Shown piece by piece: positions 1 to 64,000 of a stretch of 64,000 nt of DNA. A program made the position numbers and the translations under genes. Origin of the DNA: Anaerobium acetethylicum (GTDB taxonomy: Bacteria; Bacillota; Clostridia; Lachnospirales; Lachnospiraceae); contig NZ_FMKA01000008.1 of assembly GCF_900096945.1 (NCBI RefSeq), positions 1-64,000 on the forward strand, given 5' to 3'. The first letter of the stretch is position 1. Each line of letters opens with the position of its first letter. Below the pieces are notes generated by a model, which saw nothing but the letters and a program-made list of their open reading frames with translations, made no database searches and had not been told where the DNA came from.

Positions 1-131
1 AGAAAAGCTTGTAAGACTAAATTCCACACAAGAGATTGCAAGATTAAATTCCATACCTTGTATAAAAGGGGTGGAATTTAAAAATTCAATTTAGGGCATA
101 AAAATTATTGAAAAAAATTATTGTAAAATAC

Positions 132-161
132 TTGACATTAATGGGAAAAGGATAGTATAAT
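132..161 (+). promoter_or_regulatory. Promoter of the tRNA-Val/tRNA-Met unit
   Basis: TTGACA (132-137) and TATAAT (156-161) are separated by 18 bp, about 37 bp upstream of the first tRNA. Further upstream, TAAATTCCAC at 18-27 recurs as TAAATTCCAT near 45 and as its complement GTGGAATTTA at 71-80. Confidence 0.8.
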
Positions 162-198
162 AGCAAAGCAGGTCGGAGTTATACGACTTGAAAGCCCA

Positions 199-271
199 GG
201 GATCTTAGCTCAGCTGGGAGAGCATCTGCCTTACAAGCAGAGGGTCACAGGTTCGAGCCCTGTAGGTCCCA
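199..271 (+). tRNA. tRNA-Val (anticodon TAC)
   Basis: A 73-nt cloverleaf. Acceptor GGGATCT pairs with AGGTCCC (264-270) and the discriminator is A271. The D arm is GCTC/GAGC, and the anticodon loop CTTACAA gives TAC. The T loop is the canonical GGTTCGAGCC. No CCA is encoded. It is followed 34 bp later by tRNA-Met, and both share one promoter and terminator. Confidence 0.95.
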
Positions 272-305
272 TCGTCATAGAAATATGACATTTTTAATTT
301 CATAA

Positions 306-379
306 GGCGGAATAGCTCAGTTGGCTAGAGCACACGGTTCATACCCGTGGTGTCATGGGTTCAAATCCCTTTTCCGCTA
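306..379 (+). tRNA. tRNA-Met (anticodon CAT), probably elongator
   Basis: A 74-nt cloverleaf with anticodon CAT. Acceptor GGCGGAA pairs with TTCCGCT, including a G1-U72 wobble, and the discriminator is A. The anticodon stem is CACGG/CCGTG. It lacks the C1-A72 mismatch and the three G-C pairs in the anticodon stem of initiator tRNA, so I prefer elongator Met. A lysidine-modified Ile2 tRNA cannot be excluded. The T stem has one U-U mismatch (positions 50-64). Confidence 0.92.
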
Positions 380-387
380 CTATTTGT

Positions 388-411
388 ACCACCCATCAGG
401 GTGGTTTTTTT
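388..411 (+). terminator. Rho-independent terminator of the tRNA pair
   Basis: Perfect stem ACCACCC/GGGTGGT with an ATCA loop, followed by seven T, immediately after the tRNA-Met gene. Confidence 0.9.
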
Positions 412-427
412 AATTCATCAGGGTGGA

Positions 428-652
428 GTGTTAAAAGCCCATTTTTCTATAATGAGGACGTGATGCAAAACATGTTGATTCGCAGCGCGCTCTCGCTTAG
501 ATGAAGACGTAGTGGTACGTAAGGCCGCAAAGTACGCGGCCTAAGTACCAACGTCTTCATAAAGCTGCTCATCAAGTCATGTTTTGCATCACTGTTTGAT
601 AGATGGCGAATGTGTAAATTGACGAAGCTGAACGTTATAAGAGGGCTGTTAC
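428..652. repeat. Family A nested-palindrome repeat, copy 1 (core 460-592)
   Basis: The 133-bp core has outer arms GTGATGCAAAACATG / CATGTTTTGCATCAC. Its inner arms are ATGAAGACGT..TGGTAC..GGCCGC and the complement. The core is flanked by an outer terminal inverted repeat beginning GTGTTAAAAGCCC (428) and ending GAGGGCTGTTAC. Between core and right end lies a conserved segment containing AATTGACGAAGC. It belongs with copies at 3174, 14513, 14672, 14831, 53931 and 54152. It lies between the tRNA terminator and the ispF promoter. Confidence 0.9.
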
Positions 653-878
653 TATGAAAACCTCTCTTTGTTGTTGAAAAGACGCAGAAAGTCTCCCTAT
701 CGATCCTACTTTTTACTTTTTCTGGATTTAGATAGCAGTAGCAGGCTACCAACCCAAAGTATTTAATCTCTTTAACAAGTGATTTATTGACACGCTAATC
801 GATATAGGAAATTAGAATGTTCCGAGCAGGATGTGATATGTAGGGTGATATGCAGTTGCGAACCCTGTCGCCGTGGGC
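653..878. other. Intergenic remainder with no recognised feature
   Basis: Between repeat A copy 1 and the ispF promoter I see no open frame with a ribosome binding site, no RNA gene and no strong hairpin. Confidence 0.5.
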
Positions 879-907
879 TTTAACTGATTTTTAAATTATG
901 CTATAAT
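879..907 (+). promoter_or_regulatory. Promoter of ispF
   Basis: TTTAAC (879-884), a 17-bp spacer and TATAAT (902-907), about 100 bp upstream of the ispF start. Confidence 0.6.
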
Positions 908-1006
908 AGACAGGAAAGTTGTTTGGAAACCGGATTAAAAAATATGCAGGAGGTAAGCCGTACCTGGTACGGGAAGTCTGCTGCGGGAAAGATAGAGGGA
1001 AAAAAT

Positions 1007-1564
1007 ATGAGAGTCGGAATGGGTTATGATGTTCATAAGCTGGTCAGTGACAGGAAACTGATTTTAGGAGGAGTGGACATCCCTTATGAGAAGGGGCTTC
1101 TGGGTCATTCGGATGCGGATGTCGTTGTACATGCAATCATGGATGCGCTTCTTGGGGCTGCGGCCTTAGGCGATATAGGAAAACATTTTCCGGATACGGA
1201 TCCACAGTATAAAGGGATTTCCAGCATCAGCCTTCTTGAACAGGTGGGAAAACTGCTGGAAGAGGAGCTCTACGTGATAGAGAACATTGACGCAACAATC
1301 ATTGCGCAGCGGCCGAAGCTTCGTCCATATATGGAGGAGATGGTCGGAAATGTTGCGAAGGCCCTGAATCTCTCCGTGAAGCAGGTAAACATCAAGGCAA
1401 CTACAGAAGAAGGCCTTGGCTTTACAGGCTCGGGAGATGGCATTGCGGCTCAGGCCATATGTTCGCTGGTGCCAGTGAACAATTATGTCTACGACACCAT
1501 TATGGCAGAAGGGGAATCGGGCGGCTGCAGCGGCTGCAGCGGATGCGGCAAAGACCGGCAGTAA
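1007..1564 (+). CDS. ispF: 2-C-methyl-D-erythritol 2,4-cyclodiphosphate synthase
   Basis: IspF converts CDP-methylerythritol 2-phosphate to the cyclic diphosphate with loss of CMP in the cytosolic MEP isoprenoid pathway. The product starts [12 protein letters not shown]. The D-x-H metal site is at residues 8-10, and the [18 protein letters not shown] segment and [16 protein letters not shown] end are typical. I chose ATG 1007, preceded by AGAGGGA, over an in-frame ATG 84 bp upstream because the family begins there. The 185-aa product is longer than the usual ~157. It carries a C-terminal tail ending [14 protein letters not shown], encoded by a small TGCAGCGGC-type tandem repeat. That cysteine-rich tail is not part of the fold. 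The next gene follows after 29 bp, so the two are probably co-transcribed. Confidence 0.96.
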
Positions 1565-1593
1565 CTAAAAAACCTTAAGAAAGGAGCCTGAAG

Positions 1594-2835
1594 ATGGATG
1601 TCAGATACCTTGGGAAAGAAGAACGGATACGGACAAGGAGCATGTGGGAAGAGGTGTTTTCGGGCGACAGCAGTGCCTTTGTCGACTACTACTATACCCA
1701 TAAGGCTTCACAGAATGAAATTCTGGTAATTGAGGAGGATTCGGAAATCCATGCGATGCTCCAGCTGAACCCCTATGATATTTTCACGGGAGGGCAGACG
1801 TGGCGTACCAGGTACATTGTCGGCGTTGCCACAGACCCTGGGTTCAGGCACAGGGGGTATATGAGAATCCTGCTCCACAGGATGCTAAAGGACATGTATG
1901 GAAACGGGGAGGCGTTTACCTTCCTGATGCCGGCAGCAGAAGCCATATACAGGCCATTTGATTTCCGGTTTGTCTATGATCAGGGGCAGTGCCGGATCGG
2001 GATGGAAAAAATCAGTCCGGCGATTGAAATGCTGAAAAAGCGCCTGCATGGACTGCCGGCAGCAAAAGCTGTGGAAGCCATGGACTGTCGACTGTTCGAA
2101 GAAAAGGACAGCGACCTTCTTGCTGAGTTCTCGAACCGCATACTGGAGGGGCGTTACGGAGTTTTTGCCCGCAGGGATGCACTTTATTACAGGACGCTCC
2201 TTGCAGAAGCAGCGAGTGAGAACGGCGGCATACTTCTGTTCATGACGGACAAAAAGCTGTCAGGGTACTGCGTTTACGCCCTGGGAGAGGCTGTCGAGGT
2301 AAGGGAGCCGGTTTGCGAAAAAGGACAGGAAGCAGAGTTTGCAGCTGCGATGCTGGAACAGCTGAAAATTTATGACAGGGAGCTACATTTCATCGGTATT
2401 GAGGACATTTTTTTCGAAGAGATGCTCTCTGAAAACGGCGGAATGGTGGATGCGGAGAAAAAGCCCATGATCATGGCCCGGATAGTAGATTTGAAACATT
2501 TTGCATCCTGCCTCAGGACTGATGGACCGGTGGCAGTCAAAATCAGGGTGACGGATGGAATCATCCGGGAAAACGACAGGACTTTTTGGTTTCGTTCTGA
2601 TGGAGATGGAAAACTCCTGCTGGAAGAGACTTCCGAAAGCGGGGATTTCGAGGCAGGCATCGGTGTGCTCACTGCGTTTCTGTTCGGATATATTTCCGCT
2701 GAAGAGTTTGTTGCAGAGACAGAAGCATGCAGAAGCGGACTCCAGTCCTGCGAAACTCCGGAGGCAGACAAAATTCTGAGGGAGCTTGCAAACATAAAGG
2801 TACCCGGAAAGCTGTTTTTAAATGAAATCGTATAG
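1594..2835 (+). CDS. Eis-like GNAT N-acetyltransferase
   Basis: A 413-aa protein with the Eis layout: an N-terminal GNAT domain, a second acetyltransferase-like half and a C-terminal sterol-carrier-like domain (about 300-410). The acetyl-CoA binding motif A is visible at residues 76-94 (VGVATDPGFRHRGYMRILL, R/Q-x-x-G-x form). YRPFDFRFVYDQ near 120-135 is typical of the family. Mycobacterial Eis acetylates aminoglycosides and protein lysines. The substrate here is unknown. AGAAAGGAG lies 8 bp before the ATG. It sits between ispF and the cysteine T-box. A low-quality match to a terminator follows, so transcription may end before the T-box promoter. Confidence 0.85.
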   Translation: MDVRYLGKEERIRTRSMWEEVFSGDSSAFVDYYYTHKASQNEILVIEEDSEIHAMLQLNPYDIFTGGQTWRTRYIVGVATDPGFRHRGYMRILLHRMLKDMYGNGEAFTFLMPAAEAIYRPFDFRFVYDQGQCRIGMEKISPAIEMLKKRLHGLPAAKAVEAMDCRLFEEKDSDLLAEFSNRILEGRYGVFARRDALYYRTLLAEAASENGGILLFMTDKKLSGYCVYALGEAVEVREPVCEKGQEAEFAAAMLEQLKIYDRELHFIGIEDIFFEEMLSENGGMVDAEKKPMIMARIVDLKHFASCLRTDGPVAVKIRVTDGIIRENDRTFWFRSDGDGKLLLEETSESGDFEAGIGVLTAFLFGYISAEEFVAETEACRSGLQSCETPEADKILRELANIKVPGKLFLNEIV

Positions 2836-2873
2836 GCGGAATAGTTTATTTTCCCTATAAGTGCTGTAGGTTA

Positions 2874-2902
2874 TTGACAAATGTCTGTTTTTTTCATAGA
2901 CT
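2874..2902 (+). promoter_or_regulatory. Promoter of the cysE-cysS T-box leader
   Basis: TTGACA (2874-2879), a 17-bp spacer and TAGACT (2897-2902). A better-looking TATACT at 2902 would need a 22-bp spacer. Confidence 0.6.
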
Positions 2903-2914
2903 ATACTATATATG

Positions 2915-3158
2915 AAAAGCGATGAATAGAGAGAGTAATCCACGAAGGATATCAGAGACAGACTGCCACCGGCTGAAAGCAGTCTTTATTTCGGAAGGGA
3001 TGAAGTGCATCTAGGAGCTGATCGGACGAGTGCGATTTTGCAGTAGCCCGGTACGTTTTACACATGTTACGTGTATCGAGTGAAGGGTAGGTACTATCCT
3101 TTAGCAGAGTGGAACCGCGGATAACTTCGTCTCTAGCATTAGAGGCGGAGTTTTTTTA
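2915..3158 (+). promoter_or_regulatory. T-box leader, cysteine specific
   Basis: The leader contains stem I with a GAGAGTA motif near 2931 and a candidate TGC (Cys) specifier at 3006-3008. The T-box sequence AGAGTGGAACCGCGG lies at 3106-3120, followed by a terminator hairpin (ACTTCGTCTCTA / TAGAGGCGGAGT) and seven T. The T-box bulge reads TGGA, whose A pairs with discriminator U73, the base carried by tRNA-Cys. It precedes cysE and cysS, so uncharged tRNA-Cys should promote readthrough into cysteine synthesis and charging. Confidence 0.92.
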
Positions 3159-3173
3159 TCTCATAGAGGTAGA

Positions 3174-3430
3174 GTGTCAAAAGCCCCTTTACAAAATAGT
3201 ATTCGTCAATTTGCACAGGTTTTCGAATGAGGACGTGATGCAAAACATGTTGACTCGCAGCGCGCTCTCGCTTAGATGAAGACGTAGTGGTACGTAAGGC
3301 CGCAAAATACGCGGCCCAAGTACCAACGTCTTCATAAAGCTGCTCATCAATTCATGTTTTGTATCACTGTGCTACAGCTGGTGACTGTGCAAATTGACGA
3401 AGCCGAACGTTACAAGAGGGCTTTTGACAT
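3174..3430. repeat. Family A nested-palindrome repeat, copy 2, most complete (core 3235-3367)
   Basis: The outermost arms are GTGTCAAAAGCCC (3174) and GGGCTTTTGACAT (3418-3430). A second pair is GTCAATTTGCACA (from 3205) and TGTGCAAATTGAC. The 133-bp core palindrome is inside. The element lies between the T-box terminator and cysE, so readthrough RNA must cross it. Confidence 0.9.
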
Positions 3431-3493
3431 GCTAATCCTATAAGATAAAAAAGCGTTGTTATTATAGAGAACATATTCCGGGAGGATTTACAA

Positions 3494-4228
3494 TTGGGAC
3501 TGATAAGATATGTGAAAGAAGAAATAGATGTTATTAAGGAAAGGGATCCAGCCATAAAGACCCCGCTGGAGGTTTTTCTGTATCCGAGTTTTAAAGCGAT
3601 ACTGATGTACCGGGTATCCCATTACCTTTTCAAAAGGGAACATTACTTCCTTGCAAGATGGATTTCCCAGAGGACTGTGCGAAAGACGGGAATCGAAATC
3701 CATCCGGGAGCTGAAATCGGAAAAGGGCTTTTTATCGATCATGGATGCGGCGTCGTAATCGGCGAGACAGCAATCATCGGTGATAATGTAACGCTCTATC
3801 AGGGGGTTACCCTTGGAGGAACGGGCAAGGAGCACGGAAAGCGCCATCCGACCCTGTGCGACAACGTTATGGTAAGTGCCGGGGCTAAGATATTGGGATC
3901 CTTTACAATCGGTGAAAACTCAAAAATCGGAGCAGGTTCTGTAGTGCTTGAGGAGGTTCCGCCAAACTGTACGGTAGTCGGTGTTCCGGGCAGAATCGTG
4001 AAGCAGGATAATGTGAAGATGCCGAGGATCGACATGGATCAGATCCATTTTCCGGATCCAATGCTTGGCGACATCATGAAGCTCAGGGAAGGCAATCTGG
4101 AGTTCTGCCGCAGGATTGAAGAGATGGAGAAGATTATCGCAAGACTGAAGACAGAGGCCAGCGAAGGAAAAGGCAGACCATGTGCAGACGAGAGAAAAGC
4201 CATGCAGGAAAAAGGAATAGAATTATAG
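3494..4228 (+). CDS. cysE: Serine O-acetyltransferase
   Basis: CysE transfers acetyl from acetyl-CoA to serine, giving O-acetylserine for cysteine synthesis. The 244-aa product has the N-terminal helical region (1-65) and a left-handed beta helix of hexapeptide repeats (about 68-170). [17 protein letters not shown] and the [12 protein letters not shown] loop mark the active site. The start is TTG 3494, placed 8 bp after GGAGG (3481-3485). No in-frame ATG fits. The C-terminal 45 residues are charged and predicted helical, an extension beyond the core fold. It is the first gene after the cysteine T-box and probably heads an operon through cysS, mrnC, rlmB and sigH. Confidence 0.96.
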
Positions 4229-4238
4229 CGTGATACCA

Positions 4239-4292
4239 GGGTCAAAAGGTCATGTGTTTCATGCTTACATGAAAAAACATGACTTTGGGACC
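4239..4292. repeat. Family C hairpin, single copy
   Basis: GGTCATGTGTTTCATGC and GCATGAAAAA-type arms form a long hairpin, framed by GGTC..GACC, in the 104 bp between cysE and cysS. It is the same hairpin as in the tandem array at 45356-45729, without the 100-bp downstream part. Confidence 0.8.
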
Positions 4293-4332
4293 TGCAAAAC
4301 TATCATAAATTTGAAGAAAGAAGGACAGACAG

Positions 4333-5730
4333 ATGAAGATATATAATACACTGACAAAATCGAAAGATGAATTCGTACCTGTTGAACCGGGAAAAGTAAG
4401 GATGTATGTGTGCGGACCGACCGTATACAACTACATCCATATCGGAAATGCAAGACCTATGATCGTATTCGATACCGTAAGGCGTTACATGGAATACAAA
4501 GGCTATGACGTGAACTATGTGAGCAATTTCACAGACGTAGACGACAAGATCATAAACAAGGCAATTGAAGAAGGTGTTCCGGCAAGCGAAATATCAGAAA
4601 AGTTCATTGCTGAATGCAAAAAGGACATGGAGGGCATGAATGTCAAGCCGGCCACAAAACATCCTTTGGCAACTGAGGAAATCGGCGGGATGCTTGAAAT
4701 GATCAGCACGCTCATCGAAAAGGGATATGCATACGAAGTGAACGGAACTGTATATTTCAGGACCAGGAAATTCGACGGATATGGAAAATTATCCAAGAAG
4801 AATCTGGATGATCTGGAAGCCGGAATCCGTATTGCAGTAAGCGATGAAAAGGAAGATCCGATGGATTTCGTTCTCTGGAAGCCTAAGAAAGAAGGAGAAC
4901 CTTTCTGGGAATCCCCATGGAGCGACGGTCGCCCGGGATGGCATATCGAATGCTCCGTCATGTCTAAAAAATATTTAGGCGATGAAATCGACATCCATGC
5001 AGGCGGCGAGGATCTCGTATTCCCGCACCATGAAAATGAAATCGCACAGAGCGAGGCTGCCAATGGAAAGCAGTTTTCAAAATACTGGATGCACAATGCA
5101 TTCCTGAATATCGACAACAGGAAGATGTCAAAATCTCTCGGAAACTTCTTTACAGTGAGGGAGATCAGTGAACAATATGACCTCCAGGTGCTGCGTTTCT
5201 TCATGCTGAGCGCACACTACAGAAGCCCGCTGAATTTCAGCGCAGACCTTATGGAGGCTTCAAAAACAGGGCTTGATAGAATCATAACAGCAGCTGAGAA
5301 CCTCAAGTACCTTATGGGGACTGTGACTGCTGAAACAATGAGCCCGTCAGAAGAAGCGCTTTTCAAAGGAACAGAAGAATTCGTCAATAAATACGAAACT
5401 GCAATGGAAGACGATTTCAACACCGCGGATGCTATTTCAGCAGTTTTCGAGCTCGTGAAGTACATCAACACAAATGTGTCGGCGGAGAATTCGAAAGAAT
5501 ACCTGCAGGCAATGCTTGATAAGCTCGTCAGCCTTACAGATATTCTCGGAATCATCGTTGAAAAAGAAGAAGAGATTTTGGATGCAGACATCGAAAGCCT
5601 TATCGGAGAAAGACAGGCGGCAAGAAAAGCAAAGAACTTCCAGAGAGCTGATGAAATCAGGGATCTTCTGCTTGAAAAGGGCATCGTTATAGAAGATACG
5701 AGGGAAGGCATAAAATGGAAAAGGATTTAG
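4333..5730 (+). CDS. cysS: Cysteinyl-tRNA synthetase
   Basis: A 465-aa class I synthetase that charges tRNA-Cys. The HIGH motif is HIGN at residues 36-39 and KMSKS is at 264-268. The zinc ligands are visible as C27 in CGPTVYNY, the cysteine in WHIECS and the histidines in FPHHENEIAQSEA. The C-terminal DALR and anticodon-binding region follows. GAAAGAAGGACAG precedes ATG 4333. Its position after a cysteine T-box and cysE fits regulation by cysteine supply. The last 16 bases overlap mrnC, suggesting translational coupling. Confidence 0.98.
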   Translation: MKIYNTLTKSKDEFVPVEPGKVRMYVCGPTVYNYIHIGNARPMIVFDTVRRYMEYKGYDVNYVSNFTDVDDKIINKAIEEGVPASEISEKFIAECKKDMEGMNVKPATKHPLATEEIGGMLEMISTLIEKGYAYEVNGTVYFRTRKFDGYGKLSKKNLDDLEAGIRIAVSDEKEDPMDFVLWKPKKEGEPFWESPWSDGRPGWHIECSVMSKKYLGDEIDIHAGGEDLVFPHHENEIAQSEAANGKQFSKYWMHNAFLNIDNRKMSKSLGNFFTVREISEQYDLQVLRFFMLSAHYRSPLNFSADLMEASKTGLDRIITAAENLKYLMGTVTAETMSPSEEALFKGTEEFVNKYETAMEDDFNTADAISAVFELVKYINTNVSAENSKEYLQAMLDKLVSLTDILGIIVEKEEEILDADIESLIGERQAARKAKNFQRADEIRDLLLEKGIVIEDTREGIKWKRI

Positions 5731-6212
5731 TGAACGACGGACTGCCGGAGAATTTTGACCTGCCGGAGAACTTTGACCTGACGGGATATTTTGCTGAGCA
5801 GTTCAAAGTTGGGAAAATCGACCCAAGAATATATTCCCCTCTCGCCCTTGCATACATCGGAGACGGAGTTTATGACCTGATTATCAGAACTATAGTGGTA
5901 GGCCGTGGAAACTGCCAGGCCAACAAGCTTCACAAAAGGACCAGCAAGTTTGTAAAGGCATCAGCCCAGTCATCGATGATCGGAGTACTGAAGCCCTTCC
6001 TGACCGAAGAGGAGAAAGTAGTGTACAAAAGGGGCAGGAATGCAAAGTCGGTATCCATGGCAAAAAATGCGACCATGTCCGATTACCGCAGAGCCACCGG
6101 ATTCGAAGCGCTGATCGGCTACATCTACCTGAAAAAGGATTTTAAAAGGCTTTTCGATCTTGTAAAAATAGGGATTGAGGGAATCGAAGAGAACGAAGAA
6201 TTTAATATATAA
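5715..6212 (+). CDS. mrnC: Mini-ribonuclease 3
   Basis: A 165-aa RNase III catalytic domain without the dsRNA-binding domain, the form that matures 23S rRNA ends in Bacillota. Catalytic acidic residues lie in ALAYIGDGVYDL (D50). ANKLHKRTSKFVKASAQS and the second acidic motif in RRATGFEALIGYIYL follow. The N terminus contains a tandem LPENFD/LPENFD duplication from an 18-bp direct repeat (about 5743-5778) that is not part of the fold. It overlaps cysS by 16 bp. Confidence 0.95.
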   Translation: MEKDLVNDGLPENFDLPENFDLTGYFAEQFKVGKIDPRIYSPLALAYIGDGVYDLIIRTIVVGRGNCQANKLHKRTSKFVKASAQSSMIGVLKPFLTEEEKVVYKRGRNAKSVSMAKNATMSDYRRATGFEALIGYIYLKKDFKRLFDLVKIGIEGIEENEEFNI

Positions 6213-6299
6213 TAATGTAGTGGGTAAAAGGTATTTTACCCACAGATACCTACGGAAGATTTCCACCAGAGTGCGCCAGATGCGCAGATAGGAGTTAAA

Positions 6300-7043
6300 A
6301 TGAGATACGAAGAATTTACAATAGAGGGCAGAAACGCAGTTCTCGAAGCATTCAGGGCAGGAAAGACAGTAGACAAGCTTTTCGTACTTGACGGATGTCA
6401 GGACGGTCCTGTGAAATCCATCACAAGAGAAGCAAGGAAGCAGGACACGATCATCAATTATGTGTCAAAGGAACGCCTGGACAACATGTCAGAAACAGGA
6501 AAACACCAGGGAGTCATCGCATATGCTGCGGCTTATGAATACGCAGAAGTGGAGGACATCCTCAAAATAGCAGAGGAAAAAGGTGAACAGCCATTTATAT
6601 TCCTTCTGGACAACATCGAAGATCCCCATAACCTTGGCGCAATAATCCGTACTGCAAACCTTGCAGGAGCACACGGAGTCATCATTCCCAAGCGAAGGGC
6701 AGCAGGGCTTACAGCTACCGTAGTGAAGACATCGGCAGGCGCCCTGAACTATACGCCTGTTGCAAAGGTTACGAATTTAGGAGCGACCATCGATGAGCTG
6801 AAAGAAAAGGGCCTCTGGTTCGTCTGCGCCGACATGGGTGGGGAAGTCATGTACAACCTTGACCTGAAAGGGCCGATCGGTCTTGTAATCGGCAGTGAGG
6901 GCGAAGGTGTGGGAAGGCTTGTAAAGGAAAAATGCGACTTCATCGCATCTATACCAATGAAGGGCGACATCGACTCTCTGAACGCTTCCGTTGCAGCGGG
7001 CGTGCTTGCCTATGAGATAGTCAGACAGCGTATGGGCCGATAA
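6300..7043 (+). CDS. rlmB: 23S rRNA (guanosine-2'-O-)-methyltransferase, TrmH/SpoU family
   Basis: A 247-aa SPOUT methyltransferase. The N-terminal substrate-binding domain starts IEGRNAVLEAFRAG. The knotted SAM-binding domain shows motif 1 LDNIEDPHNLGAIIRTANLAG, motif 2 LVIGSEGEGVGRLV and motif 3 IPMKGDIDSLNASVAAG. RlmB methylates G2251 of 23S rRNA. The start follows AGGAG by 5 bases. Most clostridial clusters carry yacP between rlmB and sigH. Here sigH follows after 24 bp and no yacP is present. Confidence 0.95.
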   Translation: MRYEEFTIEGRNAVLEAFRAGKTVDKLFVLDGCQDGPVKSITREARKQDTIINYVSKERLDNMSETGKHQGVIAYAAAYEYAEVEDILKIAEEKGEQPFIFLLDNIEDPHNLGAIIRTANLAGAHGVIIPKRRAAGLTATVVKTSAGALNYTPVAKVTNLGATIDELKEKGLWFVCADMGGEVMYNLDLKGPIGLVIGSEGEGVGRLVKEKCDFIASIPMKGDIDSLNASVAAGVLAYEIVRQRMGR

Positions 7044-7067
7044 TCTACCGACAGGGAAGTGTAATAA

Positions 7068-7691
7068 GTGAAGAAAGATAAGTACGAATCTTTAACGGAT
7101 GAAGCTCTTATAAGACTGCACCGGGAAGGCAGCCTGGATGTAATGGATTTCATCATGGAAAAATATAAGAACCTGGTGAGAAAGAAAGCAAGGGCCATGT
7201 ACCTGATCGGAGGAGATAACGACGATCTCATCCAGGAGGGTATGATCGGCCTTTTCAAGGCAGTCAGAGACTACAACGAGGAAAAGGAAGCCTCTTTCTT
7301 CAGTTTTGCAGAACTCTGCATCTCCAGACAGATCTATAGCGCTATTGAGGCATCGCAGCGGAAGAAGCATATTCCTTTAAACAACTACATTTCCCTGTAT
7401 GCCCAGACCTCTGGAGACGGCGAAGAAGGCGCGCCGCTCCTGGATGCGCTCCATTCCATAAGGGACAGGAATCCCGAGGAGCTGGTCATCGACCAGGAGA
7501 GGGTCACCATTATAGAGGAGGGGCTTGAAAAAAGCCTCAGCAAGTTCGAGAAAAAAGTATTCGATCTGCATCTGGCAGGCATTAGCTACCTGCAGATTGC
7601 GGAGATACTCGGCAAGCCCCCAAAGTCTGTTGACAATGCCATACAGAGGATTAAGAACAAGCTGAACAGCCTGATTGCCAACAAGGAATAA
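7068..7691 (+). CDS. sigH: RNA polymerase sigma factor, SigH type
   Basis: A 207-aa sigma-70 family protein. Region 2 runs about 20-90 with DDLIQEGMIGLFKAVRDYN, and region 4 about 135-200 with LSKFEKKVFDLHLAGISYLQIAEILGKPPKSVDNAIQRIKNKL as helix-turn-helix. The start MKKDKYESLTDEALI resembles Spo0H/SigH, which directs early stationary-phase and sporulation genes. The start codon is GTG 7068, after a weak CAGGGAAG. Position downstream of rlmB is the standard clostridial sigH location. It is the strongest hint of sporulation ability in the window. Confidence 0.92.
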   Translation: MKKDKYESLTDEALIRLHREGSLDVMDFIMEKYKNLVRKKARAMYLIGGDNDDLIQEGMIGLFKAVRDYNEEKEASFFSFAELCISRQIYSAIEASQRKKHIPLNNYISLYAQTSGDGEEGAPLLDALHSIRDRNPEELVIDQERVTIIEEGLEKSLSKFEKKVFDLHLAGISYLQIAEILGKPPKSVDNAIQRIKNKLNSLIANKE

Positions 7692-7718
7692 AAAATGCAA
7701 ATGTAAAAAGTTTTTCTA

Positions 7719-7747
7719 TTGACATATATATGAAATTGTTGTAAACT
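7719..7747 (+). promoter_or_regulatory. Promoter of tRNA-Thr
   Basis: TTGACA (7719-7724), exactly 17 bp, TAAACT (7742-7747), about 28 bp before the tRNA. Confidence 0.8.
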
Positions 7748-7775
7748 ATAACAAGTCACGAGATGACAAGTTATT

Positions 7776-7848
7776 GCTGCTATAGCTCAGGCGGTAGAGC
7801 GCAACATTGGTAGTGTTGAGGTCACGGGTCCGACTCCCGTTAGCAGCT
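7776..7848 (+). tRNA. tRNA-Thr (anticodon GGT) with C55
   Basis: Acceptor GCTGCTA/TAGCAGC, discriminator T. D arm GCTC/GAGC. Anticodon stem CAACA/TGTTG with loop TTGGTAG gives GGT. The T stem ACGGG/CCCGT is fully paired, but the T loop is TCCGACT, so position 55 is C instead of the almost universal U. The rest of the tRNA is intact and has its own promoter. Confidence 0.93.
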
Positions 7849-7900
7849 TATTGAAAAACCCAGGAAACATCAGGGTTACAGAGATTTTACAAAAAGAAAA

Positions 7901-7926
7901 ACCACCTTTACGGGTGGTCTTTTTTT
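7901..7926 (+). terminator. Terminator of tRNA-Thr
   Basis: ACCACC(TTTA)CGGGTGGT hairpin followed by CTTTTTTT. Between it and fucI, CCTACGTACCACTA (about 7980) resembles the inner arm of family A in reverse and may be a decayed copy. Confidence 0.85.
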
Positions 7927-8038
7927 GCGTTTGGGGTTTGTTTGGGAAATAGATGTTCCGCTGCCGCGCTTTCTACGACCCTACGTACCACTATATCTCC
8001 CATAACTCTCCATTTGTCCGAAAATGCAGGATTCCCGG

Positions 8039-8051
8039 AACAGATACTGTT
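8039..8051. promoter_or_regulatory. Possible operator upstream of the fucose genes
   Basis: AACAGATACTGTT is a 13-bp dyad, and a related AACAGGATATTACG lies near 8079. A TATAAT-like -10 stands at 8115-8120 without a good -35, which would fit activator-dependent expression. This is inference from spacing only. Confidence 0.35.
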
Positions 8052-8181
8052 AGTAATGACAAAAAATGTCCATATAAGAACAGGATATTACGAGAATTTA
8101 GGGGAAGCTTGTCGTATAATTAGCATATAAAAATAAAAAATCCTGTAAAAGCAAACTTATAAAAACGGAGGTAACAGAAAG

Positions 8182-9981
8182 ATGGCAGAAAGCAGATTAA
8201 TAGGCGGTTATCCGGTAATCGGAATCAGACCTACAATTGACGGAAGAAGAGGATACCTGAAAGTAAGGGAATCACTTGAAGAGCAGACGATGAACATGGC
8301 AAAAGCGGCGGCGGAGCTGTTCACATCAAATCTCAGATATTCAAACGGAGAGCCAGTGAAGGTTGTCATTGCGGATACGACAATCGGACGCGTTGCAGAA
8401 GCTGCGGCATGTGAAGAGAAATTCAAAAAAGAAGGAGTTGAAATCACCCTTACTGTAACTCCATGCTGGTGCTACGGTTCAGAAACGATGGATATGAACC
8501 AGCATACAATCAAAGGCGTATGGGGCTTCAATGGCACAGAGAGGCCGGGAGCAGTTTATCTTGCAGCAGTACTTGCAGGACATGCCCAGAAGGGACTTCC
8601 CGCATTCGGTATCTATGGCCATGACGTTCAGAATAGCGATGATACCTCTATTCCGGATGATGTCAGAGAAAAGCTGCTTAGATTTGGCCGTGCATCTGTT
8701 GCAGCAGCTACCATGAGAGGAAAATCATACCTTCAGATCGGCTCGATCTGTATGGGAATCGCAGGTTCAATCGTGGATCCGAATTTCTTCGAGGATTATC
8801 TTGGAATGAGGGTAGAATCAGTTGACGAAGTAGAGATTATAAGAAGAATGACAGAAAATGTCTACGATGAAGCTGAATTCCAAAAGGCTCTTGCATGGAC
8901 AAAAGAAAAATGCAAGGAAGGCTTTGATAAAAATCCTGCAGATGCCCAGAAATCGAAGGAAGAGAAAGAAGCTGACTGGGAATTCGTTGTCAAGATGATG
9001 TGCATCATCAAAGACCTGATGAATGGAAACAAGAACCTTCCGGAAGGCTGTGAAGAAGAACGTGTCGGACACAATGCAATTGCTGCTGGTTTCCAGGGAC
9101 AGAGACAGTGGACTGACTTCTACCCGAATGCCGATTTCCCTGAATCCATGCTCTGCTCTTCCTTTGACTGGGAAGGTGCAAGGGAACCATACATTCTTGC
9201 TACAGAGAACGATGCACTGAATGGTATCGGAATGCTGTTCGGAAAACTGCTGACGAACACAGCACAGATCTTTGCTGATGTCAGGACATACTGGAGTCCG
9301 GAAGCTGTAGAAAAAGCAACAGGCGGATACAAGCTTGAAGGAAAAGCTGCTGAGGCAGGCGGATTTATCCATCTGATCAACTCGGGAGCAGCCTGCATTG
9401 ATGCATGCGGAGCGGTTAAGGATGCAGACGGAAACGGAGTCATCAAACCATTCTGGGAAATGACGGATGCAGATATGGATGCATGCCTGGAAGCGACTAC
9501 CTGGAATGCAGCAGACCAGGGATACTTCAGGGGAGGCGGATATTCATCAAGATTCCTCACAAAGGCTGAAATGCCATGTACTATGGTCAGACTGAATCTT
9601 GTAAAAGGTCTTGGACCTATGCTCCAGATTGCAGAAGGATATACAGTAGAGCTGCCGGATGAGGTTTCCGATACGCTTTGGAAGAGAACTGACTACACCT
9701 GGCCATGTACCTGGTTCGCACCAAGGACAACAGGAGAGGGAGCCTTCAAGACTGCTTATGATGTAATGAACAACTGGGGAGCAAATCATGGAGCGATCAG
9801 CTACGGACATATTGGAGCTGACCTGATTACCCTCTGCTCGATGTTGAGAATTCCGGTAGCTATGCACAATGTTCCGGAAGAGAAAATCTTCAGACCAGCT
9901 GCATGGAATGCATATGGAATGGATAAAGAAGGCCAGGATTACCGCGCATGCGCGACATACGGCCCGACGTTCAAGAAGTAG
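8182..9981 (+). CDS. fucI: L-fucose isomerase
   Basis: FucI interconverts L-fucose and L-fuculose, and also D-arabinose and D-ribulose. The 599-aa length matches the family (about 590-605). Manganese ligands are E342 in [10 protein letters not shown]366 in [10 protein letters not shown] and the histidine in the [14 protein letters not shown] segment. [12 protein letters not shown] and [12 protein letters not shown] are also typical. AACGGAGGTAAC precedes ATG 8182. It is first in a three-gene unit with a sugar kinase (8 bp away) and fucose mutarotase. No aldolase gene is present, so fuculose-1-phosphate must be cleaved by an enzyme encoded elsewhere. Confidence 0.97.
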
Positions 9982-9989
9982 GTGACGGC

Positions 9990-11483
9990 ATGAAAGAAAA
10001 CACAGGTGTTTTGGCGATTGATTTTGGTGCATCAAGCGGCAGGGTCATGTATGGAACTTATGACGGAGAGCAGATTCACCTGCAGGAAGTGCATCGATTT
10101 ACGAACGATCCTGTCATTGTCGGAGATACGATGTACTGGGACGTATTAAGGCTTTTTCATGAGATCAAGCAGGGGCTTGTAAAAGCAAAAAAGACAGGTG
10201 CCTATTCCAGCATCGGGATAGACACCTGGGGAGTGGATTTTGGACTGATTGATGAGAGAGGATATCTTCTTGAAAATCCGGTCCACTACCGCGATAACCG
10301 TACAAAGGGAATGCTTGAGTACGGCTTCAGCAAAATTCCGGAAGAGGAAATGTATCAGATCACTGGCAACCAGTTTATGGAAATCAATACGGTGTTTCAG
10401 CTTCTGGCTTTGAAAAGCCAGAGGCCTGAGCTACTGGAAAGAGCAAAAGAACTGCTGCTGATGCCGGATCTGTTCAATTATCTCCTGACTGGCGAGACCG
10501 CGGCAGAATATTCCATCGCTTCGACGACCCAGCTCCTTGATGCAGGCAGAAAACAGTGGTCGGGAAGGGTTCTGGAAGCACTGGACCTTCCGAAAGAGAT
10601 ACTTCCGGAAGTGGTACCAAGCAAGACAAAAATCGGGAAAGTCAGGGAATCAATCTGTGAAGAATTGGGAATCGAGCCGGCAGACGTGATAGCGGTAGCA
10701 GGACATGATACCCAGAGCGCCATGGTAGCGGTTCCGGCCCAGGAAAAAGACTTTCTGTTTTTAAGCTGCGGAACCTGGTCCCTGATTGGAACGGAACTTG
10801 ACGAACCATTGATTAATGAACAGTCGAAAAAGTGCAATATTACAAATGAAGGAGGATTTGAAGGCAGAATTTCATTCCTCAAAAATATCATCGGCCTCTG
10901 GATGATTCAGGAAAGCAGGAGACAGTGGATCAGGGAGGGAACCGAATACGGTTTCGGCGAACTTGAGAAAATGGCGTTAGAGGCGGAGCCTTTGAAATGC
11001 TTTATCGATCCCGATGATCCGGTGTTCCTTCCGGCAGGAAATATTCCAAAGCGCATCAGGGAATACTGCAGGGAAAAAGGGCAGCATATTCCGACGACGG
11101 CAGGAGAAATCGTAAGGTGCATCAATGAAAGCCTTGCTTTCAAATACAGGATGGCAAAAGAAGAAATCGAAAGCTGTGTCGGAAAAACATTCGACAGGCT
11201 GTATCTGATCGGAGGCGGAGTACAGAGTGCCTTGCTCTGCCAGCTGACAGCCAATGCCTGCAATTGCGAAGTGGTTGCGGGTCCGGTTGAAGCTACCGTG
11301 CTCGGCAATGTCATACTGCAGCTGATAGAAAGCGGAGCTGTAAAAGATCTTGCGGAGGCGCGAAGGCTGGTAATGGCATCAGAGGATATCAAGCGCTTCC
11401 AGCCTGTGGACAGCAGCGTATGGGAAGAAAAGTATCAGGAATTTAAGGAACTGCTTAATGAGCACGTTATTCAGAACGTATAA
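9990..11483 (+). CDS. FGGY-family kinase, L-fuculokinase/rhamnulokinase type
   Basis: A 497-aa FGGY carbohydrate kinase. The N-terminal phosphate motif is IDFGASSGRV. The sugar-site segment is DTWGVDFGLIDERGYLLENPVHYRDNRT. Central motifs are GHDTQSAMVAVPA and FLSCGTWSLIG, and the C-terminal ATP site is IGGGVQSALLCQLTANAC. Sequence alone resembles rhamnulokinase. The flanking fucI and fucU argue that it phosphorylates L-fuculose. I chose ATG 9990, 8 bp after the fucI stop and preceded by AGTAGGTGACGG. An earlier in-frame start inside fucI has no ribosome binding site. Confidence 0.9.
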   Translation: MKENTGVLAIDFGASSGRVMYGTYDGEQIHLQEVHRFTNDPVIVGDTMYWDVLRLFHEIKQGLVKAKKTGAYSSIGIDTWGVDFGLIDERGYLLENPVHYRDNRTKGMLEYGFSKIPEEEMYQITGNQFMEINTVFQLLALKSQRPELLERAKELLLMPDLFNYLLTGETAAEYSIASTTQLLDAGRKQWSGRVLEALDLPKEILPEVVPSKTKIGKVRESICEELGIEPADVIAVAGHDTQSAMVAVPAQEKDFLFLSCGTWSLIGTELDEPLINEQSKKCNITNEGGFEGRISFLKNIIGLWMIQESRRQWIREGTEYGFGELEKMALEAEPLKCFIDPDDPVFLPAGNIPKRIREYCREKGQHIPTTAGEIVRCINESLAFKYRMAKEEIESCVGKTFDRLYLIGGGVQSALLCQLTANACNCEVVAGPVEATVLGNVILQLIESGAVKDLAEARRLVMASEDIKRFQPVDSSVWEEKYQEFKELLNEHVIQNV

Positions 11484-11554
11484 TTACAGGATAGCAGACA
11501 TCGTCTGGCAGGAAGATAATAGCAGCAAAATTGATGTTGCAGGAGGAAAAGATC

Positions 11555-11989
11555 ATGCTGAAGGGAATACCGGCTATTTTATCACCGGAATTATTAAAAG
11601 TATTGTGTGAAATGGGACACAGCGACAGGCTTGTGATCTCAGACGGAAATTTTCCGGCCGAATCAATGGGAAAGGATGCAATCGTGATCAGGTGCGACGG
11701 CCATGGGGTTCCGGAAATTCTGGATGCAATTCTCCAGGTATTTCCGTTGGACACTTATGTGGACCATCCGGTCAACCTGATGGAGGTTATGCCGGGAGAT
11801 ACGGTCGAAACGCCGATCTGGGATACCTATAAGGATATCATCAAAAAGAATGACAGCCGTGGAGCGGCAGCAGTTGGAAACATCGAAAGGTTTGCATTTT
11901 ATGATGAAGCAAGAACTGCATACGCCATTGTTGCAACTGGTGAAAAGGCGCTTTATGCGAATATTATGCTTCAGAAAGGCGTCATCTGA
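11555..11989 (+). CDS. fucU: L-fucose mutarotase, RbsD/FucU family
   Basis: A 144-aa protein that interconverts alpha and beta anomers of L-fucose, feeding the isomerase. Family features are MLKGIPAILSPELLKVLCEMGHSD with the catalytic histidine, a DGNFPAES loop and the YANIMLQKGVI end. Its start is ATG 11555, 6 bases after AGGAGGAAAA. Upstream TTG and ATG codons in frame overlap that site and are unlikely. It is the last gene of the fucose unit. Confidence 0.95.
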   Translation: MLKGIPAILSPELLKVLCEMGHSDRLVISDGNFPAESMGKDAIVIRCDGHGVPEILDAILQVFPLDTYVDHPVNLMEVMPGDTVETPIWDTYKDIIKKNDSRGAAAVGNIERFAFYDEARTAYAIVATGEKALYANIMLQKGVI

Positions 11990-12006
11990 CAGGTTGCCAT
12001 AAAATA

Positions 12007-12064
12007 ACAAACAGGCATATTGATCCGGGTTATGAAAGCCACCCAGATCAATATGCCTGTTTGT
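12007..12064. terminator. Perfect 19-bp inverted repeat between convergent genes
   Basis: ACAAACAGGCATATTGATC (12007-12025) and its exact complement (12046-12064) flank a 20-base loop. It lies between fucU (+) and the epimerase gene (-). Neither strand has a T-run after the stem, so it is either a non-canonical terminator or an mRNA 3'-end stabiliser. Confidence 0.6.
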
Positions 12065-12113
12065 GCCCCCACCGTTGCTGTATGTGCGTCAGGCAGGGGA
12101 GTCACCAGAAAAG

Positions 12114-12995
12114 CTACAGGATCGTAATATCAAAGGCCAGAGTTTCCGACTCATTCGGAGGAAGAATCTTTACGCCCCTTTTTTCTTCGAACACATCGGA
12201 TTCGTCGTTGCAGGTCGAGATGCCGGTCCATGGTTCCAAGGCTATGAAAGGACCATTATTGGAACTTGACCATAATATAAAATAATCAAAACCAGGAAAA
12301 TCTACCTGGATTCCTTTTCCGGTTGCCGGATTCACCATTTTTGCCGACCTTGAAATGAGGCTGTCAAAGATAAGTGCATCCACGTCGAAATAGCTGTGCT
12401 TCAGCGGGAGGACGGATTCATTGTCCAGGACCTGAAGGCGGTTATCTACATTTACGAGGCCTGTGGACGGTATGGATTCCGGGCATAATGCGGTCTCCGG
12501 CTTTTCGAATTGAACAATATAATCCTCAAAAGTCTCGCCATCCAGCAATGGACAGTTGAATCCAGGATGTCCCCCGACAAAATATGGCATTGGAACAGAA
12601 TTGAGGTTCAGTACCGTGTAGCTGGTGGTGATGGTTTTCCCTTTTAAGAGATACTTGATCCTGAGTTCAAAATCATAAGGGAACATGGTTTTTGAGTCTT
12701 CGCTGGATTTTAGTGAAAAAGTAATGGAATCCTCCGTCTTTTCAATCAAAGTGAATTCCATTTTTTTTGCGAACCCGTGACGTTCCATACTGCAGGTCAT
12801 TCCGTTGCCTATTGTTGCCGTTTTATTGCGCAGGCTGCCGCAGATCGGAAACATAACGGGAGCCTGTCCGGACCAGTACGCGGCATCGCCCTGCCATAAA
12901 TATTCAAGTCCGTCAGTATCCTTAATCGAAATAATCCCGCCACCTTTGGTATCGAATCGTACAACCGCTTCCGCATTTTCTAATAAGTATTGCAT
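12114..12995 (-). CDS. Aldose 1-epimerase family protein (LacX-like)
   Basis: A 293-aa beta-sandwich epimerase. Candidate catalytic residues are H in MERHGFAK, H in VGGHPGFNCPL and E in ALEPWTG. The family includes galactose mutarotases and the glucose-6-phosphate epimerase-like LacX group. This sequence looks most like the LacX group. ATG at 12995 follows GAAAGGTGGGATTT. An upstream TTG in frame is less likely. The gene faces the fucose unit. Its substrate is unknown. The promoter must lie within the repeat-rich 13.0-13.3 kb stretch. Confidence 0.85.
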   Translation of the reverse strand: MQYLLENAEAVVRFDTKGGGIISIKDTDGLEYLWQGDAAYWSGQAPVMFPICGSLRNKTATIGNGMTCSMERHGFAKKMEFTLIEKTEDSITFSLKSSEDSKTMFPYDFELRIKYLLKGKTITTSYTVLNLNSVPMPYFVGGHPGFNCPLLDGETFEDYIVQFEKPETALCPESIPSTGLVNVDNRLQVLDNESVLPLKHSYFDVDALIFDSLISRSAKMVNPATGKGIQVDFPGFDYFILWSSSNNGPFIALEPWTGISTCNDESDVFEEKRGVKILPPNESETLAFDITIL

Positions 12996-13066
12996 CAAAT
13001 CCCACCTTTCAATCAGTCAGTTATATCGTTGTCAGTCAGATAACTGTTCAGTCAACCGGATCCTTT

Positions 13067-13099
13067 GTAACTGTGAAGGATGTAGTCCTGAATAGTTAT
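13067..13099. repeat. Family B end hairpin, solo copy
   Basis: GTAACTGTGAAGGATGTAGT and the following CCTGAATAGTTAT make a near-palindrome of 33 bp, identical in layout to the right end of the full family B elements. It stands 8 bp before a full copy. Confidence 0.75.
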
Positions 13100-13106
13100 G
13101 CTAATC

Positions 13107-13249
13107 GTAACTGTTCAGAACCCCTGTATTGCGAGGTGTTTTTATGCTGTATTTGCATAAAAACCCGAGACATACGTGCGCCAAATTGCTGGTTTTGCAA
13201 TTTGTGTGCATCATATGTAACTATGAAGGACGTAGTCATGAATAGTTAC
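13107..13249. repeat. Family B palindromic repeat, copy 1
   Basis: It starts GTAACTGTTCAGAACCCC. It contains GCGAGGTGTTTTTATGC, a paired TTTGCATAAAA region and CCAAATTGCTGGTTTTGCAA, and ends with the 33-bp hairpin closing in GAATAGTTAC. Further copies lie at 16318 and, inverted, at 46134. Confidence 0.85.
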
Positions 13250-13344
13250 CGCTAATCAAATACTATAGCAGAGTTTCAGGGATGTCAACTGGTTACTGTC
13301 TGCATGTCAGCCGAAAACAAAAGAGAAAAAAGTGAATTCCATGA

Positions 13345-13373
13345 TTGACAATATGCGGGTAAGAAGGTAATAT
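13345..13373 (+). promoter_or_regulatory. Promoter of the LacI-type regulator
   Basis: TTGACA (13345-13350), a 17-bp spacer and TAATAT (13368-13373). Confidence 0.8.
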
Positions 13374-13382
13374 GTAAATATA

Positions 13383-13402
13383 AAACCGAAACGTTTCGGT
13401 TT
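13383..13402. promoter_or_regulatory. Palindromic operator of the LacI-type regulator
   Basis: AAACCGAAACGTTTCGGTTT is a perfect 20-bp palindrome with the central CG typical of LacI-family operators. It begins 10 bp after the -10 element, so it covers the expected transcription start and fits autorepression. Confidence 0.85.
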
Positions 13403-13482
13403 CGAAAAAGAAAACTGTAAGACAGAATCATATCAGCAAGGCCAGAGGTATGATAAATCGTTATTTGAAAGTAGGGAAAGCA

Positions 13483-14496
13483 TTGGCAGCAACGATTAAG
13501 GACATAGCAAAACATACAGGCCTGGGGCTTGCGACGATTTCATCCTATCTCAACGGTGGAAACGTGCGCGAAGCAAACAGGGAAAAAATAGAGACGGCAA
13601 TTGAAGAACTGAATTTTGAGGTAAACGAAGTTGCACGCGGGCTGAAAACAAATAAAACAAAAACGATCGGCGTTGTGATTCCGGAACTGAATAATATTTT
13701 CTGTGCGGAGATTATAACGGGAGTAGAGGATGTTCTGCGAAATCATGGCTATGCGACCATTGTATGCGACTGCAGGACCGATAAGGAGCTGGAGAAAGAG
13801 GCGGTTGATTTCCTTTACAGGAAGCGGGTAGACGGAATCATCAATATGCCGGTAAATGTGGACGGATCCCATCTGAAAAGCTTCCAGAAGTCGGGGAAAC
13901 CGATTGTTTTGATCGACCGGAAAATAAACGGAATCGACTGCGACTGTGTTTTGGCAGATAACCTTACGGCAGCAAAAAATGCGGTGAAGAGATTAGTTGA
14001 GAATGGACATACAAAGATAGGGATGATCGGAGGTCCTGAGGAAATTTTCACAGCACAGGAAAGGCTCCTTGGATATAAAACGGCATTGATGGAAGCAGGA
14101 ATCGTGCCGGAAGAGAAGCTGGTCGTGCAGGGCGATTACACGATTGACAGCGGAGTCAGATGCCTGGAAAATCTGGTGAAGCAGAATCCGGATATGACGG
14201 CTGTGTTCGTTGCAAACTATGAAATGACAATGGGTGCGGTAATCGGGATTAACGAGCTTGGCATCAGGATTCCTGAAGATCTTTCAATCATCGGATTCGA
14301 CAATACGGAGTTTGCCAGGGCATGCAAACCTAAGCTTACCATTGTAACCCAGCCGATGAGGGAAATTGCAAAAAATGTTGCGCAGATTATTCTGAAACGC
14401 ATGGAAGCAGATCAAAGGAATCCGGAGGCTTCCGATTTCCAGGTGATAAAACTGCAGACCGACATTGTGGAAGGAAATTCCGTCCGCAGGATATAA
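13483..14496 (+). CDS. LacI-family transcriptional regulator
   Basis: A 337-aa LacI/GalR regulator. The helix-turn-helix is at the extreme N terminus (TIKDIAKHTGLGLATISSYLNGG), followed by hinge helix VARGLKTNKT and the periplasmic-binding-like sugar domain (TIGVVIPELNNIF to the end). The family starts just before A-TIKDIA, so TTG 13483 is preferred. An in-frame ATG at 13450 has AGAGG only two bases away. A perfect operator overlaps its own promoter. A second, near-identical site precedes the aldo/keto reductase gene at 15252, its probable target. The inducer is unknown. Confidence 0.9.
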   Translation: MAATIKDIAKHTGLGLATISSYLNGGNVREANREKIETAIEELNFEVNEVARGLKTNKTKTIGVVIPELNNIFCAEIITGVEDVLRNHGYATIVCDCRTDKELEKEAVDFLYRKRVDGIINMPVNVDGSHLKSFQKSGKPIVLIDRKINGIDCDCVLADNLTAAKNAVKRLVENGHTKIGMIGGPEEIFTAQERLLGYKTALMEAGIVPEEKLVVQGDYTIDSGVRCLENLVKQNPDMTAVFVANYEMTMGAVIGINELGIRIPEDLSIIGFDNTEFARACKPKLTIVTQPMREIAKNVAQIILKRMEADQRNPEASDFQVIKLQTDIVEGNSVRRI

Positions 14497-14512
14497 TGGT
14501 TTCTGCGGGGAC

Positions 14513-14645
14513 GTGATGCAAAACATGTTCATTCGCAGCGCGCTCTCGCTTAGATGAAGACGTAGTGGTACGTAAGGACGCAAAATACGCGTCCTAAGTA
14601 CCAACGTCTTCATAAAGCTGCTCATTGAATCATGTTTTGCGTCAC
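14513..14645. repeat. Family A core, copy 3
   Basis: A 133-bp core with outer arms GTGATGCAAAACATG / CATGTTTTGCGTCAC, 16 bp after the regulator's stop codon. It has no left outer terminal repeat and is the first of three cores in tandem. The inner arms read GGACGC / GCGTCC in place of GGCCGC / GCGGCC, a paired change that keeps the stem. Confidence 0.9.
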
Positions 14646-14671
14646 TGCTTGACTTCATGAGCAAATAGGAC

Positions 14672-14804
14672 GTGATGCAAAACATGTTCATTCGCAGCGC
14701 GCTCTCGCTTAGATGAAGACGTAGTGGTACGTAAGGCCGCAAAGTACGCGTCCTAAGTACCAAAGTCTTCATAAAGCTGCTCATTGAATCATGTTTTGCA
14801 TCAC
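14672..14804. repeat. Family A core, copy 4
   Basis: Second tandem 133-bp core, separated from copy 3 by a 26-bp spacer (TGCTTGACTTCATGAGCAAA begins it) that recurs before copy 5. Confidence 0.9.
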
Positions 14805-14830
14805 TGCTTGACTTCATGAGCAAATAGGAC

Positions 14831-15024
14831 GTGATGCAAAACATGTTCATTCGCAGCGCGCTCTCGCTTAGATGAAGACGTAGTGGTACTTAGGCCGCAA
14901 AGTATGCGTCCTAAGTACCAAAGTCTTCATAAAGCTGCTCATTGAATCATATTTTGCATCATTGCGTGATAGCTGGCGAATGTGCAAATTGACGAAGCGA
15001 ACGTTACAGGAGGGCTTTTAACAC
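14831..15024. repeat. Family A copy 5, core plus right terminal repeat
   Basis: The core spans 14831-14962. After it come the conserved AATTGACGAAGC segment and the outer terminal repeat GGGCTTTTAACAC ending at 15024. Copies 3-5 look like one element whose core was amplified in tandem. Confidence 0.88.
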
Positions 15025-15100
15025 GCTGATCACATTATAAAACAAACGCTCCTGTGATACAAAGAAAGTTATCAGTGCCGGGAGAATTCTATTCATAGTA

Positions 15101-15120
15101 AAACCGAAACGTTACGGATT
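15101..15120. promoter_or_regulatory. Second LacI-type operator, upstream of aldo/keto reductase
   Basis: AAACCGAAACGTTACGGATT matches the perfect operator at 13383-13402 at 18 of 20 positions. It lies about 130 bp before the reductase start. Confidence 0.75.
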
Positions 15121-15251
15121 TGTCGGCGAAAGCATCATCAAACACACCTTATGGGACTGGATGGCCAGACATTTCGAAGAGCGATTACATAAATGGAACA
15201 TAGACCAATCAGCAATAAAATTAAAATTAAAATAAAAAGGAGATTACAACC

Positions 15252-16265
15252 ATGACATCATTCATCGATCCAAAATCAGTACCTCAGAGAAAGCTTTATA
15301 CAGGCGACTACATGCCGGCAATTGGAATGGGAACGTTCGGCTCGGACCGGTTCACACCCGAACAGGTATCGGAAGCTGTTGCCGGAGCGATCAGGTCAGG
15401 ATATCGTCTGTTTGATTGTGCAGCAGTCTATGGCAATGAGCATCTGATTGGAGAGGTTTTTCAGAACGCATTTGACAAAGGGGAAGTAAAACGTGAAGAA
15501 TTATTCATTACATCAAAGGTCTGGAACGACATGCAGGGAAGGGGAGATGTGCTGATTTCATGTGCCAAAAGCTTAAAGGATCTGCATCTGGATTACATCG
15601 ATCTTTTTTTCATACACTGGCCATTTGCAAATTACCATGCGCCGGGATGTGACGGAGATTCCCGTAATCCTGATTCAAAGCCATTCAGCGCAGATGCGTT
15701 TATGGAGACCTGGAGACAGTGCGAAAGACTGGTGGAAATGGGACTTGTAAAACATATCGGCATGTCCAATATGACAATCCCTAAATTGGAGGCCGTGCTT
15801 CCGCTTTGCAGGATACAGCCGGCAGTCCTCGAAATGGAACTGCATCCATGTTTTCAGCAGCCGGAATTATTTGACTATTGCAAGGCCCATGATATCCAGC
15901 CAATCGGTTTCTGCCCGATCGGATCCCCGTCGAGGCCTGAACGTGACAAAACTGACGAGGACATTGCGGATGTCCAGGTTCCGGAACTTGTTGAAATCGC
16001 AAATGCACATAACGTCCATCCCGCAATTGTCTGCCTGAAATGGGCAGTCCAGAGAGGACAGATTCCGATTCCCTTTTCAGTCAGGGAGCAGCAGTATGTC
16101 GGCAATCTGAAATGCGTAACGGAAGATCCTTTGACAGACAGGGAAATGGGAATTATGAAGTCCCTTGACAGAAACAACCGGCTGATAAAAGGTCAGGTGT
16201 TCTTATGGGAAGGCGCAAAAGGATGGGAAGACCTTTGGGACCTGGATGGAGTGATTAGTAAATAG
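15252..16265 (+). CDS. Aldo/keto reductase
   Basis: A 337-aa NADPH-dependent aldo/keto reductase. The catalytic tetrad is complete: D55 and Y60 in FDCAAVYGNE, K89 in ITSKVWN and H122 in FFIHWPF. MPAIGMGTFG is the usual N-terminal barrel strand. AAAAAGGAGATTACAACC precedes the ATG. The LacI-type operator upstream suggests induction by a sugar or sugar derivative. That makes a sugar aldehyde or ketose the probable substrate. The exact substrate is not recognisable. Confidence 0.92.
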   Translation: MTSFIDPKSVPQRKLYTGDYMPAIGMGTFGSDRFTPEQVSEAVAGAIRSGYRLFDCAAVYGNEHLIGEVFQNAFDKGEVKREELFITSKVWNDMQGRGDVLISCAKSLKDLHLDYIDLFFIHWPFANYHAPGCDGDSRNPDSKPFSADAFMETWRQCERLVEMGLVKHIGMSNMTIPKLEAVLPLCRIQPAVLEMELHPCFQQPELFDYCKAHDIQPIGFCPIGSPSRPERDKTDEDIADVQVPELVEIANAHNVHPAIVCLKWAVQRGQIPIPFSVREQQYVGNLKCVTEDPLTDREMGIMKSLDRNNRLIKGQVFLWEGAKGWEDLWDLDGVISK

Positions 16266-16317
16266 ATTGTTGCTGGCCAAGGATTGAACAGTAACAATAG
16301 ATTTATAGTAACTGTTC

Positions 16318-16449
16318 AGAACCCCTGTATCGCGAGGTGTTTTTATGCTGAATTTGCATAAAACCCCGAGACATGCGTGTGCCAAATTGCTGATTTTGCA
16401 ATTTGTGTGCATCATTGTGACTATGAAGGACGTAGTCCTGAATAGTTAC
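16318..16449. repeat. Family B palindromic repeat, copy 2
   Basis: GTAACTGTTCAGAACCCC to GAATAGTTAC, 132 bp, nearly identical to copy 1. It follows the aldo/keto reductase in the same orientation. Confidence 0.85.
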
Positions 16450-16482
16450 AATTTGTAAAAGATGATATGGACAAGAGCAGAT

Positions 16483-16513
16483 GGGGTACTATATGATATA
16501 CGTATAGTACCCC
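16483..16513. promoter_or_regulatory. 11-bp inverted repeat upstream of the response regulator
   Basis: GGGGTACTATA (16483-16493) and TATAGTACCCC (16503-16513) are exact complements with a 9-bp centre. It could be an operator or a weak terminator for the reductase. Only three T follow. Confidence 0.55.
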
Positions 16514-16593
16514 TTTGGCAACGGTTCAGATATCAGATTCCTATCATGAATCGCTTTCCTTTTTGAAGGTACACACATTATGGGAGTGAGATC

Positions 16594-18207
16594 ATGTATC
16601 GAGTATTACTGGTTGATGACGAAGTGCTTGTTAGAGAAGCGATAGGAGAAAATATTCATTGGGAAGAGCTGGGTTACGAACTGGCCGGAAGCTGTCAGGA
16701 TAGGAAGGAAGCAAAGGAATTTTTGGAGAGAAATCCTGTTGACGTCGTTCTTACTGACATCTGCATGCCCCATATGGATGGGATGGAACTGAGCGAACTG
16801 ATTTACGAACAGTATCCGGAAGTAAACGTTATTATTTTCAGCGGTTTTGATGACTTTGAGTATGCAAAGAAGGCAATCAAATATAATGTAAAGGAGTACC
16901 TGCTCAAACCTGTCACTGCATTTGAATTATCGGAAGTATTGACAAATCTGAAAGAGAAGATAGACAGTGCCAGGGAGAAAGAAAAAAAGCTGGAGCGATT
17001 GAGCGAAACCTATAATAAGAACCGTATCATCATAAAATCGAAGGTACTGGCAGATTTTATTATGGGGACGAAAACGGAAGAAGAGAACCTCCGGGGCCTA
17101 AGGGAAGTCGATGTTGTGCTGGAGGCTTCGGAATTTCGTGTCGCTGTTCTTGAAATCGACCTTTATTCAGAATTGCATGACCCGGACGAAGAAGCAAAGC
17201 AGCAGAGTGCCCTGATGGCATTTGCAGTTTTTAATATCAGTGACGAGATCATAAAAGCGCATCATGCAGGGATTGTCTGTCAGGGGAACCACAACCGTGT
17301 CTTCATTCTTTTTCAGACAGACAGGCCGAAGGGATTCGATGAGTCGGTAAAAAATACCTGCCTTCAGATCAGTGATCTGGTGAAACAGCTGCTGGGGCTG
17401 AGTATCACCGTCGGGATCGGAAGAGAAGTGAGAAACAAGAAAGACATTTATAAGTCCTATGAAGAGGCAGAAGGCGCAATCAGATACCGCTATCTCCTGG
17501 GAGGAGACAGCATCATCGATATGAAAGAAATTATCCGCACCATGAACAAAGAAGTGGATCTGGATGAGGAGATCAATCAGCTGTCAATGGCTCTAAAACT
17601 CAATGACCGGACAAAGACTGAAGAAGGACTGGATAAAATCAGTAAAGCAGTAAAAGATGCAATGGCCGACAAAAACAGAAGCTGCCTGTATCTGCAGCAG
17701 GTGATTGTGGCAGTCGGTGACGTACTGAGGACTTCCGACCTTGCAGGAAGCATGATATACGCCCAAAAGGATCAGCTGCTGACCGATATTGCAGAGGCCA
17801 GGACCTTTGCGGATTCCATGAAGCTGCTCGAAGATTACTGCCACCAGGCAGGAGAGGAACTGGACAACCAGAAGAATGCAGGTGGGAAAAGGCAGGCTTT
17901 TCTTGCGATGAATTATATGGAGAAGAATTATTCGGATGACGAACTGAATCTGAATTCCATCTGCACCTATCTTTGTATCAGCCCGAGCCGGTTCAGTACC
18001 ATATTTAAAAATGCAACCGGTGAAACATTTATGGAAGCCCTGACCAGAATCAGGATGCAGAAAGCAAAAGAACTGTTGGAAAATACGGATCTGAAAAACT
18101 ATGAGATTGCAGAAAAGGTAGGATTCAGCGATCCGCATTATTTCAGCATCGCATTCAAGAAAGCGACAGGAAAGACACCGAAAGAATATGCAAAGGGAAA
18201 GAGGTAG
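16594..18207 (+). CDS. YesN-type response regulator (REC + AraC helix-turn-helix)
   Basis: A 537-aa cytosolic regulator. The receiver domain (1-125) has the acidic pair DDE at 8-10, phosphoacceptor D55 in DVVLTDICMPHMDG and K in EYLLKPV. A long linker follows. The C-terminal AraC domain (about 435-535) has two helix-turn-helix motifs (LNSICTYLCISPSRFSTIFK and NYEIAEKVGFSDPHYFSIAFK). GGGAGTGAGATC precedes ATG 16594. The next gene, its kinase, starts 6 bp after its stop. Together with the sugar-binding protein at 20012 it forms a three-component sugar-sensing set, probably controlling the ABC transporter that follows. Confidence 0.93.
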   Translation: MYRVLLVDDEVLVREAIGENIHWEELGYELAGSCQDRKEAKEFLERNPVDVVLTDICMPHMDGMELSELIYEQYPEVNVIIFSGFDDFEYAKKAIKYNVKEYLLKPVTAFELSEVLTNLKEKIDSAREKEKKLERLSETYNKNRIIIKSKVLADFIMGTKTEEENLRGLREVDVVLEASEFRVAVLEIDLYSELHDPDEEAKQQSALMAFAVFNISDEIIKAHHAGIVCQGNHNRVFILFQTDRPKGFDESVKNTCLQISDLVKQLLGLSITVGIGREVRNKKDIYKSYEEAEGAIRYRYLLGGDSIIDMKEIIRTMNKEVDLDEEINQLSMALKLNDRTKTEEGLDKISKAVKDAMADKNRSCLYLQQVIVAVGDVLRTSDLAGSMIYAQKDQLLTDIAEARTFADSMKLLEDYCHQAGEELDNQKNAGGKRQAFLAMNYMEKNYSDDELNLNSICTYLCISPSRFSTIFKNATGETFMEALTRIRMQKAKELLENTDLKNYEIAEKVGFSDPHYFSIAFKKATGKTPKEYAKGKR

Positions 18208-18213
18208 CTGTCT

Positions 18214-20025
18214 GTGAAGAAAAAGAGAAGCCATTACTGGCTGTTCGGTCATTTTAAAAGCATACAGTTTACCATGCTGTTTGGTTTTTCGGCTTTGATT
18301 GTCTTAGCTCTGGTCTCATTCTTAATCTTATCCATAAACTATACCGAAGATACAGTCCTGAACAACTCCATTGATTATTCCACCCAGCTGATCGAACAGG
18401 TAAACACGGATATCGATTCCTATATTGACTATATGGAAAATATATCCTCTCTGGTTACAAACAACAACGATATCAAGGAATACCTGTTCAACAGAAATCT
18501 TTCGCAGGGCGCCATGGACAATCTGTATAGCGGGATTCTGGCCCAGTTCAATACGATTATTGACGCAAGGGAAGACGTCTATAACATAGCGGTAATTTCC
18601 AATGACGGGAAACATATCATCAATGATGGTACGGACAGGCTGAATGAATATGTTTCGCTGACGGACATGGACTGGTACAGGAATGCCATAGTAAATGTGG
18701 ATGGTACTGCCTTGTCTTCCTCCCATGTCCAGAATGCCATAAAAAGCGACTACAGATGGGTGATTACATTAAGCAGGAGCATAAGGAATCCCTATACGAA
18801 TGAGCCTTCCGGAATATTTTTTATCGATTTGAATTACAATGCAATCAGCGACTTGTGTGAAAACAACAGCCTGGGAGAAAAAGGTTATGTATTCATCCTG
18901 GATGAAGGAGGAAATATCATCTATCATCCCCAGCAGCAGCTTTTATACAGCGGCCTGAAGACTGAGCGGATCGAGGAAGTCAGGAACAGCAAAACCCGCT
19001 ATTTCGTCACTGATGAAGGGCAGCAAAGCAGGCTGTATACGATTTCAAAATCGGAAAAGACGGGATGGACCGTGGTAGGCGTCGTCGTAAGGTCTGCGCT
19101 CATGGAGAACAAAGCCAAAACCCAGATCATCTATCTGCTGGTCGCAGCGGTACTGCTGATGGCGACCGTGGCAATTTCAGCTTTTATCGCTTCAGATATT
19201 ACGAGGCCCATCAAGATTCTGAAAGATTCCATGAAAGAAGTGGAAAAGGGACATTTTTCCAACGCCAACATAGAAGTGATTGATGATAATGAAATCGGAA
19301 GTCTGAGCAAGTCTTTTAATGTCATGACGAAAAAAATCCAAAACCTGATGGAAGAGAATATTTATGAACAGAAACAAAAGCGTAAAAGTGAGCTGAAGGC
19401 GCTCCAGTCGCAGATCAATCCTCATTTTCTATACAATACGCTGGATGCGATCATATGGATGGCAGAGGGGAATAAGAACCGGGAGGTTGTCCTGATGACC
19501 TCGTCTCTTGCGAAGCTGCTGCGCCAGAGCATAGGGAATGACAACGAGGTGCTGACGATTTCCCAGGAGATCAGCTACCTGCAAAACTACCTCACCATAC
19601 AGAAGATGAGATATAAAGATAAACTGGAATTTGAGATCAATATCCCGAAAGACATTTATGATGAGGAAATCATTAAACTTGTCCTTCAGCCGATTGTGGA
19701 GAATGCAATTTATCATGGAATCAAATTCAAGGATGCAAAAGGCCTTCTTGTCATCAGCGGATATTCATCAGAAAACGATATCATACTGAAAGTGAGCGAT
19801 AATGGTGTGGGAATGTCGGAAGAGACCCTTGCGCACATACTTGATGAGCATAAAGTCAATTACAAATCAAATGGAATAGGCGTCTATAACGTGCAGATGA
19901 GGCTGCAGCTGTATTACGGAAAAAGCTATGGCATCTCCTATGAAAGCGTTTTGGGCGAAGGGACGACGGCTACAGTAAAGATTCCCAGAAGGAATCTGCA
20001 GGGGGAAACAAATGAAAAAGCTTAG
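18214..20025 (+). CDS. YesM/LytS-type sensor histidine kinase
   Basis: A 603-aa membrane kinase. It has an N-terminal membrane segment (about 15-40), an extracellular dCache-like domain (about 45-300), a second membrane segment (about 308-330), HAMP (about 331-385), then a His_kinase domain with H404 in SQINPHFLYNTLD. The ATPase domain has the N box PIVENAIYHGI and the G box SDNGVGMS. The start is GTG 18214 after AGAGGTAG. It overlaps the next gene by 14 bp. The extracellular domain may read a sugar directly or through the anchored binding protein encoded next. Confidence 0.93.
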   Translation: MKKKRSHYWLFGHFKSIQFTMLFGFSALIVLALVSFLILSINYTEDTVLNNSIDYSTQLIEQVNTDIDSYIDYMENISSLVTNNNDIKEYLFNRNLSQGAMDNLYSGILAQFNTIIDAREDVYNIAVISNDGKHIINDGTDRLNEYVSLTDMDWYRNAIVNVDGTALSSSHVQNAIKSDYRWVITLSRSIRNPYTNEPSGIFFIDLNYNAISDLCENNSLGEKGYVFILDEGGNIIYHPQQQLLYSGLKTERIEEVRNSKTRYFVTDEGQQSRLYTISKSEKTGWTVVGVVVRSALMENKAKTQIIYLLVAAVLLMATVAISAFIASDITRPIKILKDSMKEVEKGHFSNANIEVIDDNEIGSLSKSFNVMTKKIQNLMEENIYEQKQKRKSELKALQSQINPHFLYNTLDAIIWMAEGNKNREVVLMTSSLAKLLRQSIGNDNEVLTISQEISYLQNYLTIQKMRYKDKLEFEINIPKDIYDEEIIKLVLQPIVENAIYHGIKFKDAKGLLVISGYSSENDIILKVSDNGVGMSEETLAHILDEHKVNYKSNGIGVYNVQMRLQLYYGKSYGISYESVLGEGTTATVKIPRRNLQGETNEKA

Positions 20026-21025
20026 GAACAAGATTGTTGTGCTGATCTTACTGTGTATCACAGCTCTGTGCATTACAATAATAGCTGGAGAAAATCTAAA
20101 GATGGAAAAGCCCATTAAAATCATCTATATTCCGAAAATCATTGATGAGACAAACGAATTCTGGTCAGCCCTGATCGGAGGAGCGAACATGGCGGCGAAA
20201 GAATACGGTGCAGAACTTACAATTGTTGCTCCAAATGCGGAAAATGATTATGAAAGGCAGAATGAATTGATTCAATGGGCAATTGAGCAAAAACCGGATG
20301 CCATCGCAGTGTCGCCGGCCAATTTTACGGAATCGACGGAAATGGTGAAAAAGGTTACCCAGAATAATATAAAATTAATTCTGATCGATTCCAATGTGGA
20401 TGAAGCTGTAGAAGATGTCAGCGTCTCGACAAACAATTATGAAGCTGGCAAAAAAATCGGCCAGTTCATGAAACAATTCATTCAGAAAGATACGAAGATT
20501 GCAGTTGTCGGGCATGTCAAGACCGCATCGACTGCAATTGAGCGGGAGAAGGGCCTGCGGGCGGCACTGGGTAAGGACGAAAGCAAAATCCTGGAAGTGG
20601 TATTCTGTGATTCGGTATTTGGCAAGGCCTATGAGGTTACTGTAGATCTGTTTAAAAAATATCCTGACATCAGCATGGTGGCCGGGCTCAATGAATATTC
20701 AGCCGTTGGTGCGGCAAGGGCAATCAAGGACATGGGCCTGGAAGAGCAGGTGAAAATAATCGGATTTGACAGTTCCGCTGAAGAAATCGAATTGCTGGAG
20801 GAAGGCGTTTTTCAGGGGATTGTCATACAGAAATCCTTTAATATGGGCTATCTTGGAATCGAAAAGGCGGTAAAAGCTGTGAGGGGGGGAAAGGTGCCGA
20901 AAAATGTAGATTCAGGTTCGCAGCTGATTACGAAAGAAAACATGTATACGGATGAGAATCAGAAGCTTTTATTTCCGTTCATCGGAAACCAGTCGACGCA
21001 AAAGGATGAAGGCAGTACAGACTAG
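20012..21025 (+). CDS. Sugar-binding protein, membrane-anchored sensor component
   Basis: A 337-aa Peripla_BP_4 (RbsB/ChvE-like) protein. Residues 8-26 form a hydrophobic N-terminal segment with no lipobox, so it is probably anchored or secreted rather than a lipoprotein. The two-lobed fold is visible from KPIKIIYIPKIIDETNEFW to IGFDSSAEEIELLEEGVFQGIVIQ. It overlaps the kinase gene by 14 bp and is cut off from the transporter genes by a terminator. That arrangement argues for a sensing role, presenting sugar to the kinase. The transporter has its own binding lipoprotein at 23799. Confidence 0.88.
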   Translation: MKKLRNKIVVLILLCITALCITIIAGENLKMEKPIKIIYIPKIIDETNEFWSALIGGANMAAKEYGAELTIVAPNAENDYERQNELIQWAIEQKPDAIAVSPANFTESTEMVKKVTQNNIKLILIDSNVDEAVEDVSVSTNNYEAGKKIGQFMKQFIQKDTKIAVVGHVKTASTAIEREKGLRAALGKDESKILEVVFCDSVFGKAYEVTVDLFKKYPDISMVAGLNEYSAVGAARAIKDMGLEEQVKIIGFDSSAEEIELLEEGVFQGIVIQKSFNMGYLGIEKAVKAVRGGKVPKNVDSGSQLITKENMYTDENQKLLFPFIGNQSTQKDEGSTD

Positions 21026-21109
21026 TGTGCTGTTTTGCCGATTATCAGTGATACAGCATACCAGATTCAGGGTGAAATGCATATAATTCTGTAAATGGAA
21101 CAGTGAAAA

Positions 21110-21150
21110 GGTTAAAAAACTACAAAACAGTAGTTTTTTAACCTTTTTTT
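21110..21150 (+). terminator. Terminator after the sensor genes
   Basis: GGTTAAAAAACTAC (21110-21123) pairs exactly with GTAGTTTTTTAACC (21130-21143), followed by seven T. It separates regulator-kinase-sensor from the ABC genes. Confidence 0.92.
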
Positions 21151-21227
21151 AGAAGATATTCAATTACTAATTTTCCCATCCTGCAATATAATTCATATAT
21201 CAGGAAACGCAGAAATTTATTCAAGAA

Positions 21228-22736
21228 ATGGATGGTGAAAACGTGGGCGAAGTAATTTTGACAATGAAAGAGATCGACAAATCCTTCATTGGTGTACACG
21301 CGCTGAAACAGGTAAATTTGGAACTGAAAAAGGGAGAGGTCCATGCGCTGATGGGAGAAAACGGTGCAGGAAAATCTACGCTTATGAAGGTGCTGACCGG
21401 AATTTATGCAAAAGACAGCGGCAGTATCATATATGAGGGAAAAGAGATTGAGTTTACAAATCCCCGTGAAGCACAGGATGTAGGCATCACAATCGTACAT
21501 CAGGAGCTGAACATGATGAATCATCTTACAGTTGCGCAGAATATATTTATTGGCCGCGAGATGATGAATGGAAAGCTGATCAATGACAGAAAAATGAACA
21601 AGGAAGCGGCAAAATTATTTGAGAAGCTGAATATCGATATCGATCCAGACGAGACGATCGGGAACCTGACGGTCGGAAAACAGCAGATGTGCGAAATTGC
21701 AAAAGCGATTTCAAGGGATGCAAAAATCATCGTATTTGACGAACCGACAGCTGCTTTGACCGAGTCTGAAATTGATGAGCTTTTCAAAATTATCAGGGAT
21801 TTAAGGGCAAAGGGAATCGGGATTGTCTATATTTCCCACAGAATGGATGAAATTAAGGTGATTACAGACCGGGTTACGGTAATGCGTGATGGTGAATATG
21901 TGGGAACCTTAATTACGAAAGACTGCTCGAAAAATGACATCATCAATATGATGGTAGGCCGAGTGATCTACGAAGATCCAAAGCAGAAAAGCAATGTGCC
22001 GGAAAACGCACCTGTCGTTTTGAAGGTGGAACATCTGAATGCGGGCAAGATGGTGAGGGATGTAAGCTTCGAATTGAAGAAAGGCGAGATACTTGGATTT
22101 GCCGGACTGATGGGAGCTGGAAGAACTGAAACCGCCAGAGCGCTTTTCGGGGCAGACAAAAAAGACAGCGGAGACATCTATATCAACGGACAGAAAGTGG
22201 ACATCAAAAATCCTATGGATGCCGTAAATGCGGGAGTCGGATATTTATCGGAAGACAGAAAGCGTTATGGAATCGTTCTTGACAAGACAATAGCAGAGAA
22301 TACGACGATGGCGTCTCTTGAACATTACATGAAAGGCTTTTTCATCAATGAGAAAGAAGAAAAAAAGATCGCTGAAGAGTACGTAAATAAACTAAGGACA
22401 AAGACACCGACAGTTGATACCGCAGTAATAAATTTATCAGGTGGAAACCAGCAGAAAGTAGTTATAGCAAAATGGCTTGTGCGCGACTGCGATATTCTCA
22501 TTTTTGACGAACCTACCAGAGGAATTGACGTAGGTGCGAAGAATGAAATTTATCAGCTGATGAGTGAACTGGCAGCAGAAGGCAAATCAATCATTATGAT
22601 TTCTTCTGAACTGACAGAGATTCTAAGAATGAGCGATCGGATCGTTGTCATGTGTGAAGGCAGAAAAACAGGAGAGCTGTCGATTGAGGAAGCATCCCAG
22701 GAAACGATCATGCAGGCGGCAACCTTAAGAAATTAG
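21228..22736 (+). CDS. Sugar ABC transporter ATP-binding protein (RbsA/MglA type)
   Basis: A 502-aa protein with two ABC modules, as in CUT2 transporters. Module 1 has Walker A GENGAGKST, signature NLTVGKQQMCEIAKA and Walker B IIVFDEPTAAL. Module 2 has a degenerate Walker A (GLMGAGRTETARALFG), signature NLSGGNQQKVVIAKW and Walker B ILIFDEPTRGIDVG. That asymmetry is normal for the family. ATG 21228 and GTG 21243 are both possible starts. It forms a tight unit with the permease (18 bp) and the binding lipoprotein. The sugar is not determinable. Ribose, galactose, xylose or a deoxysugar are all plausible. Confidence 0.93.
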   Translation: MDGENVGEVILTMKEIDKSFIGVHALKQVNLELKKGEVHALMGENGAGKSTLMKVLTGIYAKDSGSIIYEGKEIEFTNPREAQDVGITIVHQELNMMNHLTVAQNIFIGREMMNGKLINDRKMNKEAAKLFEKLNIDIDPDETIGNLTVGKQQMCEIAKAISRDAKIIVFDEPTAALTESEIDELFKIIRDLRAKGIGIVYISHRMDEIKVITDRVTVMRDGEYVGTLITKDCSKNDIINMMVGRVIYEDPKQKSNVPENAPVVLKVEHLNAGKMVRDVSFELKKGEILGFAGLMGAGRTETARALFGADKKDSGDIYINGQKVDIKNPMDAVNAGVGYLSEDRKRYGIVLDKTIAENTTMASLEHYMKGFFINEKEEKKIAEEYVNKLRTKTPTVDTAVINLSGGNQQKVVIAKWLVRDCDILIFDEPTRGIDVGAKNEIYQLMSELAAEGKSIIMISSELTEILRMSDRIVVMCEGRKTGELSIEEASQETIMQAATLRN

Positions 22737-22754
22737 TCGGGAGGATATATAGAA

Positions 22755-23783
22755 ATGGAAAACATACAAAAAAAGGTATCTACAAAAACAAACCCGTTCA
22801 TAGATAATCCGGTTGTAAAGGCAATCGGAACACAACGGTTAATAGCAGTGCTGGCCCTTCTGGCTTTGACGGGATTTTTCAGTATCGCTAGTCCTGCGTT
22901 CAGGCAGTGGACAACGGTGGTAAGCATCTTCGATGCTTCCTACTACATCGGCTTCATGGCAATCGGAATCACATTCGTAATCATCACAGGCGGCATCGAT
23001 CTTTCTATCGGAACTGTTCTTGTATGCTCGTCTCTGATTGCAGGTTCCCTGGCAGTGAAGAACGGAGTTCCTGTTGCAGCATGTCTGGCAGTAGGCATTC
23101 TGATCGGTGCACTCTTTGGCCTTTGCAACGGTCTGATGGTATCGATTATGGGGCTTCCACCTTTTATTGCAACTTTGGGAACAATGATGGTTTCGAAAGG
23201 GTTTGGCTCCATCTATTCAAAAGCACAGAGTGTTACCTGGCCTCAGGCAGCAGGAGATGGCGGATGGTTCAGAAGTATCTTCAAAGTGACCATAGGAAGC
23301 GGAGCGGGCGCTAAGATCATTCCGACCGGATTCCTGTTACTGATCATACTTGCAGTCATCATGTCAGTCATATTGAATAAGACCCGTCCGGGACGTTACA
23401 TACTGGCACTTGGAAGCAACAAAGAAGCTACAAGGCTTTCAGGCGTGAATATTGTCAAATGGGAAACGTTAGCTTATATATTCTCAGGAAGCTTTGCCGG
23501 ACTTGCAGGCATCGCATATGCAGCTTCCTACTCCACAATGCTTCCAGGCGGCGGCGCAGGATTCGAACTTGATGCAATCGCAGGCGTAGTAATCGGAGGA
23601 ACCTCCATGAGCGGCGGTTATGGATCCATTGCCGGAACACTGATTGGTGTATTTATCATGTCGGTATTAAAGACAGGCCTTCCGTTTATCGGATTGCAGC
23701 CGCATTATCAGCAGTTTATAACAGGTTTTGTATTGATTGCAGCCGTTTTCGCGGATGTTGTTAATAGAAGAAAGAAAAATTAA
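22755..23783 (+). CDS. Sugar ABC transporter permease (RbsC/MglC type)
   Basis: A 342-aa integral membrane protein with about 9-10 hydrophobic segments from residue 25. Family landmarks are FVIITGGIDLSIGTVL, GLCNGLMVSIMGLPPFIATLGTM, a SGVNIVKWETLAYIFSGS cytoplasmic region and GGTSMSGGYGSIAGTLIG. CGGGAGGATATATAG precedes the ATG. It pairs with itself in a CUT2 transporter energised by the preceding ATPase. Confidence 0.94.
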   Translation: MENIQKKVSTKTNPFIDNPVVKAIGTQRLIAVLALLALTGFFSIASPAFRQWTTVVSIFDASYYIGFMAIGITFVIITGGIDLSIGTVLVCSSLIAGSLAVKNGVPVAACLAVGILIGALFGLCNGLMVSIMGLPPFIATLGTMMVSKGFGSIYSKAQSVTWPQAAGDGGWFRSIFKVTIGSGAGAKIIPTGFLLLIILAVIMSVILNKTRPGRYILALGSNKEATRLSGVNIVKWETLAYIFSGSFAGLAGIAYAASYSTMLPGGGAGFELDAIAGVVIGGTSMSGGYGSIAGTLIGVFIMSVLKTGLPFIGLQPHYQQFITGFVLIAAVFADVVNRRKKN

Positions 23784-23798
23784 AGGGAGGATTTACAA

Positions 23799-24896
23799 AT
23801 GAGGAAAAAAGTATTAAGTGTATTGTTATGTGCAGCTATGACCGCTGCTATGCTGTCAGGATGCGGATCTAAGGATGCCGCAACAACGGAAACAACAGAA
23901 ACTACCGACAAGAAGGAAAGTGCTTCAGATGAGGAATTATTCGTCTATATGGTATCCAAAGGATTCCAGCATCAGTACTGGCAGGCGGTTAAAAAGGGTG
24001 CTGACGAAGCTGCAGCGGAATTGGGAGCGAAAATAGAATTCGTTGGTCCAAATACAGAAAGCGATATCGCAGATCAGGTTCAGATGTTAAACAATGCAAT
24101 CAACTTAAAACCTGACGCAATCGGCCTTGCATCTCTGAGTACAGACGCTTGTCTCGAAGCGATTCAGGCAGCAAAGGATGCAGGAATTCCAATTATAGGA
24201 TTTGACTCTGGTGTTCCGAATGCTCCTGAAGGTGCAGTATTTGCAAATGCATCTACAGATAATTACAAAGCAGGTGAATTGGCAGCAGAAAATACATTCC
24301 CAATCATCAAAGATAAAATAACAGGTGCTACAGCTACAGTAAGAATCGGTGTTATGAACCAGGATGCTACCGCAGAATCTATCATCAACCGTGGTTCAGG
24401 ATTCATTGACAAAATGAAATCATTGATCGAAGCAGAAGGAAAAACAGTTTCTGTTGAAGGACATGATAAATGGAACGACAAAAAGGATAATGCCGATGTC
24501 ATTATCGAAGTGGCAGTTCCATCAGCAGTTACTGCAGAAGCATCTTCAATCGACGGACAGAACCTGTTAAACAAAAAAGATATCATTGCAGTATATGGTT
24601 CTAACCAGCACTCCGGTGAAGCACTTGTAAATGCAGATTCAAACTTAAAGAAACTTGGTCCGGACGGCGTAATCGGTGTTGCATTCGACTCAGGATCACT
24701 TATCAAAGGTGCTGTAAAAAATGGAACATTAGCAGGCGCTGTTACACAGGATCCGGTTTCAATCGGAAGAAAAACTGTTGAACTGGCAGTTGCAGCAGCA
24801 AAAGGAGAAAAAGTAGCTGACGTTGATACAGGATGCAGATGGTATACAGCTGACAATATGGATGATGCTGAAATAGCTCCAAACTTATACGACTAA
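23799..24896 (+). CDS. Sugar ABC transporter substrate-binding lipoprotein (RbsB type)
   Basis: A 365-aa protein. The signal peptide ends in lipobox MLSGC (Cys 22 acylated), followed by a Thr/Glu-rich linker and a Peripla_BP_4 domain (about 45-360). Recognition features are VYMVSKGFQHQYWQAVKKGADEAA, DAIGLASLSTDACLEAIQAAKDAG and GFDSGVPNAPEG. It delivers sugar to the permease and ATPase encoded upstream. AAAGGGAGGATTTACAA is a strong ribosome binding site, consistent with high expression of the binding protein. Confidence 0.94.
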   Translation: MRKKVLSVLLCAAMTAAMLSGCGSKDAATTETTETTDKKESASDEELFVYMVSKGFQHQYWQAVKKGADEAAAELGAKIEFVGPNTESDIADQVQMLNNAINLKPDAIGLASLSTDACLEAIQAAKDAGIPIIGFDSGVPNAPEGAVFANASTDNYKAGELAAENTFPIIKDKITGATATVRIGVMNQDATAESIINRGSGFIDKMKSLIEAEGKTVSVEGHDKWNDKKDNADVIIEVAVPSAVTAEASSIDGQNLLNKKDIIAVYGSNQHSGEALVNADSNLKKLGPDGVIGVAFDSGSLIKGAVKNGTLAGAVTQDPVSIGRKTVELAVAAAKGEKVADVDTGCRWYTADNMDDAEIAPNLYD

Positions 24897-24961
24897 GCTA
24901 AATGAGGGATTAAAAACGAATAACCATATATCTTTATGATGGATGTATGATGAAGCAGAAT

Positions 24962-25008
24962 GACTGGCAGGATTCCTAGAGGGGGGGGATTCTGCCAGTT
25001 GTTTTTTA
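24962..25008 (+). terminator. Terminator of the CUT2 transporter operon
   Basis: ACTGGCAGGATTCC pairs with GGATTCTGCCAGT around a G-rich loop, followed by TGTTTTTTATT. Confidence 0.85.
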
Positions 25009-25058
25009 TTCACAAGAAATTCCTGGAATTTTTCTTGAATTATAAAAATTCCGCAAGG

Positions 25059-25090
25059 AGGCGCGTGATGCTGAATTTGCATAAAATCCC
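25059..25090. repeat. Family B fragment
   Basis: GCGCGTGATGCTGAATTTGC and ATAAAATCCCG match the interior of family B (ATGCTGAATTTGCATAAAAC..CCCG). Neither end of the element is present. Confidence 0.5.
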
Positions 25091-25091
25091 G

Positions 25092-25120
25092 TTGCCTTTA
25101 TCTTTCTTTCGAAGTATAAT
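25092..25120 (+). promoter_or_regulatory. Promoter of the rhodanese-TtcA gene
   Basis: TTGCCT (25092-25097), 17 bp, TATAAT (25115-25120). The 120-bp leader that follows holds no clear terminator. Confidence 0.65.
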
Positions 25121-25244
25121 CATAGCGTATGTGTAGGAATGAAAATTACTAGCTGTTCAGAAGGAAGTGGCTGAACGCTAAAAAAATTTTGCGTAAAACC
25201 ATATTAAAACGATAGATTAAGTAGAAAAAAAGAGGAAATAGAAA

Positions 25245-26411
25245 ATGAGTCTGTCAGAGAAAAACTATGAAATTACAAACAGTGAATTGCGAAAACTTGC
25301 AGAACCGTATCTGCTTGTCGATATCAGGGATGAGGCTGCATTCCAGTTCGGACACCTGCCGGAAGCTGTGAACATTTCCCTGAAGCAGCTGGAAGAGGAC
25401 AATACTCTGCTGCCCCGGGAGAAGAAAATAGTGGTGTACTGTAAAATCGGTCAGGTAAGCGCCGATGTTGCTGAAATGCTGCGGGAAAACGGTTATGAAG
25501 CCTGGAATCTGTCGGGAGGCTACAACGAATGGCTCAGGAATCAGATTCAGATGCAGTTGGAAAGCAGGACTGTACAGGATGAGGCTGAAAAAAGCATACA
25601 GAAAAAATTCCATAAGTCATTATTCTCGAAATTTGCCAAGGCTATCAGGGAATATGAGATGTTGAAGCAAGGCGATAAGATCGCAGTCTGCATTTCAGGC
25701 GGCAAGGATTCCATGGTGATGGCGAAGCTTTTCCAGGAACTGAAGAAGCACAACAAGTTCGAGTTTGAACTGGTGTTTCTCGTAATGGATCCGGGATATA
25801 ATGAAGTGAACAGGAGAGTCATCGAAGAAAATGCCAGAATGCTTGGCATCCCGATCACGGTATTTGAAACGGATATTTTCGAGGCTGTCTACAACGTGGA
25901 GAAATCTCCGTGCTACCTGTGCGCCAGGATGAGGCGCGGACATCTGTACAGCAGGGCAAAAGAGCTGGGATGCAATAAGATTGCACTGGGACACCATTAT
26001 GATGATGTGATCGAAACGATCCTGATGGGGATGCTGTATGGCGCGCAGGTTCAGACTATGATGCCGAAGCTGCACAGTACCAATTTTGAGGGGATGGAAC
26101 TGATACGGCCGATGTATCTGATCCGGGAAGAGGATATCAAGCATTGGAGGGACTACAACAATCTCCATTTCATCCAGTGCGCATGCCGCTTTACGGATTC
26201 CTGCACGACCTGCAGGGTCGACGGCAGCGCAGTGTCAAAGAGGACCGAAATCAAGGATCTGATCAGGCATCTGAAGGAGACGAATCCTTACATTGAGAGC
26301 AATATTTTCCGAAGCGTGGAAAACGTCAACCTCAGTACGGTTATCGCCTATAAGGAAAACGGGATCCAGCATAATTTTTTGGAAAAGTATGATTCATATA
26401 CGGAAGAGTAG
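25245..26411 (+). CDS. Rhodanese domain fused to TtcA-family tRNA thiolation ATPase
   Basis: A 388-aa fusion. Residues 1-98 form a rhodanese domain with catalytic C66 in VVYCKIGQ, able to carry persulfide sulfur. Residues 120-388 form a PP-loop ATP pyrophosphatase with SGGKDS at 151-156, a CYLCARMRRGHLY cysteine pair, ALGHHYDDVIET and a late CACRFTDSCTTC cluster. TtcA makes 2-thiocytidine at position 32 of tRNAs, using an iron-sulfur centre. The fusion suggests that the rhodanese part supplies the sulfur. It is a single-gene unit. Confidence 0.88.
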   Translation: MSLSEKNYEITNSELRKLAEPYLLVDIRDEAAFQFGHLPEAVNISLKQLEEDNTLLPREKKIVVYCKIGQVSADVAEMLRENGYEAWNLSGGYNEWLRNQIQMQLESRTVQDEAEKSIQKKFHKSLFSKFAKAIREYEMLKQGDKIAVCISGGKDSMVMAKLFQELKKHNKFEFELVFLVMDPGYNEVNRRVIEENARMLGIPITVFETDIFEAVYNVEKSPCYLCARMRRGHLYSRAKELGCNKIALGHHYDDVIETILMGMLYGAQVQTMMPKLHSTNFEGMELIRPMYLIREEDIKHWRDYNNLHFIQCACRFTDSCTTCRVDGSAVSKRTEIKDLIRHLKETNPYIESNIFRSVENVNLSTVIAYKENGIQHNFLEKYDSYTEE

Positions 26412-26445
26412 ATAAGAAGCAGGCAATTTTTGTGCGCCCCATTAC

Positions 26446-26504
26446 ATATTGACAAATGTCGATATGTATACTATAATGATAAAAAGATTGATGAACATCG
26501 ATAT
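26446..26504. promoter_or_regulatory. Two tandem ArsR-like dyads around the permease promoter
   Basis: ATATTGACAAATGTCGATAT (26446-26465) and AGATTGATGAACATCGATAT (26485-26504) are 39 bp apart and share the form ATTGA-n6-TCGATAT. The first covers the -35 and the second the predicted transcription start. No regulator gene lies beside them. Confidence 0.7.
26449..26477 (+). promoter_or_regulatory. Consensus promoter of the permease-thioredoxin unit
   Basis: TTGACA (26449-26454), exactly 17 bp, TATAAT (26472-26477). A perfect consensus like this usually implies tight repression. Confidence 0.88.
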
Positions 26505-26528
26505 AAAAATATAAAGGACGGTACTTAT

Positions 26529-27533
26529 ATGAAGGCGATATGGGATTTTTTTCAAAACCAGATTCTCGGAATGAAATGGTTGAATGCATTAATAGGAGAG
26601 GGCCTGTCAGCCCTGGGGCTGGATATTACGGCAAGGCTGGGAGGCAGCATCCAGTTTTTTATCTATGACACAATAAAGATTTTAGTGTTGCTGTCGGTTC
26701 TGATTTTTATTATTTCTTATATTCAAAGCTTCTTTCCGCCTGAAAGGACTAAAAAGATACTGGGGAGATTTCACGGCGTGAGAGCGAATATACTGAGTGC
26801 TCTGCTCGGAACCGTAACACCGTTCTGCAGCTGCTCTTCGATTCCATTATTTATTGGATTCACAAATGCAGGACTGCCGGTTGGCGTAACATTCTCGTTC
26901 TTGATATCCTCGCCTCTGGTCGATCTGGGGGCCCTGATTCTTCTGATGAGCATCTTTGGAGCTAAAATTGCAGTAACATATGTAATTGTGGGCCTTGTGC
27001 TTGCGGTAATCGGAGGCGGCATTATTGACAAACTGGGAATGGAGGATTACGTTGTGAAATTCATCAATCCGGCTGCCACGGTTGATATCGAAGCCCCTGA
27101 ACTGTCGAGAAAAGAAAGAATCATTTATGCGAAAGAGCAGGTTCAGTCAACTGTTAAGAAGGTGATCCTGTATGTGCTTGGAGGCGTTGCCATCGGCGCG
27201 GCAATCCATAACTGGATTCCGGAAACGATAATTCAGAATGTATTAGGTACAAACAATCCATTTTCTGTTCTGATCGCCACTGTTGTGGGTATCCCCATGT
27301 ATGCGGATATTTTCGGAACATTGCCGATTGCGGAAGCCCTGTTTGCAAAGGGAGTGGGAGTCGGAACGATCCTTTCCTTTATGATGGGAGTTACGGCGCT
27401 TAGCCTGCCGTCCATACTCATGCTGAAGAGAGTTGTGAAAAATAAGCTTTTGGTAATCTTTGTTGGTATTGTAGCAGCTGGAATTATCATAATCGGATAT
27501 TTCTTTAATGCATTCAGTTTTCTGATTGTATAG
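26529..27533 (+). CDS. Permease of the DUF318/ArsP-like family
   Basis: A 334-aa membrane protein with about eight hydrophobic segments. GTVTPFCSCSSIPLFIGF followed by FSFLISSPLVDLGAL is characteristic of this permease family. The second half repeats the pattern (VVGIPMYADIFGTLPIAEALF). Related ArsP proteins export trivalent organoarsenicals, and other members are uncharacterised. I chose ATG 26529 after AAAGGACGG. A longer frame from 26430 would start inside the promoter. The gene is paired with a small thioredoxin-like protein and preceded by ArsR-like dyads, so metalloid or thiol stress is the likely signal. Confidence 0.85.
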   Translation: MKAIWDFFQNQILGMKWLNALIGEGLSALGLDITARLGGSIQFFIYDTIKILVLLSVLIFIISYIQSFFPPERTKKILGRFHGVRANILSALLGTVTPFCSCSSIPLFIGFTNAGLPVGVTFSFLISSPLVDLGALILLMSIFGAKIAVTYVIVGLVLAVIGGGIIDKLGMEDYVVKFINPAATVDIEAPELSRKERIIYAKEQVQSTVKKVILYVLGGVAIGAAIHNWIPETIIQNVLGTNNPFSVLIATVVGIPMYADIFGTLPIAEALFAKGVGVGTILSFMMGVTALSLPSILMLKRVVKNKLLVIFVGIVAAGIIIIGYFFNAFSFLIV

Positions 27534-27623
27534 CAGCCTATTAAAAAATGTAATGGGCTGTGGTATATTAGTAACAGTATTCAACATATTTCATTCAGGT
27601 TTTTAAGAAAAGGAGATAATAGC

Positions 27624-27974
27624 ATGGCATTATTTAATTTTGGAAAGAAAAAAGAAGAAACAGGCAGCTGCTGCTGCAGCGGGGCATGCGATGCCGAATC
27701 AATTAAGAATGCAGCGGAAATGAATAAAGAAGGAGAATCTGTGAAGGTTCTGGGTTCGGGCTGCGCAAAATGCAACCAGCTGGAAGCAAATGTGAAAGCT
27801 GCATTGGAGCAGCTGGGAATGGATACAACCATTGAGCATGTAACGGATTTTTCACAGATTGCAGCATACGGTGTAATGACTACTCCGGCATTGGTGGTAG
27901 ACGGCAAGGTAGTATCCTATGGTAAGGTGCTGAAAGTAGAAGAAGCGGTTAAGCTTTTGGAAAAAATCAGATAG
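27624..27974 (+). CDS. Small thioredoxin-like (redox-active disulfide) protein with Cys-rich N terminus
   Basis: A 116-aa protein. Residues 40-116 form a compact thioredoxin fold with C47-x-x-C50 (GSGCAKCNQLE) and cis-Pro segment MTTPALVVDG. The family often accompanies permeases of the preceding type. The first 35 residues are an extension with four cysteines (CCC at 16-18, C22), which could bind a metal or metalloid. AAAAGGAGATAATAGC precedes the ATG. It probably shares the permease promoter. Confidence 0.88.
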   Translation: MALFNFGKKKEETGSCCCSGACDAESIKNAAEMNKEGESVKVLGSGCAKCNQLEANVKAALEQLGMDTTIEHVTDFSQIAAYGVMTTPALVVDGKVVSYGKVLKVEEAVKLLEKIR

Positions 27975-27983
27975 ATTGTTAGT

Positions 27984-28026
27984 TTAAAAAAACCTTCATG
28001 TTCCATTTGGGACGTGAAGGTTTTTA
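27984..28026. terminator. Bidirectional terminator
   Basis: AACCTTCATGTTCC / GGGACGTGAAGGTT, with an A-run to the left and a T-run to the right. It serves the thioredoxin gene (+) and the esterase gene (-). Confidence 0.85.
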
Positions 28027-28090
28027 TGTTATAGACGCATATTCCCAGGACTAAAAAACGCTCTGGCGATACACCTCTGTTCATCCTGTC

Positions 28091-29608
28091 TTAACAGTAA
28101 ACCTGAAAAGGGATGGCAGGAATATCCGCCTGGTTATACAGATTTACCAGATACCAGTCATTCTGTGCGAAAGACACTTTTAAAGGCCCTTCTGTTGTTT
28201 CCGGAAGCTGGAGGACCAGCTGATCTCCTTTTACACCTGCAGTGAAGGGGATTTCCTCATTAATCTGTGTTACATGAAGTGCACTGCATGTATCGCCGTC
28301 CAGTTTCAATCCGCCTTCTGCATTGTCAAAAGTTATGGTAAGCAGATTATTTTTACGGACAACATCTGCTGCAACAGGTGCATCGCAAAGGATCTGTTCA
28401 CCATAGACATGTCCGCGGGCAAGAAGTGCAAGCCGATGACCAACGGTTTTCTTGTCTTTCGGGTGAATATCCATCTGTTCGCCTGCATCTGATATGGAAC
28501 ACAGATATGCATCCGGCACAGTATCAGCAACGGCTTTCTGACAAGCCCGAATGGTCGTAATATCCCTGGGCTCAATACCAAACCAGGTTTGAAATCCGGG
28601 TAATTGAACCAGCAGGAAAGGCAGTGTGTTGTCGTTCCATAAAGCCCGCCAGTCTGCTATTAATGCGGTCATCATATCTTTGTACAATGCCTGGCGTCCT
28701 GGAACGTCGTCACTTTCACCCTGGTACCACAGAAAACCACGGATGCTGCAGGGTGCGACAGTTTTTAACATGTGCTCGTAGAGGCTTCCCGGAATCAACT
28801 GGGGCTGCATCTGCTGAGGCATTCCGAAAGGTTCGATTCCTCGAGCTGCAAAAAAAGCTGCAATTTCTTCATCGTCAGGAGTTCGTGGTGAAACAAATTC
28901 ACCAAATTCATCCGCGAACGGATCTCCGCGTCCGTTCATGGGATTATCGCGCTGCTCTCTCCAGTATTCGTCCATGTCCGTATGCGATGCAAAGTCTTCA
29001 TATTCCTGCATCCATGGTTTTCCGGCTCTGGATACAGATGACGGGTTCATCCAGGAGCAGGATGGCGTTCCGCCCCAATTGCATCCGATGATTCCAATGG
29101 GAACATCCAGTGTATCAGCGAGTTCCTTCTGAAAATAGTAGCCTACTGCAGAAAAATATTCCAGATTTTCAGCGGTGGCATCCCGCCATATGCCCATTCT
29201 GCTATAGTCAAAATCCTGATCCTGCCCGTCATAGCAAATTTCCGGAACATCATAGAAGCGAAGATTTGGACGGGGACAGGAGAGGAGTTCTTCCTTTTTG
29301 TGTTTTTCATAGCGCATATGGAATTCCATATTTGACTGTCCGCCGGCAACCCAGACTTCACCCACAGCCACATGTTCCAGCGTAATGGATTCCTGTTCCG
29401 TATGCAGAATAATCTGCTCATCTTTGGAAGCTTTTAGTGCAGGAAGGGTTAACTTCCAGTGCCCGCTGGCAGGAATAACAGTCTCCGCAGTTTTATTCTG
29501 CACAGAAATATGGAGTGTTTTACCGGGAGTTCCAAATCCCCAGATCAGGAATGGCTTTTCTCGTTGGATGACCATTTCGTTTTGAAAAATAGGTGCTGTC
29601 TGTAACAT
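28091..29608 (-). CDS. Sialate O-acetylesterase (SGNH/SASA family)
   Basis: A 505-aa carbohydrate esterase. The nucleophile motif is GQSNMEF (S92). The oxyanion region is IGCNWGGTPSCSW, and a D..H pair sits in SISDAGEQMDIHPKDK. Sialate esterases remove O-acetyl groups from sialic acids. Related enzymes act on acetylated xylan or other glycans, so the substrate is open. There is no signal peptide, suggesting cytoplasmic action on imported glycans. AAAAGGAGAATAAA precedes the start. It is divergent from a TetR gene with a dyad over its promoter. Confidence 0.88.
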   Translation of the reverse strand: MLQTAPIFQNEMVIQREKPFLIWGFGTPGKTLHISVQNKTAETVIPASGHWKLTLPALKASKDEQIILHTEQESITLEHVAVGEVWVAGGQSNMEFHMRYEKHKKEELLSCPRPNLRFYDVPEICYDGQDQDFDYSRMGIWRDATAENLEYFSAVGYYFQKELADTLDVPIGIIGCNWGGTPSCSWMNPSSVSRAGKPWMQEYEDFASHTDMDEYWREQRDNPMNGRGDPFADEFGEFVSPRTPDDEEIAAFFAARGIEPFGMPQQMQPQLIPGSLYEHMLKTVAPCSIRGFLWYQGESDDVPGRQALYKDMMTALIADWRALWNDNTLPFLLVQLPGFQTWFGIEPRDITTIRACQKAVADTVPDAYLCSISDAGEQMDIHPKDKKTVGHRLALLARGHVYGEQILCDAPVAADVVRKNNLLTITFDNAEGGLKLDGDTCSALHVTQINEEIPFTAGVKGDQLVLQLPETTEGPLKVSFAQNDWYLVNLYNQADIPAIPFQVYC

Positions 29609-29649
29609 TTTATTCTCCTTTTCGGTTTTTGAATTGAGATTACACGAAT

Positions 29650-29696
29650 GTTAAATGAGTTAACGCTATATTAACACTAATAGAGATGAAATACAA
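29650..29696 (-). promoter_or_regulatory. Promoter and possible operator of the esterase gene
   Basis: On the minus strand, TTGTAT (29691-29696), 17 bp, TAATAT (29668-29673). GTTAA/GTTAAC/TTAAC half-sites from 29650 to 29675 overlap the -10 and could bind the divergently encoded TetR protein. Confidence 0.55.
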
Positions 29697-29751
29697 GCAG
29701 AATAGTGAGGATTCAAATAACACAAACAGAAAAATGGAATGAAACACGAAT

Positions 29752-29780
29752 TTGCTAATTGTTTTTGAAACTGCTATAAT
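29752..29780 (+). promoter_or_regulatory. Promoter of the TetR gene
   Basis: TTGCTA (29752-29757), 17 bp, TATAAT (29775-29780). Confidence 0.7.
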
Positions 29781-29899
29781 TAAAAAATGCGATAACTGTT
29801 AATGTCCACTGTCTGGGGGGATTTTTTATTCATTCTCTGCAACCATAAAGGACATAGGACGGAACAGATACGAAAAATGAAAGAGAAGGATTTTAAGAG

Positions 29900-30514
29900 A
29901 TGGATCAAACAGCTTATTTTGAACAGATGCGTCAAAAAAGAAGAGATGAAATCCTGGCAGCTGCTAAAAGCCTGATTTTAAAGGAAGGCCTGGATGCATT
30001 TCAGATGCAGCGATTGGCGCGGGAACTCGATATTTCTACGGTTACGCTGTATAAGTATTTTAAAAACAGTGATGACGTTATGAGTGCTGTCCAAAAGCAG
30101 ATTCTTGACAGTGGTGATTTGTTCATGCAAAGGGCTTCTGTTCAGAAAGATGCCATGGAAAGATTACTGCAGACCATCCGGAACTTTTATATGAATGCAT
30201 TGGAGCAAAGAAATGCCATAACGCTTCTGTTTCTGTTTCAGGTGCAGTCAAAAGAAGCCGGAGAGGATATGCTTGCAAGCAAAATGTATGAAGTATTGTA
30301 TGGGATGATTGAGGAAGCGAAGCAGGACGGGAAGATCAATTCTGGTTTAAAGCTGAAAAGCACAGTGGATTTTATTGTCAATGTAAATCTGGCTTTAATT
30401 GAACGGATTGCGCTGATGAATGAAGATGTATTTCAGAAGCAGAAAAAAGAATTGAATATGCAGGCAGAACAGCTGATTTTGATGGTCCGTCTGTATCTGA
30501 CCACGGAAACATAG
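29900..30514 (+). CDS. TetR-family transcriptional regulator
   Basis: A 204-aa regulator. The N-terminal helix-turn-helix runs about 15-62 (EILAAAKSLILKEGLDAF, then RLARELDISTVTLYKYFKNSDDVMSAV). The C-terminal ligand domain is all-helical and family-variable. AGAGAAGGATTTTAAGAG precedes the ATG. It diverges from the esterase gene, its most likely target. The ligand is not recognisable. Confidence 0.9.
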   Translation: MDQTAYFEQMRQKRRDEILAAAKSLILKEGLDAFQMQRLARELDISTVTLYKYFKNSDDVMSAVQKQILDSGDLFMQRASVQKDAMERLLQTIRNFYMNALEQRNAITLLFLFQVQSKEAGEDMLASKMYEVLYGMIEEAKQDGKINSGLKLKSTVDFIVNVNLALIERIALMNEDVFQKQKKELNMQAEQLILMVRLYLTTET

Positions 30515-30652
30515 GCGGCATGGTGTTATATTCCTTAAATGAAAATGTGTAACTATTAAGAATTCCGGAGAATATGCCGAATAATAAAGATAAGCATGAA
30601 TTTAAACTCATCAGGTAAACAGTTTACCGACATATAAGGACAGGGTAGCAGG

Positions 30653-31810
30653 ATGGACATCATTAAAAATCTGGAAATAAATGTTTTTTCCATGGTGATT
30701 TTAGGGATTTTATATGTTAAACTTTATACAAAATCAAAGCAGCTGTTTTCAGACAGGATATTTAAGTATATGCTTCTGAGCGGGCTGTTTCTTATTGCGG
30801 CTTCCACGGCGACCTGGATTGTCAACGGCAGGGATGGGAGTATATTCTATCTTCTGAACTGGGCTACGAACATATTGCAGTTAATGTTTACCCCGCTTCC
30901 GGCGTTGCTCTGGATTGTTTATGCAGATTATGAGATTTTCAGGAGCAGGGAACAGGCAAAACGCAAAGGCTTCAGATTTGCGGCAATCGTTTTGATTGAT
31001 GCTGTCCTTGTGCTTACAACGCCGCTGAACGGCCTGATTATGACTGTAGATGCAGATAATATATATTCACGGGGGCCATGGTTTTTGTTTCATGTCATGT
31101 TTAATTTTTTCCTTATTTTGTATGTGACAATGCTGATTCTGAAAAACCGCAGCAGAATTGAAACCAGGAATTTTTGGACACTGCTTTTATATCCGGTTCC
31201 GACTATCATCGGAGCAATTTTGCATACAAGCTTTTATGGGGTTTCCGTGACCTGGCCTTCTTATGTGATTGCAGTTCTCATTTTATACTGCAATCTTCTG
31301 GATGTGGGGATTAAGACGGACTACCTCACAGGGCTGTTTAACCGCAGGGTAATTGACTCCTATGTGGCTGAAAAGATTGCAGCAAGCACAAAGAAAAAAA
31401 GTTTCTCGGCAATCGCAATCGATCTGGACGAATTCAAGCAGATTAATGACAGATTCGGTCATGACGAGGGAGATGCGGCTCTTATTTGGGTTGCACAGCT
31501 TTTAAAACGCAGCATTGGAACAGAGAGTATGATTGCAAGGTACGGCGGAGACGAATTCTACGTGGTGCTGAATACAGATAACAGAGAAGAATTGACAGCA
31601 ATCATGGAGAAGATCATTTTTAACCTGAAAGCGCACAATCGGGAAAAGGCAAAGCCTTATGAGATTCATCTGAGCATGGGCGCGGATGTGTACGATGCGG
31701 CTTCAGGCTATGATGCAGAAGGATTTATGAAGCACCTGGATGGGCTAATGTACCGGCAGAAGGAAGAACATCACCAGATGGCCCGAATACACGCTGATTT
31801 CTGCATTTGA
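30653..31810 (+). CDS. Diguanylate cyclase with 7TM-type sensor
   Basis: A 385-aa membrane protein. Residues 1-215 hold about seven hydrophobic segments of the histidine-kinase-N-terminal 7TM type. Residues 225-385 form a GGDEF domain with an intact active site (YGGDEF, GGDEF at 298-302). The RxxD inhibitory site is absent: GTES stands in that region. It should make cyclic di-GMP in response to an unknown signal without product inhibition at that site. It is a single gene. GACAGGGTAGCAGG precedes the ATG. Confidence 0.9.
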   Translation: MDIIKNLEINVFSMVILGILYVKLYTKSKQLFSDRIFKYMLLSGLFLIAASTATWIVNGRDGSIFYLLNWATNILQLMFTPLPALLWIVYADYEIFRSREQAKRKGFRFAAIVLIDAVLVLTTPLNGLIMTVDADNIYSRGPWFLFHVMFNFFLILYVTMLILKNRSRIETRNFWTLLLYPVPTIIGAILHTSFYGVSVTWPSYVIAVLILYCNLLDVGIKTDYLTGLFNRRVIDSYVAEKIAASTKKKSFSAIAIDLDEFKQINDRFGHDEGDAALIWVAQLLKRSIGTESMIARYGGDEFYVVLNTDNREELTAIMEKIIFNLKAHNREKAKPYEIHLSMGADVYDAASGYDAEGFMKHLDGLMYRQKEEHHQMARIHADFCI

Positions 31811-31884
31811 CTTGAAAATCATTTCTTGAATTATTAATTTTATCGTGAGATAATTATCGGATGATACAAAGAAGGAGATATGAT

Positions 31885-32253
31885 ATGCATATGAAACATG
31901 TGACCTTAATGGTCAAAAACCTGGAAAAATCTATAGAATTTTATGAAACCATGACAGGACTTACCATTTCCCGCCGCTTTCACGCAGGACCCGGGGAACT
32001 GGCATTTCTAACAAATGGCAACGGGGAAACTGAGATTGAACTTGTCTGCATGCCGCAGGGACAGAAGTTTGAAGGGAAAGGCATGTTCATCTGTTTTGAA
32101 ACGGACAAGTTGGAAGAAATGCATAAGCTTGCCCGGGACAGAGGACTTAATCCTTCAGAAATCCAGGATCCTGGCGATCAGACCCGCTATTTTTACATGT
32201 ATGATCCAGACGGAGTATCCGTGCAGCTGCGTTTTTTCCCGGAAGGATATTAA
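31885..32253 (+). CDS. VOC (glyoxalase/bleomycin resistance) family protein
   Basis: A 122-aa protein of two beta-alpha-beta-beta-beta modules. It starts MHMKHVTLMVKNLEKSIEFYETMTGL and ends in the conserved YMYDPDGVSVQLRF segment. Metal-ligand positions are H5 and E in the terminal strand region. The similarity to lactoylglutathione lyase is general and the substrate is unknown. AAGAAGGAGATATG supports ATG 31885 over an in-frame ATG at 31861. Confidence 0.85.
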   Translation: MHMKHVTLMVKNLEKSIEFYETMTGLTISRRFHAGPGELAFLTNGNGETEIELVCMPQGQKFEGKGMFICFETDKLEEMHKLARDRGLNPSEIQDPGDQTRYFYMYDPDGVSVQLRFFPEGY

Positions 32254-32263
32254 TTTATGCTGA

Positions 32264-32308
32264 TGACTCCTGCAGTACTCTTATTGCAGGGGTTGTCAGT
32301 CTTTTTTA
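32264..32308 (+). terminator. Terminator with fluoride-aptamer-like 5' arm
   Basis: CTGATGACTCCTGCA pairs with TGCAGGGGTTGTCAG (three G-U pairs), followed by a T-run. The 5' arm reads TGATGACTCCT, the conserved 3' segment of the fluoride (crcB) riboswitch, and the next gene is a CLC-F-like fluoride antiporter. A convincing 5' aptamer half is missing. Confidence 0.7.
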
Positions 32309-32342
32309 TCTCATAGGGAAGTTCGTCCTATGAGATAAAAAA
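32302..32342. terminator. Perfect 16-bp inverted repeat TTTTTTATCTCATAGG
   Basis: TTTTTTATCTCATAGG (32302-32317) and its exact complement (32327-32342). Its left arm overlaps the T-run of the preceding terminator, so the two hairpins can compete. TTTTTTATCTCATAG also follows the cysteine T-box at 3152. Confidence 0.65.
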
Positions 32343-32389
32343 TGCTCCGAGAAGATGTGCAGTCGGGCTTATAGGGAGGACTAAAGATT

Positions 32390-33619
32390 ATGATACGAAA
32401 AACTTATGACAATTACAGGGAGATACTGCTTTATACCATAGCTGCAGCGTTTATCGGTATGATTGTCGGTATGATTGATACTGTATTCGGACGTGTATTG
32501 CTGCAAATATCTGAAATCAGGGATAATCATGTGATGAAGCTTGTCCCGTTTCTGCCAGTCGCAGGCATCGCCATCATGCTTCTGTACAGAAAATACAGCA
32601 AGGAAAGCCTCAAGGGAATGACCCTTGTTTTTGAGGCCGGACATGGCGAACGGGAAAGAATTCCGAAAATGCTGATTCCGTTGGTAATGGTCAGCACATG
32701 GATTACCCACCTGTTTGGAGGCAGTGCGGGACGTGAGGGCGTTGCAGTCCAGATCGGTGCTGCAGTTACCCATACCGTGGGGCGGCATATGAAGCTGTAC
32801 AAAAATCCGAGGACCCTTGTTGTAATAGGGATGGCAGCCGGTTTTGCCGGGCTCTTTCAAACCCCGCTGGCAGCCACTTTTTTTGCAATGGAAGTGCTGG
32901 TTGCGGGCTCGCTGCTGTATGAGGCCCTTCTTCCGGCACTGGCCGCTTCCTTTGCTGCAAGTTACACTTCCCACTTTCTAGGCCTTGAAAAGTTCTCGAT
33001 TGCAGTCACGGATACGTTAGATCCATCGGCTGCATCCGTAGGAAAATTGATCGTTCTTGGAATTGCGTTTGGCATTACCGGTGGCATTTTTGCCCATCTG
33101 TTAGGCTCATCTAAAAAGTTCTTCGCAAAGATTTTCAGTGATCCGGTTAAGAGAATATTTGTTATGGGCTGCGGGCTCGCCATAGTTCTGCTCGTGCTAC
33201 ATGTGGGAAGATATTGCGGCCTTGGAACCAATCTGATTCATGCCGGTTTTTCGGGTGAGAAAATATATGCTTATGACTGGATCCTGAAATCCGCATTGAC
33301 GATTCTGACATTATCAGCCGGCTTCCAGGGTGGAGAGGTGACGCCGCTTTTTTCGATCGGATCCAGTCTGGGAATCGTCCTGGCCCATCTGCTTGGTATG
33401 CCGCCTGTGCTGATCGCTTCACTTGGCTATGCGGCCGTATTCGGAAGCGCTACCAATACGCTCCTCGCACCAATACTGATAGGCGCCGAAGTATTTGGTC
33501 CGGATAACATCATCAGTTTTGTAGTCGTGTGTTCAATCGCATATGTATTTAATGGGGATAAGACAATCTATGGATCCCAGAAGAAATTCAATTATTTTGA
33601 AAGCATTCAGGATAATTAG
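32390..33619 (+). CDS. CLC-family antiporter, fluoride/proton (CLC-F) type
   Basis: A 409-aa membrane protein with CLC topology. The gating glutamate is E116 in GGSAGREGVAVQIG. Helix N reads GFQGGEVTPLFSIG with E316, where chloride-type CLCs have GGIFAP. From memory of the family, the GGEVTP helix N, VFEAGHGERERIP in place of GSGIP, and GREGV mark the CLC-F branch, which exports fluoride in exchange for protons. ATAGGGAGGACTAAAGATT precedes the ATG. Two hairpins lie directly upstream. The call as CLC rests on sequence and the fluoride specificity is inferred. Confidence 0.85.
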   Translation: MIRKTYDNYREILLYTIAAAFIGMIVGMIDTVFGRVLLQISEIRDNHVMKLVPFLPVAGIAIMLLYRKYSKESLKGMTLVFEAGHGERERIPKMLIPLVMVSTWITHLFGGSAGREGVAVQIGAAVTHTVGRHMKLYKNPRTLVVIGMAAGFAGLFQTPLAATFFAMEVLVAGSLLYEALLPALAASFAASYTSHFLGLEKFSIAVTDTLDPSAASVGKLIVLGIAFGITGGIFAHLLGSSKKFFAKIFSDPVKRIFVMGCGLAIVLLVLHVGRYCGLGTNLIHAGFSGEKIYAYDWILKSALTILTLSAGFQGGEVTPLFSIGSSLGIVLAHLLGMPPVLIASLGYAAVFGSATNTLLAPILIGAEVFGPDNIISFVVVCSIAYVFNGDKTIYGSQKKFNYFESIQDN

Positions 33620-33696
33620 TTAGAAAGCAGGAATAAACGAAATACAACAAACTATTAAAGTATTAGATAATTTGTGAGAATTTCAATAAATAAAAG

Positions 33697-33725
33697 TTTC
33701 AAATTCTGACATATTGTGATATAAT
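33697..33725 (+). promoter_or_regulatory. Promoter of the 49-aa acidic protein gene
   Basis: TTTCAA (33697-33702), 17 bp, TATAAT (33720-33725). AGAATTT/AAATTCT half-sites (about 33677 and 33701) bracket the -35 region. Confidence 0.55.
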
Positions 33726-33790
33726 TCATCATATACACATTACTAGAACGTAAACGATTATTTTTACAACAGCGATCAGGAGGTGGATTT

Positions 33791-33940
33791 ATGTCAATGA
33801 AAGATAATACAAACTTTACAACAACATCAAATTCAGAACTGGATGAAGTAAAATTAAATCACGTGGAGGATGAAGGAAGTTTGAACGAAGATATTGATGA
33901 TGTAGACGATGACTATGCTGAAAAATATAATGAATATTAA
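33791..33940 (+). CDS. Small acidic protein, 49 aa, unknown
   Basis: ATG 33791 follows AGGAGGTGGATTT, one of the strongest ribosome binding sites in the window, at ideal spacing. The frame runs 49 codons to TAA at 33938. The product starts MSMKDNTNFTTTSNSELDEV and then becomes very acidic (EDIDDVDDDYAEKYNEY at the end). It has no signal peptide, membrane segment, cysteine or recognised domain. A promoter precedes it and a strong terminator follows, so it is a separate transcription unit. I do not recognise a family. A regulatory or nucleoid-mimic role would be speculation. Confidence 0.75.
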   Translation: MSMKDNTNFTTTSNSELDEVKLNHVEDEGSLNEDIDDVDDDYAEKYNEY

Positions 33941-33988
33941 AATTTGATTTTTGGGTATATAATATGCCCTTTGCATCAGACACTATTG

Positions 33989-34032
33989 AAAATGGCTCCT
34001 ATGACTTTAAATCATAGGACCATTTTTTTTTT
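33989..34032 (+). terminator. Terminator of the 49-aa protein gene
   Basis: AAAATGGCTCCTATGA pairs with TCATAGGACCATTTT across a 7-base loop, continuing into a run of ten T. Confidence 0.9.
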
Positions 34033-34216
34033 CGGCAAATGGATGAAAATACCGAACTCAAAAAATGTCTGTGTGTGTTTTTTTACACAGCAGCCGAGTG
34101 AAAAAAATTCCACCTTATTGAAAAATAGACACATTCTATTCGCAACAAACCAATGCTACAATAAGACCATCTTAAGAAACATAACCGTAACCAATGAAGA
34201 ACAGGGAGGAATCACA

Positions 34217-35518
34217 ATGAAAAAGAAATTATTATCTGCTTTGCTGGCGTTCACAATGGTATTATCAATGACAGCCTGCGGAGCCAAGGAATCGTCAACA
34301 TCTGATCAGGCATCAGAGGACAAAGTTACCATCAAAGTATTTTCTAATCTTCCAGACAGAACAAACGGACAGGGATTCGTTGAGCAGACTTTATTCGACC
34401 AGTACATGGATGAAAATCCAGATGTAGTGATCCAGGTAGAAGCGCTTGATGACGAAGCATACAAAACAAAATTCAAAGCCTATGCATCCGGAAGCAATAT
34501 GCCGGATCTGGTAAACGTATGGGGGCAGCCGTCTTTCTTAAATGAAATCATTGATGCAAATCTGTTGACAGAACTGAATGCGGCTGATTATGCTGATTAC
34601 GGTTTCATCAACGGATCTTTAGACGGATTCAGTAATGACGGAAAATTATACGGACTTGCAAGAAATACCGACGTTATGGGATTTTATTATAACAAGGCTA
34701 TATTTGAAAAAAATGGATGGGAAGTACCACAGACATATGACGAATTAATCGCTTTAGCAGGCAAGATCAAAGATGCGGGCTTAATTCCATGCAGCATGGA
34801 TGGTTCCGACAAATGGCCTCTTTCGATTTACGTTCATGACCTGATGCAGAAGATCGATCCTGACATCAAGACGCAGGTGCAGGATTCCATTGCAAACGGA
34901 GATTTTTTAAATCCTGTTTATGCACAGGCAGCTGGACTTTTTGTGGATGCGGCAGACGCTGGTTTATTCCAGAGTGGATTCGAAACCACTGATTATGGAA
35001 CTGCAAAAAATCTGTTCACGAACTCACAGGCGGCCATGTTCTATATGGGAAGTTGGGAAATGTCTATGGCAACAGATGAAAATGTTCCTGAAGATGTGAG
35101 AAATAACATCGGTGTATTTATGATGCCTACAGTAGCAGGCGGTGCAGGAAACGTAACAGACATTGCCGCCTGGAACGGAGGCGGATATGCAGTGACCGCA
35201 AATTCCAAAGTGAAAGAGGAAGCAATCAAGTTACTGAATTTCATGTTCAAACCGGAAAACTGGTCAAAGCTCTGCTGGGAAAACGGAATCTGCATGTCAG
35301 CACAGAATTATTCTGAATATCTGACAGGAGAAGAAACATCTGCACAGTTAGACTTTACGGATATCGTATCAGGATCAACAAGCGTAACAGGCGTAACATT
35401 TAATGATTTGGGAACTTCCGAGTTCAAGACGCTGAGCGAAGATCTGTCACAGGAACTTGCAATCAAATCTGTGTCGGTCGAAGAGTTTATCGGAAAATTA
35501 GAAGAAGCTGGAAAATAA
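34217..35518 (+). CDS. CUT1 sugar ABC transporter substrate-binding lipoprotein
   Basis: A 433-aa family 1 extracellular solute-binding protein. The signal peptide ends in lipobox SMTAC (Cys 20). The mature part shows the usual SBP landmarks: MPDLVNVWGQPSF, LYGLARNTDVMGFYYNKAIFEKNGWEVPQTYDELIALA, and AAMFYMGSWEMS. ATG 34217 follows ACAGGGAGGAATCACA. A much longer frame upstream is only leader DNA. Two permeases follow, with no ATPase, which is usual for systems sharing an MsmX-type ATPase. The ligand is probably an oligosaccharide. Confidence 0.93.
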   Translation: MKKKLLSALLAFTMVLSMTACGAKESSTSDQASEDKVTIKVFSNLPDRTNGQGFVEQTLFDQYMDENPDVVIQVEALDDEAYKTKFKAYASGSNMPDLVNVWGQPSFLNEIIDANLLTELNAADYADYGFINGSLDGFSNDGKLYGLARNTDVMGFYYNKAIFEKNGWEVPQTYDELIALAGKIKDAGLIPCSMDGSDKWPLSIYVHDLMQKIDPDIKTQVQDSIANGDFLNPVYAQAAGLFVDAADAGLFQSGFETTDYGTAKNLFTNSQAAMFYMGSWEMSMATDENVPEDVRNNIGVFMMPTVAGGAGNVTDIAAWNGGGYAVTANSKVKEEAIKLLNFMFKPENWSKLCWENGICMSAQNYSEYLTGEETSAQLDFTDIVSGSTSVTGVTFNDLGTSEFKTLSEDLSQELAIKSVSVEEFIGKLEEAGK

Positions 35519-35531
35519 AATAATCTTGTGG

Positions 35532-35568
35532 AATGGCTGCCTTGTGTGGAATTGCTGAGGCAGCCATT
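35532..35568 (+). terminator. Intercistronic hairpin between binding protein and permeases
   Basis: AATGGCTGCCT / AGGCAGCCATT with a 15-base loop and TT following. It probably causes partial termination or protects the binding-protein mRNA, giving more binding protein than permease. Confidence 0.65.
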
Positions 35569-35623
35569 TTCAACAGGAATGACAGCTCGAAGCCGAAAAG
35601 CATTGCTGTGAAAGGAGAAAGTT

Positions 35624-36511
35624 GTGAAAAAATTATACAGTAACAAATACATCATACTCAGTCTGATAGCCCCAGGACTATTAACGTTTGTTTTTGCGAT
35701 TTTAGTACCAATCTGTTTGAGCGTATATTACGGATTTACAGATTTTTCAGGAATAGGTGCAGCAAACTTTATAGGTTTGGAAAATTATACAACTTTATTT
35801 AAAGATAGCGGTTTTTGGATGTCCCTTAGGAACTCTCTGTTCCTGGCAGTCGGATTTATCCTGATCCAGCACCCGATAGCGATTGTCGTAGCTGCAATTC
35901 TTGACAAACTGCAGGGAAAAGCGGAAGGCTTTTTCAGATGCGTATACTTCATACCGAATGTTATTTCGGTTGCAATTATTGCTTATTTATGGAAATTTAT
36001 CTACAATCCGAATTTCGGACTTTTTAATAAGATTCTTCAGTCTCTGGGTTTCAAAGGAGACGTCAACTGGCTTGGAAGCGGAAACGCAATCTGGTCGGTG
36101 CTGCTTGTACTTATATGGCATGGTTTTGGCTGGGGGATGCTGATTTATTATACAGGCATCAAGAATATCGACCCTGTGCTTTATGAAGCGGCAGCAATCG
36201 ATGGTGCAACTTCCGCACAGACTTTCATGAAAATCACATTGCCGCTTATGAAAACGGTAATCCAGATGAACGTAACAATGGCAATTATCGCAGCTTTAAA
36301 ACAGATGGAAACCGTATATCTGCTGACAAATGGCGGACCCGGCAATGAAACGCAGTTCCTGGCAAACTTCCTGTATAAAGAGGCATTTAAATCATATAAA
36401 TATGGATACGGAAATTCCATCAGCGTTATATTTGTTATTATCTGCCTGGCAGCAACTGTCATTTTAAATAAAATTTTTGCAGAAAAAGATGAAAGGAGGA
36501 AAAGAGCATGA
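35624..36511 (+). CDS. CUT1 sugar ABC transporter permease (MalF-like)
   Basis: A 295-aa permease with six membrane segments. The cytoplasmic EAA loop reads YEAAAIDGATSAQTFMKITLPLMK. The start MKKLYSNKYIILSLIAPGLLTFVFAILVPI is typical. The start codon is GTG 35624 after AAAGGAGAAA. Its stop overlaps the ATG of the next permease by 4 bases. Confidence 0.94.
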   Translation: MKKLYSNKYIILSLIAPGLLTFVFAILVPICLSVYYGFTDFSGIGAANFIGLENYTTLFKDSGFWMSLRNSLFLAVGFILIQHPIAIVVAAILDKLQGKAEGFFRCVYFIPNVISVAIIAYLWKFIYNPNFGLFNKILQSLGFKGDVNWLGSGNAIWSVLLVLIWHGFGWGMLIYYTGIKNIDPVLYEAAAIDGATSAQTFMKITLPLMKTVIQMNVTMAIIAALKQMETVYLLTNGGPGNETQFLANFLYKEAFKSYKYGYGNSISVIFVIICLAATVILNKIFAEKDERRKRA

Positions 36512-37353
36512 ATTCCGATATCAGAAAAACAGGTAAATCAGGAAAAATAGTTCTCTTCATATGCCTTCTGGTGATAGCAGGAATTCAGCTGTTTCCTCTC
36601 ATCTGGCTTGTAGATTTTTCACTGGCGAATCCGAATGAACTTTTTACAAGCGGTATCCTCGTATGGCCGGAAAAAATCCAGTGGGGGAACTATGTAAAAG
36701 CATTTGTGGATGGAAATTTCCTTCTGTATTTTAAGAACAGTATTCTGATCAATACGCTGGCAGTGGTATTTGTCCTGCTTATTTCGGTCATGGCATCATT
36801 TGCCTGTATCAGAATGGAATGGAAATTGAGCGGAGTGGTCAAGACCCTGCTTTTAATGGGAATGATGATTCCGATTCATGCGACACTGCTTCCGAATTTC
36901 GTCATCTATGATAAGCTTGGATTGACGGACACAATCTGGGCGCTTCTGATTCCTTACATCGCATTTTCCCTTCCACAGGGCGTATTCCTCACAAGCAGCT
37001 TTATGAGCGCAATCCCGAAGGAACTGGAGGAGGCGGCACTGCTGGATGGATGCGGAATCTATAGGATCGTATTCACCATGATTATGCCCCTGATGAAAGC
37101 ATCTCTTGTTACAGTCGCGATTATGACTTACCTGAACAACTGGAATGAATTCATGATGGCAAGTACATACCTGAGTACCAAGACATGGAAGACGCTTCCA
37201 TTTGCAATCCTGGAATTCACCGGCCAGTATTCATCAAATTACGCTGTTCAGTTTGCAGTCATGGCACTGACGGCAGCTCCGGCACTGCTGATCTACATCA
37301 TCCTGAACAAGTATATTACAAAAGGTGTTGCGGCAGGTGCAGTAAAAGGATAA
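36508..37353 (+). CDS. CUT1 sugar ABC transporter permease (MalG-like)
   Basis: A 281-aa permease. The EAA loop is ELEEAALLDGCGIYRIVFTMIMPLM and there are six membrane segments. It is translationally coupled to the first permease through ATGA, with AAAGGAGGAAAAGAGC as its ribosome binding site inside the upstream gene. A family B composite follows, then the kinase gene. Confidence 0.94.
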   Translation: MNSDIRKTGKSGKIVLFICLLVIAGIQLFPLIWLVDFSLANPNELFTSGILVWPEKIQWGNYVKAFVDGNFLLYFKNSILINTLAVVFVLLISVMASFACIRMEWKLSGVVKTLLLMGMMIPIHATLLPNFVIYDKLGLTDTIWALLIPYIAFSLPQGVFLTSSFMSAIPKELEEAALLDGCGIYRIVFTMIMPLMKASLVTVAIMTYLNNWNEFMMASTYLSTKTWKTLPFAILEFTGQYSSNYAVQFAVMALTAAPALLIYIILNKYITKGVAAGAVKG

Positions 37354-37378
37354 TATAAAGCAAAGGGAAACATAACAA

Positions 37379-37411
37379 GTGGCTATGAAGGACGTAGTTC
37401 TGAATGGTTAC
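37379..37411. repeat. Family B end hairpin, solo copy
   Basis: GTGGCTATGAAGGACGTAGT continuing TCTGAATGGTTACC. With a second solo hairpin at 37478 it brackets a TAGCCGC/GCGGCTA stem. Confidence 0.75.
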
Positions 37412-37477
37412 CAATATAAATATATATAGCCGCCTGGTAGTTATGAATATAATGCTGAGCGGCTAGGATTATATTTT

Positions 37478-37510
37478 GTGACTATGAAGGACATAGTCCT
37501 GAATAGTTAC
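37478..37510. repeat. Family B end hairpin, solo copy, 28 bp before the kinase gene
   Basis: GTGACTATGAAGGACATAGT then CCTGAATAGTTAC. It is in the 5' leader of the kinase gene. Confidence 0.78.
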
Positions 37511-37538
37511 TCTATTACAAAATGATGCGGGTGATCAT

Positions 37539-39323
37539 ATGAAGCGTTTTTTTAACATACACAGATGGAAAATCAAGTATAAGCTGACAGGAGCAATGTA
37601 TGCGGTCCTGATCCCTGCATTGCTTGGCATTACTGCATACATTTATATGCAGAGTTCAAAGACAGTTACCAATGAACTGAGCAATGCTTATCAGAATCTG
37701 ACGCGGACAATGGAGGAGAGCATCAACTATATCGCTTCGGATATAGAGGATATCATTACCTATGTTGTAATCAATAACGATTTCCGTTATGTGCTGAGTT
37801 CTGATCAAGACTCCGCCCTGGCAAACAACCCGTTGGTATGGTCCAAGGAGACGCCTGCTGATCTGGTAACGGAAATGCTGGCTGTCAAAAACCATATCGG
37901 TTTTTTTGGACTCTTTCCGGAGAACGGAGCGAGGCCCTATCTGAGCACAAGAAGAAATGATATCGTGTCCCAGAATACTGAAGAAGTGAAAGGGCTGGAA
38001 GTTTTTCTAAAGTCCAAAGAAGCGCAGGGGGATCTGCGGATCATGCGGATGGAAGCTTCAGACAGCACCCTGTTCAAAGGGAATAAGACAGACCGGATCC
38101 TGTTTGGAAAGACAGTTTTTTCTTACAGCAAAGAGGAGATACTGGGATATATCTGTGCAGCAATCGATGCCAAGGAAATAGCAGGTGTTTTTGAAAAGGA
38201 AAGACAGGAGACAAATGAAAGCGTTTATCTGCTAGACAAGGATGGAACTGTCATCGTACATTCCGGAGAAGCAGAAGAAGAGGATTTCCAGGCAATCAAA
38301 ACGAGCATCAGCGAATCTGTTTTTAGCGGCGAATACCAGGAAACAAAAGGAAGCTATATTTTTCGCAGCACAAATGAGCACTACCAATATTCCGTGTTCT
38401 ATATTGTTCCCAAGGAAAACTGGACAAAGCAGCTGAAAAACGTAAACAGGATGCCATTCCTGCTTGCAATCCTCCTGTTCTTTGTGGCATTCCCGATATT
38501 CAATTATGTGACAAGATTTATCAATATCCCCCTCCACAATCTGCATAAGTCTATGCTGAAATTGCAGGAAGGCGATTTCAGGCAGAGTGTTTCTGTATAT
38601 GCCGAAGATGAAATCGGAGATGTGACCCATGTCTATAATAAGATGGTCAGCCACATCAATGAGCTGATTGAAACGAACTATGTCATGGTGCTGCGGGAAA
38701 AACAGAGCGAGCTGGATCTGCTGCAGGCTCAGATCAATCCCCATTTTTTATACAATACCCTGGACTCCCTGTATTGGGACGCCATGAATGAAGGACATAC
38801 GGAGCTGGCAGAGAATATCATGTCGCTGTCTGAACTGTTCCGCCTTGCCCTAAACAGAGGAGAAGGGATCGTTACCGTGGAAGCGGAGTACAGGCTGGTG
38901 GAAAGCTATCTCAGGATCCAGAAAATGCGCTTTGAAAAAAGGATGGATTATCGGATCAATCTCATGTCGGAAATGAAGGACTACAAGATTCCAAAACTAA
39001 TACTGCAGCCCTTTGTTGAAAATGCAATCGTCCACGGCCTTGAAAACAAAAGCGGCCAGGGACTTATAAAAGTCCAGGGATATATGGAAGAAGGCTATAT
39101 GGTCTTTAAAGTAAGCGATAACGGAATCGGAATGGATGAAGAGCAGCTGCAGAGCTTAATGACGGAAGAGAAGGTCATTTATTCAAATCAGAGGATCAGC
39201 AGGTATGCCATCAAAAATGTAAGGGAACGCCTTAAGCTGTACTATAAGGAGGATTTCAAGCTGGATATTACGAGTGCGATCGGGACAGGAACAACGATTA
39301 TCATTAGGATACCGAAGGAGTAA
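37539..39323 (+). CDS. YesM-type sensor histidine kinase
   Basis: A 594-aa membrane kinase. One membrane segment lies at about 15-35, an extracellular sensor domain at about 40-295, a second membrane segment at about 300-322, and HAMP at about 323-378. The His_kinase domain has H402 in QAQINPHFLYNTLD. The ATPase domain has LQPFVENAIVHGLE and SDNGIGMDEEQL. It lies just after a CUT1 transporter and just before its regulator, so it most likely senses the transported sugar and controls the transporter operon. Confidence 0.93.
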   Translation: MKRFFNIHRWKIKYKLTGAMYAVLIPALLGITAYIYMQSSKTVTNELSNAYQNLTRTMEESINYIASDIEDIITYVVINNDFRYVLSSDQDSALANNPLVWSKETPADLVTEMLAVKNHIGFFGLFPENGARPYLSTRRNDIVSQNTEEVKGLEVFLKSKEAQGDLRIMRMEASDSTLFKGNKTDRILFGKTVFSYSKEEILGYICAAIDAKEIAGVFEKERQETNESVYLLDKDGTVIVHSGEAEEEDFQAIKTSISESVFSGEYQETKGSYIFRSTNEHYQYSVFYIVPKENWTKQLKNVNRMPFLLAILLFFVAFPIFNYVTRFINIPLHNLHKSMLKLQEGDFRQSVSVYAEDEIGDVTHVYNKMVSHINELIETNYVMVLREKQSELDLLQAQINPHFLYNTLDSLYWDAMNEGHTELAENIMSLSELFRLALNRGEGIVTVEAEYRLVESYLRIQKMRFEKRMDYRINLMSEMKDYKIPKLILQPFVENAIVHGLENKSGQGLIKVQGYMEEGYMVFKVSDNGIGMDEEQLQSLMTEEKVIYSNQRISRYAIKNVRERLKLYYKEDFKLDITSAIGTGTTIIIRIPKE

Positions 39324-39327
39324 AATT

Positions 39328-40056
39328 ATGGGAAAACCGATACTGTTGATTGTGGATGATGAAGCAAAAATTCGCAATGGAATATACACCTATATTCATC
39401 TCAATGCGGAGTGGCTGGGAAATATCTATACGGCGGAGAATGGCGAAGAAGCGCTTGAAATGATTTATAAATACAGGCCAGATGTCATGCTGCTGGACGT
39501 GCAGATGCCGGTCAAGAATGGATTCGAGGTCATGGCTGAAGCCATCGCGGCAAAAGTGTGCCCGAAAACGATCATCCTGAGCGGATATGATGAATTCGAA
39601 TACGCGCAGAAGGCAATCCGGTTAGGTGCCCTTGACTATATACTGAAGCCATGCAGACCGGATGAGATCATCAAAAAAATCAAGGAAGTGCTGAATATAA
39701 AAGAAGAGGAATCCCCAGGTGAAGGGGATGAGGAAGAGACAAATCCGATCATTGAAGCTGCGAAAAGGTACATAACCGAGCACTACAAAGAGGATCTCTC
39801 CCTTGCCATGGTTGCAGAGAATGCAAAAGTGACGGCTCCCTATATTTCCACCTTATTTACAAAGTATGAGCATAGTGGATTTATAGAGTATCTGAATCAG
39901 TACCGTGTGGAAAGGGCGAAATTGTTTTTAAGGGATTATGGCTTGAAAACCTACGAGGTGGCCTATAAGGTCGGGTTTAAAGATGAAAAATATTTTTCTA
40001 AAGTTTTTAAGAAGATAACTGGCATGAGTCCTTCGGAGTTCCGGAAGACGATTTAA
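39328..40056 (+). CDS. AraC-type response regulator
   Basis: A 242-aa short form of YesN. The receiver (1-120) has acidic residues at D10-E12, phosphoacceptor D57 in DVMLLDVQMPVKNG and K in DYILKPC. The AraC helix-turn-helix domain spans about 145-240. It lacks the long linker of the 537-aa regulator at 16594. ATG 39328 is set by AAGGAG at 39315-39320, which overlaps the kinase's last codons. A longer frame from 39274 would lie inside the kinase. Confidence 0.93.
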   Translation: MGKPILLIVDDEAKIRNGIYTYIHLNAEWLGNIYTAENGEEALEMIYKYRPDVMLLDVQMPVKNGFEVMAEAIAAKVCPKTIILSGYDEFEYAQKAIRLGALDYILKPCRPDEIIKKIKEVLNIKEEESPGEGDEEETNPIIEAAKRYITEHYKEDLSLAMVAENAKVTAPYISTLFTKYEHSGFIEYLNQYRVERAKLFLRDYGLKTYEVAYKVGFKDEKYFSKVFKKITGMSPSEFRKTI

Positions 40057-40073
40057 GAAAAGAGGATAACAGA

Positions 40074-41837
40074 CTAATTCAGGAACTCAATATTTTTGAG
40101 AGCTTCGGACTCGCCGTTCTTATATCCGATATTCCGGCTGATAATGAGCGCTTCATTATAGAAGTGAAGCGCCTGTTCGCAGTCTCCTTTGTCCTTATAG
40201 ATCTTCCCGAGCATCATCAGAGTGCTTGTTTTGTTTTTCTGGCTCCCCGCATCTTCCTGTATGGAAAGCGCCTTTTTAAAATAGATAAGTGCCTCGTCCG
40301 GCATATTTTTCTTAAGATAAATTTTGCCGGCAAGACACAGGGTATCGGCTTCGCCCTGCTTGTAATCGCATTCGGAATAAAGACCGATGCTTCTGTTACA
40401 ATACCCGAGAGCTATGTCCAGATCATTCTGCTTGAAAAACAGGCTGCCCAGATTGCTCAGCTGGGTGGCCTCTCCTATTTTATAGCTTGTTTCTTTGTAG
40501 ATGGCGAGGGCGTCTTTATAATATCCTGCAGCTCTGTCAAAATCACCTTTATCGGAAAAAATGTTTCCGATCATACCGAGAGCGTTTGCCTGTCCCTGTT
40601 TGTAGTTGATGCGCATGTGAAGTGCGAGGGCAGAATCGCAGAATTCCAGTGATTTGTCCAAATCGCCTTTCAATCGGTGGCTTGAGCCGAGATTCAGCAG
40701 CTGGTTTGCCTCCCCCTGTATGCCGCCGATTTCGTGGTTGATTTCAACCGATTTTGTAAAGTAGCTGGTTGCCTCGTCGTAATTTTCCTTTGAGAGATAC
40801 AGGTAGCCGATGTTTGCCAGGGTGTTCGCTTCGCCCTGACGGTTTCCGTTTTCGCGGTTCATCCGGAGGGTTTCCAACTGATATTTCAATTCTTCGCCCT
40901 GCTTCATGTGGAAAAAGCTTTCATAAAGTGCCGGATTCAGTTTCCCCATTTTTTCGATTAGCTGGTCGACTATGGTGCTGTTCTGGATATCCGGGTCGAT
41001 ATCGGACAGAATTTCCATGAGGTTTTCCGGTTTGTTATACCGGGTGTATTTCAGGCAGTTGTAAAGCAGATCCACTCGGCCTAAAATGGCCTCACTGTTG
41101 GGATTATCTGATGCAGATCCCAGCCTGTTATAGAGGAACATTGCAAGCTCGTAATGGTTGTTGAATTCCTGACCAGCCTGGCTTACCCTGTTCTTTACGG
41201 CCTTCTGAAGCCGTTCAAGGGCGATTTCGCCTGCCAGAATCAGGCCGTTCAGTTCATCCAGTATCTGATATTCTTCATAGGACAACTCACCGCTGAAAGG
41301 CTTGTATACCAGGTCATGTTCGACTTCGGCCCAGGCATGCATCAGGGCGGAGGCAATCTGGATTTCGATGATCGTATTGGAATATTTCATCAGATCTCCC
41401 GACAGGTCGCTTTCTTTCAGATAAACTCTGTAATGAGTGGCCCAATAGCCGGAAAAGCGTTTTTTGTATTCCTTTCCCTGATCTTCTTTGTATTTCGAAA
41501 ATTCAGGAAATACCTTGCATTCGATTATCTGGAAAGTAGATTCGATGAGATTCTGGACTTTCTTAAGGTCGCCAGGGAAATAAAGCGCTATCCTGACGCC
41601 GGCCAGATCAATAATATCCTCAGTGATATCCTCGAGGGAGCAGTAGTTCTTTTTTTTGCTTCTTTTTTCGAGTTTATCCCTGAGCCGTTCCACTTTTTTT
41701 GCACGGCTTGTTACAATTCCGCGGATACCCATCTGCTCCATATTGGTTTCACATATCTGGGCACATATCTTGGCGCTTTCCCTGTAGAAATCCGCCTTCT
41801 TTGTATAGTAATCTAAAAATTTTTCAATGATTGACAT
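40074..41837 (-). CDS. RelA/SpoT synthetase-domain protein fused to TPR repeats
   Basis: A 587-aa protein. The N-terminal 1-240 matches small alarmone synthetases. SRAKKVERLRDKLEKR is the ATP-binding basic stretch. DIIDLAGVRIALYF carries the catalytic Asp region, YWATHYRVYL corresponds to the G-loop, and EIQIASALMHAWAEVEHDLVYKP holds the conserved Glu. No HD hydrolase domain, TGS or ACT is present. Residues about 320-585 hold six or seven tetratricopeptide repeats of roughly 40 residues, each with an (A/Q)NxLxxLGxxY-like core. It should make (p)ppGpp or a related product, with the TPR part as a partner-binding or control module. AAGGGATGATTACCA precedes ATG 41837. It is convergent with the regulator gene at 40056. 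Confidence 0.85.
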   Translation of the reverse strand: MSIIEKFLDYYTKKADFYRESAKICAQICETNMEQMGIRGIVTSRAKKVERLRDKLEKRSKKKNYCSLEDITEDIIDLAGVRIALYFPGDLKKVQNLIESTFQIIECKVFPEFSKYKEDQGKEYKKRFSGYWATHYRVYLKESDLSGDLMKYSNTIIEIQIASALMHAWAEVEHDLVYKPFSGELSYEEYQILDELNGLILAGEIALERLQKAVKNRVSQAGQEFNNHYELAMFLYNRLGSASDNPNSEAILGRVDLLYNCLKYTRYNKPENLMEILSDIDPDIQNSTIVDQLIEKMGKLNPALYESFFHMKQGEELKYQLETLRMNRENGNRQGEANTLANIGYLYLSKENYDEATSYFTKSVEINHEIGGIQGEANQLLNLGSSHRLKGDLDKSLEFCDSALALHMRINYKQGQANALGMIGNIFSDKGDFDRAAGYYKDALAIYKETSYKIGEATQLSNLGSLFFKQNDLDIALGYCNRSIGLYSECDYKQGEADTLCLAGKIYLKKNMPDEALIYFKKALSIQEDAGSQKNKTSTLMMLGKIYKDKGDCEQALHFYNEALIISRNIGYKNGESEALKNIEFLN

Positions 41838-41893
41838 TGGTAATCATCCCTTTCTGCAGTGCGTTTTCATATCGTAGGACGTTTATATGATAT

Positions 41894-41947
41894 AAAAAAA
41901 GGTGCCTGAACATGTATATATACATTTCAGACACCTTTGTCATTATA
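41894..41947 (-). terminator. Minus-strand terminator hairpin with -10 element directly before it
   Basis: On the minus strand, AAAGGTGTCTGAAATGTA pairs with TACATGTTCAGGCACCTTT, followed by seven T. It ends the pab transcript or acts as an attenuator for the RelA-TPR gene 57 bp downstream. TATAAT (41942-41947) ends only 4 bp before the stem, with no good -35. Confidence 0.75.
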
Positions 41948-42048
41948 AAGGTTATTTCAATCTTATTTCTACTGTATGAAATAATAGCATTTCTTTTTCA
42001 ATGTGTCAATCTCTAACCCTGTCAGGACGATTCGGGACTTTATTATGG

Positions 42049-42201
42049 GTTACTGTTCACTCTGTGACCAGTAACACGCTGCGCGATGCACAGAAATGGT
42101 TGAAATACACCATTTCGCGCTGCAATCCCCGGGTTTTATGTGACTTTCGCTTCGCTACACTCACAAAAACACCTTGCGCCGGATGAAATGTGAACAGTAA
42201 C
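42049..42201. repeat. Family D palindromic repeat, copy 1
   Basis: Bounded by GTTACTGTTCAC (42049-42060) and its complement GTGAACAGTAAC (42190-42201), with internal AAATGGT..ACCATTT pairing. It stands between pabC and the minus-strand terminator. Confidence 0.85.
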
Positions 42202-42240
42202 TATTATGGTTAAAGAATAAACAGAAAATTTCCAGGATTG

Positions 42241-43035
42241 TTACCTGCGGATATATGCATGGTATTCGTCCAGTATTTCCATGGCTGTTTCGCGCCCGGC
42301 ATAATTGAACGAATATTCCCCTGAATCCCGACGTTCAGCAGATTGTGGATGTTTCACGGAGCCTGTAGCATCTCCGTTTCTGAAGGTGATTCCGGTGACC
42401 GGCATGATCCCCAGCAGGGAATTGGTGACGAATACCTCGTCATAAGCCGCCAGTTCTGCGGAATATATGCAGGTCTCCTGGACCGGATACCGTTCCAGGA
42501 TATATTTCCTGATGGTGCCGTTCAGAAGCCCGCAGGAGAGGGCCGGGGTATAGAGCCGGTTCCCCTTTTGCAAAAAGATGTTTGTGGAAGAGCCTTCAGC
42601 AAGGGCGCCCCTTGTGTTGAAAAAGAGCGCTTCCTCATAGCCCAGGGAAGCGGCCTTGCGTTTTTCCAGGATGTTTTCCGCATAATTCAGGGACTTTATA
42701 TAGGTCAGAGGGGAAGTCTCATTTCGCAGGGTTTCGCTTACAACTAAGGAAAAGCCCTTTGTGTAATCGGAATCGTTATAGGGGTTTTCTCTTACGGCAA
42801 TAATCGTGTTTTCCCTGGATACGGAAATTTTAAGGGCTCCCTGACTGACGGGATTTTTGGACAGATAGCCGGATATGGTGCTCCTGTTCACGGTTTTGTC
42901 GATACCAAGCATTTTTAGGGCTCCGTTCAGCCTTTCAAGGTGGGAATCCAGCAGGACGGGGACACCGCATGATACGCAGATTGTTTCAAAGGCGCCAAGC
43001 CCGAAAGAAAAGCCGTCGTCTAATTTTATGTTCAT
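42241..43035 (-). CDS. pabC: Aminodeoxychorismate lyase-like class IV aminotransferase
   Basis: A 264-aa PLP enzyme of the PabC/IlvE fold. DDGFSFGLGAFETI is the N-terminal signature. The PLP lysine is in IKSLNYAENILEKRKA, and YEEALFFNTRGALAEGSSTNIFL is the cofactor-binding motif. In this operon it should release pyruvate from aminodeoxychorismate to give p-aminobenzoate for folate. ATG 43035 follows GAGAGGAACAACT. A longer frame adds ten unconserved residues. It lies 58 bp after pabB. Confidence 0.93.
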   Translation of the reverse strand: MNIKLDDGFSFGLGAFETICVSCGVPVLLDSHLERLNGALKMLGIDKTVNRSTISGYLSKNPVSQGALKISVSRENTIIAVRENPYNDSDYTKGFSLVVSETLRNETSPLTYIKSLNYAENILEKRKAASLGYEEALFFNTRGALAEGSSTNIFLQKGNRLYTPALSCGLLNGTIRKYILERYPVQETCIYSAELAAYDEVFVTNSLLGIMPVTGITFRNGDATGSVKHPQSAERRDSGEYSFNYAGRETAMEILDEYHAYIRR

Positions 43036-43093
43036 AGTTGTTCCTCTCGTATGATATTGTCTCATGGGAAAGTTTATTTTATAAAAAATGTTT

Positions 43094-44458
43094 TCAAAAT
43101 GTCAAAGGGCGGATTACCGATCCGGCTTTCAGCAGCGTCTCTTCGTGTTCGAAATCAGGATCGGATTCGCAGGTTACCCCGCCCCCGGCTCCCAGATGAT
43201 AGTGGCCATTTTTGCATATGGCGGTACGGATGATAATGTTGAGCTCACAGTCTCCGCTCAGGGAGATGTAGCCCATGCTGCCTGTGTAGATTCCGCGGCC
43301 GGTGCGTTCAAGCTCGTCTATGATTTCTATAGCTCTTATTTTGGGTGCTCCGGTTATGGAGCCGCCAGGAAATGCCGCGCGGATAAGGTCCATTACCGTT
43401 ATTCCGGGTTTCAGGCGGCCGCTGATTTCGGCGGTCAGATGGAAGACGGAGGAGTGCTCTTCTACCCTGAAAAGGTCGTTAACCCTGACCGTGTTATCCA
43501 GACATATGCGGTTCAGATCATTCCTTTCAAGATCGACTATCATTAGGAGTTCGCTTCTGTCTTTTTCGGAATTTTCCAGTTCAAGGCGCAGGGCAAGGTC
43601 TTCGGCAGGAGTCGCTCCCCTTTTCCTTGTGCCCTTTATGGGGCGGGTGGTTACAGTGCCGTTCCTGAGACTTAAGAAGCTTTCAGGAGAGGCACTGACT
43701 ATCTGGAAGTCTCCATAATTCATATAGCCGCCGAAAGGGGACGGTGTCTGCCTGCGGAGGCGGCGGAAAAAATCATAGGGATGAAGGCTGCTTTTAATCA
43801 GGAACCGCTGGGTCAGGTTGGCTATGTAGACATCGCCTTCGATGATGTAGTCGATCAGTTTCTGGACGGTGTCTGCGTATTCGGTCTTTTCGAAGTCCGG
43901 AACAATCCCGCCGCAGGGATCGACCGATTCTGTGGCAGGATTTTCCACGTCTATCCCCCATGCAAGCTTCCTTTCGATCCCGGTAATGGAGCATTCAGCA
44001 GGCTCCAGCATTCCATTCCCGGTTATGTAAATCTTCCTTTCTGTGAGGTCCTCTATTATGAAATTGTCATAGAAATTCCATATGCAGTCCGGGACATCAG
44101 GATCTTTGCCATGGCGGCTCCTGAAATTTTCAAGGCCGATGCCATAGTCGTAGGAAAAATAGCCGATCGCCCCTGCAACAAGAGGGAGGCTTGTAGGGTT
44201 TTCCTGGCGTCCTTCATGAAGCAGCCGGGTGAGGCAGCAGGAGAAATTCTCCTGGCTTGGGGTGCCGTTTATGGAAAGCTGCCCGTCCTTCTGGACAAGG
44301 CACAGGTAGGGATTCAGGCCGATTATCGAATACCTTTCCGAAGGAGAACCGGAAGAAGAGTCAAGGAACACGGCGCCGTCCTCAGCATGGAACAGGTTGA
44401 AGATCAGGCTTGCAGGCATATAGTCAGGCAGCATTCTGACCAGGGTGTTGTCAGTCAT
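43094..44458 (-). CDS. pabB: Aminodeoxychorismate synthase component I
   Basis: A 454-aa chorismate-binding enzyme that aminates chorismate to 4-amino-4-deoxychorismate. The catalytic lysine is in RPIKGTRKRG. DLERNDLNRIC, FPGGSITGAPKIRAIEIIDELE and the terminal GAGGGVTCESDPDFEHEET motifs are all present. The PIKGT form distinguishes PabB from anthranilate synthase TrpE. Its first codons overlap pabA by 8 bases. Confidence 0.95.
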   Translation of the reverse strand: MTDNTLVRMLPDYMPASLIFNLFHAEDGAVFLDSSSGSPSERYSIIGLNPYLCLVQKDGQLSINGTPSQENFSCCLTRLLHEGRQENPTSLPLVAGAIGYFSYDYGIGLENFRSRHGKDPDVPDCIWNFYDNFIIEDLTERKIYITGNGMLEPAECSITGIERKLAWGIDVENPATESVDPCGGIVPDFEKTEYADTVQKLIDYIIEGDVYIANLTQRFLIKSSLHPYDFFRRLRRQTPSPFGGYMNYGDFQIVSASPESFLSLRNGTVTTRPIKGTRKRGATPAEDLALRLELENSEKDRSELLMIVDLERNDLNRICLDNTVRVNDLFRVEEHSSVFHLTAEISGRLKPGITVMDLIRAAFPGGSITGAPKIRAIEIIDELERTGRGIYTGSMGYISLSGDCELNIIIRTAICKNGHYHLGAGGGVTCESDPDFEHEETLLKAGSVIRPLTF

Positions 44459-45044
44459 TGCGGCACCTCCATTCCCGGCTCAGCCTAATAAAGTTTTCCA
44501 GTATTTCATGGCCGTACTGGGTAAGAAGCGCTTCCGGGTGGAACTGCACCCCGAAGACGGGCAGTACCCTGTGGGATATGGCCATGACGGCGCCATCCTC
44601 GGCGTATGCATCAACGACCATCTGCTCGGAAAGGCTGTCCCTTCGGACTACAAGAGAGTGGTACCTGGTTACGTGATATTCAGAAGGCAGCCCGTGGAAC
44701 AGGCGCATTCCTGAGTTGTATATCCTGCTGACCTTTCCGTGCATGGGACGGAAGCCTTTTTCAATAAGGGCTCCGGATACATGTCCGATTACCTGGTGTC
44801 CGAGACAGACTCCCAGGATGGGAATGATTCCGAAAAACTCCCTGACTATAGTTCCGGACAGACCCGAATCAGTGGGGCTTTTCGGCCCGGGGGAGATGAT
44901 GATGCCCTCAAGGTCAGACATGCTCCGGATGTCGTCGAGAGTCAGGCAGTCGTTCCGGAATATTCGGATGTCCTGGCCGAGTTCCTTGAAACAGACAGCC
45001 AGGTTATGGACGAACGAGTCATAATTGTCAATCATCAGGTACAT
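44451..45044 (-). CDS. pabA: Aminodeoxychorismate synthase component II, glutamine amidotransferase
   Basis: A 197-aa class I glutaminase that supplies ammonia to PabB. The start is MYLMIDNYDSFVHNL. The nucleophile is C80 in LGVCLGHQ, and the H..E pair is in VQFHPEALLT. ATG 45044 follows TAGGAGAAACCC. Thirty upstream residues in frame are unlike the family. It is the first gene of pabA-pabB-pabC. A terminator-like hairpin 69 bp before the start suggests attenuation. Confidence 0.95.
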   Translation of the reverse strand: MYLMIDNYDSFVHNLAVCFKELGQDIRIFRNDCLTLDDIRSMSDLEGIIISPGPKSPTDSGLSGTIVREFFGIIPILGVCLGHQVIGHVSGALIEKGFRPMHGKVSRIYNSGMRLFHGLPSEYHVTRYHSLVVRRDSLSEQMVVDAYAEDGAVMAISHRVLPVFGVQFHPEALLTQYGHEILENFIRLSREWRCRND

Positions 45045-45112
45045 TGGGTTTCTCCTATTCTGCATGTGCATAACATGAAAGGGTTTCATACACAGAAGAC
45101 ATGCCCTTTTGT

Positions 45113-45174
45113 ATAAAAAATGCCGGAAAAACAAACCTGGAACATTCTATTGTTCCAGATCTGCTTTTCCGGCA
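45113..45174 (-). terminator. Attenuator-like hairpin in the pab leader
   Basis: On the minus strand, GCCGGAAAAGCAGATCTGG.. pairs with ..CCAGGTTTGTTTTTCCGGC around an inner CTGGAACA/TGTTCCAG stem, followed by ATTTTTTATAC. No minus-strand gene lies upstream, so it is more likely an attenuator than a simple terminator. A further AAATCATCGG/CCGATGATTT stem lies at about 45231-45267. Confidence 0.7.
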
Positions 45175-45355
45175 GTCTTCTTTCTATTGAAAGGCACACC
45201 CTGTTATGCTTATTGCTGTTATGGTTGATTTGAAATCATCGGAAATGAACTTCTATCCCGATGATTTGATATGTTATCACAGGAACCATCAGAACGCAAC
45301 CAAATCCCAGAATAATTTGATTTTTCCCCAGATAGTAATTATAATGATACCAAGG

Positions 45356-45729
45356 GTCAAAAGGTCATATTTTTCATGCTTGCATGAAAAAATATGACTT
45401 TGGGACCCGCAAAACATGAGAAAGGAGCCCGACAGGGCGGATTTCGAATGTTTTAGGATTGCGGGAGCACGAAGTGCGAAGCGATCCGTAGGTATCATGG
45501 TAAGATAGCAGAAGTCAAAAGGTCATATTTTTCATGCTTGCATGAAAAAATATGACTTTGGGACCCGCAAAACATGAGAAAGGAGCCCGACAGGGCGGAT
45601 TTCGAATGTTTTAGGATTGCGGGAGCACGAAGTGCGTAGCAATCCGTAGGTATCATGGAAAAATAGCAAAAGTCAAAAGGTCATATTTTTCATGCTTGCA
45701 TGAAAAAATATGACTTTGGGTATTTGGGT
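45356..45729. repeat. Family C tandem array, period 158 bp (2.4 units)
   Basis: Units begin with GTCAAAAGGTCATATTTTTC at 45356, 45514 and 45672, exactly 158 bp apart. Each starts with a long hairpin (GGTCATATTTTTCATGC / GCATGAAAAAATATGACTTT). About 100 bp with further stems follow: GCCC/GGGC, AAAACAT/ATGTTTT, GCAC/GTGC and GGATTGC/GC(G or A)ATCC. The third unit is cut after the hairpin. The array ends at the cupin gene. Confidence 0.9.
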
Positions 45730-45753
45730 CAAAAGGAAAGGGGGGGGGCGGCA

Positions 45754-46074
45754 ATGCTGGAAAAAGCTTATGAATTCACAATCGGCAAGGAGAAGATTAT
45801 AGAGAAGATCGTTGAAGATGAGAAAGTCATGATCAATCATGTGGTGCTCGAAGGACATACGGGGCTTCCGGAACATTATTCTAATTCGAACGTTTATCTG
45901 ATCATCGTGAAAGGGACCATGGGACTGAGGCTTGGAGATGAAGAAGAGAATGAATATACAAAGGGAAGCATTATCAGTATTCCTTATAAAGTGAAAATGA
46001 ATCTCAATAACGTGGCAGACGGTGTACTTGAGTTCTTTATTGTCAAGGCGCCGCATCCGGACTATTTTGAATAG
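45754..46074 (+). CDS. Cupin-domain protein
   Basis: A 106-aa single-cupin protein. GLPEHYSNSNVYLIIVKGTMGLRLGDEE corresponds to cupin motif 1 and YTKGSIISIPYKVKMNLNNVADGVLEFFIVKAP to motif 2. The metal-binding His set is poor (one H in motif 1), so it may not bind metal in the usual way. ATG 45754 follows AAAGGAAAGGGGGGGG. An earlier in-frame ATG lies within the family C repeat and is discounted. Function unknown. Confidence 0.8.
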   Translation: MLEKAYEFTIGKEKIIEKIVEDEKVMINHVVLEGHTGLPEHYSNSNVYLIIVKGTMGLRLGDEEENEYTKGSIISIPYKVKMNLNNVADGVLEFFIVKAPHPDYFE

Positions 46075-46087
46075 TTTAGAATTGAGC

Positions 46088-46114
46088 AGTTATTGGTCAC
46101 AGCGTGAAAAGTAA
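46088..46114. repeat. Family D fragment (inverted)
   Basis: GTTATTGGTCACAGCGTGAA followed by AAGTAAT is the reverse complement of the left 27 bp of family D. It adjoins the inverted family B copy. Confidence 0.6.
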
Positions 46115-46133
46115 TATACAGCATCACTAAACC

Positions 46134-46272
46134 GTAACTATTCAGGACTATGTCCTTCATAGTCACATATGATGCACAAAAATTGCAGAACCAGCAATTT
46201 TGCGCATGCAGAACTCAAGTGTTCATGCAAAACCAGCATAAAAACATCTCGCGGCACAGGGGTTCTGAACAG
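46134..46272. repeat. Family B palindromic repeat, copy 3 (inverted)
   Basis: Begins GTAACTATTCAGGACTATGT and ends GGGGTTCTGAACAG, the reverse of copies 1 and 2. It sits 45 bp before trxB. Confidence 0.85.
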
Positions 46273-46316
46273 CATCACCAAACCTTACAAAAGCAGAATG
46301 ACAGGAGGAAACAAAA

Positions 46317-47243
46317 ATGGAAACTATATATGACGTAATTATAATCGGTTCAGGTCCTGCAGGACTCTCAGCGGCGGTTTACGCAAAAAGGGCACAGATG
46401 GATACGCTCGTAATTGAAAAGGAGCCCATGAGCGGGGGGCAGATCGTATATACCTATGAAGTCGACAATTATCTCGGAATTCCGGGAATCAACGGATTTG
46501 ATCTGGGAATGAAGATGAGGGAGCATGCAGACAAGTTCGGTGCTGAATTCGTAACCGGTGAAGTCCAGCTGATAGATGCTTCCGACAAGATTAAGACGGT
46601 CGTACTGACAGATGATACTATGTATAAGACGAGAACCATAGTCGTGGCGACAGGAGCGCAGAGCAGCCGTCTCGGAGCCGAAGGCGAAGCGCGGCTTTCA
46701 GGAATGGGCGTTTCCTACTGTGCGACCTGCGACGGCGCCTTTTTCAGGGACAAGACCGTAGCAGTCATCGGCGGCGGGGATACCGCAGTGGAAGATGCCA
46801 TCTTCCTGGCAAGGGGATCGAAAAAAGTATACGTTGTCCACAGGCGCGATGAGTTCAGGGCTGCAAAGGTGCTCCAGAACAAGCTTCTCAGTCTCCCGAA
46901 TGTCGAAGTGATCTGGAACAGTACGCTGGAAGAGATTTCAGGGGAGGAAAAAGTGGGATCCATCAGCGTGAAAAATGTCAAGGACGGAAAAATCACAGCA
47001 TATGATGTGGATGGAGTGTTTATCGCAGTTGGATCAAAGCCGAATTCAAAGATTGTTGAAGGAATCGTTGAATGCGACGGCAGCGGTTATATCATATCAG
47101 GAGAAGACTGTGTCACAAGTGCCAATGGAATTTTTGCCGCAGGGGATGTCAGGACAAAGCGTCTCAGACAGGTCATTACAGCAGCTGGAGATGGAGCATG
47201 TGCAATATCTTCTGTCGAGAGGTACATCAGCGAGGAATTCTAG
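46317..47243 (+). CDS. trxB: Thioredoxin reductase
   Basis: A 308-aa FAD/NADPH disulfide reductase. The FAD motif is GSGPAGLSAAVYAKRA, the redox-active pair is C135-A-T-C138 in SYCATCDGAFF, the NADPH motif is GGGDTAVEDAIFLA, and the C-terminal FAD motif is GIFAAGDVRTKRLRQ. It reduces thioredoxin in the cytosol. GACAGGAGGAAACAAAA precedes the ATG. A repeat-filled leader suggests an independent promoter that I could not place. Confidence 0.96.
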   Translation: METIYDVIIIGSGPAGLSAAVYAKRAQMDTLVIEKEPMSGGQIVYTYEVDNYLGIPGINGFDLGMKMREHADKFGAEFVTGEVQLIDASDKIKTVVLTDDTMYKTRTIVVATGAQSSRLGAEGEARLSGMGVSYCATCDGAFFRDKTVAVIGGGDTAVEDAIFLARGSKKVYVVHRRDEFRAAKVLQNKLLSLPNVEVIWNSTLEEISGEEKVGSISVKNVKDGKITAYDVDGVFIAVGSKPNSKIVEGIVECDGSGYIISGEDCVTSANGIFAAGDVRTKRLRQVITAAGDGACAISSVERYISEEF

Positions 47244-47279
47244 CCGATATAAAAGGGGAGTATAGGAAAAGCACAAATA

Positions 47280-47332
47280 ACTATGCAGGCTCCCTTGTGG
47301 TTTTGAAGGATGCATGCCTGAATAGTTTGAAA
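47280..47332. repeat. Degenerate family B end
   Basis: AACTATGCAGG..GGATGCATGCCTGAATAGTTTG keeps the AACTAT/ATAGTT pair and the CCTGAATAGTT end between trxB and the receiver gene. Confidence 0.45.
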
Positions 47333-47356
47333 TAATAAGATCAGGGGAGAAAAGGC

Positions 47357-47992
47357 ATGAGGAATATTCTGTTTGTAGAACATGATCCGCTTGTTACGGA
47401 GAAGTTCAGAGACTGTATATCAGGTGAAGAGTTTAACTGTTTTTACGCATCTTCGGGGATGGAAGCGCTGGAGATTATGAGGAGCACTGAGATTGCATTG
47501 GCAATCGCCGATCTGGATATACCTGTCATCAGCGGACTGGAAATACTTGAGATGATAGGGCATATATATCCGGATACGGTTCTGATTGCAATATCTGAAG
47601 AACCATATTTTGAAAATGTAATCAATTCATCAGGGATGAAGGGAATCTTCAAATTTGTGGTCAGGCCCTGGGAGAAGCGAGGGGATCTTCTTTTGCCGGT
47701 CAGGGAAGGCATGGAGTACAGGGAACTGAAGAAGCTGAAGGAACAGGCAGGCGTGCTTCTTGGAAACGAAAAGCTGTCATCTGAAGACATTGCATCAAAA
47801 ATCAGGGAGCGTTCCGCATGCGAGATGGACAGGCTTGAAGCTGTGATCGAGGTGATGGCAGTCATCATCCAGAGCAGCATCAATGAGCTGAAGGGCAGGC
47901 CGGAAGAAGATAAAGCGGTTAGGACAGCCCAGTTTACAAAAATGCTCCTGAAGGAGTATATGGGCGCCTTCACGGAAAACGTGCCGGAATGA
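47357..47992 (+). CDS. Receiver-domain protein with helical C-terminal tail
   Basis: A 211-aa protein. Residues 1-120 form a CheY-like receiver with acidic E8/D10, phosphoacceptor D52 (ADLDIPVISG) and GLEILE. The conserved Lys is replaced by Arg (VVRPW). Residues 125-205 are predicted helical and charged, without a DNA-binding or enzyme motif that I recognise. The partner kinase and output are unknown. ATCAGGGGAGAAAAGGC precedes the ATG. Confidence 0.8.
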   Translation: MRNILFVEHDPLVTEKFRDCISGEEFNCFYASSGMEALEIMRSTEIALAIADLDIPVISGLEILEMIGHIYPDTVLIAISEEPYFENVINSSGMKGIFKFVVRPWEKRGDLLLPVREGMEYRELKKLKEQAGVLLGNEKLSSEDIASKIRERSACEMDRLEAVIEVMAVIIQSSINELKGRPEEDKAVRTAQFTKMLLKEYMGAFTENVPE

Positions 47993-48046
47993 TGGAATAG
48001 TTACTCTTTAACAATTTTAAATGATGTGTTATTATAGGGAGTAAAT

Positions 48047-48066
48047 GCGCTGCAGCCATGCAGCGC
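48047..48066 (+). promoter_or_regulatory. Hairpin in the glnS leader
   Basis: GCGCTGCA(GCCA)TGCAGCGC is a perfect 8-bp hairpin 40 bp upstream of glnS. A promoter TTAACA (48009) / TTATAG (48032) with 17-bp spacing lies just before it. No T-run follows, so it is probably an mRNA stability element. Confidence 0.55.
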
Positions 48067-48106
48067 AATCAAGAATGACAAGTAAAGAGGCACAAGGAGG
48101 AAAACA

Positions 48107-49771
48107 ATGGAAAAAGAAGTAGTTTCCAAAAATTTCATTGAACAGATTATCGATAAAGATTTAGAAGAGGGTCATTGCAGTACGGTGCACACAAGATTTC
48201 CACCGGAACCGAACGGATATCTTCATATAGGACATGCAAAATCAATTATCCTGAATGCAGGTCTTGCAAAAAAGTATGGCGGAAAATTTAATTTAAGGTT
48301 TGACGATACGAATCCTACAAAAGAAAAGACAGAATTCGTCGAGTCAATCAAGGCTGATGTAGAATGGCTGGGAGCAGACTGGGAAGACCGCCTGTTTTTC
48401 GCATCTGATTATTTTGACCAGATGTATGAAGGCGCGGTCAAACTGATTAAGAAGGGGAAAGCATATGTATGTGACCTTACTCCGGATGAAATCAGGGAAT
48501 ACAGAGGGACGCTGAAGGCACCTGGAAAAGACAGCCCTTTCAGAAGCAGAAGCGTTGAAGAAAATCTTCAACTGTTTGAAGATATGAAGAATGGCAAATG
48601 CAAAGACGGTGAAAAAGTGCTGAGGGCAAAAATCGATATGTCCTCACCTAATATAAATATGAGAGATCCTATTCTCTACAGGGTTGCAAGAATGACCCAC
48701 CATAACACAGGAGACAAATGGTGCATCTATCCGATGTATGATTTCGCACATCCAATTGAGGATGCCATCGAAGGAATCACACATTCCATCTGCACCCTTG
48801 AATTTGAGGACCACAGACCTCTTTATGACTGGGTAGTGAAGGAACTTGAATATGAAAATCCGCCAAAGCAGATCGAGTTTGCAAAACTGTACCTTACAAA
48901 TGTAATCACTGGAAAGAGATATATCAAAAAACTTGTTGAAGACGGCATTGTTGACGGATGGGACGATCCGAGGCTCGTATCGATTGCTGCGTTAAAGAGA
49001 AGAGGATTTACGCCGGAATCCATCAGGATGTTCGTTGACCTGGTAGGCGTATCAAAGAGCAACAGCTCTGTAGACTACGCAATGCTGGAATACTGCATCA
49101 GGGAAGATCTGAAGCTGAAAAAGCCAAGAATGATGGCAGTACTTGATCCAATCAAATTAGTGATCGACAACTATCCGGAAGGACAGGTTGAATATTTTGA
49201 GGTTGCCAATAACCAGGAAAATCCGGAGATGGGCAGCAGAAAAGTTCCTTTCAGCAGGGAACTCTATATTGACAGAGAAGATTTCATGGAAGAGCCTCCA
49301 AAAAAATATTTCAGGCTTTTTCCTGGCAATGAAGTTCGTCTGATGAACGCATATTTTGTGAAATGCGAAAGCTTCGTAAAGGATGAAACTGGTAAAGTAA
49401 CTGAAATACACTGCACCTACGATCCGGCAACAAGAAGCGGCTCCGGTTTTACAGAACGAAAGGTAAAAGGAACCATCCACTGGGTTCCGGCAGAATTCGC
49501 TGTGAAAGCAGAGGTCCGTCTCTACGAAAATATCGTAAATGAAGAAGAAGGCGTACGAAATGAGGATGGAGAACTGAATCTTAATCCGAATTCTCTTACA
49601 GTATTGAAAGAATGCTATCTGGAGCCGGCTCTTGCGGAGGCAAAGACATATGACAGCTTCCAGTTCGTAAGGAATGGATATTTCTGCGTGGATGCAAAAG
49701 ATTCAAAGGAGGGAAGCCTGGTATTCAACAGGATTGTTTCCCTGAAGAGCTCATTCAAAATACAGAAATAG
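48107..49771 (+). CDS. glnS: Glutaminyl-tRNA synthetase
   Basis: A 554-aa class Ic synthetase. HIGH is [10 protein letters not shown] (about 41-50). [30 protein letters not shown] and the [24 protein letters not shown] block match GlnRS. The KMSKS loop is replaced by [10 protein letters not shown]-terminal beta barrels follow ([28 protein letters not shown]). Presence of GlnRS means Gln-tRNA is charged directly in this organism, at least in part. AAGGAGGAAAACA precedes the ATG. The next gene follows after 12 bp. Confidence 0.96.
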
Positions 49772-49783
49772 GAGGCATAACAG

Positions 49784-50632
49784 ATGAGCGGATTGTTATC
49801 AGGGCTTGATAAGTTCGGACTTGAAGGATTGGAAGGAGCCATCCTGTTCCCGGAAGCAAAGAAAAAAAGGACTGCTGAAAGTCCTACGGCAAAACCCGTA
49901 GTGAAGGAGACAGATCTGATTTTTGACAAGGGATACGAGTGTCCGGCATGCGGCAGTGAATTCAGGGCGAAGACCGTGAAGACGGGCAAGGCCAAGCTTG
50001 CTGAAGTAGAAATGGATTTGAGGCCCAGATACCAGAATGTGGATCCTCTAAAATATGATGCCGTCGTATGTCCGGAATGCGGGTATGCGGCATTGACAAG
50101 ATTCTTCAATTCCCTTACACCGGTGCAGGTCAGGCTGATCAAGGAAGAAATCACCGTCCGTTTCAAGGCGGCTTCCAAGGCAGAAGAAATCTATACCTAT
50201 GAAAAGGCGATTGAAAACCACAAGCTGGCTCTTGTGAATGCCATGGTAAAAAAGGCGAAATCAAGCGAAAAGGCTTATATCTGCCTGAAGCTTGCATGGA
50301 TTATAAGGGGGAAAAAGGAACACCTTCCCACTTATGTTGATAATTATGATGCAATCATAAAGGAGTCCGAAGAAGAGGAAAACAGATTCGTCAAGAATGC
50401 ATTTGAGGGCTTCAGGAGAGCCATTGAAACGGAATCCTTTCCGATGTGCGGAATGGACGAACATACCACCATATATCTTGTTGCTGTGCTTGCGATGAAT
50501 ACAGGAAATTATGAGGTGGCGTCGAAACTGGTTTCTTCCGTCCTCACAGACAGAACCGCCAGCAGAAGGATAAAGGACAAAGCCTGTGAGCTCAAGGAGG
50601 CATTGATCCAGAAAATCAGAAGCAGCAGATAA
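49784..50632 (+). CDS. DUF2225 family protein
   Basis: A 282-aa protein. The zinc-ribbon-like part has CPACGSEF (about 52-59) and CPECGYAALTRFF (about 96-108). The remainder is helical and TPR-like (KAEEIYTYEKAIENHKLALVNAMVKKA). Function of the family is unknown. It is common in Clostridia. It probably shares a transcript with glnS. Confidence 0.88.
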   Translation: MSGLLSGLDKFGLEGLEGAILFPEAKKKRTAESPTAKPVVKETDLIFDKGYECPACGSEFRAKTVKTGKAKLAEVEMDLRPRYQNVDPLKYDAVVCPECGYAALTRFFNSLTPVQVRLIKEEITVRFKAASKAEEIYTYEKAIENHKLALVNAMVKKAKSSEKAYICLKLAWIIRGKKEHLPTYVDNYDAIIKESEEEENRFVKNAFEGFRRAIETESFPMCGMDEHTTIYLVAVLAMNTGNYEVASKLVSSVLTDRTASRRIKDKACELKEALIQKIRSSR

Positions 50633-50653
50633 ATCTAATGACAGCACTATAAT

Positions 50654-50687
50654 GACTCCCCCGCTTTTTTTTAGAAGCGGGGGAGTC
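50654..50687. terminator. Strong hairpin after the DUF2225 gene
   Basis: GACTCCCCCGCTT / AAGCGGGGGAGTC, 13 bp perfect, T8 in the loop and no T-run after the stem on either strand. It probably marks the 3' end of the glnS transcript. Confidence 0.7.
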
Positions 50688-50722
50688 GTCTGGGTTATCT
50701 GTTCAGAATCCGGGGGAATATC

Positions 50723-52165
50723 ATGAATGAATTGACAATAAGCATAGATGTAAAGGATAGTAAGCCTTTATATGAGCAAATTTATGAATATATCAAAGGC
50801 GAGATACAGGGGGGGAGTATTTCATTCCATGAGAAGCTGCCATCCACAAGGGCTCTGGCCAGACACCTTCAGATCAGCAGAAGCACTGTGGATGCCGCCT
50901 ACGAGCAGCTGATGTCGGAAGGATATATAGAGGCTGTTCCCTGCAGGGGCTATTTTGTATCGGGAATTGATGAACTATATCAGTTTACGGAAACAGTTTC
51001 CGAGCCTGTTAAAATCATGCAGGAAAAAAAGGACCGCAGGGAGGACTACAGGATCGATTTTTCTCCAAATGGAATTGATCTGGACAGTTTTCCCTATAAT
51101 ACCTGGCGGAAACTGACAAGAAATACCCTGCAGTATGATAATAAGGAACTTTTCCAGCCGGGGGCTGCAGAGGGAGAACCTGAATTCAGAACTGCCATAT
51201 GTAAATACCTGCATCAGGCCAGAGGGGTCAGATGCCGGCCGGAACAGATCATTGTCGGCGCAGGAAATGACTATCTGATGATGCTGTTAAGCAGGATTAT
51301 AGGAAAAGACCATGTCATTGCAATGGAAAACCCCACATACCGGCATGCCTACGGGACTTTTACCGGCCTTTCCTATGAGGTTGTGACCGTAAATATGGAT
51401 AAGAATGGGATTTTGGTCAAAGAGCTTGAAAAGACCAATGCGGACATTGCATATGTCATGCCTTCCCATCAGTATCCGCTGGGTATCGTCATGCCGATCA
51501 AGCGGAGGCTTGAACTGCTGAGGTGGGCAGCCGCAGGATCAGAAAAGTATATCATAGAGGATGATTATGACAGTGAATTCCGCTACAAAGGCAAGCCGAT
51601 ACCAGCGCTTCAGGGCTTCGACTCCAATGACAGGGTAATCTATACAGGAACATTTTCCAAGTCGATCGCACCGGCAATCAGGGTCAGCTACATGGTGCTT
51701 CCTGAAAAGCTTCTGGAAAAATACAGAGAAAACAGCGAATTTTATACCTCGACCGTGTCCAGAATCGATCAGACCCTGATCAACAGCTTTCTAAGCGAGG
51801 GATACTTCGAACGGCATCTGAACAAGATGAGAGCCATATATAAAAATAAGCATGATGTACTCCTTCAGGAAATGAAGAAGCTCAGTACGGTCTGTACCGT
51901 ATCAGGAGAGAATGCCGGAGTCCATATACTTGTAAGCTTCCATAATGGTCTTCAGGAAAGAGAGATTATCGAGAGGGCAGCGAGCAGGAAAATCAAGGTC
52001 TACGGACTTTCGGAGTACTACATCAAATCGTCTCCCGGCGAGTCGGCTACAATTATAATGGGTTATGCCAACCTGAAGGAAGATGAAATCAGAGAGGCAG
52101 TCAGTGAACTAGCAGAAGTCTGGAGGCAGGGAAGAGCAGGTTACTGTTCACGCTATGACCAGTAA
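50723..52165 (+). CDS. MocR/PdxR-type regulator (GntR helix-turn-helix + aminotransferase domain)
   Basis: A 480-aa regulator. The N-terminal winged helix-turn-helix (about 10-80) has LYEQIYEYIKGEIQGGSISFHEKLPSTRALARHLQISRSTV. The fold type I aminotransferase-like domain spans about 115-475, with the PLP lysine K313 in GTFSKSIAPAIR and EDDYDSEFRY. MocR proteins usually sense PLP or amino compounds and control a neighbouring gene. The target is not evident. The last eight codons and stop lie inside a family D repeat, so the C terminus has been replaced by repeat DNA. Confidence 0.9.
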   Translation: MNELTISIDVKDSKPLYEQIYEYIKGEIQGGSISFHEKLPSTRALARHLQISRSTVDAAYEQLMSEGYIEAVPCRGYFVSGIDELYQFTETVSEPVKIMQEKKDRREDYRIDFSPNGIDLDSFPYNTWRKLTRNTLQYDNKELFQPGAAEGEPEFRTAICKYLHQARGVRCRPEQIIVGAGNDYLMMLLSRIIGKDHVIAMENPTYRHAYGTFTGLSYEVVTVNMDKNGILVKELEKTNADIAYVMPSHQYPLGIVMPIKRRLELLRWAAAGSEKYIIEDDYDSEFRYKGKPIPALQGFDSNDRVIYTGTFSKSIAPAIRVSYMVLPEKLLEKYRENSEFYTSTVSRIDQTLINSFLSEGYFERHLNKMRAIYKNKHDVLLQEMKKLSTVCTVSGENAGVHILVSFHNGLQEREIIERAASRKIKVYGLSEYYIKSSPGESATIIMGYANLKEDEIREAVSELAEVWRQGRAGYCSRYDQ

Positions 52166-52252
52166 TATGCTGGATGATGCACAGGAATGGTGTAAACTTC
52201 ACCATTTCGCCCTACATGAAGGCCCCCCTGACCGATGACAAATGTAACTGGA
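52140..52252. repeat. Family D repeat, copy 2, overlapping a gene end
   Basis: GTTACTGTTCACGCTATGAC starts inside the MocR gene. The right end is decayed (ACAAATGTAACTGGAC). Internal AATGGTG..CACCATT pairing is kept. Confidence 0.75.
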
Positions 52253-52334
52253 CATTGGACATCTAATATAGTAAAATTCATATGAATGACAGACAACAGA
52301 TGATATTGTCAAAAAGCATAGGGGGAATTGTGGT

Positions 52335-53018
52335 ATGAGAACGAAAATGTCTAATATATTATGGGGAATCGCATTTATTGTAGTGGGTATCGGTTTTGCG
52401 GGAAATGCCCTTGAATTATGGGATTTCAGATTGTTTTTTGCAGGCTGGTGGACGTTGTTCATCATTGTGCCCTGCTGTATCAGCCTGGTACAGAATGGTC
52501 CGAAAACATCAACGGTAGTTGGAATCGTCCTCGGTGTGCTGATGCTTATGGCGGCACAGGGAATCGTGAACTGGGACATCATAGGAGCCATGATAGTTCC
52601 TGTTATTTTCGTCATAATCGGACTGGGATTCATTTTCAGGAGCACCGGAAAAAGGAATCAGATACCGCCAAATGTGGCGTCGCATTTTGAACAGGCTGAT
52701 TCAGAGCTTACAGCGGTATTTGGAGAAAGAAAGGCCAATTTCCGCAACCAGCAGTTCAACGGCGCTGACATCAATGCGATTTTTGGCGGTGTGACTCTGG
52801 ATCTGAGGGAAGCGGTGATTGACCATGATGTGCTGATCCATGCAACTGCCATTTTTGGGGGCGCAGATATCTTCGTGCCGGCAAATGTGAAGGTGAAGGT
52901 TTCGTCAGTACCAGTTTTTGGGGGCGTATCCAACAAATCAATGGCTTCTATCGAGCCGTCAGCACCGACGGTCTTCGTGAATGCCACATGCATGTTTGGG
53001 GGGATTGATATAAAATGA
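52335..53018 (+). CDS. LiaF-like membrane protein
   Basis: A 227-aa protein. Residues 1-105 hold four hydrophobic segments, two per repeated unit. Residues 125-227 form the LiaF-type C-terminal beta region (AVFGERKANF, INAIFGGVTLDLREAVI, ATAIFGGADIFVPANVKVKV, CMFGGIDIK). LiaF inhibits the LiaRS envelope-stress system in Bacillus, but no liaRS genes are seen here. The ATGA overlap with the next gene indicates coupling. The leader carries a decayed family D end. Confidence 0.85.
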   Translation: MRTKMSNILWGIAFIVVGIGFAGNALELWDFRLFFAGWWTLFIIVPCCISLVQNGPKTSTVVGIVLGVLMLMAAQGIVNWDIIGAMIVPVIFVIIGLGFIFRSTGKRNQIPPNVASHFEQADSELTAVFGERKANFRNQQFNGADINAIFGGVTLDLREAVIDHDVLIHATAIFGGADIFVPANVKVKVSSVPVFGGVSNKSMASIEPSAPTVFVNATCMFGGIDIK

Positions 53019-53869
53019 CCGGTTTCCAGAAAGCAATCAAGGTAGTAGCAATCGTATTTGCAATTTCACTTACAGCCACCATCATTGGCGGCATTGTGAA
53101 TCTTGCAGGATTCTTTATTAACGGTCTTACGGGCGGCGACGGAAAAACGACGGAAAATTTTTCAGAAGCATATGAAGAAGATGGAATCGAAGGCATAAAG
53201 ATTGAAAGTTCCTATGGCCGGCTTGTCATAAAATCCGGTGACGGCTTCCTTGTGGAAGCTGACGGAGCAAGCAGCAGATTTTCCAGCAGGGTTTCAAATT
53301 CAGGAATTCTTGTCATAACGAATACGGGAGGCAATTACAACTGGGCCGGAAAGTTTTTCGGAGGCGATGATGAATTCAAGGATGCAGTAATCACCGTAAC
53401 AGTTCCTGAAAAGTTTGAAGTAGAAAGCCTGGAGATAGAGAACGGCTTTGGTGATCTGATCATGCAGGATGTCGCTTGCGGATTTTTGAAACTGAAGCTT
53501 GGCGCCGGAGACTGCGACGTCATAGGTGTAAAGAGTGGAAGGACAGATATTGATGCAGGTGTAGGCGAGCTTTCCTTTATCGATGTGGTTCTGGGAAATG
53601 TGAACCTGAACTGCGGCGTCGGCGACATATCAATTGAGGGCATTATGACCGGAGAAAACGACGTGGACTGCGGAGTCGGAGAAATCGATATCAGGATAGA
53701 AGGAAACCGCGAGGATTACGATATTTCCGTTGAGCGCGGAATCGGTGAGATTTATCTGGACGGTGAGAAGCAGGATGACATGAAGGCAGGCGATTCATCT
53801 GCAGAAAACACACTGAATATCAATGGAGGAATTGGAGAGGTCAGTGTAAAATTTACTGAAACAGAATAG
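53015..53869 (+). CDS. DUF4097-type (LiaG-like) beta-helix protein
   Basis: A 284-aa protein. It has one N-terminal membrane segment (about 8-32), then a repetitive extracytoplasmic beta-strand domain. Repeating units of the form D-x-G-V/I-G-x-I/L are visible (DIDAGVGELSF, NLNCGVGDISI, DVDCGVGEIDI, SVERGIGEIYL, NINGGIGEVSV), each about 18-20 residues. This is the DUF4097 adhesin-like fold seen in LiaG. It probably acts with the preceding LiaF-like protein at the membrane. Confidence 0.83.
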   Translation: MTGFQKAIKVVAIVFAISLTATIIGGIVNLAGFFINGLTGGDGKTTENFSEAYEEDGIEGIKIESSYGRLVIKSGDGFLVEADGASSRFSSRVSNSGILVITNTGGNYNWAGKFFGGDDEFKDAVITVTVPEKFEVESLEIENGFGDLIMQDVACGFLKLKLGAGDCDVIGVKSGRTDIDAGVGELSFIDVVLGNVNLNCGVGDISIEGIMTGENDVDCGVGEIDIRIEGNREDYDISVERGIGEIYLDGEKQDDMKAGDSSAENTLNINGGIGEVSVKFTETE

Positions 53870-53887
53870 CAGGATATTAGCTCAAAG

Positions 53888-53917
53888 ACCGGACCGGTAT
53901 GATGGTCCGGTTTTTGA
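53888..53917 (+). terminator. Terminator of the LiaF/LiaG unit
   Basis: ACCGGACC / GGTCCGGT with an 8-base loop, then TTTTT. Confidence 0.88.
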
Positions 53918-53930
53918 TTTATAGGGTGGG

Positions 53931-54151
53931 GTGTCAATTTGCACAGGTTTCGCGAAACAGGACGTGATGCAAAACATGTTCATTCGCAGCGCGCTCTCGC
54001 TTAGATGAAGACGTAGTGGTACGTAAGGCCGCAAAGTACGCGGCCTAAGTACCAACGTCTTCATAAAGCTGCTCATTGAATCATGTTTTGCATCACTGCG
54101 TGTTGGATGGCGAATGTGAAAATTGACTAGGCTGAAGGTTACAGGAGGGGG
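53931..54151. repeat. Family A nested-palindrome repeat, copy 6 (core 53964-54096)
   Basis: The left side is shortened: GTGTCAATTTGCACAGG joins the outer terminal repeat directly to the second arm. The 133-bp core is complete. The right flank keeps GCGAATGTG and AATTGACTAGGC, ending in GGAGGGGGG. Confidence 0.9.
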
Positions 54152-54273
54152 GAACGCTTAGATGAAGACGTATCATCGTCTTCATAAAGCTGCTCATTGA
54201 ATTATGTTTTGCATCACTGCGTGTTGGATGGCGAATGTGCAGATGGACTAGGCTGAAGGTTATAGGAGGGGGG
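54152..54273. repeat. Family A internally deleted copy 7
   Basis: CGCTTAGATGAAGACG and CGTCTTCATAAAGCTGC flank a TATCAT loop, so about 60 bp of the inner arms are missing but a hairpin remains. The right flank repeats that of copy 6. Confidence 0.85.
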
Positions 54274-54318
54274 ATATACGTCCTTTGGTTCATGGGAACT
54301 GGGGAATTTGAGGTCCGA

Positions 54319-54402
54319 ATCTGGGAAGCTAAATCAATTTGGCAGGTGAGTGTATATAGAAAATTCCTCGAATTTCCTATATAGTAAAAACGTTCCCAGC
54401 AG
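54319..54402. ncRNA. Candidate structured element (three-stem junction), unassigned
   Basis: Outer stem CTGGGAA (54321-54327) / TTCCCAG (54393-54399) encloses two stems. One is GCTAAA(TCAA)TTTGGC. The other is TATATAGAAAATTC / GAATTTCCTATATA. Linkers include GGTGAGTG and GTAAAAACG. I could not match it to a known riboswitch or ribozyme. It lies upstream of the maf -10 (TATACT, 54461). Confidence 0.35.
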
Positions 54403-54507
54403 GCTCGGCGAAGGATCGTGCAAACACTAAAAAAGATAGTGCAAATGAAAAAAATGGTGGTATACTAATAGGGTTGAGCGCTGTTCATCAAATGAAAGGG
54501 GATTTCC

Positions 54508-55122
54508 ATGCATATAGAAAGCAATATAAGAATCATTCTTGCATCTGCTTCCCCAAGAAGGAAGGATCTTCTTGAACAGGCAGGAGCATCTTTTGAAATT
54601 ATTCCCAGTGTGGGAGAGGAAATTATAACAACAAAAATTCCGGACAAGGAAGTTGAGGAATTATCCAGACAGAAGGCTGGAGAAATAGAAGCCAGGGTCT
54701 TGGGCCCGGCGATCATAATCGGAGCCGATACCGTAGTGGCAATCGATGGGGAAATTCTTGGAAAACCGAAGGATGAGGAAGATGCGGTCCGCATGCTTTC
54801 AAACCTGCAGGGCAGGACACATCAGGTCTACACAGGGGTGACGGTGATAATCAGGACAGACAGCCAGAGAGAGTACATCACTTTTTCCGAGGCGACATCA
54901 GTTACCATGTATCCCATGACAGAGGAAGAAATAAAGGGGTATGTGAGGACCGGAGAACCGATGGACAAGGCAGGTGCTTATGGAATACAGGGTCTGTCTG
55001 CAGTATACATACAGAAAATTGATGGTGATTACAACAATGTGGTAGGCCTTCCTTTGGCCAGGCTATACCAGGAGCTTAAGAAAGCTGGTTTTGATTTAAC
55101 CTTGTCAGGCAGGCAGTTTTAG
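54508..55122 (+). CDS. maf: Maf-family nucleoside triphosphate pyrophosphatase
   Basis: A 204-aa Maf protein that hydrolyses non-canonical or excess nucleoside triphosphates to the monophosphate. Motifs are ILASASPRRKDLLEQAG, a VEELSRQKAGEIE helix, IIGADTVVAIDGEILGKPKDEEDA with the catalytic Asp, and DKAGAYGIQG. GAAAGGGGATTTCC precedes the ATG. Confidence 0.93.
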   Translation: MHIESNIRIILASASPRRKDLLEQAGASFEIIPSVGEEIITTKIPDKEVEELSRQKAGEIEARVLGPAIIIGADTVVAIDGEILGKPKDEEDAVRMLSNLQGRTHQVYTGVTVIIRTDSQREYITFSEATSVTMYPMTEEEIKGYVRTGEPMDKAGAYGIQGLSAVYIQKIDGDYNNVVGLPLARLYQELKKAGFDLTLSGRQF

Positions 55123-55193
55123 CAGATTGCGTCTATCCGCTTTGACAGGTACACCAGCTACAAGGATGAAAGAACAGGAGGAGTAGGAACAGG

Positions 55194-57212
55194 ATGAGAA
55201 ACGGAACGGGAGCAGTTGAAATTTCTAAAGGCATATACTGGGTGGGAGGCAATCTTGAAGAGAATCTGCAGTGCAACCCTTATCTTATCGTTGACGGTGA
55301 TGAGGCGGTCCTGATAGATCCGGGGTCCGTGCTTGATTTCGAAGCGGTTTATGAAAATGTGTGCTCTGTTGTGCCCCTTGAAAAAATCAAATATGTGATT
55401 CTGCATCATCAGGATCCTGATTTCTGCGCTAGCGTTCCTCTATTTGAAGCAAAGGGCTGCCGCTTCCAGATCGTGACCCATTGGAGGACCAGCACGCTCC
55501 TTGTCTATTATGGGATAAAATCAGATTTCTACATTGTCAATAAGAACAGGTTCATGCTGACTCTGGCTTCCGGAAGAGTCCTGGAGTTTGTCCAGACGCC
55601 GTATCTGCATTTTGCAGGATCTATTGCGACTTATGACAGGCAGTCAGGGACTCTTTTTTCAAGCGATCTTTTTGGTGCTTTTTCAAAAAGCTGGAGCCTG
55701 TATGCGGGCGATGATTATGTCGAAGGCATGAAAGCTTTTCACGAGCACTATATGCCGTCGAACAGGATACTCAGGCCCGTCATGTCTATGATGATGGAGA
55801 TGGAACTCAATATGATAGCGCCACAGCACGGCTCCATCATTAACAGGGATGTGAAGAAGTACATCAGGATTCTGCGGGATCTTGACTGCGGAAGCTTACT
55901 GGATCCGATTAAAAAGGAGCTGACGGTTGCTGGGGGATACCATGCCATCTGCAGCGCAATCCTGATCAGATATGCATCCATCTACAGCAGGGAAGAGGTC
56001 CTCGAGATGACCAGGGAACTTGAAATGAGGGTGAATGAGAAGCTGGAGGTCATCGATTCCAATAACACTGGAGATGTGCTGCTGAACAGGATCTTTGAAA
56101 AAGTCCTGGCAAAAAATGGGCTTTCATGGCTAATTGTAATTGAGCCCTACATGAAGGCGCTTGCCAAAGAATATGATATCCAGATGCCGCCCGTATTCGA
56201 CAGCAACTTCAAGGCCAACGAGCAGAAGATGGAGAACCTTAACAAGGAAAACCAGCTTCTTAAGGAGGTAAATGACAGGCTGCAAGGCAGCCTCCATGAG
56301 GCTGAGGACAAGCTTACAAGATGTCCGGTGACGAAATTCTATAATTTTGAATTCCTCAAAAAGTATCTGACCCATGAAATCAGAGATCTGATTCTGCAGG
56401 AATCCCTGCAGAATCCAGGACTGATGATCATCAGAGTTGATAATATTTCGAAAATCAGTTATGAATACGGTGAAAGCGAAGTGGAGCAGGTTTACAGAAA
56501 TCTGGCCTATATGATTGAAGAAATGCAGAATGACCTTACAACCGATTTCAGGCTTCAGGATGGATCCTTTGCCCTGTACACCCCGCAGTCGGAGAAAGAA
56601 TCGTCGTTGAGATTTGCAGAGCAGATAAGGAACGCCGTTGCCTCATCGGAAAAATTCATTGAAAAGATAACTGTATCCATAGGGGTTGTATGTTTTGATG
56701 AGATGCGTGAGGAAATCAAATATGCAAACAATCCGGAGGCGTTGTTCTTCCGGGAAGCAGTAGCACGTGTGAGGCAGGCCGAAATCCTTGGCCGGAATAT
56801 TGTATGCGGCCATAAGGCGGATGCCTCCCTCATAACCAAGGGTGTAAATATACTTCTCGTGGATGAGGACACTGTGGTAATGGATGTCATTAAGAATCAG
56901 CTGGAAAATATGGGGTACGGCGTCTATACAGCCAACGACGGTTCTGAAGCCGTCGATCTTGCATCAAAGAAGAATGTAGACCTTATCATATCAGAAATCA
57001 TGCTGCCAAAAATGGATGGACTGCTGGTCCGGGAAAATCTCCTGGCCCAATCCCATACAAAGAACATTCCTTACGTGATAGTCTCCCATCTGAAAAGTGA
57101 AGACACCGTCAGGAGGGCTTTTGAACTTGAGGTAAGCCATTATCTCAAAAAACCATTCATGGTAACGGAACTTATGGGAATCGTGAAGAGAACCATTGCA
57201 AGGGAGCGCTAG
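55194..57212 (+). CDS. ODP-type diiron metallo-beta-lactamase domain + degenerate GGDEF + degenerate receiver
   Basis: A 672-aa cytosolic three-domain protein. Residues about 8-240 are a flavodiiron/ODP-like MBL domain with HHQDPD (H-x-D-x-D form), a His in VTHWRTS, Asp in SSDLFGAF and His in APQHGSII. This arrangement fits the oxygen-binding diiron protein branch. Residues about 340-380 form a coiled coil. Residues 385-545 are a GGDEF-like fold whose signature reads QDGSF (455-459), so cyclase activity is not expected. Residues 550-672 are a receiver whose phosphoacceptor is Glu601 (SEIMLPKMDG). It starts with ATG after ACAGGAGGAGTAGGAACAGG. The next gene, a large glycosyltransferase, starts 2 bp after its stop. 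Confidence 0.87.
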   Translation: MRNGTGAVEISKGIYWVGGNLEENLQCNPYLIVDGDEAVLIDPGSVLDFEAVYENVCSVVPLEKIKYVILHHQDPDFCASVPLFEAKGCRFQIVTHWRTSTLLVYYGIKSDFYIVNKNRFMLTLASGRVLEFVQTPYLHFAGSIATYDRQSGTLFSSDLFGAFSKSWSLYAGDDYVEGMKAFHEHYMPSNRILRPVMSMMMEMELNMIAPQHGSIINRDVKKYIRILRDLDCGSLLDPIKKELTVAGGYHAICSAILIRYASIYSREEVLEMTRELEMRVNEKLEVIDSNNTGDVLLNRIFEKVLAKNGLSWLIVIEPYMKALAKEYDIQMPPVFDSNFKANEQKMENLNKENQLLKEVNDRLQGSLHEAEDKLTRCPVTKFYNFEFLKKYLTHEIRDLILQESLQNPGLMIIRVDNISKISYEYGESEVEQVYRNLAYMIEEMQNDLTTDFRLQDGSFALYTPQSEKESSLRFAEQIRNAVASSEKFIEKITVSIGVVCFDEMREEIKYANNPEALFFREAVARVRQAEILGRNIVCGHKADASLITKGVNILLVDEDTVVMDVIKNQLENMGYGVYTANDGSEAVDLASKKNVDLIISEIMLPKMDGLLVRENLLAQSHTKNIPYVIVSHLKSEDTVRRAFELEVSHYLKKPFMVTELMGIVKRTIARER

Positions 57213-57214
57213 AA

Positions 57215-60200
57215 ATGGACCTGAATACTACTATATGGCTGAACATCGTAACTGTTATACTGTTAGCGGATGCTATGATTGCAGCAGCAATGATTATTAA
57301 TAAAGTTTATAAAAAGGGTAGGATGCAAACATTTGGTAAAAACAGGGAGTATATCCTTCGGGCTGTGTCAGAAAACCATGCGGAAGGAAGCAGAAAAATA
57401 CCCTTCAGCTTCTATGCAGAAATGAGGCAGTCCCTAAGGCTGGATGCTGAGAGCTGTGAAAAGATGAAGGGCCTGTTTGATATCAAAAAGGCTGAAAGAA
57501 AGGCGCTAAGGCGTGCGGAGAGTGTTTTCAGGACGACCAGGATAAGAGGAGTCGCGGAACTTGGGATGCTTGGAACCGAGAAAGCCAGGCATGCTTTAGA
57601 ACTAGGTCTGCTCAGGGAAAAGGATAGCAGCGTAAAACTCTATATGGCAAACTCGCTGTCAGAAATCGGGGACAGCAATTCCATTAGTGTAATGGTAGCT
57701 TCGCTGTTTAATGCGAACCGTTTTTACAGGGAAAAGGTGAATATGCTGATTGCCGGATTCGGGAGTGAGTTCAATGACTATCTCCCGACGATTATGACTG
57801 TCGACAGGGTTGAAATAGTCGAGCTGATCGTGGATTTTGCTTCCGGGCATTTTTCGGCGCTTGTAAAAGACTATCTGATTCAGCTTATTGATACGAGACA
57901 GGAGAAGCTGGACTGGTACAGCCGAATGTACGGCTCTGATGTCGATTGCTGCGGAAACTGCATCCATAGAAGTCTGATGGTAGGAAGCAGTTCAACAATC
58001 AAATGCAGGTACAAGGGAATCCGGCCAGGAAATTATGTGTGCAGGCGCCATACCCTGCTTCCGGTCAGTATCAATTCGGGGGAAAATTACAGACAGGTGG
58101 TCTACAAGGCCTGCAGAATTCTTGCAGAATATTATCCGGCATTTCTGGACGATGAAAAGTATTTGAAATCAGCAGACCAAACCATCAAAAATATAGCCGT
58201 AGGAGCATTGGCGAACTACCGCTCAGAGGACAGGATCGTCAGGCTGATTGGCCTGCTTACGGAGGAAGAGACTTCCAGAAGTGCATCAAAGGCCATATCT
58301 GCAATTATTGAGAAGAACCCGGGCTATATCAATGCTGTTGCAGATGCACTTGCCGAAACAGAGAATATCGTGGCCAGAAGGGAACTTGCAAGGATTCTGG
58401 CTGGTAAAATAGAGTATTTTATTATGAAGCTGACAAAAGGGAACAAGGAAAAGGCCGAAAAGATTATTTTTGAAGTTCTGAAGCTTGGAAGAAGCAGTGA
58501 AATCATTGATTTCCTGAATAAAAATAAAAATTTGGATATTGAAGCCGAGCTGATCAGAATTGTCCGGAAGGCCTCAGAAGATCTGCCGGAACTCGAACAT
58601 ACCCTGTCCATCTATCTGAACAGAGTGCTTCTTGAAAAGTGCGGCATTATCCCGTACATGGTTGAAACTGAGAAAAAGGAAGAAAAGAAGGATAGGAATC
58701 TGACTACTTATCTTGTTGAATTGCTGGTAGTCATGACTGCCGGGCCCTTTTTAATCTATGCAGTCAGGCATATGGATACACTGCGCACGCTTCCCCTGGA
58801 CGATCAGATCCGGCATTTTGTCAGGGATTTCAACTATGGTTTTGTGTTCTACTCCGCAGCTATTAATATCGCTTATCTGATGCTGCTGCTGTTTTCCTAT
58901 ATCAATGTGGTAAAGCAGAAGAGGCTCCAGGCAGTAAAAGATGTTTCGATGCTTTTTAAGAAGAAGATGCTTCCTTCCGTGTCTATCATTGCACCGGCAT
59001 ATAACGAAGAGAAGACGATCATTGAGAGTTCAAATTCCCTTCTGAACCTCAAATATCCCGATTATGAACTGATTATTGTGAATGACGGATCGAAAGATGA
59101 TACTTTGCAGACCCTGATACGCTATTTCAATCTTATCAGGGTGGACTACATGTTTGAAAGCAGTCTGAAGACAAAGCCAGTCAGAGGTATATACAGGAAT
59201 CCTGCAAGGCCGGGATTCACTGTCGTGGATAAGGAAAACGGAGGAAAAGCGGATACGCTGAACGCTGGAATCAACATCTCGAGTAAAGAGTATTTCTGCG
59301 GCATAGATGCGGATTCCCTGATCGAGGAGGAAGCGCTCTTAAGACTTGCGGCGATGACCCTGGATGAGAACCAGGAGACACCGGCACTGGGAGGGAACAT
59401 TTTTCCTATAAACGGCTGCCAGGTCGAAAAAGGAAAGATCAATAAGACAGGGATTCCCCGGAACTGTCTTGCAAGAGTGCAGATGATGGAATATATCCGC
59501 TCTTTTATGGGTGGAAGGCTTGGATGGGCTTATCTGAACAGCCTGCTTATCATTTCGGGAGCCTTTGGCCTCTTCAGAAAAGACAGGGTTGTGGGGGTAG
59601 GTGGATATCTGACAAGCAGTGAGAGGTATGAAAAGGATACGGTTGGCGAGGATATGGAACTTGTCGTGCGTATTGTCAGGTCGATCAGGGAGCTGGGCGG
59701 AAGCTACAGGATATGCTACGCATATAATGCAAACTGCTGGACCGAAGTACCTGAAGAGATCGGAGTGCTGAGAAAGCAGAGATACCGCTGGCATAAGGGA
59801 CTGATCGACATCCTGTATTTTCATAAGGAAATGCTGTTCAATCCCGATTATGGAAGGGCTGGAATCATGGCCATGCCGTATTTCTTTATTTTTGAAATGG
59901 CCGGGCCCCTGATTGAAATGGGCGGATATTTTATGGCAATAGCAGCATTTTTCCTTGGGATGATGAACTATGAGATTGCCCTGCTGCTGTTTGTTACAAC
60001 CATTCTTATGGGGACTCTCGTATCCATGTCTTCGCTTATGATTTCAGAAAAGGGAGCTGCGTATTTTACAGTGAAAGAAGTGCTGGTACTTGCGGGATAT
60101 GCAATAGCTGAAAATTTTGGGATAAGGCAGATACTCAGCGTATGGCGCGTGGGAGCATTTTTTGAGATGTTCAGAAGCACAGGAGGGTGGAATAAGGCAG

Positions 60201-60241
60201 AACGTAAGGGGTTTTCAAGCGCTCAGACTGCCGACAGATAG
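57215..60241 (+). CDS. HEAT-repeat / family 2 glycosyltransferase membrane protein
   Basis: A 1008-aa protein. One N-terminal membrane segment (about 8-28) is followed by a helical HEAT-repeat region (about 90-480). That region is interrupted by a cysteine cluster CCGNC ... KC ... VC (about 246-280) that may bind a metal or iron-sulfur centre. Two membrane segments follow (about 505-575). Then comes a processive GT2 domain: SVSIIAPAYNEEKTI, VNDGSKDDT, DADS (about 695), GED and QRYRW (about 854-858), ending with three membrane segments. The GT2 part resembles cellulose, hyaluronan and poly-GlcNAc synthases. It should polymerise and export a glycan. The pairing with an ODP/GGDEF/REC protein suggests control by oxygen or redox state. 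Confidence 0.87.
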   Translation: MDLNTTIWLNIVTVILLADAMIAAAMIINKVYKKGRMQTFGKNREYILRAVSENHAEGSRKIPFSFYAEMRQSLRLDAESCEKMKGLFDIKKAERKALRRAESVFRTTRIRGVAELGMLGTEKARHALELGLLREKDSSVKLYMANSLSEIGDSNSISVMVASLFNANRFYREKVNMLIAGFGSEFNDYLPTIMTVDRVEIVELIVDFASGHFSALVKDYLIQLIDTRQEKLDWYSRMYGSDVDCCGNCIHRSLMVGSSSTIKCRYKGIRPGNYVCRRHTLLPVSINSGENYRQVVYKACRILAEYYPAFLDDEKYLKSADQTIKNIAVGALANYRSEDRIVRLIGLLTEEETSRSASKAISAIIEKNPGYINAVADALAETENIVARRELARILAGKIEYFIMKLTKGNKEKAEKIIFEVLKLGRSSEIIDFLNKNKNLDIEAELIRIVRKASEDLPELEHTLSIYLNRVLLEKCGIIPYMVETEKKEEKKDRNLTTYLVELLVVMTAGPFLIYAVRHMDTLRTLPLDDQIRHFVRDFNYGFVFYSAAINIAYLMLLLFSYINVVKQKRLQAVKDVSMLFKKKMLPSVSIIAPAYNEEKTIIESSNSLLNLKYPDYELIIVNDGSKDDTLQTLIRYFNLIRVDYMFESSLKTKPVRGIYRNPARPGFTVVDKENGGKADTLNAGINISSKEYFCGIDADSLIEEEALLRLAAMTLDENQETPALGGNIFPINGCQVEKGKINKTGIPRNCLARVQMMEYIRSFMGGRLGWAYLNSLLIISGAFGLFRKDRVVGVGGYLTSSERYEKDTVGEDMELVVRIVRSIRELGGSYRICYAYNANCWTEVPEEIGVLRKQRYRWHKGLIDILYFHKEMLFNPDYGRAGIMAMPYFFIFEMAGPLIEMGGYFMAIAAFFLGMMNYEIALLLFVTTILMGTLVSMSSLMISEKGAAYFTVKEVLVLAGYAIAENFGIRQILSVWRVGAFFEMFRSTGGWNKAERKGFSSAQTADR

Positions 60242-60340
60242 AGTTGCCGGAAACGCAATAGGTATTGAAATTTGGGTGGATTCATACTATTATAGAAGTG
60301 GCTGTTTATAGCCATTAAAGTATTAGAAATGAGGAATATT

Positions 60341-61009
60341 ATGTATAAATTGTTCATATTTGATTTAGATGGAACGCTGGCAGATACAGTAGAATCGATT
60401 GCATGTTCGGGAAACCTGGCAATTGCGGAGGCGGGATTTGCACCTCTTGAGGTCAGCAGATACAGGGGATTTGCCGGAGACGGCGTCAAGGAGCTGATTA
60501 AGCGGATGCTGGCTGCTGTTGGAGATGAGGAACTGAAAAACTTTGACCAGGTCGAAGCAAGATATCATAAGCTGCTTGCAGAGCATTGCATGTACAAGGT
60601 TTCGGTATTTGACGGAATACTGGAATTTCTGGACTGTCTCAAAGAAATGGGCATCAAGATTGCAGTGTTGTCGAACAAGCCGCATGAACGGACCGTGGAG
60701 GTTATCGAGGAACTTTTTGGCAAGGACTATTTTGACCATGTCCAGGGACAGACTGAAAGCATAGAAAGAAAACCGGATCCACAGGGAGCGCTTATGATTG
60801 CAGAAAAATTCCAGGCAGATCCCCGGGAGTGCGTATATGTCGGAGATACGAATACGGACATGATTACCGGAAAAGGATCCAACATGTTTACTGTGGGCGT
60901 CACCTGGGGATTCAGAGACAGGGACGAACTGGAAAAAAATCATGCAGACTGGGTGATAGACAGTCCATCCGAGCTGATGAAGCTTTTAGGAAAGGAAGTT
61001 TTGAATTAG
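60341..61009 (+). CDS. HAD-family hydrolase, phosphoglycolate phosphatase-like
   Basis: A 222-aa subfamily IA HAD phosphatase. Motif I is FIFDLDGTLAD, motif II VLSNKP, motif III K in RKPDPQGAL, and motif IV GDTNTDMITG. The helical cap lies between motifs I and II. It is close to Gph/PGP proteins. Substrate assignment is by analogy. TGAGGAATATT makes ATG 60341 the better start. An ATG 12 bp earlier overlaps that site. One base separates it from the next HAD gene. Confidence 0.88.
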   Translation: MYKLFIFDLDGTLADTVESIACSGNLAIAEAGFAPLEVSRYRGFAGDGVKELIKRMLAAVGDEELKNFDQVEARYHKLLAEHCMYKVSVFDGILEFLDCLKEMGIKIAVLSNKPHERTVEVIEELFGKDYFDHVQGQTESIERKPDPQGALMIAEKFQADPRECVYVGDTNTDMITGKGSNMFTVGVTWGFRDRDELEKNHADWVIDSPSELMKLLGKEVLN

Positions 61010-61010
61010 T

Positions 61011-61847
61011 ATGATCAGACTTGTTGCTACCGATATTGACGGCACCCTTGTTGAAGAGGGAAAAAACAACATTAACACAGAACTGCATGATATCGTCTGT
61101 GAACTTAAAAAAAAGGGCATTGTATTCGCTGCTGCAAGCGGAAGGCAGTACTTCAATGTAAGGCGCCTGTTTGAACCGGTCGACCATGACATGATATTTA
61201 TTGCCGAGAATGGCGCATATGTTGTGTGCAGGGACGTCGAAATAGATGTGGTGGCCATTGAAAGGGAACTTGTAGCCGGACTGGTTGAAGACATGCGAAA
61301 GCTGGAAAACTGCAGGTTCGTGGCATGTGCAAAAGATGCACTCTATGTGGAATCAAAAGACGAAGAATTCATTGACCTGCTCGTCAACGGCTATAAATAT
61401 ATTGTGGAAATCGTGGATGACGTGCTGACTGTAGAGTCTTCTATTATCAAGCTTTCAATCTTCAAGAAGGATGATATAGACAGTATCGCAGAAGAGATTT
61501 CACCGAAATGGAATGATAAGCTGAAGGTCGTCGTATCCGGACAGGACTGGATGGATTTTATGGAACTGTCAGTGGATAAGGGCGCAGCCATTGAGAAAAT
61601 CCAGAGAACGCTGGGAATCGCGATAGAAGAAACAATGGTATTTGGCGATAATCTGAATGATATTGGAATGTTCGCAAGGGCAGGCGAGAGTTTTGCCGTC
61701 GGGAATGCAAGACCTGAAGTGAAGGCGGCTGCAAAGCATATAGCAGACACGAATGTAAACCACGGGGTCCTGAAAGTCCTGAAGGCGCTGCTTGAAAAAA
61801 TGGAACAGATCAAAGAAGAAAGTGAGGGTCATAAAAACGATGTATGA
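61011..61847 (+). CDS. Cof-type HAD hydrolase
   Basis: A 278-aa subfamily IIB HAD phosphatase. Motif I is ATDIDGTLVEEG, motif II AAASGRQYFN, motif III K in the DKGAAIEKIQ segment, and motif IV FGDNLNDIGMFARAG. The C2-type cap lies in the middle. These enzymes dephosphorylate sugar phosphates or flavin precursors. The substrate here is unknown. It is the second of two adjacent phosphatases of different subclasses and overlaps the next small gene by 8 bases. Confidence 0.9.
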   Translation: MIRLVATDIDGTLVEEGKNNINTELHDIVCELKKKGIVFAAASGRQYFNVRRLFEPVDHDMIFIAENGAYVVCRDVEIDVVAIERELVAGLVEDMRKLENCRFVACAKDALYVESKDEEFIDLLVNGYKYIVEIVDDVLTVESSIIKLSIFKKDDIDSIAEEISPKWNDKLKVVVSGQDWMDFMELSVDKGAAIEKIQRTLGIAIEETMVFGDNLNDIGMFARAGESFAVGNARPEVKAAAKHIADTNVNHGVLKVLKALLEKMEQIKEESEGHKNDV

Positions 61848-62103
61848 ATTTGATGAAGAATGTCTGAAGGTATTTTTGAAAAAGCAGGGACAGCTGTTTC
61901 CGGAACCGGTAGCGGAAAGCCTTGAAGAAGCAGATGAATTTTTGCAGGACTGCATGGCAGTCGTATTAGTTTCACTGAAGGAAGTAAAAGAGTACTGGGA
62001 AGAAAACGGGATGGACGTAGAAGGAATGACCCTGGAAGAGATTGAAGAATCCGCTGAAGTATTTCCGCTTTCGAACGGCAGATATCTTGTCGTGGAGGCA
62101 TAA
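61840..62103 (+). CDS. Small acidic protein of unknown function, 87 aa
   Basis: ATG 61840 follows GTGAGGGTCATAAAA inside the end of the HAD gene. The product begins MYEFDEECLKVFLKKQGQLF and is predicted mostly helical and acidic, with no signal peptide or membrane segment. I recognise no family. Overlap with the HAD gene and 4 bp spacing to the foldase gene place it in the same operon. A longer frame from a TTG at 61792 has no ribosome binding site. Confidence 0.75.
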   Translation: MYEFDEECLKVFLKKQGQLFPEPVAESLEEADEFLQDCMAVVLVSLKEVKEYWEENGMDVEGMTLEEIEESAEVFPLSNGRYLVVEA

Positions 62104-62107
62104 TTGC

Positions 62108-63163
62108 ATGAATCAGAGGAGAAAACTGTTTCTCATAATGGTGGCAGCTATCATAGCAGTTATAGCGATGGTGTCGAGCTGTGGGAAATCAGGCTCGAAA
62201 ATCGTGTTTACAACAGGGCTTTCAAATGATGAGGTCTTTAAAATCGATGGAAGCGTCTGCGTCCTTCCTGAAGCCATGGTTTATCTGACCACCGTACAGA
62301 ACCAGTATGAAAACACATATGGGGTGGAGATGTGGGAACAGGATTTCGGAGGAACGACTCTTGAAGAGTATGTGAAAGAATCGGTGATCTCTCAGCTGGC
62401 CCAGATCAAGAGCATGGCCATTCTGGCGAAGGACAGGGAAATATCCCTGGGCGAGGAGGAATCAGCCCTTGTGGCAGAATCAGCAAAAGAGTATTTTGCA
62501 ACTCTGGATGAAAAAGAGATAGAATATCTAAATGTCACAGAGGAGATTATTGCCGGAATGTACGCAGACTATGCACTGGCAAATAAAGTCTATACAGAAC
62601 TTACTAAAGATGTGGATACGGAAGTAAGCGATGACGAAGCCAGAATCATCACGGTGCAGCATATTCTGATCAAGAACTATGGAACTGATGCGGATGGCAG
62701 CAGGACAGAACTAAGCCTGGATGAGAAACAGGCTGCAAAGGCAAAGGCTGAAGAGGTGCTCGCCAGAGCCCAGGCAGGCGAAGCGTTTACCATGCTTGCA
62801 GAGACATATAATGAAGATTCGGAAACGGAATATACATTTGGAAGAGGTACCATGTCAGAAACGTTCGAAGCTGCTGCTTTTAATATGGAGGACGGAGAAC
62901 TGAGCGGAATAGTCGAGACCGAGTTCGGATATCATATCCTCAAATGCATCGTAAGCTATGACAAAGAAGAGACCGACAAGAATAAGCTGACGATCGCACA
63001 GCAGCGGAAGACGGAAGCCTTCAATGAAATATATAATTTTTACACAGCGGAGCTGCCATCGGAATTTAACGACAAGCTCTGGGACGGGATTGAATTCGAA
63101 AGTGGAGACGGAATCGAAACCACAGAGTTTTTCGATGTCTATAATAGTAAATTTGGGGCGTGA
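62108..63163 (+). CDS. PrsA-like peptidylprolyl isomerase lipoprotein
   Basis: A 351-aa exported foldase. The signal peptide ends in lipobox VSSC (Cys 25). An N-terminal SurA/PrsA-like helical region (about 35-165) is followed by a parvulin domain (about 170-285: VQHILIKN, ARAQAGEAFTMLAETYNEDS, FGRGTMSETFEAAAFNMEDGELSGIVETEFGYHILKC). A C-terminal tail follows. It should assist folding of secreted proteins outside the membrane. ATG 62108 is set by the signal peptide. A longer frame from 62042 overlaps the upstream gene. Confidence 0.9.
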   Translation: MNQRRKLFLIMVAAIIAVIAMVSSCGKSGSKIVFTTGLSNDEVFKIDGSVCVLPEAMVYLTTVQNQYENTYGVEMWEQDFGGTTLEEYVKESVISQLAQIKSMAILAKDREISLGEEESALVAESAKEYFATLDEKEIEYLNVTEEIIAGMYADYALANKVYTELTKDVDTEVSDDEARIITVQHILIKNYGTDADGSRTELSLDEKQAAKAKAEEVLARAQAGEAFTMLAETYNEDSETEYTFGRGTMSETFEAAAFNMEDGELSGIVETEFGYHILKCIVSYDKEETDKNKLTIAQQRKTEAFNEIYNFYTAELPSEFNDKLWDGIEFESGDGIETTEFFDVYNSKFGA

Positions 63164-63190
63164 AGCTTCACAGGCGGATGAGCCAGAAAA

Positions 63191-63222
63191 GGAGGACCTA
63201 CATGTAAGGTCCTTCTTTTTTT
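63191..63222 (+). terminator. Terminator of the HAD-foldase operon
   Basis: GGAGGACCT / AAGGTCCTTC hairpin with a short loop, then TTTTTTT. Confidence 0.85.
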
Positions 63223-63283
63223 ATCCGAACAAACGGAAAGTGTCTGATTGTGACTGAAGGTGTTGTATTGTGTTGGTTTTGCG

Positions 63284-63312
63284 TTGACTTATTCATAAAA
63301 CAAAGGTATAAT
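63284..63312 (+). promoter_or_regulatory. Promoter of the glycyl radical enzyme gene
   Basis: TTGACT (63284-63289), exactly 17 bp, TATAAT (63307-63312), 77 bp before the start codon. Confidence 0.85.
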
Positions 63313-63388
63313 TAAAAGGATAATACAAAAAGCCTGCAAAAGAAGACAGCCTGCCGGCTGCCGGAATCATGCCATAAGGAGCGAGAAG

Positions 63389-64000
63389 ATGAAAAAGTAC
63401 TATGATGGAGAAATTCAGAAAAGTCCAAGAATCCAGGGGCTTGTTGATGATTTATACGAAAAGATGCCAGAAATAGAAGCAGACAGGGCAGTGCTGCTGA
63501 CGCGCTCCTATATGGAGACCGAAGGCGAGCCTGTGATCACGAGGAGAGCAAAAGCCTTCAGGACGATTTGTGAGGAGCTTCCTATTATAATCAGGAGGAA
63601 CGAGCTCATAGTGGGAAGCAATTCGAAATCGCCGAGAAGCTGCCAGGTATTTCCGGAATATTCCTTTGAGTGGCTGGAAGCTGAGTTCGATACAGTGGAG
63701 ACGAGAAGTGCAGATCCTTTTTATATATCAGAAGAGACAAAAAAATCACTTCATGAAGTCTTTCAGTACTGGAAGGGAAAAACCACATCAGAACTTGCGA
63801 CCTCATACATGGCGCCAGAAACACTCCTCGCGATGGAGCACAATATCTTTACGCCGGGGAATTACTTCTATAATGGCATCGGACACCTGACTGTACAGTA
63901 TGAAAAGATTCTCGCTGTCGGCTATAAGGGCATCATTGCCGAAGCAGAGGCGGAGCTTGCATGCTGCAGGGTGTCGGATGGTGATTATGCGAAAAAGTCC
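63389..64000 (+). CDS. Glycyl radical enzyme (pyruvate formate-lyase family), 5' part
   Basis: The frame is open from ATG 63389 to the window edge (204 codons, no stop). ATAAGGAGCGAGAAG precedes the ATG. The product begins MKKYYDGEIQKSPRIQGLVD and shows the PFL N-terminal domain: RAVLLTRSYMETEGEPVITRRAKAF, RRNELIVGSNSKSPRSCQVFPEY, and GNYFYNGIGHLTVQYEKILAVGYKGI. The last stretch resembles the diol/glycerol dehydratase and choline trimethylamine-lyase branch more than true PFL. The catalytic cysteine and glycyl loop lie beyond the window, so the reaction cannot be assigned. Such enzymes need an activating SAM radical enzyme and strict anaerobiosis. Confidence 0.88.
   Translation, partial: MKKYYDGEIQKSPRIQGLVDDLYEKMPEIEADRAVLLTRSYMETEGEPVITRRAKAFRTICEELPIIIRRNELIVGSNSKSPRSCQVFPEYSFEWLEAEFDTVETRSADPFYISEETKKSLHEVFQYWKGKTTSELATSYMAPETLLAMEHNIFTPGNYFYNGIGHLTVQYEKILAVGYKGIIAEAEAELACCRVSDGDYAKKS

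Follow-up and report, generated by a model that had tools for sequence, protein, structure and literature searches.

A conserved ODP-pseudo-GGDEF-receiver and HEAT-GT2 gene pair of Anaerobium acetethylicum as a candidate redox-gated polysaccharide synthesis unit

Processive polysaccharide synthases are commonly viewed as controlled by c-di-GMP through PilZ domains or PelD-like receptors. In the 64,000-nucleotide stretch of Anaerobium acetethylicum DNA analyzed here (the window; contig C34 of a 4.6 Mb genome), a GT2 synthase gene (gene 2) directly follows a gene encoding an oxygen-binding diiron (ODP) domain, a GGDEF domain and a receiver (REC) domain (gene 1). This arrangement raises the question of whether the two genes form one unit and by what route the first might act on the second. 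A sequence-only reading of the window had described the genes as 2 bp apart, the GGDEF domain as degenerate and the 1008-aa synthase as carrying a HEAT platform in place of PilZ, and the open reading frames and domain searches bore out each of these points (Table 1). The stop of gene 1 is separated from the start of gene 2 by 2 bp, and a ribosome-binding site for gene 2 appears to lie inside gene 1, which suggests coupled translation of both genes. Around the pair, promoter-like sites did not outnumber those of shuffled sequence, terminator-like sites were approximately one standard deviation above it, and none was convincing. A maf gene lies upstream and two HAD phosphatase-type genes lie downstream; these genes are not kept beside the pair at other loci.

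Table 1. Features of the gene pair, in window coordinates.
Feature	Position	Strand	Basis or remark
Shine-Dalgarno-like AGGAGGAG, sensor gene (putative)	55176..55183	+	read from sequence
Gene 1: ODP - helical linker - pseudo-GGDEF - receiver, 672 aa	55194..57212	+	
ODP (oxygen-binding diiron) domain	55266..55832	+	Pfam; aligns with solved ODPs 6qrq, 6qnm
Linker, aa ~230-375	55881..56318	+	helical in low-confidence model; weak
Degenerate GGDEF domain	56325..56711	+	motif position QDGSF, 56556-56570; without RxxD I-site
Receiver (REC) domain	56850..57185	+	phospho-acceptor position Glu601, codon 56994-56996; Ser631, Lys653 kept
Shine-Dalgarno-like AGGGAG within 3' end of gene 1 (putative)	57201..57206	+	read from sequence
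Gene 2: TM - HEAT - GT2 processive synthase fusion, 1008 aa	57215..60241	+	
N-terminal TM segment, aa 3-32	57221..57310	+	hydropathy
HEAT / alpha-solenoid region, aa ~95-480	57497..58654	+	Pfam, alphaRep matches; helix-only low-confidence model
Cysteine cluster CCxxC-x14-C-x11-C, aa 245-276, within HEAT region	57947..58042	+	5/7 aligned orthologues
TM segments, aa 496-518 and 541-567, N-terminal to catalytic domain	58700..58915	+	hydropathy
GT2 catalytic domain	58973..59797	+	NDG (D624), DAD (698-700), GED (811-813), QRYRW (855-859)
C-terminal membrane region, aa 898-944	59906..60046	+	hydropathy

The sequence-only reading held that the system would fail if orthologues of the two genes were usually not neighbors, and a survey of gene neighborhoods averted this outcome. 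Eight orthologous pairs were found in five families, and in every one of them gene 1 is immediately followed by the gene for a full-length HEAT-GT2 fusion; the genes overlap by 4 bp in six pairs, and the gap is 1 bp in one pair and 2 bp in the window. Among 392 genomes sampled evenly across the order, four, one of them the window genome, carried full-length synthase fusions, with two copies in G086, and full-length gene 1 orthologues occurred at exactly the same places. Among 381 genomes of the class, both genes were present in the window genome, G701 and G660, and neither was present in full elsewhere. Neither gene was thus seen apart from its partner in these two samples. When 299 genomes of the phylum were searched with gene 1, a further full-length gene 1 was detected in G933, where the synthase overlaps it by 4 bp. 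The orthologues are few, their occurrence across families is patchy, and their proteins are 46-55% identical to those of the window pair. Flanking genes differ at all loci, except that G231 and G086 (contig C12), whose pairs are nearly identical, have them partly in common. These results support the view that the ODP-GGDEF-REC and HEAT-GT2 genes are a conserved unit and that their layout is not due to chance.

Gene 2 carries the D, DxD, (T/G)ED and Q(Q/R)xRW motifs of processive GT2 synthases together with transmembrane (TM) segments; by hydropathy, one segment is N-terminal, two precede the catalytic domain and several follow it. Pfam assigned the catalytic domain to PF00535 (5e-20), and the motif aspartates and QRYRW are unchanged across seven orthologues. 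The HEAT region matched HEAT_2 (4.9e-6) slightly under the Pfam cut-off, and it matched the designed HEAT proteins alphaRep at 2e-15 with a single sequence and at 3.6e-25 with the family profile. The single-sequence AlphaFold model of this region (pLDDT 43.9) was too poor for more than its helix content to be taken. From the TM layout, we infer that the HEAT arm is cytoplasmic. The cysteine cluster in this arm is deleted in two of seven orthologues and is therefore not essential. No PilZ domain, as found in BcsA-type synthases, was detected in gene 2 by the Pfam and NCBIfam scans. The best NCBIfam models were PgaC/IcaA, the poly-GlcNAc synthase equivalog (7.8e-34; 117 bits against a cut-off of 422), and an XrtG-associated family; because both were far below their cut-offs, the polymer cannot be named from them. 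A scan of the genome contigs with the synthase gave only two distant GT2 matches. Further, two candidate relatives were rejected: YaiP of Escherichia coli is no more than a distant GT2 relative (25%, 6e-13), and the mixed-linkage glucan synthase RiGT2 is of the BcsA type with PilZ.

In gene 1, the ODP domain was matched to PF19583 (aa 25-213, E=8e-65; 218.8 bits against a cut-off of 27.2) and to the solved structure 6qrq (phmmer, 2.4e-33). Its HQDPD motif and the later H139, D158 and H212 line up with 6qrq and 6qnm, and the positions H72, D74, D76, H139, D158 and H212, which we take to be diiron ligands from flavodiiron numbering, are invariant in all seven aligned orthologues. The domain is therefore likely to be a member of the ODP family and a putative iron and O2 binder. 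No TM segment was predicted in the protein, and its single-sequence AlphaFold model (pLDDT 35.5) was too poor for use. The GGDEF domain (PF00990, 5.5e-12, aa 378-506) has QDGSF/QGAAF-type residues in place of the motif, and the first Mg-binding Asp is missing from all proteins compared; it thus lacks both the GG(D/E)EF signature and the metal-binding Asp of an active diguanylate cyclase. Hemerythrin-GGDEF cyclases have an active GGDEF domain, whereas that of gene 1 is dead. The receiver (PF00072, 1.3e-21, aa 553-664) has no phosphorylatable Asp in the window protein. The Glu at this position is absent from the sequence-only reading.

The observed domain architecture, ODP ligand residues, GT motifs, dead GGDEF domain, mostly lost phospho-Asp and strict linkage are the basis on which we propose, with moderate confidence, that the two genes form one redox-gated polysaccharide synthesis unit, in which the pseudo-GGDEF/REC part contacts the HEAT arm and c-di-GMP plays no role; the existence and direction of the contact, like the identity of ligand and polymer, are the parts of the model that we infer. 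The membrane GT2 domain would polymerize and export a beta-linked polymer, and the cytoplasmic HEAT arm would serve as its docking platform. The ODP domain would bind a diiron center and hence O2, or possibly respond to NO or iron status. Its conformational state would pass through the helical linker to the dead GGDEF domain and the mostly unphosphorylatable receiver, which would raise or lower synthase activity by touching the HEAT arm, and the gene 1 protein would produce no second messenger. We favor a direct, c-di-GMP-independent link, in line with the protein-protein switch suggested by the sequence-only reading, because the GGDEF domain lacks catalytic and I-site residues and the phospho-Asp is replaced by Glu in seven of the eight ODP-type proteins.

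The pseudo-GGDEF domain might instead be a PelD-like receptor that binds c-di-GMP or GTP, with the ODP domain merely tuning the response. In Pseudomonas aeruginosa and Bacillus cereus, Pel synthesis is controlled by c-di-GMP-binding domains of the degenerate GGDEF type (PMC7112168). Further, upstream of one orthologous pair lie a hybrid-kinase fragment and a REC-GGDEF gene whose motif is intact, so that c-di-GMP might act at another point of that circuit. However, the I-site at which PelD binds c-di-GMP is an intact RxxD motif (PMC7112168), and RxxD was present at this position in none of nine proteins (the eight ODP-type proteins and a relative in genome G830, described below); the active-site residues of gene 1 are replaced as well. 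Most likely, the usual sites of gene 1 serve neither synthesis nor binding of c-di-GMP, and we consider a nucleotide receptor unlikely.

A second alternative is that the receiver is the true input of a classical two-component circuit, either phosphorylated or with Glu as a phospho-mimic, and that the ODP domain protects or scaffolds it. The evidence for this comes partly from HEAT+GT2 modules elsewhere. In clostridial relatives, HEAT and GT2 are encoded by two genes that abut or overlap, and VTC, DUF4956, CotH and a secreted protein of approximately 700 aa often precede them; most of these modules have neither an ODP nor an adjacent receiver gene. The GT2 proteins are homologous to that of the window, in which the HEAT region likewise lies directly N-terminal to GT2; homology of the HEAT part was weakly detectable, as a local match (hhalign, 84%) and in three of seven fused N-termini at E <1e-6. 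Outside clostridia, HEAT+GT2 pairs were found in rhizobia, Erythrobacter, Emticicia, Bacteroides, Deinococcus, Legionella, Planococcus and haloarchaea. At six of ten annotated distant loci (Mesorhizobium, Erythrobacter, Salinirubellus, Haloarcula, Halosolutus and Emticicia), three of them haloarchaeal and thus not six independent cases, a stand-alone receiver gene closely precedes the module, and most of these receivers keep the phospho-Asp. The window receiver is no closer to these receivers (72 bits) than to ordinary ones (75 bits), and we rejected the idea that it was derived from them. In the gene 1 family, the seven aligned orthologues all have Lys653 and Ser631, and G933 retains Asp, which excludes Glu as a universal feature of this position; the loss of the phosphorylation site is thus not general. 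Against a receiver input, Glu stands at the phospho-acceptor position in the other seven ODP-type proteins and in G830, the acidic pair is also lost in G660, and no histidine kinase gene lies beside the window pair. Most members of the family are therefore most likely not phosphorylated at the usual receiver site, and this alternative seems to us as improbable as the preceding one.

Slightly less probable still is that the ODP domain is an enzyme removing O2, NO or peroxide, co-transcribed with the synthase in a joint oxygen-stress response of capsule and detoxification. The domain is homologous to flavodiiron O2/NO reductases, and one of the two G086 pairs (contig C6) is closely preceded, on its own strand, by genes for desulfoferrodoxin, a superoxide reductase, and rubrerythrin. 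However, the gene 1 protein lacks a flavodoxin or rubredoxin domain that could supply electrons, the sixth flavodiiron His is Phe or Leu, and a strictly linked pseudo-GGDEF and REC fusion would be superfluous for an enzyme. The nearest ODP relatives outside the gene 1 family stand alone, away from any GT2 (G946, G845, G802, G834 and G970). In G946, G845 and G802, the tblastn match to the first part of the linker extends beyond the 242-aa ODP gene, and in G946 this gene is followed by a separate ORF of 91-96 aa. Elsewhere, an ODP relative adjoins an HD-GYP gene (loci L118 and L119) or, on a Fusobacteria plasmid (L135), lies beside GGDEF pieces whose GGEEF motif is intact.

Returning to the model of direct contact with the HEAT arm, G830 indicates which part of gene 1 may do the coupling. 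This genome encodes a 736-aa protein with the same linker, degenerate GGDEF domain and Glu-bearing receiver, with a DivIVA region at its end and no ODP domain, and its gene overlaps a 1378-aa HEAT-GT2 gene by 4 bp. Because the pseudo-GGDEF/REC part is kept with HEAT-GT2 here in the absence of an ODP domain, and the nearest ODP relatives outside the family occur away from the synthase, we regard the former as the probable coupling part and the ODP domain as the probable input; this comparison is the strongest evidence for such a division of roles. The pseudo-GGDEF/REC part thus looks like the constant partner of the synthase and the ODP domain like a swappable sensor, and oxygen therefore need not be the general signal. 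Also in favor of the model are the receiver genes upstream of distant HEAT+GT2 modules and the desulfoferrodoxin and rubrerythrin genes beside the G086 C6 pair; against it count the many clostridial modules with neither an ODP nor a neighboring receiver gene, the Asp kept in G933, the lack of special closeness between the window receiver and those of HEAT+GT2 loci, and the intact REC-GGDEF gene at one orthologous locus. A broader reading, which we hold only tentatively, is that the HEAT arm is a docking site for interchangeable regulators (stand-alone receivers, or pseudo-GGDEF/receiver proteins with ODP or DivIVA), and that in strict anaerobes carrying the pair a diiron O2 sensor would place exopolysaccharide synthesis under c-di-GMP-free, oxygen-gated control.

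A secreted protein adjoins four of the eight pairs (G242, G231, G086 C12 and G701), in three of them in a longer form. It had no Pfam match, and its profile weakly resembled TIM-barrel glycosidases (GH2 catalytic domain, 0.0012), so that we call it TIM-barrel-like tentatively. In G830, its gene is divergently oriented, and the synthase of that genome is fused to a segment that, as read from the sequences, resembles the N-terminal part of the longer form. The protein is not encoded beside the window pair, and one query gave no match in the window genome. One orthologous pair also has a GH16 gene alongside.

The fused synthases form one clade (100/100) amid relatives that otherwise have two-gene HEAT+GT2 modules. 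Trees of gene 1 and gene 2, of seven sequences each, had a common deepest split between the window, G242 and G701 and the other four sequences, with support of 98/98 and 100/99. From the departure of the trees from family membership, transfer of the pair as a unit appears plausible. That the genes merely spread as a small island and are co-expressed without contact, as their rare, patchy occurrence and trees off taxonomy might suggest, is the least probable alternative, since gene order, start-stop overlap and one-to-one occurrence are held at 46-55% identity while other neighbors change, and the order is kept in G830 despite a different sensor.

If the preferred model is true, a dead GGDEF domain and a receiver lacking its phosphorylation site are signaling domains taken over to work purely as protein adaptors of a synthase, and oxygen exposure would be tied directly to envelope polymer output in anaerobes. 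Further, HEAT+GT2 modules from clostridia to haloarchaea appear to have receiver-type regulators in common.

The sequence-only reading also stated that it knew of no described system with this layout. This stands for the whole combination: neither an ODP or flavodiiron domain with GGDEF nor the HEAT-GT2 layout was described in the literature searched, which included few subscription journals, and no assigned product for HEAT+GT2 modules was found there. It does not stand for the parts, since receiver genes recur beside HEAT+GT2, ODPs fused to signaling domains have been reported as a class (PMC7319448), and HEAT+GT2 is listed in NELoc-2 of Clostridium perfringens. The novelty is therefore limited, because the HEAT+GT2 module is widespread and already listed, though uncharacterized, and the use of ODPs in signaling is known.

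The accessible part of the 2010 account of NELoc-2 gives the order VTC, DUF4956 ("tubulin/FtsZ"), CotH, a 685-aa protein, HEAT and GT2, names the GT2 a chitin synthase and reports no tested function for NELoc-2 (PMC2879425). As in the window, HEAT lies directly upstream of a homologous GT2, and the clostridial loci have the same order and sizes; the window GT is 28-43% identical to the split GTs of two-gene modules. In contrast to NELoc-2, HEAT and GT2 of the window are a single protein, VTC, DUF4956 and CotH are absent, and an ODP-pseudoGGDEF-REC gene is added. An ODP recruited to signaling is known from Treponema denticola (Muok 2019, cited in PMC7319448; PMC7666581), and the window ODP has the HxDxD...H...D...H ligands of solved ODPs. 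There, however, the output is a chemotaxis kinase, whereas the window ODP is fused to a dead GGDEF domain and a receiver and partnered with a polysaccharide synthase. The proposed pair resembles PelD in the use of a dead GGDEF domain for post-translational control of exopolysaccharide, but gene 1 has no I-site and the Pel machinery has other glycosyltransferase genes (pelDEADAFG). Like BcsA and RiGT2 (PMC10374906), the window synthase has the processive GT2 motifs D, DxD, (T/G)ED and Q(R)xRW and the same type of membrane topology; unlike them, it has no PilZ domain and no BcsB-like neighbor and carries an N-terminal HEAT arm. Bacterial hemerythrin-domain sensors, as presented in the accessible part of PMC9388753, are likewise non-heme diiron sensors of O2 or redox state in bacterial signaling, but the hemerythrin fold is unrelated to the metallo-beta-lactamase fold of ODP.

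The HEAT region of the synthase carries a CCxxC-x14-C-x11-C cysteine cluster, which was found in five of the seven aligned orthologues of the HEAT-GT2 protein. This cluster is possibly a Zn or Fe-S site. In another genome, one orthologous pair (L092) was closely preceded, on the same strand, by desulfoferrodoxin and rubrerythrin genes.

Positions of the features discussed
Sequence	Position	Feature	Basis
Window	57947-58042	HEAT-region cysteine cluster	read from alignment
Window	40074-41837 (-)	RelA/SpoT-TPR gene	
Window	52335-53869	LiaF-like and DUF4097 genes	
L092	9859-13087	Desulfoferrodoxin and rubrerythrin genes	
L118	2874-4963	ODP and HD-GYP genes	
L119	8418-10053	ODP and HD-GYP genes	
L135	3968-5487	ODP gene and GGDEF pieces	
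L156	9427-15770	DivIVA variant	

Stand-alone ODP genes were located directly before HD-GYP genes at two loci (L118 and L119), and on a Fusobacteria plasmid (L135) such a gene precedes GGDEF pieces whose GGEEF motif is intact, suggesting that ODPs may feed c-di-GMP enzymes elsewhere. These ODP genes all carry a cysteine-rich insertion.

A single-domain receiver gene lies upstream of HEAT+GT2 operons of rhizobia, Erythrobacter, Emticicia and haloarchaea (L130, L132, L133, L134, L136 and L137), some of which include YaiO-type outer-membrane proteins. At the ODP-lacking locus L156, a pseudo-GGDEF/REC-DivIVA gene overlaps that of a 1378-aa HEAT-GT2 with a fused, apparently extracellular domain.

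Elsewhere in the window, the LiaF-like and DUF4097 genes, which overlap by 4 bp, are likely an envelope-stress pair. Further, a 587-aa protein has an unusual layout for an alarmone synthetase, in which an extended series of TPR repeats comes after the RelA/SpoT synthetase domain.
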